64,000 nucleotides of DNA, from positions 1-64,000 of the forward strand of contig SCQE01000041.1 in NCBI GenBank assembly GCA_004321915.1. Direction: 5' to 3'. Every line of letters starts with the position of its first letter. The stretch's first letter is position 1. The position numbers were made by a program, and so were the translations under genes. Origin of the DNA: Nitrospirota bacterium (GTDB taxonomy: Bacteria; Nitrospirota; Thermodesulfovibrionia; Thermodesulfovibrionales; Dissulfurispiraceae). The notes below the pieces were generated by a model. That model was not told where the DNA came from. It saw only the letters and a program-made list of their open reading frames with translations, and made no database searches. Positions 1-64,000 of the stretch are shown here, piece after piece.

Positions 1-80
1 TTCTTATTTTCAAAATGCCTTTGAAGGAGATAGTATAATCTGATTTGCCGCTTCTTTGGGTCAGCCTATTGTGATTAATT

Positions 81-1187
81 CTATGCTTTTCGGGGTACTA
101 TAATTCGGAAGTTAACAACTGCATAGAGAATAATATTACCATCGCGCGTGCGTCGCAGGGAATAAGGCTCAATGAGTCGCCGGCTCCCATGGTAAGTCAA
201 ATTAACGCACAGCCTGTTTGCTGCTGCATATCGTATTATTTCCATCGGCGCTGCAGTGTGCCATGCACTCGCCATTACAGGCGGTTTCCATGTTGGATCA
301 ATTAGATGTCCCCCAGCCGCGATAACAGAGGGCGCTGCTTTTTCGACTGCACGATATAACCACTCAAATACCTCAGGCAACTCCTGCCAGAATTGCTCAA
401 AAGGCGGCAATACAGGCACCTGATGTCCCAGCATGTTTTTCCACTCAGAAACCAGCTCAGCCCGCTCCGGTTCGCTCTCAAGCGTCTCCATTGTCGGCAC
501 CGCAATGCCCTTGAATGCACACTTTTCTTTTAGGATGTTCAGGATAAGTTCCCGGTCCTGTCTTGTGCTGTCATGACGGTAAAGATGGATTACATCATAG
601 AGGTCCCGAGGCCTCAGCCGTTCGCCCAGTGCCCTGATCTTTTCTGCGAATACCTCTTCAAAGCAATAAGATGGAATATGTATCCCGCCGTCAGGAGTGT
701 CAGAGTATGGATGAAACACCTCACTTTTGACAGGATCGGCAACCAGCACTTCATCGTCTGTGAGGTCGAGCTTTATGCGGGGCGGATCGCCGCCCGGACG
801 CAAAGGTCCTCTATAAGCAATTCTTCCCTGAACAGATATCTTGCCCCGTGGATTTGTGTAAACTTCGAACCTGATCAGATCACGCGGGATATCAATACCA
901 GACGCATTATAAATCCATCCCGCTATTTCCCGGAAGGCGTTGACCAGAAAGTCCTGATCCTGATGCTCAGCATCGGTCAAGGTAAAGTCCAGATCCTCAG
1001 AGAAACGATAGGTTTCAAAATAACACTTCTTAAGACATGTGCCGCCTTTGAATGCCCATCATGCACTAAGTTCTTCGTGCTGTGAAATCCCTGCCAGCAG
1101 CCAGCCCAGCATATAGTCTTTCTCGATAACATTCTGTGCAAGGCCGAACTCCCTTGAGAAGTCCATTATCTCCTGACGGTCTATCAC
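81..1187 (-). pseudogene. AbiEii-type nucleotidyltransferase toxin, interrupted by a nonsense codon
   Basis: Reading on the minus strand from a GTG at 1187, two bases after the AbiEi coding region, gives a continuous AbiEii-like protein. It has an N-terminus (IDRQEIMDF...NVIEKDYMLGW), the nucleotidyltransferase signature FKGGTCLKKCYF...RFSEDLDF, and a C-terminal part with LTYHGSRRLIEPYSLRRT. Codon 43 is TGA (1059-1061), just before WAFKGGT, so the active-site strand lies after the stop. AbiEii family proteins transfer nucleotides and act as toxins of type IV toxin-antitoxin modules. The stop sits at a position that is not a conserved cysteine and no SECIS-like hairpin follows, so I read it as a disabling mutation. 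A sequencing error or internal restart at 980 remains possible, but the restart would lose the GGT/DxD catalytic core. Confidence 0.75.
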
Positions 1188-1188
1188 G

Positions 1189-1995
1189 TTATTTCTCCTT
1201 CACCCAGCTTTCCGGAACCCACAGCCTCCAGCGCGTTATCAAGCGGTCTGCCTTGAGCGAAGGGTCAAGCTTAATGTTTCCTTTTGTTAGCCGGACTCTG
1301 CATTCGTTTATGGCTGCCTCTTGGTCCGGCGCATAACGCTCCAACAGAAACCCAAGGCGCTTAAATACAGCGCCATTATCCATGCGCTTGGCATAATCTA
1401 TCAGGAGCTGAATATCCTTGTTCTCAGATTTCAGGTAATTCTGAAACATATCAGCTGTTGGCCGTATCCCACCGCCAAGCTTCGGATCTGTCAGCATATC
1501 GAGGATAGTGCGGGTAGGATCTGACACTGCAACCTTTGCCGGTCCTTTCCAGACCGGCTTTGTCCCAAAAAGCGCCTTCTCCGATATGGTGCGCAGCATA
1601 AAACTTGTCCCCTTGATCACAGGGGCGCGGTCTCTCGGCTTTTGCGTTGTCAGGACAACTACAGTGCGGAATATCTGTTCCGTGAGGTCCCAATATTCGG
1701 CAGCGCTCCATCCTCCGATGTAACAGGGCGAAAATAGCCGATCAGCGATAATCCATGGGTCTTCGAGTGGAATATCAGGCGTGCGGGACTCAAGCGGCAC
1801 CCTTACATACAATCCCCGCCGGACGCGGGAAAGCCAGCCTTTTTTTGCCCATCGGGAGAGCATCTTTGCTGCATCTGTGGAAAAAATCTTGAGAATGTCG
1901 GCTGCATCCCTTACCGAGATTGTGCCTTTCGTCTCCCGGAATATTTCCGAAAGCCTTTTCCTGTCTTTCTTCCCTATGCCTGTCAGTGCTTCCAT
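1189..1995 (-). CDS. AbiEi-family antitoxin / transcriptional repressor
   Basis: A 268-residue protein with an N-terminal winged-helix region (about residues 10-65, ending LSRVRRGLYVRVP) and a C-terminal AbiEi-type domain containing YIGGWSAAEYWDLTEQIF and a KVAVSDPTRTILDML motif. AbiEi proteins neutralise the AbiEii nucleotidyltransferase toxin and repress their own operon. It lies immediately upstream of the broken toxin gene with a one-base gap, the usual antitoxin-toxin order. The antitoxin is intact, so a neutralised or decaying module is likely. Inverted repeats lie around its start (see 1997-2053). Confidence 0.85.
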   Translation of the reverse strand: MEALTGIGKKDRKRLSEIFRETKGTISVRDAADILKIFSTDAAKMLSRWAKKGWLSRVRRGLYVRVPLESRTPDIPLEDPWIIADRLFSPCYIGGWSAAEYWDLTEQIFRTVVVLTTQKPRDRAPVIKGTSFMLRTISEKALFGTKPVWKGPAKVAVSDPTRTILDMLTDPKLGGGIRPTADMFQNYLKSENKDIQLLIDYAKRMDNGAVFKRLGFLLERYAPDQEAAINECRVRLTKGNIKLDPSLKADRLITRWRLWVPESWVKEK

Positions 1996-1996
1996 G

Positions 1997-2053
1997 GTAT
2001 ATTAAAAGCGTATTAATTCATCTAATAATTGAATTATAGCATAATTAATATAC
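1997..2053 (-). promoter_or_regulatory. Likely AbiE operator: nested inverted repeats
   Basis: Just upstream of the AbiEi start is an A+T-rich stretch with a perfect 9-bp inverted repeat, GTATATTAA (1997-2005) and TTAATATAC (2045-2053). A second repeat is nested inside it, TAATTCA with TGAATTA. AbiEi proteins are known to bind inverted repeats in their own promoter, so autoregulation is a natural reading. The site itself is inference from position and symmetry. The rest of the gap, to 2220, shows nothing further. Confidence 0.5.
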
Positions 2054-2220
2054 TAAAGTTAAGTCTGGGAGGCAGTATGCTGAAAGAGTAATAATTCAAC
2101 GAATAGATGAATAACTGTGCACAGAATATACTAAGCTTGCTTGAACCTTTGTGAAGGAAACTGGGATTCGGCAGGAACAAATTTTCTCCGTTCAGAAGCT
2201 GCGTTTTGCCGGGATGCCCC

Positions 2221-2409
2221 CTACAAGTCCTCTTTTTTCAGACTGTCTCTTAGCCGCTTCGCTTTCGGCGGCATGGTTTTATAAAAGAATTCCATCTGCG
2301 TCTCAAGCCACTCGAATTTCTCTTTGACCGGCTTTTCCATATAAGACTGAATCTCTTCCTTGGTCTTGTGATACAAGAGCGGCTCTTTATTCCGGGGTTT
2401 ATTTTTCAT
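2221..2409 (-). CDS. Small charged protein of unknown function
   Basis: A 62-residue, lysine- and glutamate-rich protein with no membrane segment or signal peptide. The centre reads KPVKEKFEWLETQMEFFYKTM, an amphipathic helical stretch. This resembles small proteins often found beside nucleotidyltransferase or PIN-type toxin modules, though I cannot name a family. The start is 9 bases after the end of the 566-residue nuclease-like gene and on the same strand, so it is probably the third gene of that operon. GGAA precedes the ATG. Confidence 0.5.
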   Translation of the reverse strand: MKNKPRNKEPLLYHKTKEEIQSYMEKPVKEKFEWLETQMEFFYKTMPPKAKRLRDSLKKEDL

Positions 2410-2418
2410 GGTTCCAGT

Positions 2419-4119
2419 CTACTTCTTATGAAAGCCCTCAATAAGCTGAACTGGCAGAGGCAGCCGGTAGTGACGACAAGCAACGACTATCAATGGCCAC
2501 CAATTGAATTTTATAGCCGACAACTCTTTGAAATGCGGAGATTGGTCACATTCGCCAAAAACTTGTACAAGAAGTTCTTCTTTTGATCGATCCACACAGG
2601 CGTGAGACAAAACAGCGCCGTGAGAGTCACTGTCAGTATAGAAATGTTCTTCTGAGTGGTCATCCGGAAACCAAAACTGAAAATTGCAATGCGCGAGATG
2701 TTCCTCTTTAAGACAAGACACTTTGCCGTAGATGTTATCATCATTGAGAAGAGCAGCCCATAAGGCGATCATCGGGTATAAAACACTTCCACTTGTCACG
2801 TTCTCTCGATAGTCCTTGTCCTCTGGTTTAGGATGCAATAACAATTCCCCATATGAGTTCAAAATGCATGGATAAGTCCCAAGTGATCGATATGAAAAAG
2901 TGGCTCGATCAATAATCTCCGAAAGCCAATGTCTTATGTCGTCGTGGTTGTTTTCATCTAAGGCAAGTAGCAATACTGCAAGTGAGATATCGATTGCCTG
3001 ATCGTCTTTCATAGGCAATAACAGAGACGGGTTATTCGAGATCAACTCCTTAATAGATATCGCGTAACGATAGGCTTCCTGTAGCATTTTTTGTTTCATT
3101 CCTTCGTCCAAGTCCAAATCAGAGTACATTTGTGAGCCCCAGTAGGCCCAAATTCCGTCTGTACCCAAGCGTCCCAGTATGTCGAAAAGTTTCAAGTTAA
3201 TATCAAGTCTGCATGAAGCATGAATTGCGCTTGATATGCCATGCCTCTTGCCAACATGCGGCAAGATGTTGCTCGCAAGGAACTCACCACAAATTTGTTG
3301 ATAGGCGGAAAATATCGATAAGAATGCCGTATGAAAAAATTGTGATGTCTTTTCCTTCTGTCCCGCATAAGTTTTAAAAATCTTCCACCCATGAAGCAAA
3401 GTTAGTTCGCTGGCCAAATAGGCAGATTCAAGGTTTTCAGCTTCGCGTGCCCACGCAAACAGAATCCATAGACAGATACTCATCTGACGGAGTGCAGTAA
3501 GCCGTTCTGTATGGTTAATATTTTCAACGGCGGACAGCGACTTGATGAGCGCAGCAAAATGCCGATGAGATGTTTCCGGCTCATCAAGCAGTGCCAACGA
3601 TTTACGCAGGTGAGAACGTGCACCTTTGGGAAGCAGGTCTTCACGTAGAAAGCTCGACTGAATCAAGGCAGCGAGTTTATCGCCGTTCCACTCTTCAAAT
3701 ATTATGTTGACGGTTGTGTGTTGAGACATGAAACCCGTCAGTAGCGGACGAACCTGTTCCTGAACATCACCACCGATACAAATACATATCACGACATCCT
3801 TACCCCGATGTTCAGAAGGTAAACGATTTGGAATATAAGAATCGAGGATTTCATTGAGAGAGGGACGTAGTGACTGAATTGGATCGCCATTCCATGCCTT
3901 CCGCGTAAGATCGCCCGGCTTGATCGAGAAGAGGTAGACTTTCTCAGGTTCGCCATTCAAACTGCCTACAGCGCCTACATCGACACCGTCCTGCCGCGTT
4001 CCTCTGGCTGGGCGAGAATAGACATTAAGACCAAGCTGGCTCAAAAGGTCTGGGAGGATTGCGTCAAGTTCGCCACGTTCACGAAGAGACGATAGATATT
4101 GTTTAAGAATAAGCTTCAT
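2419..4119 (-). CDS. Uncharacterised protein with a restriction-endonuclease-like N-terminus
   Basis: A 566-residue protein. The first 75 residues look like a PD-(D/E)xK-type fold: a helix (LPDLLSQLGLNVYSRP), then RGTRQDGVDVGAVG with Asp44 and Asp47, then a strand ending VYLFSIKPGD with Lys67. This matches the D...xxK spacing of Mrr-like nucleases, although Ser replaces the usual Gln/Glu before x-Lys. The remaining 450 residues look mainly helical and I recognise nothing in them. The start codon overlaps the end of the upstream helical-repeat gene by 4 bases (ATGA), implying translational coupling and a joint role. A defence function is plausible but inferred from architecture and the neighbouring AbiE module. 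Confidence 0.6.
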   Translation of the reverse strand: MKLILKQYLSSLRERGELDAILPDLLSQLGLNVYSRPARGTRQDGVDVGAVGSLNGEPEKVYLFSIKPGDLTRKAWNGDPIQSLRPSLNEILDSYIPNRLPSEHRGKDVVICICIGGDVQEQVRPLLTGFMSQHTTVNIIFEEWNGDKLAALIQSSFLREDLLPKGARSHLRKSLALLDEPETSHRHFAALIKSLSAVENINHTERLTALRQMSICLWILFAWAREAENLESAYLASELTLLHGWKIFKTYAGQKEKTSQFFHTAFLSIFSAYQQICGEFLASNILPHVGKRHGISSAIHASCRLDINLKLFDILGRLGTDGIWAYWGSQMYSDLDLDEGMKQKMLQEAYRYAISIKELISNNPSLLLPMKDDQAIDISLAVLLLALDENNHDDIRHWLSEIIDRATFSYRSLGTYPCILNSYGELLLHPKPEDKDYRENVTSGSVLYPMIALWAALLNDDNIYGKVSCLKEEHLAHCNFQFWFPDDHSEEHFYTDSDSHGAVLSHACVDRSKEELLVQVFGECDQSPHFKELSAIKFNWWPLIVVACRHYRLPLPVQLIEGFHKK

Positions 4120-5855
4120 ATGCGAAATTGCTCGTTTCGAAAGATTCGCAGCATGTAATCCAGTCCGAAAGGGTCTATGTTTTCCATGCGAGGGATTTCT
4201 ATTTCAGTGCCGAAGCTTTGCAACTCGGTTTCCATTCGATTGGGTTTCCTGTCCAGATCATAGACGTAATTGATCGACTTTCTTCCGTATAGCAGCACAC
4301 TTTTAGAAACTAAATTTAGAAAAACAGACTTTGCTTCAGCTTCTTTATAAGATTCTGTCATAAGTCGTGAAAAATGCCTGTGATATGCCTCTCGTTGTGT
4401 TTCTCCGGGATGCAAAGCCGCAAGATTGCCAACCGAGCGCAAATCTTTCAAATAGTCATCTATAGCTTTTAGCGCATTGCCTATGGCCGCTTTGAGCTTG
4501 CCGGACTCGATATCGGATTGCTGAATAAGATAATCTCTCACTTTCCCGGTGAAATTGAGAAGCAGAGGATCAAAAAGCAGTTTGCTAAGTTCCGCCAATA
4601 CCTTGTCATCCGTTGTTTGTCGCATTAGTGAGATCAGAATAGAGGCGGCGCTGATTGGCTGAATGAAAAGGTAGCCAATGGTCTTTCTGGCAACAAAGAG
4701 GATATGAACAAGATCAGACGGTTTTAACTCAGACGGATCGATTTCCAGTGGTAGTGCTTTGCCATAATGCGTACGAATAATCGTATGCACGCCTTCACAC
4801 AGAATCCTGTCTCCTCGCATAAACCATCGCGTGAGAACTTTACTGATTAGAGCCTTGTTATTGAGAACAGCTCTAATAGAACTGTCAAAGGCGTCCATCG
4901 TAAGTTTTTGCGGATGCGCCAGCAACAAGTCTTCCAAAAATCGAATTACTTTATCCGGATTGTCTTTTTTGAGCAAGTTAGAGATTCCGTAATCGATGTT
5001 ATCCAGAGTTCCTTTGTTTGTCGTCTTGACGCGCAACAATTGTTTGAACAAGACATCAAGAAATGACGTTGTGAGTTTGTCCGTATGAAATCCAAAAAGT
5101 TCTGATGCCGCATGAAGTGCGTATTCATCACCTTTCGCCAATACGGACGTAATGAGTGCAATGGCACGTGATTCCTGATCCGTAGCCCTCTGAGATAGTG
5201 CGAATGTTGTTCTGATTATGTTCGCAAGGATTTGATCGTCTGTTTCACGTTCGGAGGAACCCTCAAGTGTATCAAAAACAGAATCAGGCAATCCTATTCC
5301 GGCTGGCCAGTTAAGTTGTCCTAACGAAGATATAGCGCGTCTCCTTAATTCAATATTTTTGTCTTCGCAAAGACGAAGCGTTTCGGAAAGGTAGAGCGGA
5401 TGGTCGATACGAGCTCCAGTGCTAAGCGTGGCAGTAAGCAGGTTTGCAAACTCACCTGGACTCGCTTCAATCGCCATCAGTGCCTCATGTGGGCGAGAAG
5501 GGTCTTTTTCACAGAAAGCAATAAAGCCATCGATAATTGTCCCAGCGGCCAAGTCCTCACCGGCTTCTCGATAAAGATGAAGCACACATCGCATGACAGA
5601 CAGAATCGGAGCATTGAGGTTCGGAAGCGCTTTTTCAAATACATGTCGTGTCAGGAAAAAATTGGGGTTGCTTGTCGAGTTATTTTTTAGCGATTCAAAG
5701 GCTTCAACAACATCAATTAGTCTTTCGTTGTGTAGAGCAACCAATTCCAAGGATAGGATGCTACTATCATTACGCTCGGCTGATAAGTTAGCATGGACTG
5801 CATCAAGAAGACAGCCGGTTTTGTAGCTTTGAATCAGTTCATCTCGCTTATTCAC
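4116..5855 (-). CDS. Uncharacterised helical-repeat protein partnered with a nuclease-like protein
   Basis: A 579-residue, almost entirely alpha-helical protein without signal peptide or membrane segments. Regular helix pairs such as IELRRRAISSLGQLNWPAG and DEYALHAASELFGF suggest a HEAT-like or ARM-like solenoid over residues 60-400. The C-terminal 100 residues (KAIDDYLKDL...RMETELQSFG) are different in character. No catalytic motif is visible. It is the first gene of a three-gene minus-strand set and its stop overlaps the next start by 4 bases. It begins 30 bases after the NtrC-type gene, with no terminator in between, so read-through from the glnD operon is possible. Solenoid plus nuclease pairs are common in phage-defence loci; that role here is inference. 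Confidence 0.6.
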   Translation of the reverse strand: MNKRDELIQSYKTGCLLDAVHANLSAERNDSSILSLELVALHNERLIDVVEAFESLKNNSTSNPNFFLTRHVFEKALPNLNAPILSVMRCVLHLYREAGEDLAAGTIIDGFIAFCEKDPSRPHEALMAIEASPGEFANLLTATLSTGARIDHPLYLSETLRLCEDKNIELRRRAISSLGQLNWPAGIGLPDSVFDTLEGSSERETDDQILANIIRTTFALSQRATDQESRAIALITSVLAKGDEYALHAASELFGFHTDKLTTSFLDVLFKQLLRVKTTNKGTLDNIDYGISNLLKKDNPDKVIRFLEDLLLAHPQKLTMDAFDSSIRAVLNNKALISKVLTRWFMRGDRILCEGVHTIIRTHYGKALPLEIDPSELKPSDLVHILFVARKTIGYLFIQPISAASILISLMRQTTDDKVLAELSKLLFDPLLLNFTGKVRDYLIQQSDIESGKLKAAIGNALKAIDDYLKDLRSVGNLAALHPGETQREAYHRHFSRLMTESYKEAEAKSVFLNLVSKSVLLYGRKSINYVYDLDRKPNRMETELQSFGTEIEIPRMENIDPFGLDYMLRIFRNEQFRI

Positions 5856-5885
5856 GCTGCGATACCCCGTTGTGGCAAAACATAT

Positions 5886-7241
5886 TTACCCTATCCCGTA
5901 CTCCTTTATCTTGTTCAACAAGGTTTTGTAGCTGACTTTTAAAAGCACTGCCGCCTTGCTTTTATTGCCTCCGGTTGTGCGCAGGGCATCCTCGATGCGC
6001 GCCTTTTCCGCAACGCGGACAGCTTGCCCGGAGGCGGCAAAGAGGGAGTCGTCATCGATTAAGCTGCCGTCTTTATGGGGCGCTGCAAGGCCGAAGTGCT
6101 CAGGCAGTATTGAGTTGCCGTCGCATAAGATAACCGCTCTTTCCATGGCGTTTTTCAGTTCCCTTACATTGCCCTTCCACTCGTGTTCTAAAAGCAGCGC
6201 CTCTACTTCTTCAGGAATGCCGGGTATGGGCTTCCGCATTTCATTGCAGAAGAGTTTTACAAAATGCCTTGTCAGAGGAATTATATCGTCCCTTCTCCCT
6301 CTTAGAGGCGGAACATTTACGGGGAACACATTCAGCCTGTAAAACAGGTCCTCCCTGAACCTGCCCTGCGCAACTTCTTGCTCCAGATTTTTATTGCTGG
6401 CGGCGATCACCCTGATATCGACCTTAATGCTCTTTGTGCCGCCCACCCTTTCAAATTCGCCTTCCTGCAACACCCTCAGCAATTTTGACTGAAGGTTCAT
6501 GTCCATGTCTCCGATTTCGTCCAGAAATATCGTACCGTTATTTGCAAGCTCGAAACGCCCTGCCTTGGCTTCGGTTGCCCCGGTAAAGGCGCCCTTTTCA
6601 TGGCCGAACAGTTCGTTTTCGATCAAGTCCTTGGGAATAGCGGGGCAGTTCACAGGAACAAACGGCTTGTCCGCACGGGGGCTTGTAAAATGGACTGTTC
6701 TTGCAACAAGCTCTTTGCCGGTCCCGCTTTCGCCCAGAATAAGTACCGTCGTCTTTTGCTGGGCCACTTTTTTCGCCTTTTCCAGAACATCCATCCAAGC
6801 CTTGCTTGTGCCGGCCATGTCCGGGATCCTGAGAAAATCCGAAAACTCTTTTTTTAGCGCAAGGTTCTCCTGTGCGGCAAAGCGTTCGGAAAGCGCCCTT
6901 TTGATTATCAACAGGAGGTGGTCAGGGTCAAAGGGTTTGGTTATGAAATCGTAGGCCCCCTCTTTTACCGCCCTGACCGCGGTCTCGATGCTCCCGAACG
7001 CGGTCATGACAACCACAGGGAGCGACGGCACTCTTTCTTTTGCGCTTTTCAAGATATCAAAGCCGCTGCCGTCAGGAAGTTTCAAGTCTGTGACCACAGC
7101 GTCAACATTTTCGTTGTCGAGCGAGGCAAGCCCGTCTTTAATGGATAAGGCGCATTTTACCTCATAGCCTTCGGAACCGAACGCCATCGAAAGCATATCC
7201 GCCATGCTTTTTTTGTCTTCAACAATGAGTATCTTATTCAT
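5886..7241 (-). CDS. NtrC-family sigma-54-dependent response regulator
   Basis: A 451-residue regulator with three domains. The receiver (residues 1-120) has phospho-acceptor Asp52 in VVTDLKLPDGSG. The central AAA+ domain (about 140-375) carries Walker A GESGTGKE, the sigma-54 contact motif GAFTGA and FLDEIGDM. The C-terminal Fis-type HTH ends in KSKAAVLLKVSYKTLLNKIKEYGIG. Such proteins activate sigma-54 RNA polymerase from upstream enhancers after phosphorylation. It overlaps the end of glnD by 8 bases, so it is co-transcribed with the nitrogen sensor and a nitrogen-related role is plausible. No partner histidine kinase is adjacent, so its signal cannot be read from this window. Confidence 0.9.
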   Translation of the reverse strand: MNKILIVEDKKSMADMLSMAFGSEGYEVKCALSIKDGLASLDNENVDAVVTDLKLPDGSGFDILKSAKERVPSLPVVVMTAFGSIETAVRAVKEGAYDFITKPFDPDHLLLIIKRALSERFAAQENLALKKEFSDFLRIPDMAGTSKAWMDVLEKAKKVAQQKTTVLILGESGTGKELVARTVHFTSPRADKPFVPVNCPAIPKDLIENELFGHEKGAFTGATEAKAGRFELANNGTIFLDEIGDMDMNLQSKLLRVLQEGEFERVGGTKSIKVDIRVIAASNKNLEQEVAQGRFREDLFYRLNVFPVNVPPLRGRRDDIIPLTRHFVKLFCNEMRKPIPGIPEEVEALLLEHEWKGNVRELKNAMERAVILCDGNSILPEHFGLAAPHKDGSLIDDDSLFAASGQAVRVAEKARIEDALRTTGGNKSKAAVLLKVSYKTLLNKIKEYGIG

Positions 7242-9732
7242 AAAGAACGTCCCTGATCCTATACAGCACGGCCACTACTTTTTCGGGGCCCAACTTTCGC
7301 GTGCCGCTCTGCAAATAAAAGACATCTCTCGCTATATCGCCGTCGGTATTTATAATAGATGACATTATATCAACATCGCAATCGCATAAAACCTTAGATA
7401 CGTCGCACAATAACCCGATTCTGTCAGGGACGAAAAATTCGAGTATCGTGCTTTCGTCGGACGTCTCATTGTCTATCTCGATAAATTCCTTGTACCTATA
7501 TGTGATAGCGCGTCGTTCGGGCTTCTTGATGTTCAACCGCCCTATTTCGCATTTATTGCCGGTAAAACTCAGGATATTATTTTTGACCTGCTCTTCCATG
7601 CCGCTCCACCAAAGAGTTTTCCAGTTGGATACGGTAATCTTATCGATAACTATGCCTTCTTTGCCGGTAAAGATTTTTGCGCTTATTATGTTCAGTCCCT
7701 GATATGTCAGCGCTGCAATTATGCTCAAAAAAAGCCCCTGACGGTCTATTGCGGCAACCGTTATACATGTGGCCCCGTCGTTGCGTTCCTCTATCTCGAT
7801 CGATGTGCCGTCCTTCATTAACTTTCCGAACAATGCGTAGTCCTTGGTTATGGTCTTATCATCGTGAGAATTCAGGTATTTCAGCGGCATCAGCGAAACA
7901 AAATCCTTCAGCCCTTTATTTGCGGCAGCGATAGACCTGCGCTCTTCACCGCTCAAAAAACGTTTTGTTTTGAGATAAAGTTCATTAAGAAGAGACGCCT
8001 TCCATTTGTTGAAGAATTGGGGGTTTACGGCGGACATATCTGCATATGTCATCAGATACAAAGAGTCGAGATTATCGATATTCTCCACCGCTTCGGACAG
8101 TTGCGCTACCGTTTCAGGCTCATCCACATCGCGGCTGAAAGCGAGTCTGGCCATGAGTATATGATGTTTTACGAGAAATTCGACCTTTTTCCTCTCATGC
8201 GCGGCAAGCGCCATCCTTTCGAGTATATGCTTTAACATCACATATCCCGCTTCTTCATGGCTGTCATGATTATGCTTTGCCTCGCCCTTCCCTATATCGT
8301 GAAGAAGAATGGAAAGATAAAGAAGCTTCTGCTCGCGCAGAGGAAAAAACGATTTAAAAAAAGCGGCCCCCTCGCTAAACGGCAGGCTCAATTCTTCGAG
8401 GTTTTTGACGGCCAGCAATGTATGCTCGTCAACGGTGTGCGTATGATAAGGCTCCGAAATCACAAGGTTCCTTAAACGTCCGAATTCGGGTATATACCTG
8501 TCGAGCAGGTAAGTATTGTGCATTTCGCGAAGGGTCTCGTAAACGCGCTTGCTTTTCAGTATCTCGAAGAAAATCGCGTGTGCGTTTCTGGTAAACCGCA
8601 TTCTCCCAGAAAAAAACAAGGCCCGCGAAGTTAAAGCCTCCTTTAAATGAATGCTGAATTTTTTGCCGGTCGCCGCGTATATCTTGAAGGCATCGAAGAC
8701 ATTCTCGGGGTTCTTGAGGCTTGTCATATCATTTGCGATAATTTCATTCTTGGAAAGCGAAAAATTATCGTTTACCCTTTTTACGATAAAGTTGAGCCTG
8801 TAACCGAAATGCTTTTTGGCCGAAAGCCCCATGACATTGCGCAGGGTTTCGTTTACGCCTTTCAGTCTGCGGTAAAGCATCGACATCATTATCTCTGCCG
8901 ACAATAACCTTGAGGTGTTTCCTATGCCCAACATTTCGGACGCTTCTTTGTGCGATTCGAAATTGACGATATCGTTTTTAGAACCCGCTATGATATGGAG
9001 GCATACGCGAAGCCTTAAGAGGAATTCGTAGGCCTTGGTAAGATTGTTCGAAGCGCGCTTGCCCAATGCTTTGTTCAGGTCATCGAGGCTTTCTATCCTG
9101 AGCGCGGATTTTGTAAGCCAGAAAACCGAGTGTATGTCCCTGAGCCCCCCGATTCCGTCCTTTATATTAGGTTCGAGCATGCAAAACGAATCGTCGTACA
9201 ACTCATGTCGTTTTTCGATATCGCTCAGGATCTCCCGTATGAAATTTTTCCTGTCCCTGAAAAGCAGTTTGGGCAGGACTTCATTCGAATACAGGTCGAA
9301 GGCCCCGGAACTGCCCGCTACATACCGCGCGTCTATCATCGAAGTCCTTATGGTAAAATCTTTCGAAGCGTCCGAAACAGCCTGATCGACCACCCTGTAA
9401 CTATGGCTGATATTTATACCGGAATCCCATAGGTTGTACAATATTTTCTGTACGGTTTGCGAGGTTTCCGAATCTTCTTTCTTCGATAGGAACATCAAGT
9501 CTATATCCGAAAAAGGGGCTATTTCCCTGCGTCCATAACCGCCCACTGCGAGAAGCACCAGATTGTCTTGGACTAAGGCGTCGCCTGAAATTTTATAAAA
9601 GACAGAGCGGACATAGGAATCCACATCAGAGGTGAGGGATGATGTTATAGACGTTCCTTTTGTTTTCCTGTTTATAAAATCCGTTGCTTTGTTTAGCAGA
9701 TAGTGCGTTAGCGGTTTATCCACGGAATACAT
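7234..9732 (-). CDS. glnD: Bifunctional [PII] uridylyltransferase / uridylyl-removing enzyme
   Basis: An 832-residue GlnD. It modifies PII signalling protein according to glutamine status. An N-terminal nucleotidyltransferase domain carries GGYGRREIAPFSDIDLMFL. A central GlnD-linker/HD domain has HTVDEHTLLAV and LHDIGKG, the metal-binding HD residues that remove UMP. Two C-terminal ACT domains (about 650-740 and 765-832) sense glutamine. Size is near the family norm. No Shine-Dalgarno precedes the ATG. A TATACT-like -10 (9738-9743) ends only 5 bases before it, so the message may be leaderless or the start may lie slightly downstream. Translation couples into the NtrC-type gene. Confidence 0.93.
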   Translation of the reverse strand: MYSVDKPLTHYLLNKATDFINRKTKGTSITSSLTSDVDSYVRSVFYKISGDALVQDNLVLLAVGGYGRREIAPFSDIDLMFLSKKEDSETSQTVQKILYNLWDSGINISHSYRVVDQAVSDASKDFTIRTSMIDARYVAGSSGAFDLYSNEVLPKLLFRDRKNFIREILSDIEKRHELYDDSFCMLEPNIKDGIGGLRDIHSVFWLTKSALRIESLDDLNKALGKRASNNLTKAYEFLLRLRVCLHIIAGSKNDIVNFESHKEASEMLGIGNTSRLLSAEIMMSMLYRRLKGVNETLRNVMGLSAKKHFGYRLNFIVKRVNDNFSLSKNEIIANDMTSLKNPENVFDAFKIYAATGKKFSIHLKEALTSRALFFSGRMRFTRNAHAIFFEILKSKRVYETLREMHNTYLLDRYIPEFGRLRNLVISEPYHTHTVDEHTLLAVKNLEELSLPFSEGAAFFKSFFPLREQKLLYLSILLHDIGKGEAKHNHDSHEEAGYVMLKHILERMALAAHERKKVEFLVKHHILMARLAFSRDVDEPETVAQLSEAVENIDNLDSLYLMTYADMSAVNPQFFNKWKASLLNELYLKTKRFLSGEERRSIAAANKGLKDFVSLMPLKYLNSHDDKTITKDYALFGKLMKDGTSIEIEERNDGATCITVAAIDRQGLFLSIIAALTYQGLNIISAKIFTGKEGIVIDKITVSNWKTLWWSGMEEQVKNNILSFTGNKCEIGRLNIKKPERRAITYRYKEFIEIDNETSDESTILEFFVPDRIGLLCDVSKVLCDCDVDIMSSIINTDGDIARDVFYLQSGTRKLGPEKVVAVLYRIRDVLYE

Positions 9733-9897
9733 TTTTTAGTATATCACAGCTTGTCCGGGCGTCAGTTTGGGGCATATTTTTAGATATAATAAGTATTTTT
9801 TATAGAGTTATAAATAATGCATTGTATTTCAGGAACTATTTGTGCTATTATCTCAAGCACATTTTTGCAAAATAACAACATCACATAGGAGGAATTT

Positions 9898-11661
9898 ATG
9901 CCGCTTGATCCAACGAAGTTCGCAGACTGGCAGATTGCCGAGGCTGCGGAAAAGAACATGAAAACGGTTTACGAGTTGGGAGAAAAACTTGGCCTCGAAA
10001 AACATGAGTTGCTTCCTCACGGACACTATGTCGCAAAGATCGATTTTAAAAGTGTCCTTGAGCGTCTCAACAACAGGCCTGACGGCAAGTATGTAGACGT
10101 TACGGCCATCACGCCCACACCGCTCGGTGAGGGGAAGTCCACAACCACAATAGGACTGACTCAGGGCCTAGGCAAAAGAGGCAAGAATGTCATAGCCGCA
10201 ATCCGTCAGCCCTCCGGCGGGCCTACCATGAACATCAAGGGCTCTGCTGCAGGCGGCGGTCTTTCTCAGTGCATCCCGCTTACACCATTTTCTCTCGGTT
10301 TGACCGGTGACATCAACGCCATCATAAACTCTCACAACCTTGCCATGGTCGCCCTTACATCAAGGATGCAGCATGAGGCCAATTATACCGACGAGCAACT
10401 CGCAAAGCGCAATTTAAGAAGACTCAATATCGATCCTCGCAATGTCGAGATGAAATGGATAATGGACTTCTGTGCGCAGGCATTGAGAGAAATAATCATC
10501 GGTATCGGCGGCAAAAGCGACGGCTTTATGATGAATTCCGGGTTTGCTATTGCGGTTTCGTCCGAAATTATGGCTATTCTTGCGGTGGCAAAAGACCTTA
10601 AAGACATGAGAGAGAGAATGGGCAAGATTGTTGTTGCTTACGACAAGAGCGGAAAACCGGTCACAACATCCGACCTCGATGTTGCCGGAGCAATGACAGC
10701 TTGGATGGTGGAGGCACTGAATCCGAATTTAATGCAGACCATAGAAGGCCAGCCTGTGCTTGTTCACGCAGGTCCTTTTGCGAATATAGCAATCGGGCAG
10801 TCCTCAATAATCGCAGACAGAATCGGTCTAAAGCTCGGCGATTACAATGTTACCGAATCGGGCTTTGCAGCAGACATAGGATTCGAGAAGTTCTGGAACC
10901 TCAAATGCAGGTTCTCAGGCCTCAAACCGAATGCGGCTGTTCTCGTTGCAACGATAAGGGCGTTAAAATGCCACGGCGGCGCCCCTATTCCGGTCCCCGG
11001 CAAGCCGCTTCCCGAAGAGTACAAAGGTGAAAATGTCGGATGGGTCGAAAAGGGTTGTGATAACCTCATTCACCTTGTAAATGTCGTGAAAAAGGCAGGC
11101 ATCAACCCGGTTGTGTGCATCAATGCCTTTTATACTGATTCAGATAACGAAATCAAGGCGGTCAGAAGGCTTGCCGAAGCTGCGGGCGCAAGGGTCGCAT
11201 TGTCCAAGCACTGGCAGTACGGCGGAGAAGGCGCGCTCGAACTTGCGGATGCGGTTGTCGATGCCTGCAGCGAGCCCAATGATTTTAAGTTCCTTTATGA
11301 ACTAGAGACCCCGCTCAGAAAACGTATCGAACTCATTGCAACCGAAGTTTACGGTGCTGACGGAGTTGACTATTCTTCAGAAGCGCTCAACAAGGCCAAG
11401 AAAATGGAGGCCGATCCGGAGATTGCAAAACTCGGCACCTGCATGGTTAAAACACACCTTAGCCTTTCTGATAACCCAAACCTTAAAGGAGTGCCAAAGG
11501 GTTGGAGGCTTCAGATCAGAGACATACTCACTTACAAAGGCGCGGGCTTTGTGGTCCCTGTTGCAGGAGCGATCAAACTCATGCCCGGCACTGCGTCAGA
11601 CCCGGCTTACAGAAGGGTCGATGTTGATGTGGAGACAGGCAAGGTCAAAGGCTTGTTCTAA
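9898..11661 (+). CDS. fhs: Formate-tetrahydrofolate ligase
   Basis: A 587-residue formyl-THF synthetase, which joins formate to tetrahydrofolate at the cost of ATP. It is the entry step of the methyl branch of the Wood-Ljungdahl pathway and a source of one-carbon units for purines. The P-loop [19 protein letters not shown] is plain, as is the C-terminal signature [22 protein letters not shown] precedes the ATG by 5 bases. It stands alone between glnD (divergent) and a bidirectional terminator. A single-gene arrangement does not by itself show acetogenesis; no other Wood-Ljungdahl enzymes are in the window, although gcvH and lpd also feed one-carbon metabolism. Confidence 0.95.
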
Positions 11662-11680
11662 AAACAAAAATATATCATAC

Positions 11681-11717
11681 AAAAAAGGGGGACAGATTTT
11701 TCTGTCCCCCTTTTTTT
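11681..11717. terminator. Bidirectional Rho-independent terminator
   Basis: A perfect 16-bp stem, A6GGGGGACAGA against TCTGTCCCCCT6, with a TTTT loop, begins 19 bases after fhs and ends 17 bases before the convergent hydrolase gene. Runs of A on one side and T on the other make it work in both directions. Confidence 0.92.
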
Positions 11718-11733
11718 GTCCGCAACTCTATTT

Positions 11734-12678
11734 TTATTTTCCGGCTTCTGCCTTAAGGTACTTGGTCATAACGCTGAACTGGATCAGTCCTTCGGCCTCG
11801 GGCCGCACAGGCAGGTTTTTCTTGAGTTCATCTATGATGTATTTAATATCTTTTGACGCAGCGCAGAGCTCTTTCGCTTTTTTGTCGAAAGCCATTAGAT
11901 AGTTTTTCATTTCCTCAAGGTCTTTTTTCGTAGAAACCGGACCGTGTCCCGGAACGATCTTATCCACGTCCATGGCCAATATGCGGTCGATCGTCTTGAC
12001 CCATTCCGTTATGTTCCCGTCCCCTATATACGGATGGTATCCGGTAAACAGAACGTCTCCTGCAAAAAGTATTTTCTTGTCCGGAAGATAAACCAATACG
12101 CTGTCATCGGAATGGGAATGTCCGGTAGCAATCAGCTCGATGGTTTGTCCTCCCAAATCAATCTCCATTCTGTCGCCGAATGTCAGCGAAGGATAGGCTA
12201 TTTTCGTGCCTTTCATGTCTTTTTCCGAAAGACCGAAATTCTTGGCGTTCTTCAGAGTGGCCTCTCCGTTCTTTTTCATGTTCGTAAGACAGTTTTTATG
12301 TGCTGCGATAACAGCCCCGCGTTTTGAGAATTCGGCATTGCCGAAGGTGTGGTCGAGGTGTCCGTGCGTATTTACGACATACTTCAGCGGCTTGTTTGTA
12401 ACAGCCTTGATGTCTTTTACGAACCGCTTGGATTCTTTGGCTGATATAAGGGTATCGACAACCACAACGCCTTTTTCGCCTATAATGATTCCGGCGTTTG
12501 CGCCGAAGCTGTTTTGGGGAGAGCTTTTCTTTGTGTCGGCGTAGGAATATACATTCTCCGCAAGCTTTGTCAGGCCCGCCCCTGCGGCCCACACGCTGTT
12601 AGAAATGAACGACAAAGAAAACACCAGCAATGAAGCCAATAAAACAATCCGATACTTTTTAAATCCCGTCCTGCTCAT
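11734..12678 (-). CDS. Exported metallo-beta-lactamase-fold hydrolase
   Basis: A 314-residue protein. I place the start at 12678 because GGAGGAG lies 4 bases before that ATG, giving MSRTGFKKYRIVLLASLLVF, a good Sec signal peptide; an upstream in-frame ATG at 12741 lacks these features. The metal-binding motifs are NTHGHLDHTFGN (HxHxDH), a second histidine in ATGHSHSDDS, FAGDVLF with the bridging Asp, and VPGHGP. It is a periplasmic binuclear zinc-type hydrolase of the SoxH/quinoprotein-relay-like MBL group. The substrate cannot be told from sequence. It is convergent with fhs and divergent from the DUF4149 gene. Confidence 0.85.
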   Translation of the reverse strand: MSRTGFKKYRIVLLASLLVFSLSFISNSVWAAGAGLTKLAENVYSYADTKKSSPQNSFGANAGIIIGEKGVVVVDTLISAKESKRFVKDIKAVTNKPLKYVVNTHGHLDHTFGNAEFSKRGAVIAAHKNCLTNMKKNGEATLKNAKNFGLSEKDMKGTKIAYPSLTFGDRMEIDLGGQTIELIATGHSHSDDSVLVYLPDKKILFAGDVLFTGYHPYIGDGNITEWVKTIDRILAMDVDKIVPGHGPVSTKKDLEEMKNYLMAFDKKAKELCAASKDIKYIIDELKKNLPVRPEAEGLIQFSVMTKYLKAEAGK

Positions 12679-12825
12679 GATCTCCTCCACAATTTTATTT
12701 TTTACTCTAGACTCTAGTTTGTGATGATTATAGTACTCCATGAATAATGCAAAAACAAGACTCAGTTTTCCCTGTTCGCAAAACGCTCATTGTAAACAAG
12801 TGCGTAAAATATTTATAATCTTCCC

Positions 12826-13296
12826 ATGAAAACCCCGGCATCATTTTTATACAATCTCATTCTTGCGCTGTGGGTCGGGGGAATAGCCATGTTCACCTTT
12901 ATCGTGACCCCTGCTATTTTCAAGGCCTATAATCGCGACATGGCTGGCGAGATCGTGGACAAGCTCTTTCCTGACTATTTTATGTTCAACATCGTAGTTT
13001 CTATCCTTGCGCTGATAGTATTCGTTTCGTTTTTGTACCAGAGGAAGAGTATCGAAAGCGCCGTATCTATCGGCCTCATCGTTGTTGCCCTTGTCGTTAA
13101 CCTGTATGTGAATTTCAAACTCCATCCCGAAATCCTCCGCATAAAAAAAGAGGTTTCGTCGTTTCAAACCATGCCGCCTGATGCAGGGCCGAGAAAGGAG
13201 TTCAGAAAACTCCACGGCATCAGCATGGCGCTCAATCTTCTGCTCATGGCCGACGGCGCAGGACTGCTCCTCCTCTCGTCACTTCTGAAAAAGTAG
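12826..13296 (+). CDS. DUF4149-type integral membrane protein
   Basis: A 156-residue protein with four predicted transmembrane helices, about residues 8-30, 50-68, 76-95 and 134-153. The pattern LWVGGIAMFTFIVTPAIF near the N-terminus and a C-terminal KLHGISMALNLL match the DUF4149/TMEM205-like family, whose function is unknown. It precedes corA by 2 bases and is probably in the same transcript. Confidence 0.75.
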   Translation: MKTPASFLYNLILALWVGGIAMFTFIVTPAIFKAYNRDMAGEIVDKLFPDYFMFNIVVSILALIVFVSFLYQRKSIESAVSIGLIVVALVVNLYVNFKLHPEILRIKKEVSSFQTMPPDAGPRKEFRKLHGISMALNLLLMADGAGLLLLSSLLKK

Positions 13297-13298
13297 AA

Positions 13299-14363
13299 AT
13301 GAGGGCCTCCTCGAAAAGGTCGAAAAAGACAGGCCTGCCACCGGGCACCCTTGTGCATATCGGGAAGAAGAGGACCGATACTGCGCGGATCTCGGTCATA
13401 GACTACGACGAGACACGGTTCAGCGAACAGACCATAGATAACTGCGAGCAATGCGTACCGTTCAAAGAGGGCCCCGCCGTAACATGGATAGATGTGGACG
13501 GCATCCACCAAGAGAAGCTGCTTTCGCAACTCGGAGACTGTTACGGTCTGCACCCCCTGATGCTCGAAGATATCCTCAATACCGAGCAGCGGCCTAAACT
13601 CGAGGATTACAGCGAGTATCTCTATATAGTCCTCAAGATGTTCTACGTTGACGATAAAAGCGGCGGCATCATTACAGAGCAGATAAGCCTTGTATTGGGC
13701 AAAAACTTTGTCCTCTCGTTCCAAGAGGGGCTGGAGGGGGACGTCTTCAACACCGTCAGGGAACATCTCAGAAATCCCGTTAGCCGCATCCGAAAGATGG
13801 GCGCCGACTACTTGGCCTACTCTTTAATAGACGCGGTCGTGGACAATTATTTCGTTATCCTCGAAAAGGTCGGGGAGAGGGTAGAGTCCATCGAAGAGGC
13901 CTTGGTGGGACAGCCCACCCCTGCAACACTACAGTCCATACACCACTTAAAGAGGGACCTTATCTTCTTGCGTAAATCAGTATGGCCTCTTCGGGAAGTG
14001 GTCAGCGGCCTCCAGCGCGGCGAGTCGCAGTTGGTAAACAAGAATACCTTGTTTTACCTGCGCGATGTGTACGACCACACGATTCAGGTAATAGACACCA
14101 TAGAGTCTTTTCGTGACATGGTATCCGGCATGCTCGAAATTTATCTGTCGAGCGTAAGCAATCGCTTGAACTCCATCATGAAGGTCCTCACGATCATCAC
14201 CACCATCTTCATGCCCCTGACCTTCATTGCAGGCGTCTACGGAATGAACTTCAAGCACATGCCTGAAATTGAATGGACATGGGGTTACCCGTTAATCTTG
14301 CTTGTAATGGTAATGATCGCCGCATCCATGCTCGCCTTTTTCAGGAAGAAAGACTGGCTCTGA
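13299..14363 (+). CDS. corA: CorA-family magnesium/cobalt transporter
   Basis: A 354-residue CorA-type divalent cation channel. A long soluble, largely helical N-terminal part forms the cytoplasmic funnel. Two C-terminal transmembrane helices (about 290-312 and 328-347) flank the signature GVYGMNF (the GMN motif) that forms the selectivity filter. The charged end FFRKKDWL is typical. Start codon ATG follows the DUF4149 stop by 2 bases. Confidence 0.92.
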   Translation: MRASSKRSKKTGLPPGTLVHIGKKRTDTARISVIDYDETRFSEQTIDNCEQCVPFKEGPAVTWIDVDGIHQEKLLSQLGDCYGLHPLMLEDILNTEQRPKLEDYSEYLYIVLKMFYVDDKSGGIITEQISLVLGKNFVLSFQEGLEGDVFNTVREHLRNPVSRIRKMGADYLAYSLIDAVVDNYFVILEKVGERVESIEEALVGQPTPATLQSIHHLKRDLIFLRKSVWPLREVVSGLQRGESQLVNKNTLFYLRDVYDHTIQVIDTIESFRDMVSGMLEIYLSSVSNRLNSIMKVLTIITTIFMPLTFIAGVYGMNFKHMPEIEWTWGYPLILLVMVMIAASMLAFFRKKDWL

Positions 14364-14375
14364 CCTCTCCGGTCA

Positions 14376-14711
14376 TTACCGAAGAAAATCCATTCTCGGC
14401 GGCGACCATGCATCCACAGCCTTACAGGATGAATTGCCTGTAAAAGCCGAATGGACGGCATTGGATGGGATGGCAATAACTTCCCCGGCCTTAATGACAA
14501 TACTCCTGCCCTCAAAGGTAAAGCCCAGTTCACCGTCGATAACCATTGTTATCTGCTCTGCTTCGTGCGAATGCCCGGGAAAAACCGTGTTGGGCCCAAG
14601 TTCAAAATAAGTCAGCATGGTTTTTTCGAGCGCCACAGCCCACATCTTCGCGCCCGGGACATCGCTCTTTAACGACAAATCTTCCTTCCTGTAGACGATT
14701 ACCTTGCTCAT
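14376..14711 (-). CDS. Single-domain cupin protein
   Basis: A 111-residue cupin with motif 1 GHSHEAEQITMVIDGELGF and motif 2 containing IPSNAVHSAF, supplying metal-binding His, His, Glu and His. The start at 14711 is set by GGAGGAG immediately before it; an ATG at 14774 would add a poorly conserved leader. Small cupins of this kind have varied, usually unproven roles in sensing or small-molecule enzymology. It is convergent with corA. Confidence 0.8.
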   Translation of the reverse strand: MSKVIVYRKEDLSLKSDVPGAKMWAVALEKTMLTYFELGPNTVFPGHSHEAEQITMVIDGELGFTFEGRSIVIKAGEVIAIPSNAVHSAFTGNSSCKAVDAWSPPRMDFLR

Positions 14712-14782
14712 CACTCCTCCCATGGGCTTTAATTTTTCAAGTTCGATATCGCAAAGTAGTATGTTAAAATACACATAACATC

Positions 14783-14935
14783 ATGAGCAATAGAGAAATT
14801 CTTAATTATTGGATAGCGTCGTCCGACAAGGACTATAAGGCATCATCCAAGGAATATGCCCGTAAACTATTCTCTCAGCTTGGTTCAAGTAATAAAAAAA
14901 TCAAGGTATATTTCATGGAGGCATGTTATGAGTGA
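14783..14935 (+). pseudogene. Fragment of a HEPN-domain protein
   Basis: A 50-codon open frame whose first 20 residues, MSNREILNYWIASSDKDYKA, match the usual N-terminus of HEPN-domain proteins (I-x-Y-W-I-x-S-S-D-K-D). After that the sequence no longer resembles HEPN and runs out within 30 residues, where the full domain needs about 120. HEPN proteins commonly pair with nucleotidyltransferases in toxin-antitoxin modules. I read it as a truncated remnant whose end was replaced by the next gene's leader, as the frame overlaps that gene's start. Confidence 0.5.
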
Positions 14936-15281
14936 GCAATCAAATCACGAAAGAATGGAGCACGTCAGAAAATATCACGAGTTCCTTAATGTCATCATAG
15001 GCTTGTTTGCATTCGGTGCTGCTCTGCAATGCTTGAGTTTTTCCGGAGAAGTGACCCTCCCGTTTGATTACAAAATAGGGAAAGCAGGCATAGCCTCATT
15101 GTCTGTGATCTTATGCTTTTTACTGATTTTAGAACCTGCGCGCGCCGCAAAGATTGATTTTGATGAGTTGCGCAAACAAAAGCATGCGTATTCTGATAAA
15201 ATATTTTTGTTTTTTAGAGGATTGCCTTTTATAGTTGGATTTGTATTTCTTTGTCTGATTGCTTTGGGAAAAATAAAATAA
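14928..15281 (+). CDS. Small membrane protein preceding the methyltransferase
   Basis: A 117-residue protein starting at the ATG at 14928, preceded by GGAGG 6 bases upstream. An N-terminal charged segment (SNHERMEHVRKYHEF) is followed by three hydrophobic segments: LNVIIGLFAFGAALQCL, a second around GIASLSVILCFLLILEPA, and a C-terminal one at FIVGFVFLCLIALGKIK. No family recognised. It ends 13 bases before the methyltransferase start, so it probably belongs to the same operon. Small membrane partners occur in several defence systems; a role of that kind is only a suggestion. Confidence 0.6.
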   Translation: MSEQSNHERMEHVRKYHEFLNVIIGLFAFGAALQCLSFSGEVTLPFDYKIGKAGIASLSVILCFLLILEPARAAKIDFDELRKQKHAYSDKIFLFFRGLPFIVGFVFLCLIALGKIK

Positions 15282-15294
15282 GCGAACGGTCCCA

Positions 15295-16353
15295 TTGACA
15301 AAGCGCAAAACAAATATCGAAAAAAAAAGAAACAAGCCGACGGCTGTTGATCTTTTCTGCGGCTGTGGTGGACTGACCACCGGCTTGAAAAAAGCAGGAT
15401 TCAGAGTGCTTGGGGCGGTGGACATAGACTCTCTGTCAGTAAAAACTTACAAAGCTAATCATTCGGAAGTCAATGTATTTGAGACAGACATCAGCGTTCT
15501 CAACCCATCAGAATTCAAAAAAACATTGGGTCTGAGTAAGAAAAAACTCGATCTGTTGGCAGGTTGTCCTCCGTGTCAGGGTTTTTCAACTATGCGTACA
15601 CTTAATGGGGCGTTGGATATTGATGATCCGAGAAACAATTTGCTCTTTGAGTTTCAGCGTTTTGTGGAAGAACTTTTGCCCCGCGCGATTATGTTGGAGA
15701 ATGTGCCGGGATTGGCTCAGGACAAAAGATTCAGCGCATTTCTCAGGCGCATGAATAAATTGGGTTATAAGGGGGAATACCGCATCCTCAACGCGGCAGA
15801 TTATGGGGTTCCACAACGCAGGCAACGGCTTATTTACCTTGCCGGAAGATCAAAAAAAATTAGTTTTGCATTTCCTCTCCGTAAACGCAAGACTGTCCGT
15901 GATGCCATTGGCGCACTCCCAAAAGCAGGGGAAAGTGGAGATGCTATCCACGACTTGACTGAACATCGCAGCCCACTGATCATAGAGAGGATAAAGAATA
16001 TTCCGAAGGACGGCGGCAGTCGCTATTCCCTGCCTGAAGACCTGCACCTCAACTGCCATCAAAAATGTAATGGGTTTAAGGATGTCTACGGCAGAATGGC
16101 ATGGGACAAAGTAGCGCCTACGATTACAACCGGTTGTTTCAATCCTTCCAAGGGACGTTTTCTTCATCCAGAGGAAGACCGAGCCATTACAATGCGTGAA
16201 GCTGCTTTGCTTCAGGGCTTTCCACGCTCGTACAAATTCCTTGACGCAAAAAATAAATCAGGCGTTGCCTTAATGATCGGTAATGCCTTGCCGCCGCCGT
16301 TTATAGCAGCGCATGCACTATCAATCATCAAAGCTATTAATAAAAAGCGTTAG
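15295..16353 (+). CDS. C5-cytosine DNA methyltransferase
   Basis: A 352-residue Dcm-type enzyme that methylates carbon 5 of cytosine with SAM. Ordered motifs are visible: I (VDLFCGCGGLTTGLKKAGF), IV with the catalytic Cys (GCPPCQGFS), VI (ENVPGL), VIII (QRRQRLIYLAG), a target-recognition region, then IX-X (TMREAALLQGFP and MIGNALPPPFIAAHA). The start is TTG at 15295. The Vsr gene 2 kb downstream corrects T:G mismatches that arise from 5-methylcytosine deamination, which supports this assignment. The recognition sequence cannot be predicted. The large gene between them is the candidate restriction or effector partner. Confidence 0.93.
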   Translation: MTKRKTNIEKKRNKPTAVDLFCGCGGLTTGLKKAGFRVLGAVDIDSLSVKTYKANHSEVNVFETDISVLNPSEFKKTLGLSKKKLDLLAGCPPCQGFSTMRTLNGALDIDDPRNNLLFEFQRFVEELLPRAIMLENVPGLAQDKRFSAFLRRMNKLGYKGEYRILNAADYGVPQRRQRLIYLAGRSKKISFAFPLRKRKTVRDAIGALPKAGESGDAIHDLTEHRSPLIIERIKNIPKDGGSRYSLPEDLHLNCHQKCNGFKDVYGRMAWDKVAPTITTGCFNPSKGRFLHPEEDRAITMREAALLQGFPRSYKFLDAKNKSGVALMIGNALPPPFIAAHALSIIKAINKKR

Positions 16354-16426
16354 ACATAAATGTTTCACGTATTATAATGCTCTTGTTGTTTTTATTTTTA
16401 AGATTTGATACAGTGTAAGGTACATC

Positions 16427-18409
16427 ATGTCTCGCTTATTCCACATGACTATTCTCGGTCGCACAATCGAACATTTGGGTTCCCAGATGTACAAGCATCG
16501 CGCACCTTCCATAGCAGAACTAGTGGCCAACTGTTGGGACGCTGGCGCTACGACTGTATGGATAACGATGCCTGTTGAGGGCGACTACGATCCCGCTGGC
16601 AGTGCTGTCACCATTAGAGACAACGGAGAAGGGATGAATGAGAACTCCGTTCAAACTCATTACTTGGTGGTTGGGCGTAATAGAAGGGCTGATGACGGAG
16701 GTATAAGTCACGCCCGCAAAGTAATGGGGCGCAAAGGCATTGGCAAGTTGGCCGGGTTTGGCCTTGCTGAAAAAGTTACCGTGACTACTTGGACCCCTGA
16801 TGTGGGGAAAGCCATCCGGTTTTCAATGTCAATTCAGCAACTTAAAAATGACGCTGGCCAATCACAGAATATCGAGTTTCCTTGGGAAGATGCGGACAAG
16901 GATCCAAACTGGTCGCTTTCCGGTACGTGCATTGAACTTTCCGATTTAAGACATGCCTCACCGATAGATATCGCTATGTTGAAAGAAACACTTGCCCGAC
17001 GATTCTCTAGAACCACTCGCGGCCAAATGAGAATCCTTATTAATGAAGAGGAACTGCCCGATCCTGTAATAGAATCAATGTATTCTTACCCGGAAGACGG
17101 CAGTTTGAAAACTGAAATCCTTCCGAATAGCCAGACAATAAAGTATCGCTATAGCTATGCCGAAAAACCTATTCGCTCTAAAGAAATGCAAGGATTCGTG
17201 ATATATACAAACGAACGGACTGCTCAAGCTCCTCCTTTTTTCTTTAATGTTGAATCCACCGCATCCGGACAGCATTCGACCCGCTATGTTACTGGTGAAA
17301 TTTATGCCGATTACTTGGATGCTGGTACGGATAACGAATCGGATGTAATTTCGACTGATAGGCAGGAACTCGACTGGGAGAAACAGGAACTTAAGGAATT
17401 ACTGGAATGGGGACAGGAGATTACTCGCAGGATATTTCGTGAGTGTGCCGACAAGCGGGGGCAACAATTCGAAAATTGGGTTCTGAATGATAATAGGTTC
17501 AGGCCAAGAATCTCACTGATAGACCCCTCGTCTCAAGCGCAACTCAAGAATTTTCTTAAAATTTTAGGGAACAAATCTACGGAAAACGATGAGCGCACTC
17601 TATACCTTGCCGATTCGTTGGTGCGCGCATATGAGTTCCGCACCTTTCATGATGTGATCGATGAGATAGAGGAAGCAGGAAAAGACCCCGACAAGCTTGA
17701 AGAGATGTTACGCCGATTACATGACTGGAAAGTTTTGGAAAGCAGGGCGATTCTTGAAATAGTGCAGGGACGTCTTAGCATTGTGAATAAGCTTGAGCAG
17801 ATGATTATTCATAATGCTCCTGAAACAGCATCGGCTAAGACACATGACAATCTGCATGACCTCCTCGCGGAATATCCTTGGTTGTTTAATCCAGAATGGC
17901 AGGTTTTTACAGAGGAAAAAACTATTAGTAAACAGCTTAGGGAATGGGGAGAGACGGATTGTCTTGAAGACATGAAAGACAAACGTATAGATTTTCTTGC
18001 TTTCGCCCACGACACTGATCATTTGATTATCATCGAATTGAAGCGACCGGGGCATCCAGTTGAAATGGCAGAGTTGCAAAGATTAGAAAAATATCAGGTA
18101 GAACTTATGAGATCAAGAAAGAACTGTCGTCGTGTGCTTGTCTACGGTGGAACTGTAAACATTCCAGAAGAAAAATGGAATGAGATCATATCTGGAGAAC
18201 TGTTTGAGGCGCTTGAATGGAGCCAAATGTTTACCCGTGCGAAACGGTTCTATTCGCATTATCAGGCAGTTCTTGAAGGGGATATTATAGCTCCTGGGTT
18301 TCGGGGTAAGGAAATCGAAGTTGCCCGCACAAGAGAGATACTTGAGACAGGCTCTTCCCATCGCTCCAAAGAAGATCGGGGACGCGGCGTCGGCAGTTCT
18401 GATGTGTAA
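16427..18409 (+). CDS. GHKL (MORC/MutL-like) ATPase fused to a PD-(D/E)xK-like nuclease domain
   Basis: A 660-residue protein. The N-terminal third is a GHKL ATPase: N-box SIAELVANCWDAGA with Glu31, Asn35 and Asp38, then IRDNGEGM with Asp65, then the lid GRKGIGKLAGFG. The C-terminal 150 residues include YPWLFNPEW and a nuclease-like core with RIDFLAF followed by LIIIELKRPG (about residues 520-540), giving D...E-x-K. MutL/MORC-type ATPases beside cytosine methyltransferases and Vsr are a described class of restriction-modification-like system, in which ATP-driven clamping is coupled to cleavage. Here both activities sit on one chain, so it is the likely restriction or effector subunit. The ATPase and methylase neighbours are certain by motif; cleavage of DNA is inferred. 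Confidence 0.75.
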   Translation: MSRLFHMTILGRTIEHLGSQMYKHRAPSIAELVANCWDAGATTVWITMPVEGDYDPAGSAVTIRDNGEGMNENSVQTHYLVVGRNRRADDGGISHARKVMGRKGIGKLAGFGLAEKVTVTTWTPDVGKAIRFSMSIQQLKNDAGQSQNIEFPWEDADKDPNWSLSGTCIELSDLRHASPIDIAMLKETLARRFSRTTRGQMRILINEEELPDPVIESMYSYPEDGSLKTEILPNSQTIKYRYSYAEKPIRSKEMQGFVIYTNERTAQAPPFFFNVESTASGQHSTRYVTGEIYADYLDAGTDNESDVISTDRQELDWEKQELKELLEWGQEITRRIFRECADKRGQQFENWVLNDNRFRPRISLIDPSSQAQLKNFLKILGNKSTENDERTLYLADSLVRAYEFRTFHDVIDEIEEAGKDPDKLEEMLRRLHDWKVLESRAILEIVQGRLSIVNKLEQMIIHNAPETASAKTHDNLHDLLAEYPWLFNPEWQVFTEEKTISKQLREWGETDCLEDMKDKRIDFLAFAHDTDHLIIIELKRPGHPVEMAELQRLEKYQVELMRSRKNCRRVLVYGGTVNIPEEKWNEIISGELFEALEWSQMFTRAKRFYSHYQAVLEGDIIAPGFRGKEIEVARTREILETGSSHRSKEDRGRGVGSSDV

Positions 18410-18443
18410 GTCACTTTCTGCCTGTCTGATTTAACAGAAACCC

Positions 18444-18875
18444 TTGCCTGACAATCTTACAAAATCCCAGCGCAGTTACTGCATGTCCCGCATCAAAGGG
18501 AAAGATACCGGTATCGAAAGACTTGTCCGCTCTGGACTTTATAAGAAGGGCTTACGATTCCGAAAACACGTCAAAGAACTTCCCGGCAAACCTGATATTG
18601 TATTTGCGAAGGCTAAGCTCGTTGTATTCATTGACGGGGATTTTTGGCACGGGTACAGGTTTCCCTCATGGGAACACAAGGTGTCTGATTTCTGGAAAAA
18701 AAAGATATCAAAGAATCGGGAACGAGACCAAAGAAATTTTCGAAAATTAAGGGCTAAGGGTTGGCAGGTTATCCGCTTGTGGCAACATGAGCTTGAAAGC
18801 AATCCTGATGCTTGCATAGCAAAAATTACTGTTGCCGTTCAAATCAACATTGCGGAAAAATTGCAAACCTCATAG
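18444..18875 (+). CDS. vsr: Very-short-patch mismatch repair endonuclease
   Basis: A 143-residue Vsr protein, which nicks DNA 5' of T in T:G mismatches left by deaminated 5-methylcytosine. Family landmarks are RSYCMSRIKGKDT, FRKHVKELPGKPDIVF with the metal-binding Asp, and VVFIDGDFWHG. The C-terminal helix-strand unit NRERDQRNFRKLRAKGWQVIRLWQHEL follows. The start appears to be TTG at 18444, giving MPDNLTKSQRSY after the initiator. The position after the methyltransferase-ATPase pair is the usual place for vsr. Confidence 0.92.
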   Translation: MPDNLTKSQRSYCMSRIKGKDTGIERLVRSGLYKKGLRFRKHVKELPGKPDIVFAKAKLVVFIDGDFWHGYRFPSWEHKVSDFWKKKISKNRERDQRNFRKLRAKGWQVIRLWQHELESNPDACIAKITVAVQINIAEKLQTS

Positions 18876-18961
18876 AGGTCATTACAGACAGGGCTGGCGT
18901 ATGGCGGCTGTTTCTATGAGGGGAGTAAGAGTTTGTCTATCACTTGCATATTCACCGCAAT

Positions 18962-19012
18962 TTGACGTATTTTAGTGAATTATGCATAATAAATACAGGT
19001 AATTCACTAAAA
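18962..19012 (+). promoter_or_regulatory. fic promoter embraced by a perfect 13-bp inverted repeat
   Basis: A sigma-70-like promoter is visible with -35 TTGACG (18962-18967), a 17-base spacer and -10 CATAAT (18985-18990). TTTTAGTGAATTA (18970-18982) and its exact inverse TAATTCACTAAAA (19000-19012) flank the -10, and the second arm ends one base before the fic ATG. A dimeric repressor on this site would block both transcription and initiation. The promoter is inferred; the repeat is plain. No Shine-Dalgarno is present. Confidence 0.6.
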
Positions 19013-19013
19013 C

Positions 19014-19913
19014 ATGTCTACTACAGCCCCACTCAGAAAACGTCTGCAGTCGCTCAGAAGCGAATACGAATCCCTGCGTAAGGGCAAGGATTCGCTTCTC
19101 AGGCTGATAGATGAAGCCGAGGTCCCGGAAAGCGTCTATAACTCAAACGCTATCGAAAACTCCACGCTGACACTGAAAGAGACCGAAAAGATACTGCTTG
19201 AAATGGAGGTGTCCCGCAATGTCTCGCTGCGGGAAGTGTTCGAGGCAAAAAATCTCGCCCGTATCACGGAGTATATACGTGACAAGGCCGCACAAGAAGA
19301 CCTGACAAAAGATTCAATCCTGCTCCTGCACCGGATGCTTATGGGAAACATTAACGACAATATTGCCGGGCGTTTTCGCACATCGGGCGAGTATGTCCGG
19401 GTCGGCACGCATATCGCGCCCGCGCCGGAACAGGTCGAACCGATGATCGAAAAGATACTGGATGACTATTACAGCAACCTTGAGTCGTATTTCGTAGACA
19501 AGATTGCCGTATCCCATCTGAACTTTGAAACGGTCCATCCGTTTATTGACGGCAATGGGCGTATCGGTAGAGTCATAATCAACTACCAGTTATTGCGCAT
19601 GGGTTTCCCATGCATTATTATCAGGGACAAGGAAAAGAAAGAATATTACCGCTCTTTTAATGCTTACCATGACGCTGGCAATACCAAACCGATGGAAAAA
19701 GTAGTGGCCCTCGCCCTCATGGAAGCCTTGCACAAACGAATCGCTTATCTGAAGGGCGAAGAGATAATCGCGCTCTCAGGGTATGCAGGAAAACACAACA
19801 AATCCGCGCCTGCACTGCTAAATGCCGCGCGCCGTCAAAACATTCCGGCCTTCAGGGAAAAGGGCATATGGAAAATCGGGGCGGGCTTCAAACATAAAGG
19901 CGCGTTAAGTTAA
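19014..19913 (+). CDS. Fic-family AMPylating protein with N-terminal autoinhibitory motif
   Basis: A 299-residue Fic protein, which transfers AMP (rarely another group) to hydroxyl side chains. The catalytic motif HPFIDGNGRIGR begins at His175. An N-terminal inhibition motif (S/T)xxxE(G/N) reads SNAIEN (Ser44, Glu48, Asn49), which places it in the class where the inhibitor is part of the same chain. The last 60 residues (KHNKSAPALLNAARRQNI...IWKIGAG) look like a small winged-helix unit. Similar tails occur in Fic proteins that bind their own promoters, which fits the palindrome at 18970-19012. Whether it acts in defence or in housekeeping regulation is open; it sits next to the restriction-modification-like genes. 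Confidence 0.9.
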   Translation: MSTTAPLRKRLQSLRSEYESLRKGKDSLLRLIDEAEVPESVYNSNAIENSTLTLKETEKILLEMEVSRNVSLREVFEAKNLARITEYIRDKAAQEDLTKDSILLLHRMLMGNINDNIAGRFRTSGEYVRVGTHIAPAPEQVEPMIEKILDDYYSNLESYFVDKIAVSHLNFETVHPFIDGNGRIGRVIINYQLLRMGFPCIIIRDKEKKEYYRSFNAYHDAGNTKPMEKVVALALMEALHKRIAYLKGEEIIALSGYAGKHNKSAPALLNAARRQNIPAFREKGIWKIGAGFKHKGALS

Positions 19914-19934
19914 AACATTGGAAATAAAAGCAGC

Positions 19935-20642
19935 CTATACCTTGCCTTGTCCGTTCCTTAATCTCAGCACCCTATTCGCCCCCTTTTGGAACTCAAAGGG
20001 CACTCCGATAGTTTCTACCATCACGCCCTCATTATGCAGGAATTCTACAACGTCGTCCAGATACGGATAAGGCTTGAAATCGAGCCCGATGAGAGGGAAT
20101 AGCCTTACCTCCCCTGAACAGACCCTCAACAATTCCATCAGACTTGCCTTGTGAAAATCGAGGTCGAGCCTGTCGCCGTAAAGGAACAGAAAATTGCTCG
20201 AAAGCACAACGTCGAATGCCTTATCAGGAAAAGACAGGTGTGGCAGTTCCGCCCGCACATACCGGTCTTCTTCTTTTCCCGCGCTGAAATCAGCGGTAAA
20301 AAGCTCCAGAGCCTTTGTCCTTACAGCCATGACCTCGTCCTTGCTCTTGTAGTAGTTCCAGACATAGAGATGCGCCACCTCATCAAACTTTTCAAATACA
20401 TGACCGATATCTTTGCGCCCTTTTTGAAGAAGGGTGTCGGCATCCAAACCGTAGAGGATATCCGTCGCAGTGGCATTAATACCTTTAGCGCGCGCTTCTA
20501 CTGTAAAAGACGAGGCCCCGGCAGGACAGTCGAGAATGCGGCCCTTTCTCAGCACGTCCTCATTAAGGCCGAACATATCGAGGTATTCCCTGTATGTCCT
20601 GCCGAAAAATGCTATCCGGTCTATATCAAGACTGTCTCTCAT
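19935..20642 (-). CDS. Class I SAM-dependent methyltransferase-like protein
   Basis: A 235-residue protein with a Rossmann-type methyltransferase motif I, GRILDCPAGASSFTVEARAKG, followed by an acidic strand end (ATDILYG). A later VLSSNFLFLYGDRLD segment corresponds to motif IV. The substrate is unknown. Its start overlaps the end of the upstream methyltransferase gene by 4 bases, so the two are translationally coupled and may modify related substrates. Confidence 0.75.
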   Translation of the reverse strand: MRDSLDIDRIAFFGRTYREYLDMFGLNEDVLRKGRILDCPAGASSFTVEARAKGINATATDILYGLDADTLLQKGRKDIGHVFEKFDEVAHLYVWNYYKSKDEVMAVRTKALELFTADFSAGKEEDRYVRAELPHLSFPDKAFDVVLSSNFLFLYGDRLDLDFHKASLMELLRVCSGEVRLFPLIGLDFKPYPYLDDVVEFLHNEGVMVETIGVPFEFQKGANRVLRLRNGQGKV

Positions 20643-21421
20643 TTCTCCGCAAAGGCAAATAGTCTTCGGAAGCCGAACTCTATGCCCTTGGCTGTTCTGT
20701 AATTTTCAAAACCCATGGCAAAGGCGTATTTGAAGCGCTCCTGTTTTTTTACATCCAACAGCGCCAGATACGGCCTTAAGGCGGCGGATTCGCCCCATTC
20801 GAGAACATCGTTTATGCTTTCGAACACAAGACTATAGTCTTTATAAAACGTATTTATGCCCGAAAATCCGGCATCCTTGAGAAATCCGGCGAACTCCTCC
20901 TTTAGAGGGAATCTCCACGGAGACTCAAGCTTGGAAAACTCCGGCTGTAAATCCACAGCTGCGGATGCGCTATGGATATTATCAGTCAGTCCCCAACAAA
21001 AGTCCTTTGCCGGAAGCTGGACCGCGATCCTGCCGCCGTTTTTTAAGGCCCGGTACGCAAGCGCAATCACCGCTTCCTGTTCTTTTACCCACTGGAGAGC
21101 GGAATTCGAAAACACGAGATCGAACTCATCCCTGAAATCCATTTTCTGGGCAGAGAGGTTTATAAGAGAGACATTGCCGGATGACAAAGTTTTCTCCTTT
21201 GCGCTTTCGAGCATTTCCGCAGACGGATCGATACCTACGATCCTGCCGTTACATGATAGGCGCGCTATATCGAGAGTGAGGCTTCCCGTGCCGCATCCGA
21301 TATCGAGAACAGCTTCATTCTTTTTTACGCAAGCCATTGCAACAAGTTCCCTGCCTACGTCAATCTGCGGCGCATGCGCCGCGTCATACTTTAGTGCATC
21401 CCATTTCATAGTGGCCTCCAA
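20639..21421 (-). CDS. Class I SAM-dependent methyltransferase (trans-aconitate methyltransferase-like)
   Basis: A 260-residue enzyme with the textbook SAM site VLDIGCGTGSLTLDIARL, the ribose-binding acidic residue in IVGIDPSAEML, and DLVFSNSALQWV as motif IV. The layout WDALKYDAAHAPQIDVGRELV at the N-terminus and FPLKEEFAGFLKDAGF near the C-terminus resembles the trans-aconitate 2-methyltransferase/UbiE-like group. GGAGGCC lies just before the ATG, directly after a terminator-like hairpin, so expression may depend on read-through (see 21424-21532). Confidence 0.8.
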   Translation of the reverse strand: MEATMKWDALKYDAAHAPQIDVGRELVAMACVKKNEAVLDIGCGTGSLTLDIARLSCNGRIVGIDPSAEMLESAKEKTLSSGNVSLINLSAQKMDFRDEFDLVFSNSALQWVKEQEAVIALAYRALKNGGRIAVQLPAKDFCWGLTDNIHSASAAVDLQPEFSKLESPWRFPLKEEFAGFLKDAGFSGINTFYKDYSLVFESINDVLEWGESAALRPYLALLDVKKQERFKYAFAMGFENYRTAKGIEFGFRRLFAFAEK

Positions 21422-21423
21422 AT

Positions 21424-21456
21424 AAAAAAGGCCACGGAATTTGTTCCGCGGCCTTT
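21424..21456 (-). terminator. Rho-independent terminator on the minus strand
   Basis: Read leftward, AAAGGCC-G-CGGAA, loop CAAA, TTCCG-T-GGCCTTT is followed by TTTATT: a 12-bp stem with one mismatch and a T-run. It ends a transcript coming from the right and stands only a few bases before the Shine-Dalgarno of the methyltransferase gene, so it could be a simple terminator or an attenuator. Confidence 0.8.
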
Positions 21457-21532
21457 GAGTGTACTCTTTAAATCAGCTAAACGCTAATAGAATCCCCCCT
21501 CGGCCACGGCGCTGTGCCATGGACGTCTAAGC
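21424..21532 (-). ncRNA. Candidate structured leader or small RNA, unassigned
   Basis: On the minus strand a TATAAT box (21539-21544) is followed by about 110 bases that fold into several stems and end in the strong terminator above. The clearest stem is CCATGGC, loop ACAGC, GCCGTGG; it is enclosed by CGCT...AGCG. It encodes no protein of note. It matches no riboswitch class that I know by sight. It may be a free small RNA or an attenuating leader of the methyltransferase pair. Confidence 0.35.
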
Positions 21533-21628
21533 GCGAGAATTATAGTAGCTTTCATTGCAAACATGATTTTCACTATACGCCGGATCGGGATTTCATGTCA
21601 AGAGAAATCTGCTTTTTGTCCGTATCCA

Positions 21629-23059
21629 TCAGCGCTGTGCCTTTGCCTTCCGCCGTGCAAGTGCGCCTATGGTTTTTATCGCGTCTTGCACCGCATCCGA
21701 CCATACGGCCGCATTGAGTCTTAGAAAATTGCGGTATTTCTGTCTCGATGAAAAAATAGGTCCGGGCGCAAAGCTGATGCGGGCTTTCAACGCCTTTTCG
21801 TACAGTTCAAGGCTGTCGACATACTCGGGCAACTCCACCCAGAGCACATGGCCGCCTTGTGGTCTGGAAACCTTTGTCCCTTCTGGAAAAGACTTCATGA
21901 CCGTATCCGATATCAGGCTCACATTCCGCGCATAGGCCCTGCGTATAGTCCTCAGGTGATGGTCGTAGCCGCCGTCGGCAAGAAAACCTGCCAGCGCAAG
22001 CTGCGGCGGTGTGGAAGTCGCAAGATTGGTGATGGACTTGGCCCTAGCTATGGCTTCTTTGTATTTGCCGGCGATTACCCAGCCCACCCTGTAACCGGGC
22101 GCTATGGTTTTCGAAAAAGAAGAACAAAGGACCACATTCCCACTCTTATCGAAGGCCTTTGCAACCTTAGGCCTCTGATAGGAATACGCCAAATCGCCAT
22201 AAATATCGTCTTCTATAAGCGGGATGCCGTACTGTTCGAGCATTTCAACCAACTCCTTTTTCCTGTTGTCGGGCATACAGCTTCCAAGCGGATTATTGAA
22301 GTTCGTAATAAACAGACAGACGCTGACGCGGTTGTGCTCTATGGCGTAACGCAAAGTGTCTAGGTTCACTCCGTCGCGGGGATGTGTAGGTATCTCAAGC
22401 GCTTTGAGACCGAGCATCTCGATCACCTGAAGGAAATTATAGTAGGTGGGCGATTCTATCGCCACCGTGTCTCCGGGCTTGCATATGGCCTTAAGCGCAA
22501 AGACTATCGCCTCCTGACATCCGGAGGTAATCACAATGTCATCGGGCGTAACAGTGCATCCTGCGGTCAGCGCCCGCTTGGCTATCTGGACACGCAATTC
22601 CTCGCATCCCGGCTGAAACTCATACGATATATTTCTTATTTTGTAAGCGCGGGTGACCGAACAGAGGGCGCGGTTAAGCCTGTCGACCGGCAGCAAATCA
22701 GGATTGGGAACGGCCGCTCCGAGTTGAACGAGCCTGGAGTCCCTATTGTTTTTCAGGACCATCATGACCACTTCGCTGATACTCACCTTTGTGGGTCTCG
22801 ATGCCGGCTGCGACACCTCTATTTCAGGTCGCGCATCGGCGGGAGAGGAAATCACATAATAGCCGGACTGGGGGCGGCACTCCACCACACCTTGATCTTC
22901 GAGCAGACGGTAGGCCTCCATTACCGTGGACACGCTTACCTTCATCTGCCTGTTGAGGCCTCGCACAGAGGGTATCTTGTCCCCCGGCCTGAACGTCCCG
23001 TTTTTGATAAGCCTCGAAATGTCATTGGCCACTTTTTCGTAAAGGGTTGCGCCGTTCAT
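21629..23059 (-). CDS. MocR/PdxR-family transcriptional regulator (GntR HTH plus aminotransferase-like domain)
   Basis: A 476-residue regulator. I place the start at 23059 where AAGGAGG lies 8 bases upstream. Residues 1-70 form a GntR-type winged helix (PGDKIPSVRGLNRQMKVSVSTVMEAYRLLEDQGVV). The rest is a fold-type I aminotransferase-like domain with the PLP-lysine signature SSFSKTIAPGYRVGW and the TSGCQEAI and FITNFNNPLG segments. Such proteins use PLP or an amino-acid adduct as a ligand and usually control a neighbouring gene. It is divergent from the DUF2917 gene, with a palindrome between them. Confidence 0.9.
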   Translation of the reverse strand: MNGATLYEKVANDISRLIKNGTFRPGDKIPSVRGLNRQMKVSVSTVMEAYRLLEDQGVVECRPQSGYYVISSPADARPEIEVSQPASRPTKVSISEVVMMVLKNNRDSRLVQLGAAVPNPDLLPVDRLNRALCSVTRAYKIRNISYEFQPGCEELRVQIAKRALTAGCTVTPDDIVITSGCQEAIVFALKAICKPGDTVAIESPTYYNFLQVIEMLGLKALEIPTHPRDGVNLDTLRYAIEHNRVSVCLFITNFNNPLGSCMPDNRKKELVEMLEQYGIPLIEDDIYGDLAYSYQRPKVAKAFDKSGNVVLCSSFSKTIAPGYRVGWVIAGKYKEAIARAKSITNLATSTPPQLALAGFLADGGYDHHLRTIRRAYARNVSLISDTVMKSFPEGTKVSRPQGGHVLWVELPEYVDSLELYEKALKARISFAPGPIFSSRQKYRNFLRLNAAVWSDAVQDAIKTIGALARRKAKAQR

Positions 23060-23142
23060 ACGTCCGCCTCCTTGTTGTTTTATGACATTCATTTTAAGCC
23101 CATTCAGCCGTAGTTACAAGACGCAGTTTGCAGCGCCCGGAA

Positions 23143-23176
23143 CCATAACAGTTTAAGATTTTAACAACTGTTATGG
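23143..23176. promoter_or_regulatory. Perfect 11-bp inverted repeat between divergent genes
   Basis: CCATAACAGTT (23143-23153) and its exact inverse AACTGTTATGG (23166-23176), separated by 12 bases, lie midway between the MocR-type gene and the DUF2917 gene. The position suggests the MocR operator. MocR operators are often direct repeats, so a hairpin or a different regulator is also possible. Confidence 0.55.
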
Positions 23177-23234
23177 CAACAAATGCTTATTTTTGAATCT
23201 GTATCTTTATCGGCGGAAGTATTACACTGAAGGC

Positions 23235-23525
23235 ATGGGGCGAAATTCATTCGACATTAAAGAGGGTTTCCGGTTTTCCGGAGAGATAGAGAAGGCCGGG
23301 AGCGGACTTGTCAAAATATCCTTGAACGCGGACTCTCTGGCCCGTCTAGAGAAAAGCCGGGGCTGCGCCGTGGTAGAATGCACGGAAGGCGTCCTGTGGG
23401 TAACGCAGCAAAAAGACTTTGCCGATTACCTGCTCCATAAGGGAGAACGGCTCCGTATAAATACACATGGGCTTGTTATGATAACCGCGCTGACCGACGC
23501 AAAGGTGGAAGTGAGGGCGGAGTGA
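23235..23525 (+). CDS. DUF2917-family protein
   Basis: A small protein of about 96 residues. The region from LARLEKSRGCAVVECTEGVLWVTQ to GERLRINTHGLVMITALTDA has the strand pattern and the LWVTQ...DY.L..GE signature of DUF2917, a short cupin-like family of unknown function often next to a regulator. The start is uncertain: ATG at 23235 has only a poorly placed GAAGG, and a TTG at 23193 would add 14 residues. It is divergent from the MocR-type regulator and probably its target. Confidence 0.6.
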   Translation: MGRNSFDIKEGFRFSGEIEKAGSGLVKISLNADSLARLEKSRGCAVVECTEGVLWVTQQKDFADYLLHKGERLRINTHGLVMITALTDAKVEVRAE

Positions 23526-23614
23526 GCTTTGAAGAAACTGTATCTTGAACGGTGCCGGACGGAAAGGTATAATCGGTCAGTGAGACGGGAAAAGAGCGGA
23601 CACTGAATATTTAT

Positions 23615-24331
23615 ATGCCAGAAATAGAAGAAAAGCTTAAAACAGTCGCGAAGAATGCCGGCGCAGATATGGTCGGGATTGCAGATCTTTCGCCTTTCAA
23701 GAACGGATGGAAAGTACTTCCTGACGACCTTTTGGACACCTTTGAAAGCGCGATCTCGGTTGCGATACGCCTTGACAGTAATATTATCGACGACATAGTC
23801 GATGGCCCCACGGTTGCTTATGCGGAACATTATCGGGCCGCAAATGCGCTGCTTGACGCTATCACTGCAAAGCTTGTTAATTGGACAACCGACAATGGGT
23901 TCGAGGCATCCGCAGTGCCTGCATCCTTCATCGCGGACACGGACAACCTTTTCGGGAACATCTCACACAAAGCCATCGCTCGAATGGCCGGTATCGGGTG
24001 GCAGGGTAAAAGTCTCCTAATAATAAGCCCTCAATACGGTCCCCGTATCAGGCTTGCGACTGTCCTGACAAATATGCCCCTTCTCCCGGACGCTCCATTG
24101 AAGAACCGCTGCGGCAAGTGCTCCGAATGCGCAAAGGCATGTCCTGCGTCGGCCATAAAAAATATTTCAACAAACGGACGGTACGAAAGCCGCGACGAGG
24201 CATTACACTTCAACAGGTGCGCCGAAAAAACCCTTGAGTTTTCGGCAAGGCCGGGCATCGGCGGCCGGATTTGCGGCGTGTGCGTAAAAGTCTGTCCTTT
24301 CGGAAAGAGAAAACACAGCGGCAAGGATTAG
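23615..24331 (+). CDS. QueG-like 4Fe-4S double-cluster protein
   Basis: A 238-residue protein. Residues 1-150 resemble the catalytic half of epoxyqueuosine-reductase-like proteins (GADMVGIADLSPF, then IGWQGKSLLIISPQYGPRIRLATVLTNMPL). Two ferredoxin-type cysteine clusters follow, CGKCSECAKACP and CGVCVKVCPFG. It is shorter than QueG (about 370) and lacks its C-terminal part, so it belongs to the broader 4Fe-4S double-cluster family rather than to tRNA queuosine synthesis. The electron-transfer substrate is unknown. Confidence 0.75.
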   Translation: MPEIEEKLKTVAKNAGADMVGIADLSPFKNGWKVLPDDLLDTFESAISVAIRLDSNIIDDIVDGPTVAYAEHYRAANALLDAITAKLVNWTTDNGFEASAVPASFIADTDNLFGNISHKAIARMAGIGWQGKSLLIISPQYGPRIRLATVLTNMPLLPDAPLKNRCGKCSECAKACPASAIKNISTNGRYESRDEALHFNRCAEKTLEFSARPGIGGRICGVCVKVCPFGKRKHSGKD

Positions 24332-24374
24332 AAAACGCATGCAGGCGAAATTCATAAAAACATAAGGGGGCACG

Positions 24375-24440
24375 ATGCCGAAGACAACTGCAACATACTG
24401 GAACCCGTTAAGCAACAAGAACCAGGGGAAGTTGTTTTAG
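24375..24440 (+). other. Possible 21-residue reading frame in a gap
   Basis: AAGGGGGC followed by ATG opens a short frame (MPKTTATYWNPLSNKNQGKLF) that stops at 24440. It may be a leader, a gene remnant or chance. The rest of the gap from 24332 to 24512 shows nothing else. Confidence 0.15.
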
Positions 24441-24512
24441 AAGTTTCTTTTCCAAACAAGGTCGCGCAGTAGAGGCTCCGGATGAACAATAACAGGAAAG
24501 GTGAGGACATTC

Positions 24513-25121
24513 GTGAACAAAAAAATGCATAAAGAAATTTGCCGTTGTCCGTGGGTCGATCTAAGCAAACCGGATTATATCGAATATCATGACAAGGAAT
24601 GGGGTGTCCCGGTTTTTGATGACAGGACTATCTTTGAATTTCTTACGCTTGAAGCGGCACAAGCAGGATTGAGTTGGTACACAGTCTTGAAAAAGCGGGA
24701 CGCCTACCGTCGGGCTTATAAAAATTTCGACCCCGGAAAGGTGGCGCGCTTCAACGAAACGCAGATCGAAAAAATGATACAAGATCCCGGCATAATCAGG
24801 AACCGTCTCAAGATAGAGGCATCCGTAAACAACGCCCGCAAGTTCCTTGAAGTGCAGGAGGAATACGGCGGTTTTTCAAACTACATCTGGGGCTTTATTG
24901 GCAACAAGCCTAAGGTCAATGAGATAAAAAGACTGACCGATTATCAGGCGACAAGCAAAGAGTCGGACGCCATGAGCAGAGACTTGAAACAAAGAGGCTT
25001 TAAATTCCTTGGGTCAACAGTTTGTTACGCCCATATGCAGGCCACAGGCATGGTAAACGATCATTCGATTGACTGTTTCAGAAGAAATGAAATAGCTGAC
25101 ATAGCGAAAAACGGACGATAG
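24513..25121 (+). CDS. tag: DNA-3-methyladenine glycosylase I
   Basis: A protein of about 202 residues that removes 3-methyladenine from alkylated DNA. Tag family marks include CPWVDLSKPDYIEYHDKEWGVP at the N-terminus, FLTLEAAQAGLSWYTVLKKR, IIRNRLKIEASVNNA, and the zinc-binding end with FLGSTVCYAHMQATGMVNDH. The GTG at 24513 is preceded by TGAGGA at good spacing; an ATG at 24525 would match the usual length equally well. Residues that bind zinc in the E. coli enzyme (two Cys, two His) appear present. Confidence 0.93.
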   Translation: MNKKMHKEICRCPWVDLSKPDYIEYHDKEWGVPVFDDRTIFEFLTLEAAQAGLSWYTVLKKRDAYRRAYKNFDPGKVARFNETQIEKMIQDPGIIRNRLKIEASVNNARKFLEVQEEYGGFSNYIWGFIGNKPKVNEIKRLTDYQATSKESDAMSRDLKQRGFKFLGSTVCYAHMQATGMVNDHSIDCFRRNEIADIAKNGR

Positions 25122-25142
25122 CGTGCGCACCCGGAACTTAAT

Positions 25143-25453
25143 ATGAACATAAACAAGCTTAAAGAGGCTGAAAAGAAGTTCCTCGAAAACTATCCGGGAG
25201 GGTTCTCGCATCCGGTAATTGTGGACTTGGTCAAGAGGCACAAGCCCGGCAAGATGACCGCCCTCGCTTTGAAATTGAGGGGCCCGAGTGCAAACCGACA
25301 CCGACTTACAAGTTTTACAAAAGATACAGAGACGTGATCAATAAAATGAAAAAGCAGGTCGACAAATCGCTGTCTCCGGACAACGGCCACTTCTCCGGTT
25401 TTTTAATGATGATACTGGGATGGCCCGGCGGTCCGCGCCTTGCCAAACACTGA
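25143..25453 (+). pseudogene. Frameshifted small cytosolic protein gene
   Basis: The frame opening at 25143 (MNINKLKEAEKKFLENYPGGFSHPVIVDLVKRHKPGKM) resembles the N-terminus of a family of uncharacterised cytosolic proteins. After about codon 42 the coding character passes to another frame (FEIEGPECKPTPTYKFYKRYRDV), which runs to TGA at 25453. One indel near 25265-25275 would join the two halves. I read it as a broken gene or a sequencing indel. Confidence 0.45.
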
Positions 25454-25489
25454 ACAGCGAAAGAGGGGTCAGCTATTTTGCCGGATTAT

Positions 25490-26377
25490 TCAGCCGCTGA
25501 ACAGCATGTCCATGAAGTATTTTTGATATGCCGTAAGTTGTTTGTCCTTTCTTGCGGCGGCGCATATATATTCCGCGTTCAAAATATGGCACAAAGAGAT
25601 ACACTCAAGCTTTCTCTTTTTGAAGACAGGCAGGCCCCTTACTATTGACGCAAAAGAGACGCCGAGCCCCATCTCCACGTAAAGAGAACTGAGTTCGACG
25701 TTCGAAGACTCCATAACAACCGAGTAATCCAAATTGCGCCTGCGAAAAAGCTCCTCCAGTCTGGCACGGTGCGAAACGCCGCTGTTCTTGGGAGGCAGGA
25801 TCAGCGGACACCCGGCGATCTTCTCAAGTGACACCTTTTTTTCTTTTGACAAGGGATGCCCTTTGCGGGTGAGCAGGACGGGTTCGACCTTCTTCCAGCG
25901 TCTTTTATTGAGTTGAGGAGGTATTATGCCTTCGAGCGCTATACCGAAATCCACGTCCCCGTTTTTGACCAATGCGACCACTTCCGCCTGCGGACGGTCC
26001 AACAGGCAGAGTTCCACCCATGGGAACTCGCGGCTGTACCGCCTTATGACGTCCGGAAGCAGATGGTAGAGCGTCGTAAAAGGCGCGGCCACGCGCAGCG
26101 ACCCCCTTTTGAGCCCGATATGTTCCGCTATGTCCTCCCGAAGCCGGCGGTAATCGAGAAGCAGGGACTCGGCGAACCTGAAGAGCCTCTCCCCGGCAGG
26201 GGTCAGCACGACCCTGCGCTTGCCGATCCTCTCGAAGAACCGGCAAGCGAATTCCTCTTCGAGAGACTTGATCTGCTGGGTCAGCGCAGACTGCGTCCTG
26301 TAGGTGGCCTCGGCCGCGCGCGTGAAACTTTTGAGTTTGGCCGTGTTGTAGAACCCTATGAGCTGCTGCCATTCCAT
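25490..26377 (-). CDS. LysR-family transcriptional regulator
   Basis: A 295-residue LysR regulator. The N-terminal HTH is FYNTAKLKSFTRAAEATYRTQSALTQQIKSLEEEF. The effector domain runs from about residue 90 (LRVAAPFTTLYHLLPDVIRRY). The helix has the Q-S-A-L-T-Q-Q-I pattern seen in CysB-like members, but the ligand cannot be deduced. It is divergent from a thioesterase gene, its probable target, across a 120-base A+T-rich gap. Confidence 0.9.
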   Translation of the reverse strand: MEWQQLIGFYNTAKLKSFTRAAEATYRTQSALTQQIKSLEEEFACRFFERIGKRRVVLTPAGERLFRFAESLLLDYRRLREDIAEHIGLKRGSLRVAAPFTTLYHLLPDVIRRYSREFPWVELCLLDRPQAEVVALVKNGDVDFGIALEGIIPPQLNKRRWKKVEPVLLTRKGHPLSKEKKVSLEKIAGCPLILPPKNSGVSHRARLEELFRRRNLDYSVVMESSNVELSSLYVEMGLGVSFASIVRGLPVFKKRKLECISLCHILNAEYICAAARKDKQLTAYQKYFMDMLFSG

Positions 26378-26499
26378 CCGTCACCTCCGGATATTTATAA
26401 GTGTTGCTAATTATTAATTTTAATATTATTCATTTTACTAATAATAATGGCAAGCGCGATAATACACTTAAAATCAAATTATTGCCATCAGGAGGAGAC

Positions 26500-26931
26500 A
26501 TGAAAGAAACGTTAATGCCGGGAATCGAATCGGAATTCACTTTTAAAATTCCCTGTTCCAAGACCGTCCCTGCCCTGTACAGGGAATCCGAAGAATTCCA
26601 GATGATGCCCGAAGTCTTTGCGACCGGGTTTATGGTCGGGTTTCTTGAGTGGGCCTGCATCAGGGCGGTCAATCCGCACCTCGACTGGCCTGCCGAGCAG
26701 ACCGTCGGCACGCACATCGACGCGAGCCATATCTCCGCTACGCCGCCGGGCTTTGAGGTGACGGCCAAAGTCAAACTGCTCGAAGTGGACGGACGGCGGC
26801 TGTTGTTCGAGGTAACGGCGCATGACGGCGTGGACACTATTGCCACGGGCAGGCACGAAAGGTTTATAATCAACAAAGAAAAATTCGACTCGAAGATGAA
26901 AGACAAAATCGCAAGGAAGAAGGCAGGATGA
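26500..26931 (+). CDS. FlK-like hotdog-fold acyl-CoA thioesterase
   Basis: A 143-residue hotdog protein. The ATG at 26500 follows GGAGGAG by 2 bases. ATGFMVGFLEWACIRAVNPHL, the central strand VGTHIDASHISATPPGFEVTA and the end ATGRHERFIINKEKF match fluoroacetyl-CoA thioesterase-like proteins, in which Thr, Glu and His form the active site; the Glu (FLEWA) and the His (GTHIDASH) are visible. The natural substrate is probably a short acyl-CoA. It is likely controlled by the divergent LysR gene. Its stop overlaps the next frame by 4 bases. Confidence 0.75.
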   Translation: MKETLMPGIESEFTFKIPCSKTVPALYRESEEFQMMPEVFATGFMVGFLEWACIRAVNPHLDWPAEQTVGTHIDASHISATPPGFEVTAKVKLLEVDGRRLLFEVTAHDGVDTIATGRHERFIINKEKFDSKMKDKIARKKAG

Positions 26932-27020
26932 AGACTGCCGACGAGATCAAGGCCTATGCGAAGGACTGCGGGGCCGATTATTATGCATGGCCATTGGCAC
27001 ATGTACCGTATGGAAGAGTT

Positions 27021-27674
27021 ATGGCTGACCAGAGATGCGTATCTGACAAGACTTCAGTAGAAGCGCCTGCCATGCCTGAGCATGAAGAAGAATTCGATCG
27101 GGTTTACAAAACATTCCACCCGAAAATATTGCGCTACCTGAGCAGCCTCGTCGGAACCTATGCGGCCGAAGACCTTGCACAGGAGGTTTTCATTAAGGTC
27201 GGCAAAGCGATGAAAGGCTTCAGAGGAGAGGCGAGTCTCTCGACATGGATATACAGAATTGCGACCAATACCGCTTTGGACCACCAACGCAGTTCCGCAG
27301 TTGCACAGCGCGCGCGTATGGCCCTGCTTAATATTTCAACTCCGGAAATCGAGCAAGAGCTCAAGGATAAGAAGCCGTCCGCCGAGAAATCTCTGATCCG
27401 CAAAGAGATGAACCAGTGCATCAGAAGATTTATCGAAGACCTTCCGGCCGACTACCGAACGGTCATCGTTCTGAAAGAACTGGAGGAGCTGAAAAACAGC
27501 GAGATTGCCGAGATACTCGGAGTCACACTGGAAACTGTAAAAATCAGGCTCCACCGCGCGAAGGCGAAGCTGAAAAAAGAGTTCGAGACCCACTGCAATT
27601 TCTATCGCGACGAACAGAACGTCCTCTCATGCGACCTGAAAAGCGCCCTTAAAGGACTAAAGGGCAAAAGCTGA
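27021..27674 (+). CDS. ECF-type RNA polymerase sigma factor
   Basis: A 217-residue sigma factor from the ATG at 27021. Region 2 is KILRYLSSLVGTYAAEDLAQEVFIKV...STWIYRIATNTALDHQR. Region 4 is LPADYRTVIVLKELEELKNSEIAEILGVTLETVKIRLHRAKAKLK. A cysteine-bearing tail (HCNFYRDE...LSCDLK) follows. An in-frame ATG at 26928, coupled to the thioesterase stop, would add 31 residues reading MKTADEIKAYAKDCGAD, which resemble the N-terminus of QueG-like Fe-S proteins and not any sigma factor. I treat that leader as a fused remnant. No anti-sigma gene is adjacent. Confidence 0.8.
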   Translation: MADQRCVSDKTSVEAPAMPEHEEEFDRVYKTFHPKILRYLSSLVGTYAAEDLAQEVFIKVGKAMKGFRGEASLSTWIYRIATNTALDHQRSSAVAQRARMALLNISTPEIEQELKDKKPSAEKSLIRKEMNQCIRRFIEDLPADYRTVIVLKELEELKNSEIAEILGVTLETVKIRLHRAKAKLKKEFETHCNFYRDEQNVLSCDLKSALKGLKGKS

Positions 27675-27808
27675 ATGGGTGCCTGAGTTCTCTGCCCCAC
27701 ACAACTGTATCCTTTTCCCTCCCTCCTCCGTCTATAGACATGAAATAAAAACGAGGTTCTGAGGCAAGTATCCTTACCTCCCTGAACCCATGAAAAACGG
27801 AGGAGTCC

Positions 27809-28324
27809 ATGAAAGAGACAGAGGAAGTTTTCACAATTGCGGTTACCGTAACGGACAAGCACTGCCCTGCCGGAGAAAGGGCCGGAAGTGACTACATGAG
27901 GGAGGGCAAGATTCCTGTCCTCTCCTGCGAGGGCGCCTGCATCCGGGGCGAGATCGCCCGTCTTGCCGCCTATATGGTGGCGAAAGAGGAACCCTTCCGG
28001 AGGGGATGCCATGGGGAGCTGTTGTCAGTTCCGGGCTCCGCACTGGCCCGCTGGATGACCACGGCTGAAAAGGTCATCCTGATCGACGGCTGTTTTCTGC
28101 ACTGCCAAGGGAGGGTGCTTGAAAATCTGATCGGCAGGGAGAAACTGGCCCGGTTCGACGCCCTTTCCCATTACAAGAAGTACACAGAACATTTCGATAT
28201 CGATTCGGTACCTGAAGCCGGGCGTAAAGAGGCGGCAAGGCTTGTGGCGGACGCCGTGCTTGCAGAGATAAGACAGACCTACTCTCCAGCCTGCGGGTGC
28301 AAGGCCGCGGACGGATGCGCATGA
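27809..28324 (+). CDS. DGC-domain putative zinc-binding protein
   Basis: A 171-residue cysteine-rich protein. The order of motifs CEGACIRGEIAR, RGCHGELLSVPGSALARWM, LIDGCFLHCQGR and a C-terminal CGCKAADGC fits the DGC family, small proteins thought to bind zinc or an Fe-S centre, with no settled function. The D-G-C triplet is present at IDGCFLHC. It follows the sigma-factor gene by 134 bases and may be under separate control. Confidence 0.7.
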   Translation: MKETEEVFTIAVTVTDKHCPAGERAGSDYMREGKIPVLSCEGACIRGEIARLAAYMVAKEEPFRRGCHGELLSVPGSALARWMTTAEKVILIDGCFLHCQGRVLENLIGREKLARFDALSHYKKYTEHFDIDSVPEAGRKEAARLVADAVLAEIRQTYSPACGCKAADGCA

Positions 28325-28378
28325 CCGGAATAAAGGCCTGCATACCAACAGGCATCGGAGAAACCGTAAGTTTTTTTA

Positions 28379-28427
28379 TTGACAAGCTCACCCCGCTCTG
28401 ATAAGCTATGTTTAATAACTGAACAGT
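28379..28427 (+). promoter_or_regulatory. tetR-type promoter and palindromic operator
   Basis: TTGACA (28379-28384), a 17-base spacer and TAAGCT (28402-28407) form a sigma-70-like promoter. Just downstream lies the palindrome ACTGAACAGT (28418-28427), a likely operator for the TetR-type protein encoded from 28443. Confidence 0.5.
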
Positions 28428-28442
28428 GTTTAGAAAAGGATT

Positions 28443-29054
28443 ATGGGAATAACCGAGAGAAGAGAAAAAGAGAAAAAAGAAATGCGGGGGCTGATTCTTG
28501 AGACCGCCATGAAGCTGTTTCTTGAGGAAGGTTTCGAGAATGTCTCTTTGCGCAGGATAGCTGACAAAATCGAATACAGCCCTGCTACCATTTATCTCTA
28601 TTTCAAGGACAAGGACGAGATTCTTTACGCTTTGCATAACGAGGGGTTTGAAAAGCTCTACGCGCTCCAGCAGACAACGCTTGATATCAAAGACCCATTG
28701 AAGCGTCTCTGGAAACAGGGGGAGTTATACATAAATTTCGGTCTCGAAAACCCCGAGTATTACAACCTGATGTTTATAATGAGAAGCCCTGCGAAGAAGA
28801 TATGCGAGGAGAATCAATGGGAGACCGGACTGCGGTCGTACGGCTTTTTGAAAGACAATGTGAGCGAGTGCATGGAGGCTGGCCTGATGCCTATGGCAGA
28901 GGTCGAGATCGCGACATTCTCTTTCTGGGCGCATGTCCACGGGGTGGTATCGCTCATCATACGTGAAAGGTGCGTCATAATACCCGAGGAATTTTTGCCT
29001 CATATCATTAAGGGTTCTTTCGATTTCATGATGGAAGTTTTTAAAAAGAAATAG
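28443..29054 (+). CDS. TetR-family transcriptional repressor
   Basis: A 203-residue TetR regulator. The N-terminal HTH reads ILETAMKLFLEEGFENVSLRRIADKIEYSPATIYLYFKDKDEI. The ligand domain (about 60-200) is helical and of unknown specificity. It precedes a three-gene ABC exporter in the same direction, the common arrangement for a repressor of an efflux system. Confidence 0.9.
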   Translation: MGITERREKEKKEMRGLILETAMKLFLEEGFENVSLRRIADKIEYSPATIYLYFKDKDEILYALHNEGFEKLYALQQTTLDIKDPLKRLWKQGELYINFGLENPEYYNLMFIMRSPAKKICEENQWETGLRSYGFLKDNVSECMEAGLMPMAEVEIATFSFWAHVHGVVSLIIRERCVIIPEEFLPHIIKGSFDFMMEVFKKK

Positions 29055-29139
29055 CACTTATATATTTTTTGCCTGAAGGTGAACGATGTTCATATTGTAT
29101 CCATTGTTAATCAAACTAGGAGGGAGAGCGGAGTTTTAA

Positions 29140-30285
29140 ATGATCTGGCTGGCTTTAAAGACTATGCGTCATGAAAAGGTGAGGCTCGCAATCACCCTTA
29201 CAGGGATAATTTTCTCTACGGTGCTTACGCTTATGCAGGTCTCCATGTACCTCGGGATGATGGGCAATGCTACGTCCATAATCAGAAACACGGACGCTGA
29301 CATATGGATAGCGTCGAGGAACGTCCAGAACTTCGATTTCGCGTATCCCTTTTCCGAAGAAAAGCTTAACAGGGTGAGGGCGTATCATGACGTCCTGCGC
29401 GCTGACAGACTGATCATGACATGGGGTTTTCTGAAGCTGGCCGACGGAGGACAGGACCAGGTCCAGATTATAGGGTTCAACCCTGACAGCGGAGTCGGCG
29501 CGCCGTGGTCAATGGTTTATGGAAGGCCGGAGGACGTCAAAGGCGGCAGATACATGATCATGGACAAGACTTCGGAGAAGAGACTGGGCGAGCTGAGGAT
29601 AGGCACTCTTTGGGAGCTTGGCGGGAGAAAGTTCAAGCTCGTCGGCCTTTCTAACGGTATCAAGAGCTTCACGACCGCGCCGATCATCTTCACTTCTTAT
29701 GAACAGGCCCAGCAGTTCCAAGGTTTTATCAAGGCTGACCAGACATCTTATATTGTGGCTAAAGTGAGAGACAGGGAGAAGGTGAGAGACAGGGAGAAGG
29801 TCCGGGACATAGTGAACGACCTGAAGGCGAATATGAAGGACAACGATATTTATACGAAGGACGACTTCGGGTTCAAGACCGTTATGTACTGGACGATACA
29901 GACCGGCATAGGACTCGGCTATTTTCTTACCGCTTCATTGGGATTGATAGTCGGAGGCGCGATAGTAGGCCAGACTGTTTACGTGAACACTATGGAGCAC
30001 TTGAGGGAATACGGTACTCTCAAGGCGCTCGGTGCAAGGAACAGCGAAATCTACCAAGTGATTTTCAGCCAAGTAGGGATAAGCGCGCTCATAGGGTTTA
30101 CTTCCGGCTCAGGGATAATACTCGCGTTGAGAAGCGGCGTGGAGAAGGCGGGTGTCAGCCTGTACCTGAGTCCTGCGCTCTTTCTTTCGATATTTGTAAT
30201 TGTGTTGGGCACATGTCTGTTGTCGGCATATTTTTCTGTAAAAAAAATCAGGACTCTCGACCCGATGACAGTTTTCAGGGCGTAA
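29140..30285 (+). CDS. FtsX-like ABC transporter permease (DevC type)
   Basis: A 381-residue permease with an N-terminal transmembrane helix (about 17-40), a periplasmic MacB-like domain, and three C-terminal transmembrane helices ending in a KIRTLDPMTVFRA tail. YVNTMEHLREYGTLKALGA before the penultimate helix is typical of the DevC/MacB group. With the following ATPase and HlyD-like genes it forms a DevBCA-like tripartite exporter reaching the outer membrane. It carries an in-frame 18-bp tandem duplication in the periplasmic domain (29764-29799). Confidence 0.88.
   Translation: MIWLALKTMRHEKVRLAITLTGIIFSTVLTLMQVSMYLGMMGNATSIIRNTDADIWIASRNVQNFDFAYPFSEEKLNRVRAYHDVLRADRLIMTWGFLKLADGGQDQVQIIGFNPDSGVGAPWSMVYGRPEDVKGGRYMIMDKTSEKRLGELRIGTLWELGGRKFKLVGLSNGIKSFTTAPIIFTSYEQAQQFQGFIKADQTSYIVAKVRDREKVRDREKVRDIVNDLKANMKDNDIYTKDDFGFKTVMYWTIQTGIGLGYFLTASLGLIVGGAIVGQTVYVNTMEHLREYGTLKALGARNSEIYQVIFSQVGISALIGFTSGSGIILALRSGVEKAGVSLYLSPALFLSIFVIVLGTCLLSAYFSVKKIRTLDPMTVFRA
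29764..29799 (+). repeat. In-frame 18-bp tandem duplication
   Basis: GTGAGAGACAGGGAGAAG occurs twice without a gap, inserting a second VRDREK into the permease's periplasmic domain. The reading frame is kept. Confidence 0.95.
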
Positions 30286-30306
30286 GTGTGATGGAGAAAG
30301 GGTGAT

Positions 30307-30999
30307 ATGAATACAGTACTCGAAGTAAAAGATGTAAACATGTTTTATGGCAGCGGTGACAATAAAATAGTGGCTGTCGATTCTGCGAGCCTTGCCGTAA
30401 AAAGGCATGAGTTATTGCTCATCATGGGACCTTCGGGATCGGGCAAGACAACACTGCTCTCGATCATGGGCTGCATACTGTATCCCAACAGCGGACAGGT
30501 GATAATTAAGGGCCAAGTCGTGATTGGCAGCAATCAAGCCACCGGCAATCCCGATCGGATACTTCCCCACATTAGGAAGGGGAACTTCGGGTTTGTTTTC
30601 CAGTCTTTTAACCTTTTCCCGTTTCTTAATGCCGCAGAAAACGTCGAGTTCGTCCTGAGGATCAAGGGGCACAACAGGGGAAAAATAAGACAGGAAGCAT
30701 TGGGACTCCTGAAGAAGGTCGGACTCGAAAACAGGGCAGGCGCTTACCCTTCCGACCTGAGCGGCGGGCAGAAACAAAGGGTCGCTTTTGCAAGGGCGCT
30801 GGCAGGAGACCCTCCTATAATACTTGCCGACGAACCTACGGCGAGCCTGGATTCCAAGACAGGACTCGAAGTCCTAGGCCTACTGAAACTTTTGGCCGAA
30901 GAATACGGCAAGGCGATAGTGATCGTGAGCCACGACCCTAAGGCCAAGGCATTCGCTCACAGGGTCGTATACATAGAGGACGGGAGGATAAGATCATGA
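30307..30999 (+). CDS. ABC transporter ATP-binding protein (DevA/LolD type)
   Basis: A 230-residue ATPase: Walker A GPSGSGKTT, Q-loop FVFQSFNLFP, signature LSGGQKQRVAFARAL, Walker B IILADEPTASLD and the H-loop VSHD. This is the MacB/LolD/DevA subgroup that powers substrate export through the periplasm together with a FtsX-like permease and a membrane fusion protein. It overlaps the following gene by 4 bases. Confidence 0.93.
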   Translation: MNTVLEVKDVNMFYGSGDNKIVAVDSASLAVKRHELLLIMGPSGSGKTTLLSIMGCILYPNSGQVIIKGQVVIGSNQATGNPDRILPHIRKGNFGFVFQSFNLFPFLNAAENVEFVLRIKGHNRGKIRQEALGLLKKVGLENRAGAYPSDLSGGQKQRVAFARALAGDPPIILADEPTASLDSKTGLEVLGLLKLLAEEYGKAIVIVSHDPKAKAFAHRVVYIEDGRIRS

Positions 31000-32030
31000 G
31001 AAAGACATTTGCAGCGGCAGGCTTGATCGCGGTGCTGGCGGCGGGATATGTCCTGTTTTTTTACCACGGCAACAGCAGCGCGAAGATCGAGACGGCCCCT
31101 ATGGCTGTACCTGTCAAATACGTTGCGGCTGAGGGTAAGGTGGAGTCGGTCCCCGGATACGAGGTGGAAGTAGGGAGCGAGATGGACGGCAGGATCGTGG
31201 AACTGTATAAAAAGGAAGGGGACCAGATCATAAAGGGCGAGCTTATTGCGAGGATCGAAAATTCAGACATACGAGCAAAGATCGACGAGGCGGAAGCAGA
31301 GGTGGCTTTGACAAAAGCGAAACTCCGTGAGGTTGCCGCAGGAGCGAGGACAGAAGAGATAAGCAAGTCTAGGGCTGCGCTCGAAGGCGCTGTGGCTGAC
31401 ATGGAGACCGCAAGGAAAGAACTCGACAGGTATGACAAGCTTTTCAGCTCCGGCGCTGTTTCGAGATCGAACCTCGAAGAGAAGGAAAGGATTTTCAGGG
31501 TCTCTGCGGCCCGGGTGCGAGAGTCGGAGGAGCAGGAGAGGCTGTTGGTGAAGGGGCCGAGGGCCGAAACCCTGAGATACAACGAAGACGCTGTTAGGCG
31601 GGCTGAGGCGACAGCCGGATATTACAGGAAGCTGCTTGAAAAGACATACATCTCGTCGCCGATATCCGGCAAGGTCATCAGGCGTTACCTGCACAGGGGG
31701 GAAATGATAAACAGGGACACACAGCCCTTTGTCATAACAGTTGCGGACCTTGACAGGATCAGGATAAACGCCGAGGCGGACGAGACCGACGTCGGCAAAA
31801 TCCATATCGGTGACCCGGCCGAGATCGTCTCTTACGCGTATCCCGACAGGACATTCAAAGGCAGGGTGTCCGAGATTTCGGATTACGCAGGCACAAGAAA
31901 GGTCACGCCGAACAACCCTGCAAAAAACCGCGATATGAAGGTCGTGCAGGTGAAGATCAGCCTCGATGAAAAGACCCCTCTCAGGCTCGGCATGACTGTG
32001 GATGTCAGGGTAATGCCGAAAGCGCTGTGA
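30996..32030 (+). CDS. HlyD/DevB-type membrane fusion protein
   Basis: A 344-residue periplasmic adaptor. One N-terminal membrane anchor (residues 7-24) is followed by a split lipoyl domain (VEVGSEMDGRIVELYKKEGDQIIKGE and TYISSPISGKVIRRYLHRGEMI). Between the two halves lies a long coiled-coil hairpin (about 85-200). The C-terminal beta-barrel includes RINAEADETDVGKIHIGDPAEIV. It completes the DevBCA-like exporter. The transported compound is unknown; an outer-membrane TolC partner is not in the window. Confidence 0.9.
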   Translation: MRKTFAAAGLIAVLAAGYVLFFYHGNSSAKIETAPMAVPVKYVAAEGKVESVPGYEVEVGSEMDGRIVELYKKEGDQIIKGELIARIENSDIRAKIDEAEAEVALTKAKLREVAAGARTEEISKSRAALEGAVADMETARKELDRYDKLFSSGAVSRSNLEEKERIFRVSAARVRESEEQERLLVKGPRAETLRYNEDAVRRAEATAGYYRKLLEKTYISSPISGKVIRRYLHRGEMINRDTQPFVITVADLDRIRINAEADETDVGKIHIGDPAEIVSYAYPDRTFKGRVSEISDYAGTRKVTPNNPAKNRDMKVVQVKISLDEKTPLRLGMTVDVRVMPKAL

Positions 32031-32246
32031 TAAAACATGGCGCACGAAACAGGCTCTGGACAGCAAAACGTCAGCAGGCTTTGCCGGATCATCACCTTTT
32101 CATTTTAAAAAAAGTATAGCGACGGTATGGACAATGGCGAAGAACCTCGATCCGAAGGAGCAGGTTGATTTTTGAAAGTCCCCCGCCCCATTATATGTGA
32201 TGCGTCGGGTCGGTTTGAATTCGATAACGTGAGGAGGTAACGATAA

Positions 32247-32447
32247 ATGCCTATTGTGAGGGTCGAATTATGGCCGGGGAGGCCACAGGAAAGCAAAGAG
32301 AAGCTTGCAAAGGCCATAACGGATGCGATGGTCGAGAACATCGGATGTCCTGCGCAAGCCGTGACCGTGCTGTTCGATGAGGTGCCTAAGGAGAACTGGG
32401 CCATCGGGGGCGAGCTCTGCTGTAATCTTTTCAGAGACATAAAATAG
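32247..32447 (+). CDS. 4-oxalocrotonate tautomerase-family protein
   Basis: A 66-residue tautomerase-superfamily protein with the catalytic Pro directly after the initiator Met (MPIVRVELWPGR), the KEKLAKAITDAMVENIG helix and VTVLFDEVPKENWAIGG. GAGGAGG precedes the ATG. Such proteins use the N-terminal Pro as a general base on enol or keto acids. It precedes the selenoprotein-like gene by 26 bases and may be co-transcribed with it. Confidence 0.85.
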   Translation: MPIVRVELWPGRPQESKEKLAKAITDAMVENIGCPAQAVTVLFDEVPKENWAIGGELCCNLFRDIK

Positions 32448-32473
32448 AATTTGATCAGCCCGAGGAAGACGTA

Positions 32474-33313
32474 GTGGGCAAGACAAAAAACAGCATATCA
32501 CCTTTAAAGATAGCGAGGGATTTGTTCAGGATCGCGTGATCCGGCTCACTGTTGAGAGTTCTCAACCACGCTTTCGATCATCCGTTAGACGCCGAGGAGC
32601 GCGCCGCTGTGCCGCTTGCAGGAGGGATAATGCAGCACGGCTATCAGTGCGGCATGATCTGGGGCTCGGCGCTTGCAGCAGGCGCACGGGCATATCATTT
32701 GTTCGGCACGGGGACTCAGGCCGAGACAGGGGCGATTATGGCGTCGCAGAGGCTTGTGGAGTCTTTCCGCATTCTCAACAAACATACTGACTGCATCGAG
32801 ATAACAGGCATCGACAAATCGTCGTCGGCATTACAGATGACGGTACATTTCTTTATAAAAGGCGGGACGATAGATTGCATTCGAATGGCCACGAAATACG
32901 CACCCGTGTCGTACGCTGATATCGATTCCGTCCTTTCGGAGAACCATTTCGAGACCGCTGCCTTGCCTTCAAGCTGCTCGGCAATTGTGGCGAGAAAGAT
33001 GGGCGCATCCGATATGCATACTGTAATGGCGGCGGGCCTTGCAGGCGGCATAGGCCTGAGCGGGGGCGCCTGCGGCGCTTTGGGCGCCGCGATCTGGATA
33101 CATGTGACGGACCGCATCAAGGCAGGGGCGGATAAGATTGAGTTTATGGACCCCAAAGCAATGGCTATCGTCTCCAAGTTTGTAAAAAGCTCGGGTTTCG
33201 AGTTCGAGTGTTCAAAAATAGTCGGGCGGAAGTTTGAAGACGTGCACGACCATGCCGCTTATTTGCGCGACGGAGGGTGCTCGAAGATTATCGGGGCGTT
33301 GAGTTCTATATGA
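32474..33313 (+). CDS. C_GCAxxG_C_C-type redox protein, probable selenoprotein (UGA at codon 22)
   Basis: From GTG 32474 (GAGG 9 bases upstream) the frame runs 279 codons to 33313, with one TGA at 32537-32539. The protein before the TGA (PLKIARDLFRIA) and after it (SGSLLRVLNHAFDHP, then AGGIMQHGYQCGMIWGSALAAGA) both match C_GCAxxG_C_C-type redox proteins. In the members I recall, the residue at the UGA is a cysteine in G-x-C-S-E-T-F-F. Later segments SSCSAIVARKMG and GLAGGIGLSGGACGALGAAIW fit too. A hairpin with SECIS geometry follows (32551-32566). I therefore read Sec22. A plain nonsense mutation is the alternative, but it would have to fall by chance on a redox Cys codon and next to the hairpin. 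Function: unknown thiol or selenol redox chemistry. Confidence 0.65.
32551..32566 (+). promoter_or_regulatory. Candidate bacterial SECIS hairpin
   Basis: GTTGAG (32551-32556), loop AGTT, CTCAAC (32561-32566): six perfect base pairs. The apical loop starts after 17 bases from the UGA (32537-32539) and has G as its second base, both within the rules reported for bacterial SECIS elements (loop 16-37 bases downstream, G in the first two positions). Confidence 0.6.
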
Positions 33314-33413
33314 CAGACGGAAGTATTCGTTTTCTTGACAGAGGTCATTGCTTCCTTTAATGCCGGCGGCATCAGTGCGGAGATTGCGAAGGGGGCTCAT
33401 AAAAGATATCTGG

Positions 33414-33482
33414 ATACCCGTCTTCACGGGTATGACAGCGATATGCATTTTTGAGATGACTTCTAGAACTCATCTCAAAAAT
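33414..33482. repeat. REP-like double palindrome in a 297-base gap
   Basis: The gap 33314-33610 contains ATACCCGT-CTTC-ACGGGTAT (33414-33433) followed by ATGACA, a form common to interspersed extragenic palindromes. A perfect 13-bp inverted repeat, ATTTTTGAGATGA (33447-33459) with TCATCTCAAAAAT (33470-33482), follows. Nothing else of note is in the gap. Confidence 0.6.
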
Positions 33483-33610
33483 ACTAATGAATGTTTAGCG
33501 ACTACCGATTTAACTCCATATGGTTTCACGAACTCTTCCTGCGCAGGGACATAAGGACTTCCCTCCGCATTGGGAACGTGAAATACATTTCTTATTCGGG
33601 AGGAGTGAAA

Positions 33611-34039
33611 ATGAGCGACTTGAAGGCGAGGATTTACGAGGTTGCAAAGGAGTTTCAGGTTATGAATCTGGCAACTATTACTGATGACGGAAAACCATGG
33701 GTGAGATATGTGGCCGGGTTTGCCAATGAGGACTTGGAGTTTCGTTTCTGCACAAGCCTCTGTTCAAACAAGGTCAGGCATATGCGCAAAAACCCCAATG
33801 TGCATCTTTCCCTCGGGGCAAAGGAGATCATGACAACTAAAAACTGGCTGCAGGTTGTGGGCACAGCTGAGGTCAGCACCTCTCAGAACGAGCGTGACGC
33901 AATGTGGTCCGACGGCCTGAAGGCCTATTTCAAAGGGCCGGACGACCCGAACTATGCCGTTGTCATCATCAAACCGTCAGCGATCCAATTGGGCTCTATG
34001 TCGAGCAACAGCATGGAAGTGTGGGAGACGGGGCAATAA
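33611..34039 (+). CDS. Pyridoxamine-5'-phosphate-oxidase-like flavoprotein
   Basis: A 142-residue split-barrel protein. The ATG at 33611 follows GGAGGAG. VMNLATITDDGKPWVRYVAGF, then RFCTSLCSNKVRHMRKNPNVHLSLG, match the FMN-binding PNPOx-like family (general stress protein 26 group). The core strands that hold FMN phosphate are present. Substrate unknown; these small proteins often reduce F420- or flavin-linked compounds. It is followed by an apparently co-directional chain of small genes. Confidence 0.8.
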   Translation: MSDLKARIYEVAKEFQVMNLATITDDGKPWVRYVAGFANEDLEFRFCTSLCSNKVRHMRKNPNVHLSLGAKEIMTTKNWLQVVGTAEVSTSQNERDAMWSDGLKAYFKGPDDPNYAVVIIKPSAIQLGSMSSNSMEVWETGQ

Positions 34040-34083
34040 AAAAACGAGAACATACCAAACGAAAAGACAGGAGAACGGGTCGA

Positions 34084-34434
34084 ATGGTCCAATACGCATG
34101 GGTGGAAGAATTTTCAGGGTCTATTGTTGTCTGTGATCATGAAGGCATAATAATCGAGATGAACGATAGAGCGGAGACTGTCTTTAAAAAATGGGGCGGC
34201 AAACAACTTATCGGCTCCAACCTGCTGGATTGCCACCCGGAGCCGTCCCGCTCAAAACTCATGCGCCTGATGGAAGAACGCAAACCTAATATCTACACCA
34301 TCGAAAAAAATGGCGTTAAGAAGCTGGTCTACCAGACACCGTGGCATGTGAAAGGTGAATATCGGGGCTTTGTGGAGATAGTGATCGAGCTCCCTGATTC
34401 GATGCCCCACTTTATACGGGACGCGTCTTCATAA
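34084..34434 (+). CDS. Stand-alone PAS-domain protein
   Basis: A 116-residue single PAS domain: SGSIVVCDHEGIIIEMNDRAETVFKKWGG, GSNLLDCHPEPSRSKL and WHVKGEYRGFVEIVIEL. AGGAG precedes the ATG at 34084. The conserved CHPEPSR segment is shared with small PAS proteins found in anaerobes. It has no output domain, so it would act through another protein. Confidence 0.75.
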   Translation: MVQYAWVEEFSGSIVVCDHEGIIIEMNDRAETVFKKWGGKQLIGSNLLDCHPEPSRSKLMRLMEERKPNIYTIEKNGVKKLVYQTPWHVKGEYRGFVEIVIELPDSMPHFIRDASS

Positions 34435-34476
34435 AGCGGCGCAGCAGCCAATGCGATAAAACAAACGAGGTGAAAT

Positions 34477-34899
34477 TTGGATATCAAGCTTTCCGATGAC
34501 ATCGAAAATATTTCATGGACAGAGCTAGCAAGGGTGATTGAGCTTGCCCCCCTCGGCAAGAGGGATATCGGCAAACTCGAAACAGCCTTTCGCAACAGCG
34601 AAATGCGCTGTTTTGCGTATCATGACGGAAAACTTATCGGCGCAGGTCGCGGCATTTCGGACGGGGCCTTGCGCGCGGCCATTTACGACCTCGTAGTCCT
34701 TCCCGAATACCAAGGTAAAGGCATCGGCACCATGATAATGGAGTATCTGCTTGAGAGGTCGAATGCCGAGATAATCATGCTCTTTGCGAACCCCGGCAAA
34801 GAGCCATTCTACGGTAAGTTCGGGTTTCGCATGATGAAGACGGCCATGGCGATCACGGACGATGTGGAGTTCAGGAGGAAACAGGGGTTGATTGAATAA
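34477..34899 (+). CDS. GNAT-family N-acetyltransferase
   Basis: A 140-residue acetyltransferase beginning at TTG 34477 after GAGGTG. The acetyl-CoA site is VLPEYQGKGIGTMIMEYL, preceded by strand AAIYDLVV. The end NPGKEPFYGKFGFRMM is typical of the family. The acceptor is unknown. Confidence 0.85.
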   Translation: MDIKLSDDIENISWTELARVIELAPLGKRDIGKLETAFRNSEMRCFAYHDGKLIGAGRGISDGALRAAIYDLVVLPEYQGKGIGTMIMEYLLERSNAEIIMLFANPGKEPFYGKFGFRMMKTAMAITDDVEFRRKQGLIE

Positions 34900-34947
34900 G
34901 CGCTTCGTGTGTTATCGGGAGAATATAAAGCGAAACAGGCAAAGGAC

Positions 34948-35541
34948 ATGACAATGGAGAAGTTTTTGGAATCAAGCGACATTATCGATTGGGAAGTTAC
35001 GCCGGTATCCGACAAAGCGGCGGAGCTTGCCAAAGGCTGTAAGGGCGATATTGAAATCGCCAAGAGGTGTTATGAATTTGTCCGGGACCATATCCGCCAC
35101 AGCTGGGATTACAGGCTCAACCCTGTGACCTGCAAAGCCTCGGATGTTTTGCTTCACGGCACCGGTTATTGTTATGCCAAGAGCCATTTGCTTGCAGCAC
35201 TTCTCAGGGCAAACGGCATTCCGGCGGGACTCTGCTATCAGCGGCTGACAATCGAGGGAGACGGTCCGCCTTATTGCCTGCACGGCCTGAATGCAGTCTA
35301 TCTTAAGGAATACGGCTGGTATCGGATCGATGCACGAGGAAATAAGCCGGATGTACAGGCTGATTTTACGCCTCCCGTCGAAAGGCCGGCTTTTCAGGTG
35401 ACACATCCCGGAGAGGCGGACTTGCCTGAAATTTGGCCCGAACCGCTTCCGATAGTCGTAAAAACTCTTCAGGAGAACAAAACCATCGAGGAGGTTTTTA
35501 AGAATCTACCTGATGTTTGCCTGATGGGCATGCAGAAGTAG
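34948..35541 (+). CDS. Transglutaminase-like cysteine protease-fold protein
   Basis: A protein of about 197 residues with the transglutaminase-like triad: Cys in GTGYCYAKSHLLAALLRANG, His in CLHGLNAVYL and Asp in YRIDARGN. The fold is soluble with no signal peptide. Members act as proteases or amide-modifying enzymes; the substrate is not evident. The start at 34948 is favoured over an upstream alternative because it opens a conserved-looking helix; neither has a strong Shine-Dalgarno. Confidence 0.8.
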   Translation: MTMEKFLESSDIIDWEVTPVSDKAAELAKGCKGDIEIAKRCYEFVRDHIRHSWDYRLNPVTCKASDVLLHGTGYCYAKSHLLAALLRANGIPAGLCYQRLTIEGDGPPYCLHGLNAVYLKEYGWYRIDARGNKPDVQADFTPPVERPAFQVTHPGEADLPEIWPEPLPIVVKTLQENKTIEEVFKNLPDVCLMGMQK

Positions 35542-35668
35542 GAGTGCGCATGCAATTCGGCAGAAGGCTACATACAGGGTGTACAAAACTTGCAATCACT
35601 CCCATGAGCGTATAGAATTTTAATCATACAGTCCGTAAATAATCATGCTTATCGCGAGGAGGTTTTTT

Positions 35669-36097
35669 ATGAGCAAGATAGCTGTTGTGGTGGATTTAGG
35701 TCATTTCAAAGCATATAGGTTCTCTGAGGGAAATGCGATCGAGCTTTTGGAGTCCTATGACACCCTCGACGCCCACGGAAAATTATGCGACAAGTTGTCC
35801 GATGCCGAGGGCAGTTTTGGAAGAGGTGAAAGAGCAGGCAGCGCTGCAATGGGATCAGGCGAGTCCCATAACCTCGAAACCGAAATGGAGAAAAAAGCGG
35901 TGAGGTTCATGGCAAAAGATATCGATACACTCATTACCCGGGAAGGCACAAATCAATGGTATCTGGCCGCCCCGGAGAGAATAAACAACCAGATTGTAGA
36001 GAACCTGAATCCGGCTGTCAAAGCAGCCCTTGTAAAGAATGTCAAGGCTGACCTCACAAACGCCGAAAAGCTCGACATTCTGAGGCGCTTCGAATAA
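35669..36097 (+). CDS. Host-attachment-protein-like (baeRF family) protein
   Basis: A 142-residue protein. The ATG at 35669 follows GAGGAGG by 6 bases. KIAVVVDLGHFKAYRF at the N-terminus, a Gly/Ser-rich loop, MAKDIDTLITREGTNQWYLAAPERIN, and LTNAEKLDILRRFE at the C-terminus match the family named after a plant-attachment protein, thought to be related to peptide-chain release factors. Its role is unproven. Confidence 0.7.
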   Translation: MSKIAVVVDLGHFKAYRFSEGNAIELLESYDTLDAHGKLCDKLSDAEGSFGRGERAGSAAMGSGESHNLETEMEKKAVRFMAKDIDTLITREGTNQWYLAAPERINNQIVENLNPAVKAALVKNVKADLTNAEKLDILRRFE

Positions 36098-36146
36098 TTT
36101 TCGAGTATGATTTATTTTCACCGGACATAGCCCATAGCATGATGTC

Positions 36147-36176
36147 AACGATAGCAATAATATTATTGCTATCGTT
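36147..36176. promoter_or_regulatory. Perfect 30-bp palindrome
   Basis: AACGATAGCAATAAT is followed directly by its exact inverse with no spacer (36147-36176). It lies 50 bases after the baeRF-like gene. There is no T-run, so a terminator is unlikely; an operator for an unidentified dimeric regulator or an excised-element scar are the options. Confidence 0.5.
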
Positions 36177-36250
36177 TGCTAGTTATCCGGTCCTGCGGAA
36201 AAGACAAGTCCCGGAAGATCGGGCCCAACGTCTGACCATGCTTGAATACC

Positions 36251-36370
36251 GGGAGGCGGATTATTATCACGCCTCAATTCTTTTCTACCCGTCATGCCAA
36301 AACAGGCGAAGCCTTTCTGGAGGCTGCAGAGCGTTACGGCAGGTTTATAGGCAGACCTGTTGAGATATGA
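36251..36370 (+). pseudogene. C-terminal remnant of a gene
   Basis: The frame ending TGA 36368-36370 reads IIITPQFFSTRHAKTGEAFL, then EAAERYGRFIGRPVEI, which looks like the end of a real protein. There is no start or upstream coding sequence in frame. Source gene not identified. Confidence 0.3.
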
Positions 36371-36455
36371 CACAGACAGGACACATAGTTTTTGGCCCCT
36401 AGGCAGACAACCTGAAAAGGTCGAACATAAGGCATTGGCGGAAGCATTAATATTC

Positions 36456-36492
36456 TTGACAAAAAAATATTATTAGATTATTCTAACAATAT
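36456..36492 (+). promoter_or_regulatory. arsR promoter and overlapping operator
   Basis: TTGACA (36456-36461), 17 bases, then TATTCT (36479-36484). An imperfect inverted repeat, ATATTATTAGA (36467-36477) against TCTAACAATAT (36482-36492), 10 of 11 matching, covers the -10 and runs into the ATG at 36491. The predicted transcription start falls at or next to the ATG, and there is no Shine-Dalgarno, so the message may be leaderless. Confidence 0.65.
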
Positions 36493-36829
36493 GGAACTAT
36501 CGAACTGTGCGAAAATCTTTAAAGCGTTATCGAATGAACAACGTCTGAAGATTTTTATCATGCTCTATAAAAATTGTTGCGCGCCCGAAGGGGCCAAAGT
36601 CGGCGCTGAATTCCGCATAAAAAACAACTCTTGCTGCCCAATATCAGGCACTCTGGAAAAGGCCTTTACTAAAATATGCGATTGCATGAAGCTTTCACGT
36701 TCGACGATATCGCACCATTTTAAGGAGCTGCAAAACGCAGGACTGATAACGTGCGAACGCGAAGGACAGATGTATCGCTGCAAGGTGAACAAAGAAGCCA
36801 TAGATTCCATCAAAAATTTTCTGAAGTGA
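36491..36829 (+). CDS. ArsR-family metalloregulator
   Basis: A 112-residue winged-helix repressor. The core LSNEQRLKIFIML...MKLSRSTISHHFKELQNAGLITCEREGQMYRC is typical of ArsR/SmtB proteins. It has an insertion with many cysteines before the recognition helix (KNCC, NSCCPISG, ICDC), which could bind arsenite, a heavy metal or another thiophilic ligand. Autoregulation through the palindrome at its start is very likely. A cysteine-rich mini-protein follows 64 bases downstream. Confidence 0.88.
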   Translation: MELSNCAKIFKALSNEQRLKIFIMLYKNCCAPEGAKVGAEFRIKNNSCCPISGTLEKAFTKICDCMKLSRSTISHHFKELQNAGLITCEREGQMYRCKVNKEAIDSIKNFLK

Positions 36830-36846
36830 TTTTTTTTGCCGGTCTA

Positions 36847-36864
36847 GTTCGAATGTGTTCGAAC
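36847..36864. repeat. Short perfect inverted repeat after arsR
   Basis: GTTCGAA (36847-36853), TGTG, TTCGAAC (36858-36864). It sits between arsR and the small cysteine-rich gene and may be a second operator or an RNA hairpin controlling that gene. Confidence 0.4.
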
Positions 36865-36893
36865 AATAAAAGACCGGGGAGGAGGTGAAAAGT

Positions 36894-37061
36894 ATGGAAA
36901 AAGAGTGCTGCAACTGCAAAGTTACAGAAACCGAAGACGGCTTTAAGGTTGAAGTTAAAGGAGAGGGCCTTAAAGAAATGGTCAAATCCGCCTTCAAAAA
37001 CTGCTGCGGAGAGAATGACGACAAGAAGGGATTCCAATTCTGTTGCGGGTCCGGCAAGTAA
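36894..37061 (+). CDS. Cysteine-rich 55-residue protein
   Basis: ATG 36894 follows GGGGAGGAGG. The product begins MEKECCNCKV and carries three paired-cysteine sites (ECCNC, NCCGE, FCCGSGK), seven cysteines in all, with an otherwise charged, soluble middle. Paired cysteines at both ends suggest metal or metalloid binding. It is bounded by arsR and a terminator, so the two probably form one unit. I do not recognise the family; a metal chaperone or metallothionein-like role is a guess. Confidence 0.65.
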   Translation: MEKECCNCKVTETEDGFKVEVKGEGLKEMVKSAFKNCCGENDDKKGFQFCCGSGK

Positions 37062-37086
37062 GCGCTTAACGTGCAGGCATGTTCCT

Positions 37087-37120
37087 AATAAAAGGCAGGG
37101 TGTTCACCCTGCCTTTTATT
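37087..37120. terminator. Rho-independent terminator
   Basis: A 16-bp perfect stem, AATAAAAGGCAGGGTG against CACCCTGCCTTTTATT, loop TT. The T-run makes it functional after the cysteine-rich gene, and the A-run allows use from the other side. Confidence 0.9.
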
Positions 37121-37224
37121 ATCTCACCTGATTTTACTAATATGCTCCATTATTGAAATAATATTGGAGATCGATGCAGGGAAATTCAAGAAAAAACAGA
37201 GACAAAGGCACAAGGGGGGCTTAA

Positions 37225-37668
37225 ATGGCAAGGATAGGCATTATGACATGCTCGAACGCAACACAGGATTTGGGCTGCTCGTCCGCAAGCTGTCTTGCGG
37301 ACATGAGGAAACGCAGGGGCAGGTTTGCGGATTATCCCAAGGATGATACCCTTGACCTCATAGGCATCATCAACTGCCCCGGCTGCCCCACTCTCACAGG
37401 GTCCGACAAGCTCCTGCATCGCATCAGGGCGCTTACGGAATTCAGGGTGGATGTTATACATTTCACGAATTGTGTCAAAGCGCTTTGTCCCTTCAAGAGA
37501 AAATACAAGACCTCATTGGAAGCGGCGTTTCCTCAAATCAAGGTGGTGATAGGCACTCATCAAGAGCATATTACGGACGATGAATTCAGGGAACGGGTAA
37601 AATGCCTCTTCAGCCGTCCGCGCAAAAACATGGTGGATATGATACTGAACAGAGACCTCGAAGATTAA
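37225..37668 (+). CDS. CGGC-domain putative metal-binding protein
   Basis: A 147-residue protein. MARIGIMTCSNATQDLGCSSASC, then GIINCPGCPT and FTNCVKALCPFKRKY, fit the CGGC family of small cysteine-rich proteins of unknown function. The name-giving motif here is CPGC. IGTHQEH near the end is also typical. A strong GGGGGG precedes the ATG. It lies beside arsR and a sulfite-exporter-type permease, so a metal, metalloid or sulfur theme fits. Confidence 0.75.
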   Translation: MARIGIMTCSNATQDLGCSSASCLADMRKRRGRFADYPKDDTLDLIGIINCPGCPTLTGSDKLLHRIRALTEFRVDVIHFTNCVKALCPFKRKYKTSLEAAFPQIKVVIGTHQEHITDDEFRERVKCLFSRPRKNMVDMILNRDLED

Positions 37669-37685
37669 GAAACACGCCATACTGA

Positions 37686-37718
37686 TAAGATATTGATATT
37701 AGCATTCTCAATATCTTA
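37686..37718. promoter_or_regulatory. 11-bp perfect inverted repeat upstream of the TauE/SafE gene
   Basis: TAAGATATTGA (37686-37696) and TCAATATCTTA (37708-37718), 11-base spacer. There is no T-run. It may be an operator for the permease gene that begins at 37805. Confidence 0.4.
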
Positions 37719-37804
37719 GACTTGAAAGAATTTATGCATAAGCCCGGCCGGAACACCCGACATCCCGAGAGAATGGAAACAAGAACGAGTTACGAGTATT
37801 TGAC

Positions 37805-38767
37805 ATGGAACTTTTAAACGTATCTTTCTCCGTCTCGGGTGTCGAGACCAACCTGTTTTTCCCGCCCTTGGTTGCTATGGTCATTTCGTTCTTCACATCC
37901 ATGGGAGGCGTGTCCGGGGCCTTTCTGCTGCTTCCCTTCCAGATGAGCGTGATGAATTATACGGCGCCGTCCGTAAGCGGCACCAATCATGTTTTTAATG
38001 TAACGGCCATCCCCAGCGGAGTATATCGCTATATAAAAGAGGGCCGCATGGCATGGCCTATGACATGGGTTGTGATCGCAGGCACGCTTCCGGGTGTTTT
38101 CCTCGGATACTACATAAGAGTGCTTTATCTTCCCGATCCTAGGGCCTTTAAATTCTTCGTGGGATGCGTACTGTTGTATATCGGCATACGGCTTGTCAAA
38201 GACCTCACCGTAAAGTCTAAAGATGCTGTAAATTCTCTGGAAGAAAAATTTATTACACAAACTGAAAAGACGAGAACAGGGCAAAACACAACCCTAGTGT
38301 CCGGCATCCCTGCCGATGCGGTAGTGAGAACAATATCGGTAAGCCTTAAAAAAGTAGAATACGAGTTCTGGGGCGAGAGATTTTCATTCAGCACAATAGG
38401 CATGTTCTCGCTTGCCGCAGTTGTAGGCATTATCGGCGGCGTTTACGGCATTGGCGGAGGCGCCATCATTGCGCCCTTTTGCGTGGCAGTATTTCGCCTT
38501 CCGGTATACACCATTGCCGGAGCGGCCCTTATGGGAACATTCATCACCTCTCTGGCAGGCGCTGTTTTTTTCACTGTTATTCCTTCAAGCGGCGGAATTT
38601 CGGCCATGCCCGACTGGCCTTTGGGAATACTCTTCGGGGCAGGCGGTTTCGCAGGCGTATACCTCGGGGCAAGGGCGCAAAAGTTCGTTCCGCAAAGGTT
38701 TATAAAGATCATGCTCAGCATAGTTATAATTTCGGTAGCGGCAAGGTATATCCTACAGTTCTTCTAA
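37805..38767 (+). CDS. TauE/SafE-family permease (sulfite exporter-like)
   Basis: A 320-residue polytopic membrane protein with about eight transmembrane segments in two halves. The repeats start FFPPLVAMVISFFTSMGGVSGAFLLLPF and AAVVGIIGGVYGIGGGAIIAPF, the family's twin glycine-rich motifs. A soluble linker (about 140-195) separates them. These proteins move sulfite, sulfonates or related anions. Sulfur-handling genes occur again at 61.7-64 kb. The start at 37805 has no strong Shine-Dalgarno. Confidence 0.85.
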   Translation: MELLNVSFSVSGVETNLFFPPLVAMVISFFTSMGGVSGAFLLLPFQMSVMNYTAPSVSGTNHVFNVTAIPSGVYRYIKEGRMAWPMTWVVIAGTLPGVFLGYYIRVLYLPDPRAFKFFVGCVLLYIGIRLVKDLTVKSKDAVNSLEEKFITQTEKTRTGQNTTLVSGIPADAVVRTISVSLKKVEYEFWGERFSFSTIGMFSLAAVVGIIGGVYGIGGGAIIAPFCVAVFRLPVYTIAGAALMGTFITSLAGAVFFTVIPSSGGISAMPDWPLGILFGAGGFAGVYLGARAQKFVPQRFIKIMLSIVIISVAARYILQFF

Positions 38768-38869
38768 TACGCTCATACATGCGGGAGTCAGGATAAAAAT
38801 TCTTGACAAAGATGAGAAAAGAGTGAAAACTATGATATACAAATTTCATTGACCAACAGGAGGGATGTG

Positions 38870-39252
38870 ATGAATCCGGAGGATCTCAAGTACCACAAGG
38901 AACACACTTGGGTCAAAGTTTCTGGCAAAAAAGCTACCGTAGGAATTACCGACTATGCTCAGGAATCGCTCGGCGATATTGTATATATCGATCTTCCTGA
39001 AATAGAAACTACCGTTGAAGCAGGCACTGAGATGTCCGAAATCGAATCCACAAAAGCGACCTCGTCGGTCATCGCGCCTGTAAGCGGGACCATAATCGAG
39101 ACAAACGAAAAACTCGCGGACTCGCCCGAAATCATCAATGAGGAGCCTACAGGCAAGGGCTGGATCGCGATCATAGAGTTGGAGAACGCTTCGGAACTCG
39201 ATGAACTGATGGACTCCGACGATTACGAAAGATACATTGAAGAAGAGTCTAA

Positions 39253-39256
<4 letters not shown>
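38870..39256 (+). CDS. gcvH: Glycine cleavage system H protein
   Basis: A 128-residue H protein. The ATG at 38870 follows GGAGGG. The lipoyl-lysine site is EIESTKATSSVIAPVSG, and the N-terminus PEDLKYHKEHTWV is standard. It carries the aminomethyl group between P, T and L proteins, or acts as a lipoate carrier for other complexes. The P and T proteins are absent from the window, and the gene overlaps lpd by 4 bases, so a lipoyl carrier-reductase pair is encoded together. Confidence 0.95.
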
Positions 39257-41938
<2,682 letters not shown>

Positions 41939-41951
41939 AAAGACAAACAGG

Positions 41952-42287
41952 ATGCCGTCAAACAGTAATCACAGAGACTTAAGGGAACAGGTCGCCGCAG
42001 AAAAAAAGCTGAGGAATATAGTCTTTTATTCCATAGCGGCAATAATACTCATTTATGCTGCGGCGACCCTGTTCTTCGGCGAGATGGGCTTCATCAAATT
42101 CTTCCATCTCAACAACACCAAAAAGAAACTCGAAACAGAGATTGTCCAGATAGAAAGACAGAACAGGGAACTCAAAACTCAGGTGAAGTCACTAAAAGAA
42201 GACCCGTTCTACATGGAAAAGAGGGCGAGAGAGGATTACGGCCTCGCAAAACAGGACGAGTATATTTTCAAGTTCGAAGATAAATGA
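41952..42287 (+). CDS. FtsB/DivIC-type septum formation initiator
   Basis: A 111-residue protein with a short cytoplasmic N-terminus, one transmembrane helix (about 22-42), then a coiled coil (NNTKKKLETEIVQIERQNRELKTQVKSL) and the DPFYMEKRAREDYGLAK segment typical of FtsB. It acts in the FtsQLB divisome subcomplex. The gene position after eno is conserved in many bacteria. Confidence 0.85.
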   Translation: MPSNSNHRDLREQVAAEKKLRNIVFYSIAAIILIYAAATLFFGEMGFIKFFHLNNTKKKLETEIVQIERQNRELKTQVKSLKEDPFYMEKRAREDYGLAKQDEYIFKFEDK

Positions 42288-44461
42288 GCCATACCCCTCT
42301 CTATATAGCCTTCCTGTGGCATATGCATCAGCCTTATTACAAAGACCCGTTTTCAGGGACTTTCCGCCTGCCTTGGGTAAGGCTTCACGGCACAAAAGAT
42401 TATCTCGATATGGTCAAGATACTCGAAGATTTTCCGGCCGTTCATCAGACTTTCAATATCGTCCCATCGATGCTCGAACAACTGATCGATTACACCGAAA
42501 ACAAAGCCACCGACAAATATCTCGATCTGACGCTCAAGGCCCCGGCAGACCTTACGGAGCAGGAGATGATGTTCGTAATCGAGAACTTCTTTCTCGCAAA
42601 CTGGGAAAACATGATAAAACCCTACCCTCGTTATTACGAGCTTCTGAGCAAACGCGGCTTCAGGTTCTCTAAAAACGACGCGGCCCGGATAGCTAAATAT
42701 TTCACGCACGAAGACGTCAGGGACCTGCAGGTCTTGTTCAACCTGTCATGGATAGACCCCATGTTCAAAAAAGAGGATGATTTTTTGAACAACCTCGAAC
42801 GCAAAGGCAAAAACTTCACCGAGAACGAAAAAAAACAACTTATAGAGAAGCAACTCGAAATACTAAGACGCATAATTCCGGAGTACAGGAGAATGGCGCT
42901 TTCAGGGCAGATAGAACTCTCCGTAACTCCGTTCTATCACCCCATCCTGCCGCTGCTGTGGGACACCGACTCCGCGCGTATCGGTATGCCTCAGGTCAAA
43001 CTCCCCAAGAAGCGTTTTTCCCGTCCCGAAGACGCGAAAAAACAGATATCTATGGCCATAGAATACTTTGAAAAGATGTTCTCGTATAAACCTCAAGGCA
43101 TGTGGCCGTCCGAAGGTTCTGTCAGCGAGGATGTTGTAAGGGCCATAAACAGCTCCGGCATAAAGTGGATAGCTACCGATGAAGAGGTGCTTGCGCGCTC
43201 GATAGACAAGACCATAAGAGACCACGAAGGTCTATTGCTCGATGGGCGCTCCCTGTATCGGCCGCACAAATATTCTGACGTCTCGATCTTCTTCAGGGAC
43301 CATAAGATGTCCGATCTTATAGGGTTCGTCTATTCCGGGTGGGAAACCAAAGCGGCTGTGGACGACTTTATGGCAAAGCTCGTTCACATAAAAAATTCCC
43401 TGCCCAATGACAGGCCGTATGTCATACCGATAATCCTCGACGGTGAAAACGCATGGGAATATTACAAAAATGACGGACAGGACTTCTTAAGGGCGCTCTA
43501 TTCCTGTTTAAGCGAGGACCGCCGCTTTAAAACCGTAACAATGAGCGAATACATCAACGAGCACGGCCCGGGAGATAGTCTGCATAAATTGCATGCAGGC
43601 TCATGGATCAACGCCAACTTCGGCATCTGGCTCGGGCATGAAGAGGACAACACAGCGTGGGACTATCTTTCTCAGGCGCGCGAAGACCTCGACGCATTCG
43701 TAAAAGAGAACCCTGACAAGGATGTTTCCGAAGCATGGAAATCATTGTACGCCGCTGAAGGCAGCGACTGGAACTGGTGGTACGGCGACGAACACTCTAC
43801 GGAAACCCAAGAAGACTTCGACGAACTGTTCCGGTTTAATCTGATGAATGCCTACAAAACAATAGGCAAAGACGTGCCGCCGGAACTTTTTGTCCCCATA
43901 CTGCTCGAGGACAGGGACATCGCCCCATCCGTGCAGGTCAGGGGATTCATTTATCCGAAAATCGACGGTATTGTCACAAGTTATTTCGAATGGTATCAGG
44001 CCGCAAATATCGATGTAAAAAAATCGGGCGGCAGTATGCACAAATCGGAAAGCTTTATAAAGGCGCTCTATTACGGTTTTAACAAGGACAATTTGTATAT
44101 AAGAATAGACCCGGCCAATGATTTCTCTAAAATCAAAGAGAAGCTCAAAATAGAGATAAACTTGATAGCTAACACTCCCTTTAAGCTGACCTGCGATTTA
44201 AACTCGGTCCCGCTGAAGGCGCAGGTGAAAGAAAAAGTCGCAGGTCAATGGATGGGACTCAAAGAACTCACCGCACTGGCAGCGGATGAAGTTTTTGAGA
44301 TAGAGGTCCCCTTTGAAGATATTCAGGCAAAAGAAAAGGACGAGATATCGATTTCAGTGGAGGTTTTAAAGAACGGCGATGAGCTCGAGAGGTGTCCTTG
44401 GAGGGGCCATATAACCCTTAATGTTCCGTCCCCCTATTACGAGACGATAATGTGGTATTGA
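42284..44461 (+). CDS. Glycoside hydrolase family 57 protein
   Basis: A 725-residue GH57-family enzyme. Motif 1 is FLWHMHQPYYKDPFSGTFRLPW, motif 3 MWPSEGSVSEDVVRAINSSGIKWIATDEEVL, and ILDGENAWEYY carries a catalytic acid. The C-terminal 180 residues form a separate, strand-rich domain that may bind carbohydrate. GH57 enzymes cut or rearrange alpha-1,4-glucans. No signal peptide is evident, so it probably acts on cytoplasmic glycogen-like material. Overlaps the ftsB-like gene by 4 bases. Confidence 0.9.
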   Translation: MSHTPLYIAFLWHMHQPYYKDPFSGTFRLPWVRLHGTKDYLDMVKILEDFPAVHQTFNIVPSMLEQLIDYTENKATDKYLDLTLKAPADLTEQEMMFVIENFFLANWENMIKPYPRYYELLSKRGFRFSKNDAARIAKYFTHEDVRDLQVLFNLSWIDPMFKKEDDFLNNLERKGKNFTENEKKQLIEKQLEILRRIIPEYRRMALSGQIELSVTPFYHPILPLLWDTDSARIGMPQVKLPKKRFSRPEDAKKQISMAIEYFEKMFSYKPQGMWPSEGSVSEDVVRAINSSGIKWIATDEEVLARSIDKTIRDHEGLLLDGRSLYRPHKYSDVSIFFRDHKMSDLIGFVYSGWETKAAVDDFMAKLVHIKNSLPNDRPYVIPIILDGENAWEYYKNDGQDFLRALYSCLSEDRRFKTVTMSEYINEHGPGDSLHKLHAGSWINANFGIWLGHEEDNTAWDYLSQAREDLDAFVKENPDKDVSEAWKSLYAAEGSDWNWWYGDEHSTETQEDFDELFRFNLMNAYKTIGKDVPPELFVPILLEDRDIAPSVQVRGFIYPKIDGIVTSYFEWYQAANIDVKKSGGSMHKSESFIKALYYGFNKDNLYIRIDPANDFSKIKEKLKIEINLIANTPFKLTCDLNSVPLKAQVKEKVAGQWMGLKELTALAADEVFEIEVPFEDIQAKEKDEISISVEVLKNGDELERCPWRGHITLNVPSPYYETIMWY

Positions 44462-44491
44462 TCTTCAGCATGGATTGACGACAAAACGCAT

Positions 44492-45748
44492 ATGCCCGAG
44501 ACCCTCTTCGAAAACTTCATAAGATTCGCCGAAAAACGGAAACTGTCCGAAAAGCTTTATGTCGTAGGCGGCGCCGTAAGAGACATGTTTATGAATAACG
44601 AGCTTAAGGACATCGACATAGCGTTTATAGGCAATGCCCTCGAATTGGCAAAGGATTTCGCATCCGAAGCCGAAGCGTCCTATGTTCTGCTCGATGAAGA
44701 TTTTTCGGTAGCAAGGGTGGTAAAAGGCAATCAGGTCATAGATCTGGCCAATATGAGATACGGGACCCTAGATATAGACCTGTCCGAAAGGGACCTGACC
44801 ATAAACGCGATGGCCTTACCTTTACGATTCGCCGCAACCCGGAATATCGAAGAGATCATCGATCCGCTGAACGGCCTTGCGGACATAAAGAACAGGGTCA
44901 TACGGATGGTCGCGGATGAGAATTTTATGAAGGACCCGCTGCGAATGCTGCGTGTTTACAGGTTTGCCGCAATACTGGGCTATTCTATAGAAGACAAAAC
45001 AAGGGAGGCCGTAAGGGCCTTTGCCCCGATGCTCACCTCTGTTCCGGGCGAAAGAATAGCCGAAGAACTCAGGCATATATTTAAAAACGACGAGTCGTGC
45101 AATATGCTTTCGTTAATGGCCGAAGACGGGTTGTTTCAAAAGGTCTTCGCCAAATGCGACCCCAAACAGGCATTGGATTTATACTGCGGGGTCGAAGAGA
45201 TGCTTGATCCATCAAGCAATAACTTGACAGCTTCGACCAAAGATTTTGTCAAGACAAATCCTGTTATGATCTGCCTTAAGCTGTCGACTTTGTTCCAATC
45301 CGAAAAAAACATTGTCGCATTCTCATCGGCCATGAAAATTTCACGTCAGGAAGCCGAACTGACAAAACGGTATTTTTGCGGCAGAAACCTGCTTGCAGAT
45401 TTACGCGTTAAAGACGCGGCGCCCGACTCGAAAGAGGCCGTAGGCTTCCTGATAAAATTCAGGCATGACATATATCCGTTATCGGTATTGGCGACGGCCA
45501 TGGACAGAGGAATATCGGATTATTGCAAAGGCCTTATATCCTTCTATGAAACCGTTTTCAAAAAGAGAGAATCGCTTTTGCCGCTCATTAACGGCTATGA
45601 CATAAAAAAAGAATTCGCACTTAAAGCATCGCCTCTCTTCAAAAAGATCCTAGACGCAATCGAGCTCGGCGTATTGGAAGGCAATATTGCCGAAAGGGAA
45701 CAGGCGCTGTCGCTTGCCCGCGAAGTCATAAACAGGAATATGATTTAA
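44492..45748 (+). CDS. CCA-adding enzyme / poly(A) polymerase-type tRNA nucleotidyltransferase
   Basis: A 418-residue class II nucleotidyltransferase. LYVVGGAVRDMFMNNELKDIDIAF holds the G-G-x-V-R-D and D-x-D motifs. RDLTINAMALPL follows, then PLRMLRVYRFAAILGY, the tRNA-head motif. The C-terminal half is helical and lacks a clear HD site. It adds or repairs the 3' CCA end of tRNA, or polyadenylates RNA. These two activities cannot be separated by eye. Confidence 0.85.
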   Translation: MPETLFENFIRFAEKRKLSEKLYVVGGAVRDMFMNNELKDIDIAFIGNALELAKDFASEAEASYVLLDEDFSVARVVKGNQVIDLANMRYGTLDIDLSERDLTINAMALPLRFAATRNIEEIIDPLNGLADIKNRVIRMVADENFMKDPLRMLRVYRFAAILGYSIEDKTREAVRAFAPMLTSVPGERIAEELRHIFKNDESCNMLSLMAEDGLFQKVFAKCDPKQALDLYCGVEEMLDPSSNNLTASTKDFVKTNPVMICLKLSTLFQSEKNIVAFSSAMKISRQEAELTKRYFCGRNLLADLRVKDAAPDSKEAVGFLIKFRHDIYPLSVLATAMDRGISDYCKGLISFYETVFKKRESLLPLINGYDIKKEFALKASPLFKKILDAIELGVLEGNIAEREQALSLAREVINRNMI

Positions 45749-45822
45749 ATCATATTAATCAGGAATAAAAATGTTTTATGATTTAATCACAGCTTAGTGG
45801 GGCAAGCCCACATAATCTCCCC

Positions 45823-45851
45823 AGGGACTCTCTACTCCCCAGAGAGTCCCT
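45823..45851. other. 11-bp perfect hairpin between genes
   Basis: AGGGACTCTCT (45823-45833), loop ACTCCCC, AGAGAGTCCCT (45841-45851), ending 9 bases before the next ATG. There is no long T-run (TACCCCTTTT follows). It may weakly terminate the CCA-enzyme transcript or cover the start of the Fe-S gene, which has no Shine-Dalgarno. Confidence 0.55.
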
Positions 45852-45860
45852 ACCCCTTTT

Positions 45861-46868
45861 ATGAATACTGAAAAAACAGACCGCCCTCAGATAAGAAAAA
45901 TCAGATACGCCGTACAATGGACGATCTTTCTGCTCGTCGTTTTTGCCGGATACAGGTTTGCGGTCTTCGTGGACGCAATCGAAAAGGGTAATTTGCCTGC
46001 TTTTCAGCGCCCGCCTTCGGTCGAGGGTTTTCTGCCGATAGGAGGCCTTATGTCGCTTAAACTCTGGGCCGCAACCGGCATCTTCGATCCGATACATCCG
46101 GCCGCCCCTGTAATACTCTTTGCCGCGCTCACACTCTCTTTTGTATTCAGAAAGGCCTTTTGCGGCTGGATATGTCCGGTAGGGACTTTCTCCGAGGCCG
46201 CTTGGAAAACAGGGCAAAAGGTATTAGGAAGGACATACCGGATCCCTAAATACGCGGATTACGCCCTGCGTTCGCTCAAATATCTGCTGCTGGCATTTTT
46301 CATGTTTATTATCGTTGTGAAAATGTCGCCGCCGCAGATCATTTCATTTCTAGAAACGCCTTACTGGAAGGTAGCCGACATCAAGATGCTGAAGTTTTTT
46401 ACCGAAATGTCCACGACATCGAAGATCACACTCTCGGCGCTCGTAATACTCTCCCTCTTTTATAAAAACTTCTGGTGCAGGTATCTATGCCCTTACGGGG
46501 CCTTGGCAGGACTGTTCGGCAGCGCAGGCCCGGTCAGAATAAAAAGAGACCCCGACCGCTGCATTCAGTGCGGTCTTTGCGCAAAAAACTGCCCTTCGCT
46601 GCTGCCTGTCAATAAGAAAGAGAACGTAAAATCTCCTGAATGCACCGCTTGCCTCACCTGCGTCAGTTATTGTCCTGCAAAAGGAGCGCTGGATATTTCG
46701 ATATTAGGCCGGAAAACTTTCAGGCCCGAAATATTCATATTACTCGCGCTAACGCTTTTTTACGGAATAATCGCGGCCGCAATGCTGACGGGCAAATGGC
46801 ATTCATCCATAAGCGTCGCGGAACTTCACTCTCTGACGCCTTTTCTCGAAAGACTCGCCCACCCTTAG
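45861..46868 (+). CDS. NapH/CcoG-like membrane 4Fe-4S protein
   Basis: A 335-residue membrane iron-sulfur protein. Four or five transmembrane helices are interleaved with the motifs FCGWICPVGTF and FWCRYLCPYGALAG. Two ferredoxin-type clusters follow, CIQCGLCAKNCPS and CTACLTCVSYCPA, before a last C-terminal helix. Proteins of this type pass electrons from quinol to periplasmic reductases. The usual partner genes (NapG, NosZ, cytochrome oxidase maturation) are not next to it. Confidence 0.85.
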   Translation: MNTEKTDRPQIRKIRYAVQWTIFLLVVFAGYRFAVFVDAIEKGNLPAFQRPPSVEGFLPIGGLMSLKLWAATGIFDPIHPAAPVILFAALTLSFVFRKAFCGWICPVGTFSEAAWKTGQKVLGRTYRIPKYADYALRSLKYLLLAFFMFIIVVKMSPPQIISFLETPYWKVADIKMLKFFTEMSTTSKITLSALVILSLFYKNFWCRYLCPYGALAGLFGSAGPVRIKRDPDRCIQCGLCAKNCPSLLPVNKKENVKSPECTACLTCVSYCPAKGALDISILGRKTFRPEIFILLALTLFYGIIAAAMLTGKWHSSISVAELHSLTPFLERLAHP

Positions 46869-46874
46869 CGCTAC

Positions 46875-47183
46875 TCAGTAGATGACAGGACAATGCAAAT
46901 GCTCCCTAGGCGAGAAAGAATACTCCCCTAGGCGGTCAGTTTCCCACAGTCCCAGCAAGACAGGCCTTTTGCCGAGTTTTTCGGAGATCCTGAAAGCCGT
47001 GCAAAAGACCTCGATAAACGAATTGTCCATATCCGTAACAGCTCCGAAGTCGAAAAAGACCCGGTCATGATCGCTTATGTATTTCATTAGAACATTTTTC
47101 ATTTCCTGCGTGTTGTCGTGCGACAGACTGCCGCGAAACACAAGTATGCTCACATCATCCGATTTCTTAAAGGCCCAGCTCAT
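46875..47183 (-). CDS. STAS-domain-like small protein
   Basis: A 102-residue protein with the strand-helix pattern of STAS/anti-sigma-antagonist domains (VSILVFRGSLSHDNTQEMKNVL and DRVFFDFGAVTDMDNSFIEVFC). The Asp-Ser pair (DMDNS) occupies the place of the usual phospho-serine loop. The last 25 residues diverge. Overlaps the upstream gene by 4 bases. Role unknown; probably a regulator or partner of a signalling complex. Confidence 0.6.
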   Translation of the reverse strand: MSWAFKKSDDVSILVFRGSLSHDNTQEMKNVLMKYISDHDRVFFDFGAVTDMDNSFIEVFCTAFRISEKLGKRPVLLGLWETDRLGEYSFSPREHLHCPVIY

Positions 47184-47413
47184 GCCGCTACACCCCGCCT
47201 GTCTTTATGTTTGGACGCCATACAGGGACCGGTCCCCACGCCGAGCATTCCGATCAACCTGTCCTTTTCGGACTGGACCATGCCGGCCACGGACGCGTAC
47301 CTGTCGAACCATTGTCCTTTGAAAAACTTGATGCTTTCTTCCTTCTCATGGGGGTTCCAAAGATCACATATTGACTGCATAATCACCGCCTCGGCAAGCG
47401 TCCGGGCTCCCAT
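47180..47413 (-). CDS. Small protein of unknown function, coupled to the STAS gene
   Basis: A protein of about 77 residues starting at 47413, chosen because GGGAGG lies 7 bases before this ATG; a longer frame from 47527 has no ribosome site. It includes the segment LAEAVIMQSICDLWNPHEKE. No family recognised. It is divergent from the sensor kinase and lies across a 433-base gap that carries the enhancer and sigma-54 promoter. Confidence 0.45.
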   Translation of the reverse strand: MGARTLAEAVIMQSICDLWNPHEKEESIKFFKGQWFDRYASVAGMVQSEKDRLIGMLGVGTGPCMASKHKDRRGVAA

Positions 47414-47638
47414 AAGCATACCTCCCTTATTACCTTTGTTATATTCTCCTCCCCGGAGGAGAGATGGTTTCGCGGTACTCCGGAAATATTCATCGATGAC
47501 ATTTAAGCAAAAGCGATGCCAGAACATAGAATTTCAATAAATCAACAAGTTGTATGCTTGCAATATTATATTCAGGCATTATGAACAGGTTATACTGAAT
47601 GACGGAAGCTCATTTTAATTCATTCTTTCTTTTGTGCC

Positions 47639-47733
47639 GGTCCATAATGACCGGTCCAAAATGGAAAGATTTCCATTCTTATGCCGAACAAACACTGAAT
47701 TTCATATAGTTAATCTACAGGCATGACCTTTGC
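47639..47733 (+). promoter_or_regulatory. Sigma-54 promoter with tandem enhancer sites, before the sensor kinase
   Basis: GGTCCATAATGACC (47639-47652; with flanks a perfect CCGGTC-N6-GACCGG palindrome) is followed directly by GGTCCAAAATGGAA (47653-47666). After 53 bases comes GGCATGACCTTTGC (47720-47733), which has GG and GC ten bases apart as sigma-54 promoters need. The gap 47414-47846 holds nothing else that I see. Confidence 0.8.
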
Positions 47734-47846
47734 TTGTTATGTATCCATAAGAAAAATAGTTGTAACGACCCTTGACGAATATTGTTTAGGTGCCAATTTG
47801 ATATAATTGCTTATCACACTTGTTTAATAAGGGGCCGCCGTTTTTA

Positions 47847-50800
47847 ATGAATGATAATGTATTAAATCTGCAGCCACCCGCAGCGACTTCGAGCCGCTCC
47901 ACATTATTAATAACGGCCGGGTGGGCCGCTCTGTTTACCGCCCTCTACCTGAGCCGTATCTATAATTACCTCCTCTTCCATACCCTCGCGGAACTCTTCT
48001 GCGTGGTCGTAGCCATGTCCATATTCATACTGATGTGGAACGCGCGCAGGTATGAAAAAAGCGATTTCACCACCTTCATAGGCACGACCTTCCTCTTTGT
48101 TGCGGTTTTCGATCTGATACACACCCTTGCTTACAAAGGCATGGGTATATTCGCTGATATAACCGGTAATTTGGCCACCCAATTATGGATAGCCGGCAGG
48201 TATGTGCTTGCCCTTTCATTTGTCGCAGCCCCTCTGCCCTTTAAGGGTCCGAACAGGAAGCTGCTGTTCGGTTTTCAGGCTTTCTTTTCGACCGCCCTTT
48301 TTCTTCTTGTAATGACCGGGAACTTCCCGGAGTGTTTCAACCAAGACACAGGCCTGACACGGTTCAAAATCGCAAGCGAATATATAATCTGCGCTCTATT
48401 CATCGTATCCATGATGCTCTTGCATCTCCGGCGCAACATGGTATCGCCGGAGATGCTTAACCCGATGATGATGTCACTCGCACTCACGACGGCCTCGGAA
48501 ATAATGTTCACCCAATACGTCGGCGTAGATGACACGGCGAACCTCGCAGGCCATTATCTAAAAATAGCTGCGTATTATTTCGTTTACCGCGCCGTGGTGG
48601 TGGCCGGTCTAATGAAGCCCTACGATCTGCTGTTCAAGGGACTGAAATCAGCTGAGGAAACCCAGAGGGCGCTCCTGAACGCGATCACCGAATCGGTCTT
48701 CCTCATAGAAAGGGACGGAACGGCACTCGTTGCGAATGAGACCCTCGCAGCAAGGCTGGGGAAAAGCGTCGAAGAGGTTGTCGGGACGAACATCTTCGAC
48801 CTGCTGCCTGCCGAATTGGCGACTGCGCGGAGGGCGCAGGTAGAGAAGGCGTTCCGTACAGGAAGTGTTGTCCACATAGAAGACCGCAGGGGAAATTCCT
48901 ACCTGCACAGCAGCATCTATCCGATCAGTGATGAAACAGGCGAGGCTGTTCGGGCCGCGATCTACAGTGTCGATATCACGGCAAGAAAGAAGATGGAAAA
49001 GACATTACTGGAGAGCGAGGAAAAATACCGCTCTCTTTTCGAAAACATGATTGACGGTTTCGCCTATCACATGATTGTGCTTGACGAACAAGGCCGTCCT
49101 GTAGATTACATCTTTCTCGAAGTGAACCGCGCCTTTGAATATCTGACCGGTTTAAAAGCGGCAGATATTATCGGCAAGAACGTGCGCAACGTGTTCCCGG
49201 GCATAGAGAACGAGCAAGCCGATTGGATCGGGGTCTACGGCAAGGTAGCGCTCACAGGGCAGGATGTCCGTTTTGAACAGTTTTCCACCCGCCTCAATAA
49301 ATGGTATTCCGTCTTAGCGTACAGCCCTGAAAAAGAATATTTCGCAGTGCTTTTTGAAGACATTACCGAACGTAAGCAGGCTGAAGAATCCCTGAAAAGC
49401 ATAGCTAAGTTCCCCAGTGAAAATCCCAATCCGGTGCTCCGGCTCTCTTTGGACGGCATTGTGCTTTACGCAAACAACGCATCCTCTCCGCTTTTGGATC
49501 TATGGGACTGCGAGACGGGCCGGTACCTGCCGGATATCGTATGCAAACAATTGCTCGGCTCGTTGAGTAACAGTACCGGCAGGGAGATCGAAACCGTATG
49601 CGGGGACAGAATCTTTAGCATTGCTGTGGCCCCCATAGCCGACGCCTGTTACATCAACATATACGGGAAGGACATAACAGAGCGGAAAAAAGCGGAGACC
49701 GCGCTGCTGCGTTCCAATGACGAACTGGAAGAGAGGGTACGCGAGAGGACGGCCGAGCTGGTCAGAATAAATGAGGAACTCGAAGCAGAGGTGTCCGAAC
49801 GGAGAAAGGCCGAAGTCTCGCTTATGAAATGGGCGCAGATATTCGAGCACGCCGAATGGGGAGTTGCCATAGGAAGCGCAGACGGAAAGACCATAGAGCT
49901 GATGAACCCTGCCTACGCTGCAATGCACGGATTCACCAGAGAAGAACTCACGGGGCGCCCCATCTCGGACCTTTCCGCCCCGCGCGTAAGGGAAGACTTG
50001 GCCGAAAAAATCCGCCTGATACACGAACAGGGCCATTACACATTCGAGTCCCTGCATATGCGCAAAGACGGAAGCGTCTTCCCTGTGCTGGTCAATGCCT
50101 CTACAGTTCGGGACGAACAGGGCCGCGTACTTTTCAGGGTCGTCAACGTGCAGGACATAACCATACTGAAAGCTGCGGAAGAGGAACGTTCCAGACTCAT
50201 AACCGCCATCGAGTCCATAAAAGACGCCATAATCATAACGGAGACGGACGGGACCATCCGGTATGTGAACCCTGCCCTCAAAGCTATGAGCGGTTCTTCT
50301 TCAACCGAGGCCATAGGAGAGAAACTGCGTATAATGAGCGGGGAATCGAACGACGAAGCCGTGCATATCAGCGTTTGGAAAGATCTTTCCATGGGGACAC
50401 CTTGGAACGGACGGCTGAAGAGCGTCCAAAACGACGGCTCCACCCTTATCGAAGACTGTTCTATATTTCCTGTCAAAAACGCTGCGGGCGAAGTAATAAA
50501 CTTCGTGGCGGTCAAGCGGGACATCACTGCCAAGCAGCGGCTGGAATCCATTGCAGAGGCGGTAAATTCGATGAACAATATCGGGTATATATTTTCCGGC
50601 ATACGTCATGAGATGGGAAACCCCATCAACTCAATGAAAGCCGCGCTTAATGTCCTTGCGATCAACGTGGACCGGTACAGCCCCGACGAGCTTCGCGGTT
50701 ATCTGACGCGGATATTGGGAGAACTAGCCAAGATCGAATATCTTCTGAAGAGCCTGAAGAGTTTTACGATGTTCGAAAATCTCGATATCCAACCGCTCGA

Positions 50801-51239
50801 GGTCGCGCCTTTTATGGAAAAGCTGCTCGCCCTTATCAAGAGCGATTTTTCGGAAAAAGGCATACAGACCGTCCTGAGGTTTTCATCCCCTTTTCTTTGC
50901 TGCATGGCAGACCCCCGGGCCCTGCAGCAGGTATTGCTGAATGTGCTGACCAACGCCGCCGACGCATGCGAAGGCAGGGACAACTGCAGGATAGCCATGT
51001 CAGTGTTCGGGGTTTATAATACGATAATGATAAGGATCGTGGACAACGGCAGGGGCATGACGGACAATCAGTTAAAAGATCTGTTCAAACCCTTTCACAC
51101 CACAAAACAGGGCGGCACCGGCCTTGGCATGACACTGGTGAAAAAAATGCTGGCCGGTATGGGCGGCGTCATAGAGGTCTCCAGCGAGTCCGGCCGGGGC
51201 ACCACTGTGGATATCTTCATTCCGGAGGCTGGGAAATGA
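47847..51239 (+). CDS. MASE3 / multi-PAS sensor histidine kinase
   Basis: A 1130-residue hybrid-free kinase. Residues 15-255 form a MASE3-type membrane domain (several helices; KSDFTTFIGTTFLFVAVFDLIHTLAYKG). Five PAS units follow, with a coiled coil of about 40 residues (ELEERVRERTAELVRINEE) between the third and fourth. The kinase core has phospho-acceptor His921 (SGIRHEMGNPIN), N-box LLNVLTNAADACEG, G1 VDNGRGM and G2 TGLGMTLV. ATG 47847 is preferred; a TTG at 47820 is possible. Its own start is preceded by the enhancer-promoter pair. It overlaps its response regulator by 4 bases. Confidence 0.93.
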   Translation: MNDNVLNLQPPAATSSRSTLLITAGWAALFTALYLSRIYNYLLFHTLAELFCVVVAMSIFILMWNARRYEKSDFTTFIGTTFLFVAVFDLIHTLAYKGMGIFADITGNLATQLWIAGRYVLALSFVAAPLPFKGPNRKLLFGFQAFFSTALFLLVMTGNFPECFNQDTGLTRFKIASEYIICALFIVSMMLLHLRRNMVSPEMLNPMMMSLALTTASEIMFTQYVGVDDTANLAGHYLKIAAYYFVYRAVVVAGLMKPYDLLFKGLKSAEETQRALLNAITESVFLIERDGTALVANETLAARLGKSVEEVVGTNIFDLLPAELATARRAQVEKAFRTGSVVHIEDRRGNSYLHSSIYPISDETGEAVRAAIYSVDITARKKMEKTLLESEEKYRSLFENMIDGFAYHMIVLDEQGRPVDYIFLEVNRAFEYLTGLKAADIIGKNVRNVFPGIENEQADWIGVYGKVALTGQDVRFEQFSTRLNKWYSVLAYSPEKEYFAVLFEDITERKQAEESLKSIAKFPSENPNPVLRLSLDGIVLYANNASSPLLDLWDCETGRYLPDIVCKQLLGSLSNSTGREIETVCGDRIFSIAVAPIADACYINIYGKDITERKKAETALLRSNDELEERVRERTAELVRINEELEAEVSERRKAEVSLMKWAQIFEHAEWGVAIGSADGKTIELMNPAYAAMHGFTREELTGRPISDLSAPRVREDLAEKIRLIHEQGHYTFESLHMRKDGSVFPVLVNASTVRDEQGRVLFRVVNVQDITILKAAEEERSRLITAIESIKDAIIITETDGTIRYVNPALKAMSGSSSTEAIGEKLRIMSGESNDEAVHISVWKDLSMGTPWNGRLKSVQNDGSTLIEDCSIFPVKNAAGEVINFVAVKRDITAKQRLESIAEAVNSMNNIGYIFSGIRHEMGNPINSMKAALNVLAINVDRYSPDELRGYLTRILGELAKIEYLLKSLKSFTMFENLDIQPLEVAPFMEKLLALIKSDFSEKGIQTVLRFSSPFLCCMADPRALQQVLLNVLTNAADACEGRDNCRIAMSVFGVYNTIMIRIVDNGRGMTDNQLKDLFKPFHTTKQGGTGLGMTLVKKMLAGMGGVIEVSSESGRGTTVDIFIPEAGK

Positions 51240-52606
51240 ACACCGAACGTAAGGGGAAGACCATCCTGATAATAGACGACGACGAGCTCTTCTGTGACGT
51301 GGTAAGCGATTTTCTAAAGACCTCCATGAAGGTGCTAAAGGCACATACCGGAGAGGAAGGCATGGCCGCATGCGCCGGGGAGCGTGTGGATGTGGTGCTG
51401 CTGGACCAGAACCTGCCGGACGTGGAGGGGCATACGCTCTGCCCGACCATACTCAACTACAACGACAGGACAAAAATAATATTCATCACGGCGCACCCCA
51501 GCTTTGAGACCGCCGTGAACGCGATACGTTCGGGCGCGCACGACTACCTGTCCAAGCCGTTCGAGTTGGAGGCCCTGAACCACAGCATAGCCAATGCCCT
51601 CAAGACCATCGACCTTGAAAATGTAGCGCAGATCGCCCAATACAAGAGCGGCAAAGATTCCGAGGACATTACTCTTGTTGGCGGAGGCCGGGAGATGGCA
51701 GGGATAAAGCAACTCCTAGTCTTGGCGTCTTCCTCCTGCGCTCCGGTGCTTATAACCGGAGAAACCGGGACAGGCAAGAACATGGCGGCCAAGGCCATCC
51801 ATTACGGCAGCAAGGCCCGGGACAGGGCGTTCATAAACGTCAATTGCGCGGCCCTGCCCGAAAGCCTGATCGAATCCGAACTTTTCGGGTATGAGAAAGG
51901 CGCCTTCACCAGCGCTGTCTCCTCCCGGCGCGGGCTTTTTGAAATGGCGGAAGGCGGCACCCTCTTTCTGGATGAGATAGGAGAAATGCCCGTACACCTT
52001 CAGACAAAACTTTTGTCCGCAATAGAGGACAAGAAGATAAAACGGCTCGGAGGGGAAACCATTCGTCCGGTCGATGTCCGGATAATAGCCGCCACGAGTT
52101 CCGACATGGAAAACAACCTCGGCAAGACCTTCAGAAACGATCTGTACTACCGTCTCAGCGTGATCAGGATACATATGCCTCCTTTAAGAGAACGGCCTGA
52201 TGATATCCCGGCCATATGCGCCCATATTCTGCAAAAAATAACCAATTCTTCCAATACGCGCTTAGCGCCGGAAGAAGAACACAGGTTGATGCGGTACGAT
52301 TGGCCGGGCAACGTGCGCGAACTTGGAAATATCCTCGAACGGGCCGTCTTAGTGCAGAAGGGCACGGGTATAAAGCCGTCCGAACTTCTTGCTAAGGCTG
52401 GCGAACGGACACAGCCTCCCGATGCTTCTCCGGAAACATCGTATATCACGGATAAAGACAGGATCATCACACTTGCCGAACTGGAACGGATACATATCAA
52501 GGCCGCAATGGAAAAGTTGTCGGGCAATTTAGCACAGACCGCGCGACATTTGGGCATCTCGCTCTCCACGCTTAAAAGAAAGCTCAAGGAATACGGTCTG
52601 AAATGA
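51236..52606 (+). CDS. NtrC-family sigma-54-dependent response regulator, partner of the MASE3/PAS kinase
   Basis: A 456-residue regulator: receiver with Asp57 (LLDQNLPDVEGH), AAA+ domain with GETGTGKN and FLDEIGEM, and a Fis-type HTH (NLAQTARHLGISLSTLKRKLKEYG). The sigma-54 contact loop reads GAFTSA, not GAFTGA: one Gly is Ser. The gene overlaps the kinase gene, so the two are partners. The 14-bp repeats before this operon, before the Lon operon and before the selenoprotein operon are the natural candidate targets. Confidence 0.92.
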   Translation: MNTERKGKTILIIDDDELFCDVVSDFLKTSMKVLKAHTGEEGMAACAGERVDVVLLDQNLPDVEGHTLCPTILNYNDRTKIIFITAHPSFETAVNAIRSGAHDYLSKPFELEALNHSIANALKTIDLENVAQIAQYKSGKDSEDITLVGGGREMAGIKQLLVLASSSCAPVLITGETGTGKNMAAKAIHYGSKARDRAFINVNCAALPESLIESELFGYEKGAFTSAVSSRRGLFEMAEGGTLFLDEIGEMPVHLQTKLLSAIEDKKIKRLGGETIRPVDVRIIAATSSDMENNLGKTFRNDLYYRLSVIRIHMPPLRERPDDIPAICAHILQKITNSSNTRLAPEEEHRLMRYDWPGNVRELGNILERAVLVQKGTGIKPSELLAKAGERTQPPDASPETSYITDKDRIITLAELERIHIKAAMEKLSGNLAQTARHLGISLSTLKRKLKEYGLK

Positions 52607-52647
52607 TCAGGGTTAAATGACCGGAAGGCACCTCACGGTGTGCAATC

Positions 52648-52742
52648 CGGTCAAAATGATTAGTCCATAATGGCCCCCTGCTTGCCCGGCTTTCCTTATC
52701 TCCTTGAGATATTTAATTTACCGCCAAAGGCATGTATTTTGC
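52648..52742 (+). promoter_or_regulatory. Sigma-54 promoter with tandem enhancer sites, before the Lon-like operon
   Basis: CGGTCAAAATGATT (52648-52661, weaker) and AGTCCATAATGGCC (52662-52675) adjoin as two 14-bp units. After exactly 53 bases comes GGCATGTATTTTGC (52729-52742), with GG and GC ten bases apart. Layout and sequence match the site before the kinase gene. Confidence 0.8.
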
Positions 52743-52768
52743 TAATATCGTTATAACACTGGTATTCA

Positions 52769-52818
52769 ACGGAGGTGTGTTTATGCCGCATGTCTCACTG
52801 GGAGACTCTTTGACGTGA
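52769..52818 (+). other. Short leader frame repeated downstream of the Lon-like gene
   Basis: ACGGAGGTGTGTTTATGCCGCA (52769-52790) gives a strong Shine-Dalgarno and an 11-codon frame (MPHVSLGDSLT). A near-identical copy, one base different over 22, follows the Lon-like gene (55620-55641) and opens an 8-codon frame (MPHAGSMN). They may be duplicated ribosome-binding leaders or remnants of a duplication. Confidence 0.4.
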
Positions 52819-52855
52819 AAATGTGGACACACAAAAAGGCAAAAAGGAGGCAGTT

Positions 52856-53110
52856 ATGGGTTACTCAGTCGTTGCATTGGAAGACAAGATAATGGAGATG
52901 TATCCCGAGATAAGCAGGCATGGGATCGCGATCAATATTGTGTTCAACGAGGAGAAAAACGCCTACATTGTCAGTTTTCGTAAAGACGGCAAGGCGTTGA
53001 CGACACATCTTGAAAAAAAGGACGCGGACGACTGCATAAATGGGACAAAATGCGTTTCCCTAGGCGTGCATACAGGACAGTTTATAAAGAACTTCGAGGA
53101 GCTGAGATGA
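52856..53110 (+). CDS. Small soluble protein, first gene of the Lon-like operon
   Basis: An 84-residue protein from ATG 52856 after AAGGAGG. It has no signal peptide and looks alpha/beta (VVALEDKIMEMYPEISR, VSFRKDGKALTTHLEKKDADDC). It has two cysteines near DDCINGTKC. I recognise no family. The gene sits about 110 bases after the sigma-54 promoter and 77 bases before the protease gene, so it would be induced with it; an adaptor or substrate of the protease is a possibility. Confidence 0.6.
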   Translation: MGYSVVALEDKIMEMYPEISRHGIAINIVFNEEKNAYIVSFRKDGKALTTHLEKKDADDCINGTKCVSLGVHTGQFIKNFEELR

Positions 53111-53187
53111 TCGGGATATTGTGATGGGGTAGAAAATCCGGGCAAAAAAAGATAGAGATGGAATGTTAAAAGGAGAATCAGGCGTTC

Positions 53188-55620
<2,433 letters not shown>

Positions 55621-55693
55621 CGGAGGTGTCTTTATGCCGCACGCCGGATCGATGAACTAACGCGAACCGGGTCTGTTGGTGTAAAATGTTGCG

Positions 55694-56467
55694 ATGAGCA
55701 TATTCTTCCTGAAATCCCTCTTGTCCGTTGTCCTGATCTTTCTTGCGGTCGCCGCCATGTATACGATGTTCGAGATATTCGGGCGCATCGAAAAAAAACA
55801 GGATATCGTAAAACTTAAGAACGCACACAGGACGAACGGCATCGTCTATTTTATTCTCTTCGGCGTTATCGCCTATTATTGTATCTCTTTCCTGACCGCT
55901 GTAAAGGTGGAGCTTTCACCGAGAAGCAATATGCACAGCCTGTTCGCCTTTTCGATCTTAGCGCTCATGTGCGTGAAGGTATCGTTTGTGAGGGTCTACC
56001 GGCAGCATTATTCCCAAACAAAAGGCATAGGCCTCGCTATGGCACTGCTCACCTTCGCGATGTTTTGGACTTCGGCCGGTTATTATTTTATCGTCACAGG
56101 CTTCGGATACGACAAGACGGCTGAAAAGCTGATGGAACAAAAAAGACAGTCGTCTTATTTTGCATTAGAAAAGAAAGGCGACCTTGCCGCGTACCCGGCA
56201 AGGAACTACGCTGAGAGCATCGGCAGGGGAAAGGACCTGTTTGATGCCAAGTGCGCCTTCTGCCACGATCCATACGGCACGAAAAAACTCGTAGGACCCG
56301 GACTAAAGGGCGTGATGAAAGGAACAAGGCTTCCGGTAAGCCTGCGTCCGGCCACGCCTGACAACATCAGACTTCAGTTGAGAGAACCGTTCAGGGACAT
56401 GCCGTCTTTCAAATACCTGCCGGACGGAGAGGTCGAGGATTTGATCGCTTTTCTCAATACACTCTAA
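55694..56467 (+). CDS. Membrane-anchored c-type cytochrome
   Basis: A 257-residue protein with about four transmembrane helices in residues 5-140 and one periplasmic cytochrome c domain at the C-terminus. The heme site CAFCH is followed by VGPGLKGVM, with the axial Met probably in RDMPSFKY. It opens the terminal-oxidase gene set and probably donates electrons to the aa3 oxidase. Confidence 0.8.
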   Translation: MSIFFLKSLLSVVLIFLAVAAMYTMFEIFGRIEKKQDIVKLKNAHRTNGIVYFILFGVIAYYCISFLTAVKVELSPRSNMHSLFAFSILALMCVKVSFVRVYRQHYSQTKGIGLAMALLTFAMFWTSAGYYFIVTGFGYDKTAEKLMEQKRQSSYFALEKKGDLAAYPARNYAESIGRGKDLFDAKCAFCHDPYGTKKLVGPGLKGVMKGTRLPVSLRPATPDNIRLQLREPFRDMPSFKYLPDGEVEDLIAFLNTL

Positions 56468-56568
56468 CAGCTCAAACATTTGCGCGCTGTACAACCGATT
56501 GACAGACAAGAACAGTCCTGATAAGCTTGATTCTAAGGGCGTCAAGGCAGCGTGAGGAGGGGAAAGAT

Positions 56569-57345
56569 ATGCGGCGGTCCGTTATCATACTGTTCGTAAT
56601 TTTGAGTATATTGCCTTGCCGCCTTTATGCGTTTGATGCGCAGAGCCCTTCCGAAGCGGGTATCGAGGAAAAGCTCGGACAGTACATACCCCTGAATGAA
56701 CCGTTCATCGATGAAAGAGGGAACACAATCACACTGAAGGAAATCATAAACAAACCCGCCATCATCGCCCCTGTATATTACAAGTGCTCTTCGATCTGCC
56801 CTACCCTGCTCTCCAATCTCGCGGATGTGCTGGGGCGCATGAAACTGCTTCCCGGCAAGGACTATGTAGCGGTTTCTCTGAGCTTCGACGAAACAGACAC
56901 TCCGGAATTGGCCGCGTCGAAAAAGAGAAATTACATAAAAGCCACAGGCAAGCCGTTCCCTGCCGAGGCATGGATGTTTCTGACCGGAAATGCGGACAGC
57001 ATAAAGAAGACTATGGACGGAATGGGGTATCGCTATAAGAGGAGCAAGAGTGATTTTGCCCATCCGGTGACCCTGATAATCACATCGCCGGAAGGAAAGA
57101 TCGTGCGATATATCAACGGGAGCGGCTTCCTTCCATTCGAACTCGCACTTGCAGTCTCGGAAGCTTCCGATGGAAGGACGGGCGGGACGATAAACAGGGT
57201 GCTTCAGTACTGTTTTACGTACGATGCGGCAAAAAAGAGATATGTATTCAACCTGCTCAAGGTATTCGGGACGGTCAGCATTGTCTTTATTATCGCGTTC
57301 ATATTCTATCTCACAAGGAGCGGCCGCAAAAGAGGGGACAAATGA
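56569..57345 (+). CDS. SCO1/SenC-type copper chaperone
   Basis: A 258-residue protein. ATG 56569 follows GAGGAGGGG. A signal peptide (RRSVIILFVILSILPCRLYA) is followed by a thioredoxin-like domain with the copper site KCSSICPT (CxxxC) and the distal His in FAHPVTLI, then a C-terminal transmembrane helix (about 230-250). SCO proteins insert copper into the CuA site of cytochrome oxidase, consistent with the genes that follow. It overlaps coxA by 4 bases. Confidence 0.9.
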   Translation: MRRSVIILFVILSILPCRLYAFDAQSPSEAGIEEKLGQYIPLNEPFIDERGNTITLKEIINKPAIIAPVYYKCSSICPTLLSNLADVLGRMKLLPGKDYVAVSLSFDETDTPELAASKKRNYIKATGKPFPAEAWMFLTGNADSIKKTMDGMGYRYKRSKSDFAHPVTLIITSPEGKIVRYINGSGFLPFELALAVSEASDGRTGGTINRVLQYCFTYDAAKKRYVFNLLKVFGTVSIVFIIAFIFYLTRSGRKRGDK

Positions 57346-58946
57346 GCGCCGGCTATCAGGCACCCAAAAGCTTCTTGGACAACCATGGGAAAAGCAGCGG
57401 TGCGGCTGCGTGGATACTGTCTACGGACCATAAACGGATAGGCATACTTTATCTGTGCTCAATGCTTACGTTCTTCTCCGTGGCTGTAGTCATAGGATTG
57501 CTGATGCGGATAGAACTCATCGCGGCAGGCAAGACCATCATGGAGGCGAAGACTTACAACGCGTTCTTTACAGTCCACGGAATGATCATGATATTCCTGT
57601 TCATCATCCCCGGTATTCCGGCTGCTTTCGGGAATTTCATAATGCCTATCCAGATCGGAGCCAAAGATGTGGCCTTCCCCAGACTCAACCTGCTCTCTTG
57701 GTGGCTGTATATCAGCGGAGGACTTATCGCAGTTCTTTCGCTTTTCACAGGGGGCGGGGCGCCGGACACCGGATGGACCTTTTACGCGCCCTACAGCATA
57801 AGGACCGGCACCAATGTCTCTCTTGCCGTGTTCGCCGCCTTTGTGCTCGGCTTTTCGTCCATACTCACCGGCCTTAACTTTGTGACCACCATTCATCGCA
57901 TGCGCGCGCCGGGCATGACATGGTTTCGCATGCCGCTGTTCCCTTGGTCCTTATACGCCACCGGATGGGTGCAGATAGTGGCAACACCGGTACTGGCCAT
58001 CACACTGCTCCTGCTCATATTCGAGCGCTCCTTCGGCGTGGGTTTCTTCGATCCGGCCAAGGGTGGAGACCCCATACTCTTCGAGCACCTGTTCTGGATA
58101 TACTCGCATCCGGCCGTGTACATAATGATCCTTCCTGCAATGGGCGTAATATCCGAAATCGTTCCTGTTTTTGCGCGCAAAGGCATTTTCGGGTACAAAG
58201 CCATAGTCCTTTCGAGCCTCTCGATAGCAGGCGTAGGTTATCTCGTCTGGGGCCATCATATGTTTACGAGCGGCATGAGCGACACCTCCCGCTGGATATT
58301 CTCGCTCCTTACTTTCATCGTGGCTGTGCCGAGCGGGGTCAAGGTCTTCAACTGGGTATCGAGCCTGTACAAAGGCTCCATAGATGTCAGGCCGCCCTTC
58401 CTGTATGTCATGGCCTTTATCTTCCTCTTTTCTATCGGCGGACTTACAGGACTGATCAACGGCGCCCTGTCCACCAACATCCATATACACGGCACGTATT
58501 TCATTGTCGGACATTTTCACTATGTCATGTTCGGAGGCACAGGGATCGCATTTTTCGGCGCACTCCATTTCTGGTTCCCGAAGATGTTCGGGAGGATGTA
58601 CAGCGAGAAGATAGCGCGGGTTGCGGTAGCCCTGCTTTTCATAGGCCTGAATACGCTTTATTTCCCGATGCTGGTACTGGGGTGGCAGGGAATGCCGAGG
58701 AGATACTACGATTACCTGCCGCAATTCCAGCCGCTTAATGTTATTTCAACCATAGGTTCGTGGATCGTAGCGGCCGCCTTGATCATTATGTTCACCAATC
58801 TCATCAGGTCGCTATTCAAAGGCGAAAAGGCCGCAGGGAACCCGTGGGACGGGACCACTCTGGAATGGACCGTGTCTTCGCCCCCTCCGCATGAGAACTT
58901 CGAGGAAGGGCCCGTCATTACGCACGGACCGTATCAAAGGACATGA
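57342..58946 (+). CDS. coxA: Cytochrome c oxidase subunit I (aa3-type)
   Basis: A 534-residue heme-copper oxidase core with about 12 transmembrane helices. Heme a ligand in FTVHGMIMIF; CuB site HPAVY with the cross-linked His-Tyr, and VWGHHMF; heme a/a3 ligands in GTYFIVGHFHYVMFGG. It is an A-type haem-copper oxidase that reduces O2 to water. Presence of a complete oxidase shows at least transient use of oxygen. Confidence 0.95.
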   Translation: MSAGYQAPKSFLDNHGKSSGAAAWILSTDHKRIGILYLCSMLTFFSVAVVIGLLMRIELIAAGKTIMEAKTYNAFFTVHGMIMIFLFIIPGIPAAFGNFIMPIQIGAKDVAFPRLNLLSWWLYISGGLIAVLSLFTGGGAPDTGWTFYAPYSIRTGTNVSLAVFAAFVLGFSSILTGLNFVTTIHRMRAPGMTWFRMPLFPWSLYATGWVQIVATPVLAITLLLLIFERSFGVGFFDPAKGGDPILFEHLFWIYSHPAVYIMILPAMGVISEIVPVFARKGIFGYKAIVLSSLSIAGVGYLVWGHHMFTSGMSDTSRWIFSLLTFIVAVPSGVKVFNWVSSLYKGSIDVRPPFLYVMAFIFLFSIGGLTGLINGALSTNIHIHGTYFIVGHFHYVMFGGTGIAFFGALHFWFPKMFGRMYSEKIARVAVALLFIGLNTLYFPMLVLGWQGMPRRYYDYLPQFQPLNVISTIGSWIVAAALIIMFTNLIRSLFKGEKAAGNPWDGTTLEWTVSSPPPHENFEEGPVITHGPYQRT

Positions 58947-59563
58947 GCGCTGAAACGGAAATCAAGGCCGCCCCGCACGGAGATTATGTCGGGGCAAAGG
59001 TGGGCATGTGGCTCTTCCTTGTCACTGAGGTGCTGCTCTTCGGAGGAATGTTCCTGCTATATTCCGTTTTCAGGTCGAAATACCCCCAAGACTTTCATGA
59101 AGCGGCAAAGGAGCTTAGTGTGGCGCTCGGCGCGGCCAACACCGTCATCCTCCTTACCAGCAGTCTCACCATGGCCCTCTCGATAGGTTATTTGCGCAGC
59201 GGGAAAAAGAAACCGTCGGTCCTGTTCCAGACAGCCACGATACTGCTGGGCTTCGCCTTTCTTGTCAACAAATACTTTGAATGGGGGGCCAAGATACAGC
59301 ACGGCCTCTATCCCGACTCCCCGGAACTGCTCGCGCTTCCCAAGGGAGAGATACTCTTTTACGGACTCTACTACGTCATGACAGGGCTTCACGGACTGCA
59401 TGTTATAGTCGGCATGATCATACTGTCCGTGCTGCTAGTATTCACTTCGAAAGATATTGTGAACGGGCACAGTTTCATCAAGCTCGAAAACGGGGGCCTG
59501 TACTGGCATCTCGTGGACCTTATATGGATTTATCTGTTTCCTCTCTTTTACCTGATTACGTAA
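58943..59563 (+). CDS. coxC: Cytochrome c oxidase subunit III
   Basis: A 206-residue membrane protein with five predicted helices. GMWLFLVTEVLLFGGMFLLY, LTSSLTMALSIGYLRSG and GLHGLHVIVGMIIL are characteristic of subunit III. It stabilises subunit I. Overlaps coxA by 4 bases. Confidence 0.93.
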   Translation: MSAETEIKAAPHGDYVGAKVGMWLFLVTEVLLFGGMFLLYSVFRSKYPQDFHEAAKELSVALGAANTVILLTSSLTMALSIGYLRSGKKKPSVLFQTATILLGFAFLVNKYFEWGAKIQHGLYPDSPELLALPKGEILFYGLYYVMTGLHGLHVIVGMIILSVLLVFTSKDIVNGHSFIKLENGGLYWHLVDLIWIYLFPLFYLIT

Positions 59564-59573
59564 AAGGATGTTT

Positions 59574-59855
59574 ATGAAAGAAGAACATAAAGACGCAGGG
59601 CTTAAATCATATGTGTTTGTATGGCTCGGGCTGTTGGTCCTGACGGCAATCACCATTACCGTAGCAGGCCTGCATCTCGGCAACTTCAGCACAGTCACGG
59701 CCGTGCTGATAGCTACTATCAAGGCCTTACTGGTGCTATATTTTTTCATGCATCTCAAGTATGAGCCGCCCCTGCTCAGGTTCATATTCGCCGCCTCCGT
59801 ACTCACGCTGACGGTCATAATAATACTGACGTTTACCGACGTCTGGTTCAGGTGA
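59574..59855 (+). CDS. Cytochrome c oxidase subunit IV-type protein
   Basis: A 93-residue protein with three transmembrane helices (about 13-32, 38-58, 66-88). The pattern YFFMHLKYEPPLLRF is typical of the prokaryotic subunit IV family. ATG 59574 is favoured over 59568 by the placing of AAAGG. Confidence 0.85.
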   Translation: MKEEHKDAGLKSYVFVWLGLLVLTAITITVAGLHLGNFSTVTAVLIATIKALLVLYFFMHLKYEPPLLRFIFAASVLTLTVIIILTFTDVWFR

Positions 59856-59857
59856 AG

Positions 59858-60766
59858 ATGATGAACACCATTTCAGATACTGCCGCTAGGGTAGACAGCG
59901 CGTTTCTCTTCATCACAGGCATATCCGTGGCTCTGCTTGTGCTTGTGACCGCGCTCATGCTCTTCTTCGTGTTCAGGTACAGCCGGAAGAGACATCCCGA
60001 GCCGGTAGAAGTCGAGGGCAATCTCACGCTCGAAATAGTCTGGACCGCCATACCCTCTATCATCGTGCTTGCCATGTTCTATGTCGGCTTCACCGGTTTT
60101 CAGTTTATGCGCACTCCGCCCGGAGATGCGATGACTGTGAAGGCAGTGGCCCGCATGTGGTCATGGGTTTTCGAATACGAAAACGGAGCAAAGTCGGACG
60201 TACTGAAGGTGCCCATCGGCAGACCGGTCAAACTGGCCATAACCTCCGAGGACGTACTGCACGGCCTCTTCATACCCGCCTTCAGGGTGAAGGAAGACGC
60301 AGTGCCGGGCATGACCACCAAACTCTGGTTCACAGCCAACGAGACCGGCAGCTACGACCTTTTCTGTACGGAATATTGCGGACAGGGACATTCCGCCATG
60401 ATAACAAAGACGGAGGTAATGAAACAGGAGGACTTCGATAAATGGTATGCTTCGTACAAAGCTGAAGGGGAAGAGTCCAAGGGGCTCCAGATACTCACCG
60501 AAAAGGGATGCATAGGCTGCCACTCGACAGACGGTTCCAAAAAGATCGGCCCCACACTCAAGGGCATCTGGGGCCGCAAAGAGGCGGTTGTCACGAACGG
60601 GACCGAACGCGAAATAACAGTGGACGAGGAGTATTTGAAAAAGTCCCTGCTTGAACCCAACGCTGATATTGTAAAAGGTTATCCGGCGATTATGCCGCCG
60701 CAAAAGGGCGCACTCACCGAACAGGAAATCGGCGCGCTCGTAGACTATCTTAAGAAGCTGAAATAG
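59858..60766 (+). CDS. coxB: Cytochrome c oxidase subunit II with fused cytochrome c domain
   Basis: A protein of about 302 residues. Two N-terminal transmembrane helices, then the cupredoxin domain with CuA site CTEYCGQGHSAM, preceded by RMWSWVFEYENG and EDVLHGLFIPAFRVK. The C-terminal 90 residues form a cytochrome c domain with CIGCHSTDGSKKIGPTLKGIWG. Such CoxB-cyt c fusions are caa3-type. GTG 59852 or ATG 59861 are alternative starts. Confidence 0.93.
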   Translation: MMNTISDTAARVDSAFLFITGISVALLVLVTALMLFFVFRYSRKRHPEPVEVEGNLTLEIVWTAIPSIIVLAMFYVGFTGFQFMRTPPGDAMTVKAVARMWSWVFEYENGAKSDVLKVPIGRPVKLAITSEDVLHGLFIPAFRVKEDAVPGMTTKLWFTANETGSYDLFCTEYCGQGHSAMITKTEVMKQEDFDKWYASYKAEGEESKGLQILTEKGCIGCHSTDGSKKIGPTLKGIWGRKEAVVTNGTEREITVDEEYLKKSLLEPNADIVKGYPAIMPPQKGALTEQEIGALVDYLKKLK

Positions 60767-60771
60767 AGAAT

Positions 60772-61638
60772 ATGTCTCTTACGGCCGAATACAGCACACT
60801 CTGCAAGCCCCGCATATCGTTATTTGCCGCAATGTCCGGGGCCACCGGCTTTATTCTTGCATCTTCAAGACTGGATTGGGAACTTTTCCGGTTAATGGCA
60901 TCTCTGTTCGTACTCGCCTGTGGCGCCTCTGCCCTCAACCAATACCAAGAACGGGACTCCGATGCCAAGATGCCTAGGACGGCTGACCGTCCGATACCTT
61001 CGGGAGCAATACAACCCGGACATGCGTTGGCATATTCCGCTTTTCTTTTATGCGCCGGGGCCGGATTGCTCTTGATGCTATGGGGCATTGCAGTTTTTGC
61101 GGCAGGTGTTTGCACCGTGTTCTGGTATAACGGTGTTTACACACCCCTCAAAAAAAATACCGCATTCGCTATTATTCCCGGGGCGCTGGTAGGTTCGGCC
61201 CCGCCGTTTATCGGATGGCTTGCCGGAGGCAACGGGGTTTTAAGCCGTGAAATAGCGTCGCTCTGCCTCTGTTTCTACATGTGGCAGATACCTCATGTGT
61301 GGCTCCTCATGGCGAAGTATGGAAAAGAGTACGAAGCTGCCGGTCTGCCGTCGCTGTCGGAAATGTTCAGCATAAAACAATCGGCAAGGATTGTTTTCAT
61401 CTGGCTCCTTGCCGCTGCCGCGTTCTCTATGCTGCTGCCCATTTACGGCGCAGTCACTATGAACGTCACAGCGGTCGTGCTGTACGCAAATGCCGGCCTG
61501 CTTGTAATTAACGCGATCAGGGGCCTGAGAGACCGAGAACTGTTCCTCTCCGCTAGGGCGCTGAACAGCGTCAATGCTTACATAATGGGCATCATGCTCT
61601 TGGTATCATTTAACGGCCTTACGGCTTGGATGTTTTGA
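60772..61638 (+). CDS. ctaB: Protoheme IX farnesyltransferase
   Basis: A 288-residue polytopic prenyltransferase making heme O from heme B and farnesyl diphosphate. The Asp-rich motif NQYQERDSDAKMPRTADRP binds the diphosphate. It supports assembly of the oxidase encoded just upstream. About nine membrane helices. Confidence 0.92.
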   Translation: MSLTAEYSTLCKPRISLFAAMSGATGFILASSRLDWELFRLMASLFVLACGASALNQYQERDSDAKMPRTADRPIPSGAIQPGHALAYSAFLLCAGAGLLLMLWGIAVFAAGVCTVFWYNGVYTPLKKNTAFAIIPGALVGSAPPFIGWLAGGNGVLSREIASLCLCFYMWQIPHVWLLMAKYGKEYEAAGLPSLSEMFSIKQSARIVFIWLLAAAAFSMLLPIYGAVTMNVTAVVLYANAGLLVINAIRGLRDRELFLSARALNSVNAYIMGIMLLVSFNGLTAWMF

Positions 61639-61677
61639 TTTTAATCAAATAAAAAATTACGCAAAGGTAGGTGGAAC

Positions 61678-62523
61678 ATGGCGCTGTTTACCGCATCAGG
61701 AAAGATCGAAACCATCAGCCCCGACAAAGCGAAAGAATGGCTCTCCGAAAAGAAAGAAGGCGAAGTTACGATATTGGACGTGCGCCAGCCGCAGGAGTAT
61801 ATTTCCGGCCATATCCCGGGCGCTGTTTTTATTCCTTTGCCCGAACTTATAGACAGGACCGGCGAGTTGGACGCATCGAAGCCCGTACTTACCTATTGCA
61901 GGTTAGGCAACAGGAGCAGGTCTGCCGCCGCGATACTCCTGTCTGACGGCTTTCGGTCCGCACTCACCTTGGACGGAGGCATTAACGCATGGAACGGATT
62001 TGTGGCTAAAGGCGATTACGCTCAGGGGATGTATCTGCTAAAGGGCGGGGAAACGACAGAGGAGTTGATAACTCTCGCATGGTCGCTTGAAGACGGAAGC
62101 AGGCTTTTCTACGAGAAGGCCTCCGGCCTTACGGCTGACAATGAATCAAGGGAAATATTCAGTAGTCTGATGGAGGCTGAAGCGCGGCATAAAGACCATA
62201 TCTTGGCGGCATACAGCATTACCACCGGAAATAAAATCGACGCAGGATCAATGGAGAAAGCAGCGCTTAAAGGTGTCATGGAAAGCGGCGTACAGGTTGA
62301 AGAGGTGATTTCCCTGCTGCAGGAAAAGGGCGCTGCCCTACAGGACATCCTTGAAGTCTCGATGCAGATGGAGGCCAATGCACTCGATCTTTACGTTAAG
62401 ATGCTCAGGGAAATCAAGGACAATAATGCCGGGAAGATTTTCGAATCTCTTATCGCAGAAGAAAAGAAACATCTCTCGCGTCTAGGTAAACTTCTGGGAG
62501 AAAAGACAAGGCCAAAATCATAG
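61678..62523 (+). CDS. Rhodanese fused to a ferritin-like (rubrerythrin-type) domain
   Basis: A 281-residue protein. Residues 25-125 are a rhodanese (TILDVRQPQEYISGHIPGA), active Cys in YCRLGNRSRSAA and LDGGINAWNGF. The rest is a ferritin-like four-helix domain, with Glu/His pairs in SLMEAEARHKDH and LIAEEKKHLSRL giving a di-iron site. It would couple sulfane-sulfur transfer to peroxide or oxygen handling. It follows ctaB and precedes the sigma-54-controlled operon. Confidence 0.85.
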   Translation: MALFTASGKIETISPDKAKEWLSEKKEGEVTILDVRQPQEYISGHIPGAVFIPLPELIDRTGELDASKPVLTYCRLGNRSRSAAAILLSDGFRSALTLDGGINAWNGFVAKGDYAQGMYLLKGGETTEELITLAWSLEDGSRLFYEKASGLTADNESREIFSSLMEAEARHKDHILAAYSITTGNKIDAGSMEKAALKGVMESGVQVEEVISLLQEKGAALQDILEVSMQMEANALDLYVKMLREIKDNNAGKIFESLIAEEKKHLSRLGKLLGEKTRPKS

Positions 62524-62577
62524 GTATTGCCTAAACAGACCCGGCAGTGCCTTATACCATAGCAATAAAAAACGCTC

Positions 62578-62685
62578 CGTTCAAAATAAGTAGTCCAGAA
62601 TGACCCGCTAAAGATGGCTCCGGACAGGTGGTATTGTTGCAATTTGTTGATATTCAAGAGGTTCAGCGTCTGGCACTCTCTTTGC
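62578..62685 (+). promoter_or_regulatory. Sigma-54 promoter with tandem enhancer sites, before the selenoprotein operon
   Basis: CGTTCAAAATAAGT (62578-62591, weak) and AGTCCAGAATGACC (62592-62605) adjoin as 14-bp units. After 66 bases comes GGCACTCTCTTTGC (62672-62685), preceded by T to give TGGCAC-N5-TTGC, the consensus form. Confidence 0.8.
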
Positions 62686-62726
62686 TAACCACTTTACTGT
62701 AAAACATTCTATCAAGGAGGAATCAT

Positions 62727-63308
62727 ATGCCGGAAATACGGTGGGAAAACGATTTCAATATCTCAATTGCAAGGGCGAAAAAAGAGAACAAGCCTATTTA
62801 CCTCGACTTGTGGTTTGACGGCTGAGTGGGCTGCATTGCTATGAATGCGGGTCCGTATTCTGATGAGAGAGTGCAAGCGTTTCTGGAAGAACAATTCGTA
62901 GCAGTCAAGAGCCAGTGTTTTTGGGACAAACAGACAGACCTGATGCAGAAGTTCAACGTAAAATGGACGCCGACCCTTGTTGTTCTTGACAAGAGAGGAA
63001 TCGAATACCGCAGGATCATCGGATTCGTGCCTGCCGACGACCTGCTTGCGCACCTGCTAATGGGCAAGGCGATGGCGATGTTTTATACGGAACATCTGAC
63101 CAATGCGATCCAAGGGTTCGGGTCAGTTATCGAGAAATACCCGCATGCAGGTCCGGCCCCTGAAGCAGTCTTCTTCCTCGGCGTGGCAGAATACAAAAAA
63201 GGCCATGACCCCAAGGCGCTGAGAAAGGCCTTTGATACGCTAAAAGAAAAATATCCTACGAGCGAATGGGCACGCAGGGCCGAACCTTATGGGACCATAC
63301 CCGCATAA
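62727..63308 (+). CDS. Thioredoxin-fold protein with TPR-like tail, probable selenoprotein (UGA at codon 33)
   Basis: From ATG 62727 (AAGGAGG 6 bases upstream) 193 codons run to 63308, with one TGA at 62823-62825. The text reads KPIYLDLWFDG-U-VGCIAMNAGPYSD: the UGA sits where the first Cys of the thioredoxin CxxC belongs, giving U-x-x-C. The fold continues with a cis-Pro loop (KWTPTLVVLDKRG) and a helical end with TPR-like character (AIQGFGSVIEKYPHAGPAPEAVF). A SECIS-like hairpin follows the UGA. No signal peptide. I read Sec33. It is a thiol-disulfide or peroxide-active redox protein, transcribed from a sigma-54 promoter with a sulfite-oxidase-family gene. Confidence 0.75.
62843..62860 (+). 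promoter_or_regulatory. Candidate bacterial SECIS hairpin
   Basis: GAATGCG (62843-62849), loop GGTC, CGTATTC (62854-62860): seven base pairs, one a G-U. The apical loop begins after 24 bases from the UGA and starts with GG; the E. coli fdhF SECIS loop also contains GGUC. This meets the reported rules for bacterial SECIS. Confidence 0.65.
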
Positions 63309-63354
63309 GGTTACGCATTGGCTAAAAGAAACAATTTAAGAAGGAGGCTGTAAT

Positions 63355-64000
63355 ATGAAAGAAGATTTTAGCAGAAGAGAGTTCATCAAGACTGCCGGTG
63401 TTATTACAGCCATGGCAGCGCTGGGCGATATGCCGTCGTCCCTGTTCGGTTCTGAACTACCTATGGCTACATACCCTGAAAAGACCGGTCTGCTGGTCCT
63501 CACATCCCGGCCGCCGCAGCTTGAAACGCCGATGCATTTGTTCACAGAGCTTATCACTCCGAACAATGCCCTTTTTGTAAGGTGGCATCTTGCAAATATT
63601 CCGCTCTCGGTAGACCTTAATGAATGGAGGCTCAAAGTCGGGGGAAATACCGGGAAAGAGCTTAGCCTCTCTATGGCAGACCTGAAGAAATTCGAAAAAA
63701 TATCTTACACCGCCGTACTTCAATGCGCTGGTAACGGCAGAAGCTTTTTTGAGCCTAGGGTGCCGGGGGGACAGTGGAAAAACGGGGCGATGGGCAACAT
63801 AACTTGGACAGGCGCCCGCCTGAGGGACATACTGAATACAGCCGGCCTGAAGCCCGGCTCCGTGGATGTAATGTTCAACGGCTTGGACTCAGGATCTTTG
63901 CCGTCCGTGCCTGACTTTAAAAAAAGCCTGCCTGTGGACAAAACCCTTGAAGAGGACATAATGGTGGCGTACGAGATGAATGGAGAGCCCCTGACCATGC
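63355..64000 (+). CDS. Tat-exported sulfite oxidase-family molybdoenzyme, partial at the window end
   Basis: The first 215 residues of a sulfite oxidase-type Moco protein. SRREFIKTAG is a twin-arginine signal. YTAVLQCAGNGRSFF supplies the Moco-binding Cys, and ITPNNALFVRWHLANIP and VMFNGLDSGSLPSVPDF fit the SUOX fold. It would oxidise sulfite or another sulfur or oxo substrate in the periplasm. AAGGAGG precedes the ATG. It is downstream of the selenoprotein under the same sigma-54 promoter. It continues beyond 64000. Confidence 0.85.
   Translation, partial: MKEDFSRREFIKTAGVITAMAALGDMPSSLFGSELPMATYPEKTGLLVLTSRPPQLETPMHLFTELITPNNALFVRWHLANIPLSVDLNEWRLKVGGNTGKELSLSMADLKKFEKISYTAVLQCAGNGRSFFEPRVPGGQWKNGAMGNITWTGARLRDILNTAGLKPGSVDVMFNGLDSGSLPSVPDFKKSLPVDKTLEEDIMVAYEMNGEPLTM

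Follow-up and report, generated by a model that had tools for sequence, protein, structure and literature searches.

The gene described here, near the 3' end of the window (the whole 64-kb stretch of DNA that was analysed), is by every test run on its sequence a genuine selenoprotein gene, and the kind of protein that it encodes is already known. Its internal UGA is very probably read as selenocysteine (Sec). The case for this reading comes from the identity of the codon in relatives, the presence of the Sec machinery in the source genome, and a hairpin of the bacterial SECIS (bSECIS) type downstream of the UGA. The predicted product joins a thioredoxin domain, like the C-terminal (gamma) domain of DsbD, to a short helical tail (Table 1).

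Table 1. Features of the selenoprotein gene, in window coordinates
Feature	Position	Strand	Basis or remark
Shine-Dalgarno AGGAGG	62715..62720	+	Direct read; 6 bases 5' of ATG 62727
Selenoprotein gene, 193 aa + stop	62727..63308	+	Predicted DsbD-gamma-like thioredoxin domain and TPR-like helical tail
In-frame UGA, codon 33, probable Sec, first position of U-x-x-C	62823..62825	+	UGA/Cys conservation; Sec machinery
Cys36, resolving Cys of U-V-G-C	62832..62834	+	Invariant in alignment A3; anchor column for the codon-33 reading
bSECIS hairpin, 7 bp, GGUC loop	62843..62860	+	Position, conservation, shuffles, covariation
Codons of W80-T-P-T, cis-proline loop of the thioredoxin fold	62964..62975	+	W80, T81 and P82 invariant in A3
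C-terminal helical tail, TPR-like	63033..63296	+	AlphaFold; CpoB/YbgF matches; TPR_6 below cut-off

The frame of 193 codons begins with ATG and consists of 32 codons, a TGA, and 160 further codons before the TAA that ends it. This arrangement, with the ribosome site in front of it, is exactly as the original prediction had described it, and a GGAGG-like site is also found upstream of most homologues. A standard ORF caller, by comparison, lists only 62826-63308 at this locus, starting from a GTG. The codons on the two sides of the UGA evolve alike: amino-acid identity is 55.5% before it and 55.3% after it, and third positions account for 50% and 51% of the substitutions, respectively. A look for promoter- or terminator-like sites in the surroundings of the gene was negative.

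Relatives of the gene were gathered in two ways. Searches of the tblastn type were run against 396 genomes from the phylum and 176 from the order, and the relatives that they returned mostly contain one UGA. In addition, 84,980 named species genomes were scanned with a pattern built only from residues after codon 33; since the pattern begins after this codon, no bias toward UGA is possible. The scan yielded 207 relatives, from which 80 were retained; the record titles include Nitrospirae, Deltaproteobacteria, Geobacter, Syntrophus, Desulfomonile, Planctomycetota, and Acidobacteria, among others. (An earlier scan, with patterns taken from the window protein, one of them spanning codon 33 as Cys, returned zero relatives.) When codon 33 was read in 140 relatives, it was UGA in 115, a Cys codon in 25, and no other residue in any. 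Thus, the UGA stands where the original prediction had placed it, at the first Cys of the thioredoxin CxxC motif, and wherever the UGA is absent the homologues have Cys. The 120 loci that could be anchored give 111 TGA, 7 TGC, and 2 TGT codons; they include some genomes twice, from two collections, and the distinct TGA rows number 94. At least 94 distinct relatives from several phyla therefore retain the UGA, although these share descent and the matches are phylogenetically non-independent. An initial view that Cys forms are rare was dropped, as the family of Geobacter sp. AOG1 has 40 matches, spread over 39 of its 48 genomes, and these divide equally into 20 that contain one TGA and 20 that are free of stops. 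Half of the 40 Geobacteraceae orthologues were read at codon 33; 16 of them, all from the group free of stops, have Cys, and 4 have TGA.

The original prediction presupposed a host able to make and insert Sec, and all four genes needed to support it, selA, selB, selC, and selD, are present in the source genome (3.63 Mb, 99.6% complete). The tRNA-Sec lies at C9:54242-54335 (71.2 bits, cut-off 47; anticodon tca by ARAGORN). Matches over the curated cut-offs are found for selA (C9:123094-124449, 616 bits), selB (C10:10160-12019, 357 bits), and selD (C39:117781-118704, 362 bits; locus L142:382-1305, minus strand, in genome G000). The selD gene is itself a selenoprotein gene, with one in-frame UGA in the sequence ASCSG-UGA-AAKFSP, the usual Sec position of SelD. 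As 153 of the 176 genomes in the order carry selA, making it nearly universal there, its presence by itself discriminates weakly. Within one family (f24), five genomes with a Cys form have neither selB nor tRNA-Sec. Three UGA-bearing genomes (G142, G211, and G398) have no selA match; they carry selB, tRNA-Sec, or both, and so the selA gaps look like incomplete assemblies. In G142 the UGA gene and tRNA-Sec are present and selA and selB were not found, which is probably an assembly gap. Two Cys forms, L050 (G033) and L059 (G186), come from genomes that do have selB or selA; in the tree they are distant paralogues. A search of the window for a second selenoprotein, in the 1.7-kb ORF gap at 36097-37805 with TGA read as sense, gave nothing convincing.

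The published model of the bSECIS element describes a stem of 4-16 bp and a loop of 3-9 nt that lies 16-37 nt after the UGA, with a G within the first two loop positions and an energy of at most -7.5 kcal/mol (PMC13188914). The window hairpin (GAATGCG-GGTC-CGTATTC) fits this geometry; its stem starts 17 bases and its loop 24 bases 3' of the UGA, precisely as first claimed, and it is the sole match to this sequence within the 64-kb window when up to three mismatches are allowed. Its energy, -6.2 kcal/mol bare and -7.4 kcal/mol in a 29-base context, falls just short of the threshold in both cases; among the UGA relatives, 54 of 94 reach -7.5 kcal/mol, and the best has -11.2. Taken alone, the hairpin sequence departs only mildly from expectation (z about -1.6). 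In silico, a different fold wins once the RNA is lengthened to take in the 15 bases that directly follow the UGA; the hairpin does form in the 29-base piece, the part that the decoding ribosome would leave free.

What places the hairpin above chance is the joint conservation of UGA and hairpin in dozens of relatives. In the 94 distinct UGA genes, the best bSECIS-like hairpin has a mean energy of -7.8 kcal/mol, versus -1.7 for synonymous shuffles, whereas in nine Cys genes the value, -1.9, equals that of their shuffles (-1.9). Likewise, a hairpin of -5 kcal/mol or lower with its loop at 21-26 nt is present in 92 of 98 UGA genes versus 6 of 25 Cys genes, counts in which the rows are related to one another, so that a p-value for the contrast is no strict probability. 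Four of the six UGA exceptions (L038, L039, L045, and L057) form a clade in which the usual hairpin is replaced by an alternative such as GUUCGGCUGGAGGCCGAAU, with its loop at 17 nt, an apparent turnover of the SECIS element. Across 32 rows, 94.2% of the cells in the stem pairs are standard pairs, versus 19-64% when the pairing is slid. In the same rows 18 cells have changed on both sides, and one pair is G-C in 17 and A-U in 15; part of this covariation tracks the split between two subfamilies. Thus a bSECIS-type hairpin lies at the predicted site, where it is conserved and goes with the UGA form. Each of the checks named in the original prediction that was run gave a favourable result, and no observation of the sort that it listed as refuting was made. 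From these features and from what is known of bacterial Sec decoding, a ribosome reaching the UGA at codon 33 would be met by SelB carrying Sec-tRNA(Sec) and bound to the hairpin 17-34 bases downstream, and Sec would then be inserted in place of termination.

The Cys forms of Geobacteraceae (L144-L159) differ in the hairpin codons, including a change of Tyr to Phe in TYP. This suggests that the RNA accounts for part of the protein conservation seen among UGA forms. Once Sec has given way to Cys, the hairpin decays and codons that had been frozen, such as those for Tyr in PYS or TYP, are freed to change. The close Sec/Cys pairs of the Geobacteraceae offer a natural comparison.

The UGA could instead be a true stop, in a pseudogene, through a sequencing error, or ahead of a separate 160-aa protein that starts at GTG 62826, the only start that a standard ORF caller reports. 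Against this stand the retention of the UGA in so many relatives and the 32 upstream codons, which are conserved as well as the downstream ones. The conservation rules out a pseudogene or a sequencing error. The GTG start was rejected as well: ATG 62727 has a good ribosome site in front of it, whereas no such site was noted for GTG 62826, and truncation would cost the thioredoxin fold its first strand and helix. A true stop thus has next to no likelihood, and the original argument against a chance stop is supported. The frame stays open to either side of the UGA, which is also what one would expect if an ordinary residue (Trp, Gly, or Cys) were inserted there, through suppression or a change of the genetic code. 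However, TGA is an ordinary stop in the source genome (of the 47 long, non-overlapping ORFs in the window, 17 terminate with it), and a code change is thereby ruled out. In addition, Cys is the sole alternative residue in relatives, and the hairpin goes with the UGA form, although suppression would not need a hairpin. Insertion of an ordinary residue is accordingly very improbable, and Sec is by far the best reading of codon 33.

The protein matches Pfam Thioredoxin_2 (PF13098) with 47 bits (cut-off 27) and also Thioredoxin_7; TPR_6 matches below its cut-off, and none of the curated NCBIfam models exceeds its cut-off. A thioredoxin fold followed by a short TPR-like tail is predicted with high confidence by AlphaFold (pLDDT 96.9, pTM 0.91). 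In the model the DsbD-gamma-like thioredoxin domain spans about residues 1-110, with residue 33 just before a helix at 34-41, and the tail spans about residues 103-190, with helices at 103-120, 124-137, 143-159, 163-175, and 180-190. The product would thus have a U33-V-G-C36 (UxxC) motif opening the first active-site helix of a DsbD-gamma-type fold, together with a W-T-P-T cis-Pro loop. The nearest solved structures are DsbD C-terminal domains (Z about 15, rmsd about 2-3 Å, ~30% identity, with a VIA-align span of essentially residues 1-121), and this domain is also nearest by sequence. The sequence of the tail matches the TPR proteins CpoB and YbgF. Inspection of the sequence by eye revealed no evident signal peptide or membrane segment.

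Selenoproteins of this description have been catalogued before. A "thiol:disulfide interchange protein" with PF13098 and UxxC appears in reviews (PMC13188914), such a selenoprotein is reported in Syntrophus aciditrophicus, Geobacter metallireducens, and G. uraniumreducens (PMC1794560), and the GOS survey uses the name "Trx-like 2", with cd02953, which is DsbD-gamma (PMC2398784). The window protein shares with this kind the Thioredoxin_2 domain, the U-x-x-C motif, and the DsbD-gamma-like fold, and its close Geobacter and Syntrophus relatives have UGA at the same codon. We infer that it is a member of this kind and that it corresponds to the published entry (reference sequence WP_011366075.1). 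The two branches can nevertheless be told apart. The window branch has the motif FDG-U-xGC-xAMNxGPYS, whereas the Geobacter and Syntrophus relatives have NPG-U-IGC-QQMDAVTYP; the branches are about 40% identical, and the FDG-U-xGC branch is a separate, well supported group in the tree. The literature surveyed yielded no experimental function for the kind.

Other known systems were compared as well. The fold is that of the DsbD gamma domain, but the window protein stands alone, without the transmembrane or alpha domain of DsbD, and has Sec for the first Cys and an extra helical tail. The full-length DsbD model of NCBIfam scores 48.6 bits against a cut-off of 330 and aligns only over profile positions 460-569. 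TsoB (NF045694), a rhodanese/DsbD fusion selenoprotein, contains a related DsbD-gamma-like domain; however, the window protein lacks the rhodanese domain and scores 45.5 bits against a cut-off of 805. The same DsbD and TsoB models are the commonest NCBIfam matches of 23 other aligned members. The VPGUxxT selenoproteins (NF041382/NF041383) are thioredoxin-7-like relatives with weak sequence similarity, whose motif differs from the FDGUVGC of the window protein (18.2 versus 275 bits and 17.2 versus 350 bits). Leptospirillum TFP2, considered as a possible characterised Cys relative, was dropped, because this 110-aa WCxxC thioredoxin lacks a TPR tail.

The protein is probably a cytoplasmic thiol-disulfide reductase that acts through U33 and C36. 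In such a reaction the Sec33 selenolate would attack a substrate disulfide or sulfenic acid, Cys36 would resolve the mixed selenenyl-sulfide, and the helical tail may dock a partner protein. A different role, with Sec decoding still real, would be that of a holdase and redox protector like the chaperedoxin CnoX/YbbN, rather than a plain disulfide reductase. CnoX/YbbN likewise joins a thioredoxin domain to a TPR-type tail, the C-terminal tail of the window protein resembles TPR proteins, and the two best E-values in Foldseek belong to full-length YbbN chains that span both domains. However, the whole chains superpose poorly as rigid bodies (TM 0.43, rmsd 11-12 Å), the tail of about five helices is shorter than that of CnoX, CnoX has SxxC or CxxC in another thioredoxin subtype, the thioredoxin domain of the window protein is closer to DsbD-gamma, and no link to groEL is seen at the locus. 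This role is therefore unlikely. There is a slim chance that the protein is a selenium-dependent chaperedoxin, that is, a stand-alone DsbD-gamma-type selenothioredoxin whose TPR tail serves for docking and which rescues oxidised or persulfidated clients in the cytoplasm of bacteria that are anaerobes and microaerophiles.

The neighbouring genes raise another option, that the protein takes part in sulfur chemistry, for example by reducing persulfide or thiosulfonate intermediates. On the 5' side lie a cytochrome oxidase cluster, a UbiA-family (CtaB-like) prenyltransferase, and a protein with both a rhodanese and a rubrerythrin/ferritin-like domain (61678-62523). Only 47 bases separate the selenoprotein gene from a sorA-like gene on its 3' side (503 bits, below the SorA cut-off of 600), which is followed by a gene for a SorB-like monoheme cytochrome (95.2 bits, above the cut-off of 93). 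These sorAB-like sulfite dehydrogenase genes, for a Tat-signal molybdoenzyme and a cytochrome, occupy 63355-64000 and continue to about 64869 (L141). However, none of the neighbours is conserved across the selenoprotein family, and sorAB adjoins the gene only here among the loci examined; the neighbourhood thus carries little information on the substrate. Furthermore, SorA is exported, as its Tat signal indicates, whereas no signal peptide is evident in the thioredoxin. A part in sulfur chemistry with these neighbours is thus doubtful, and thiol-disulfide reduction in the cytoplasm is the preferred reading.

Sec thioredoxins of this kind are widespread, in Nitrospirota-type, Desulfobacterota-type, Planctomycetota, and other genomes. 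Gene finders normally cut such genes short at the UGA, and because no curated NCBIfam model scores over its cut-off, the annotation of many copies probably consists of a truncated ORF that begins just after it. Two UGA copies, L069 in a Candidatus Methanoperedens record and L123 in a Draconibacterium record, lie on short contigs in archaeal and Bacteroidota bins, respectively. They nest among Nitrospirota-type and delta-type sequences, the genome of L123 has no selA match, and their placement is probably due to binning contamination. Some genomes carry two UGA copies: L066 and L079 in Pelobacter sp. UBA6093, and, in Desulfomonile, L089 with L137 and L103 with L138.
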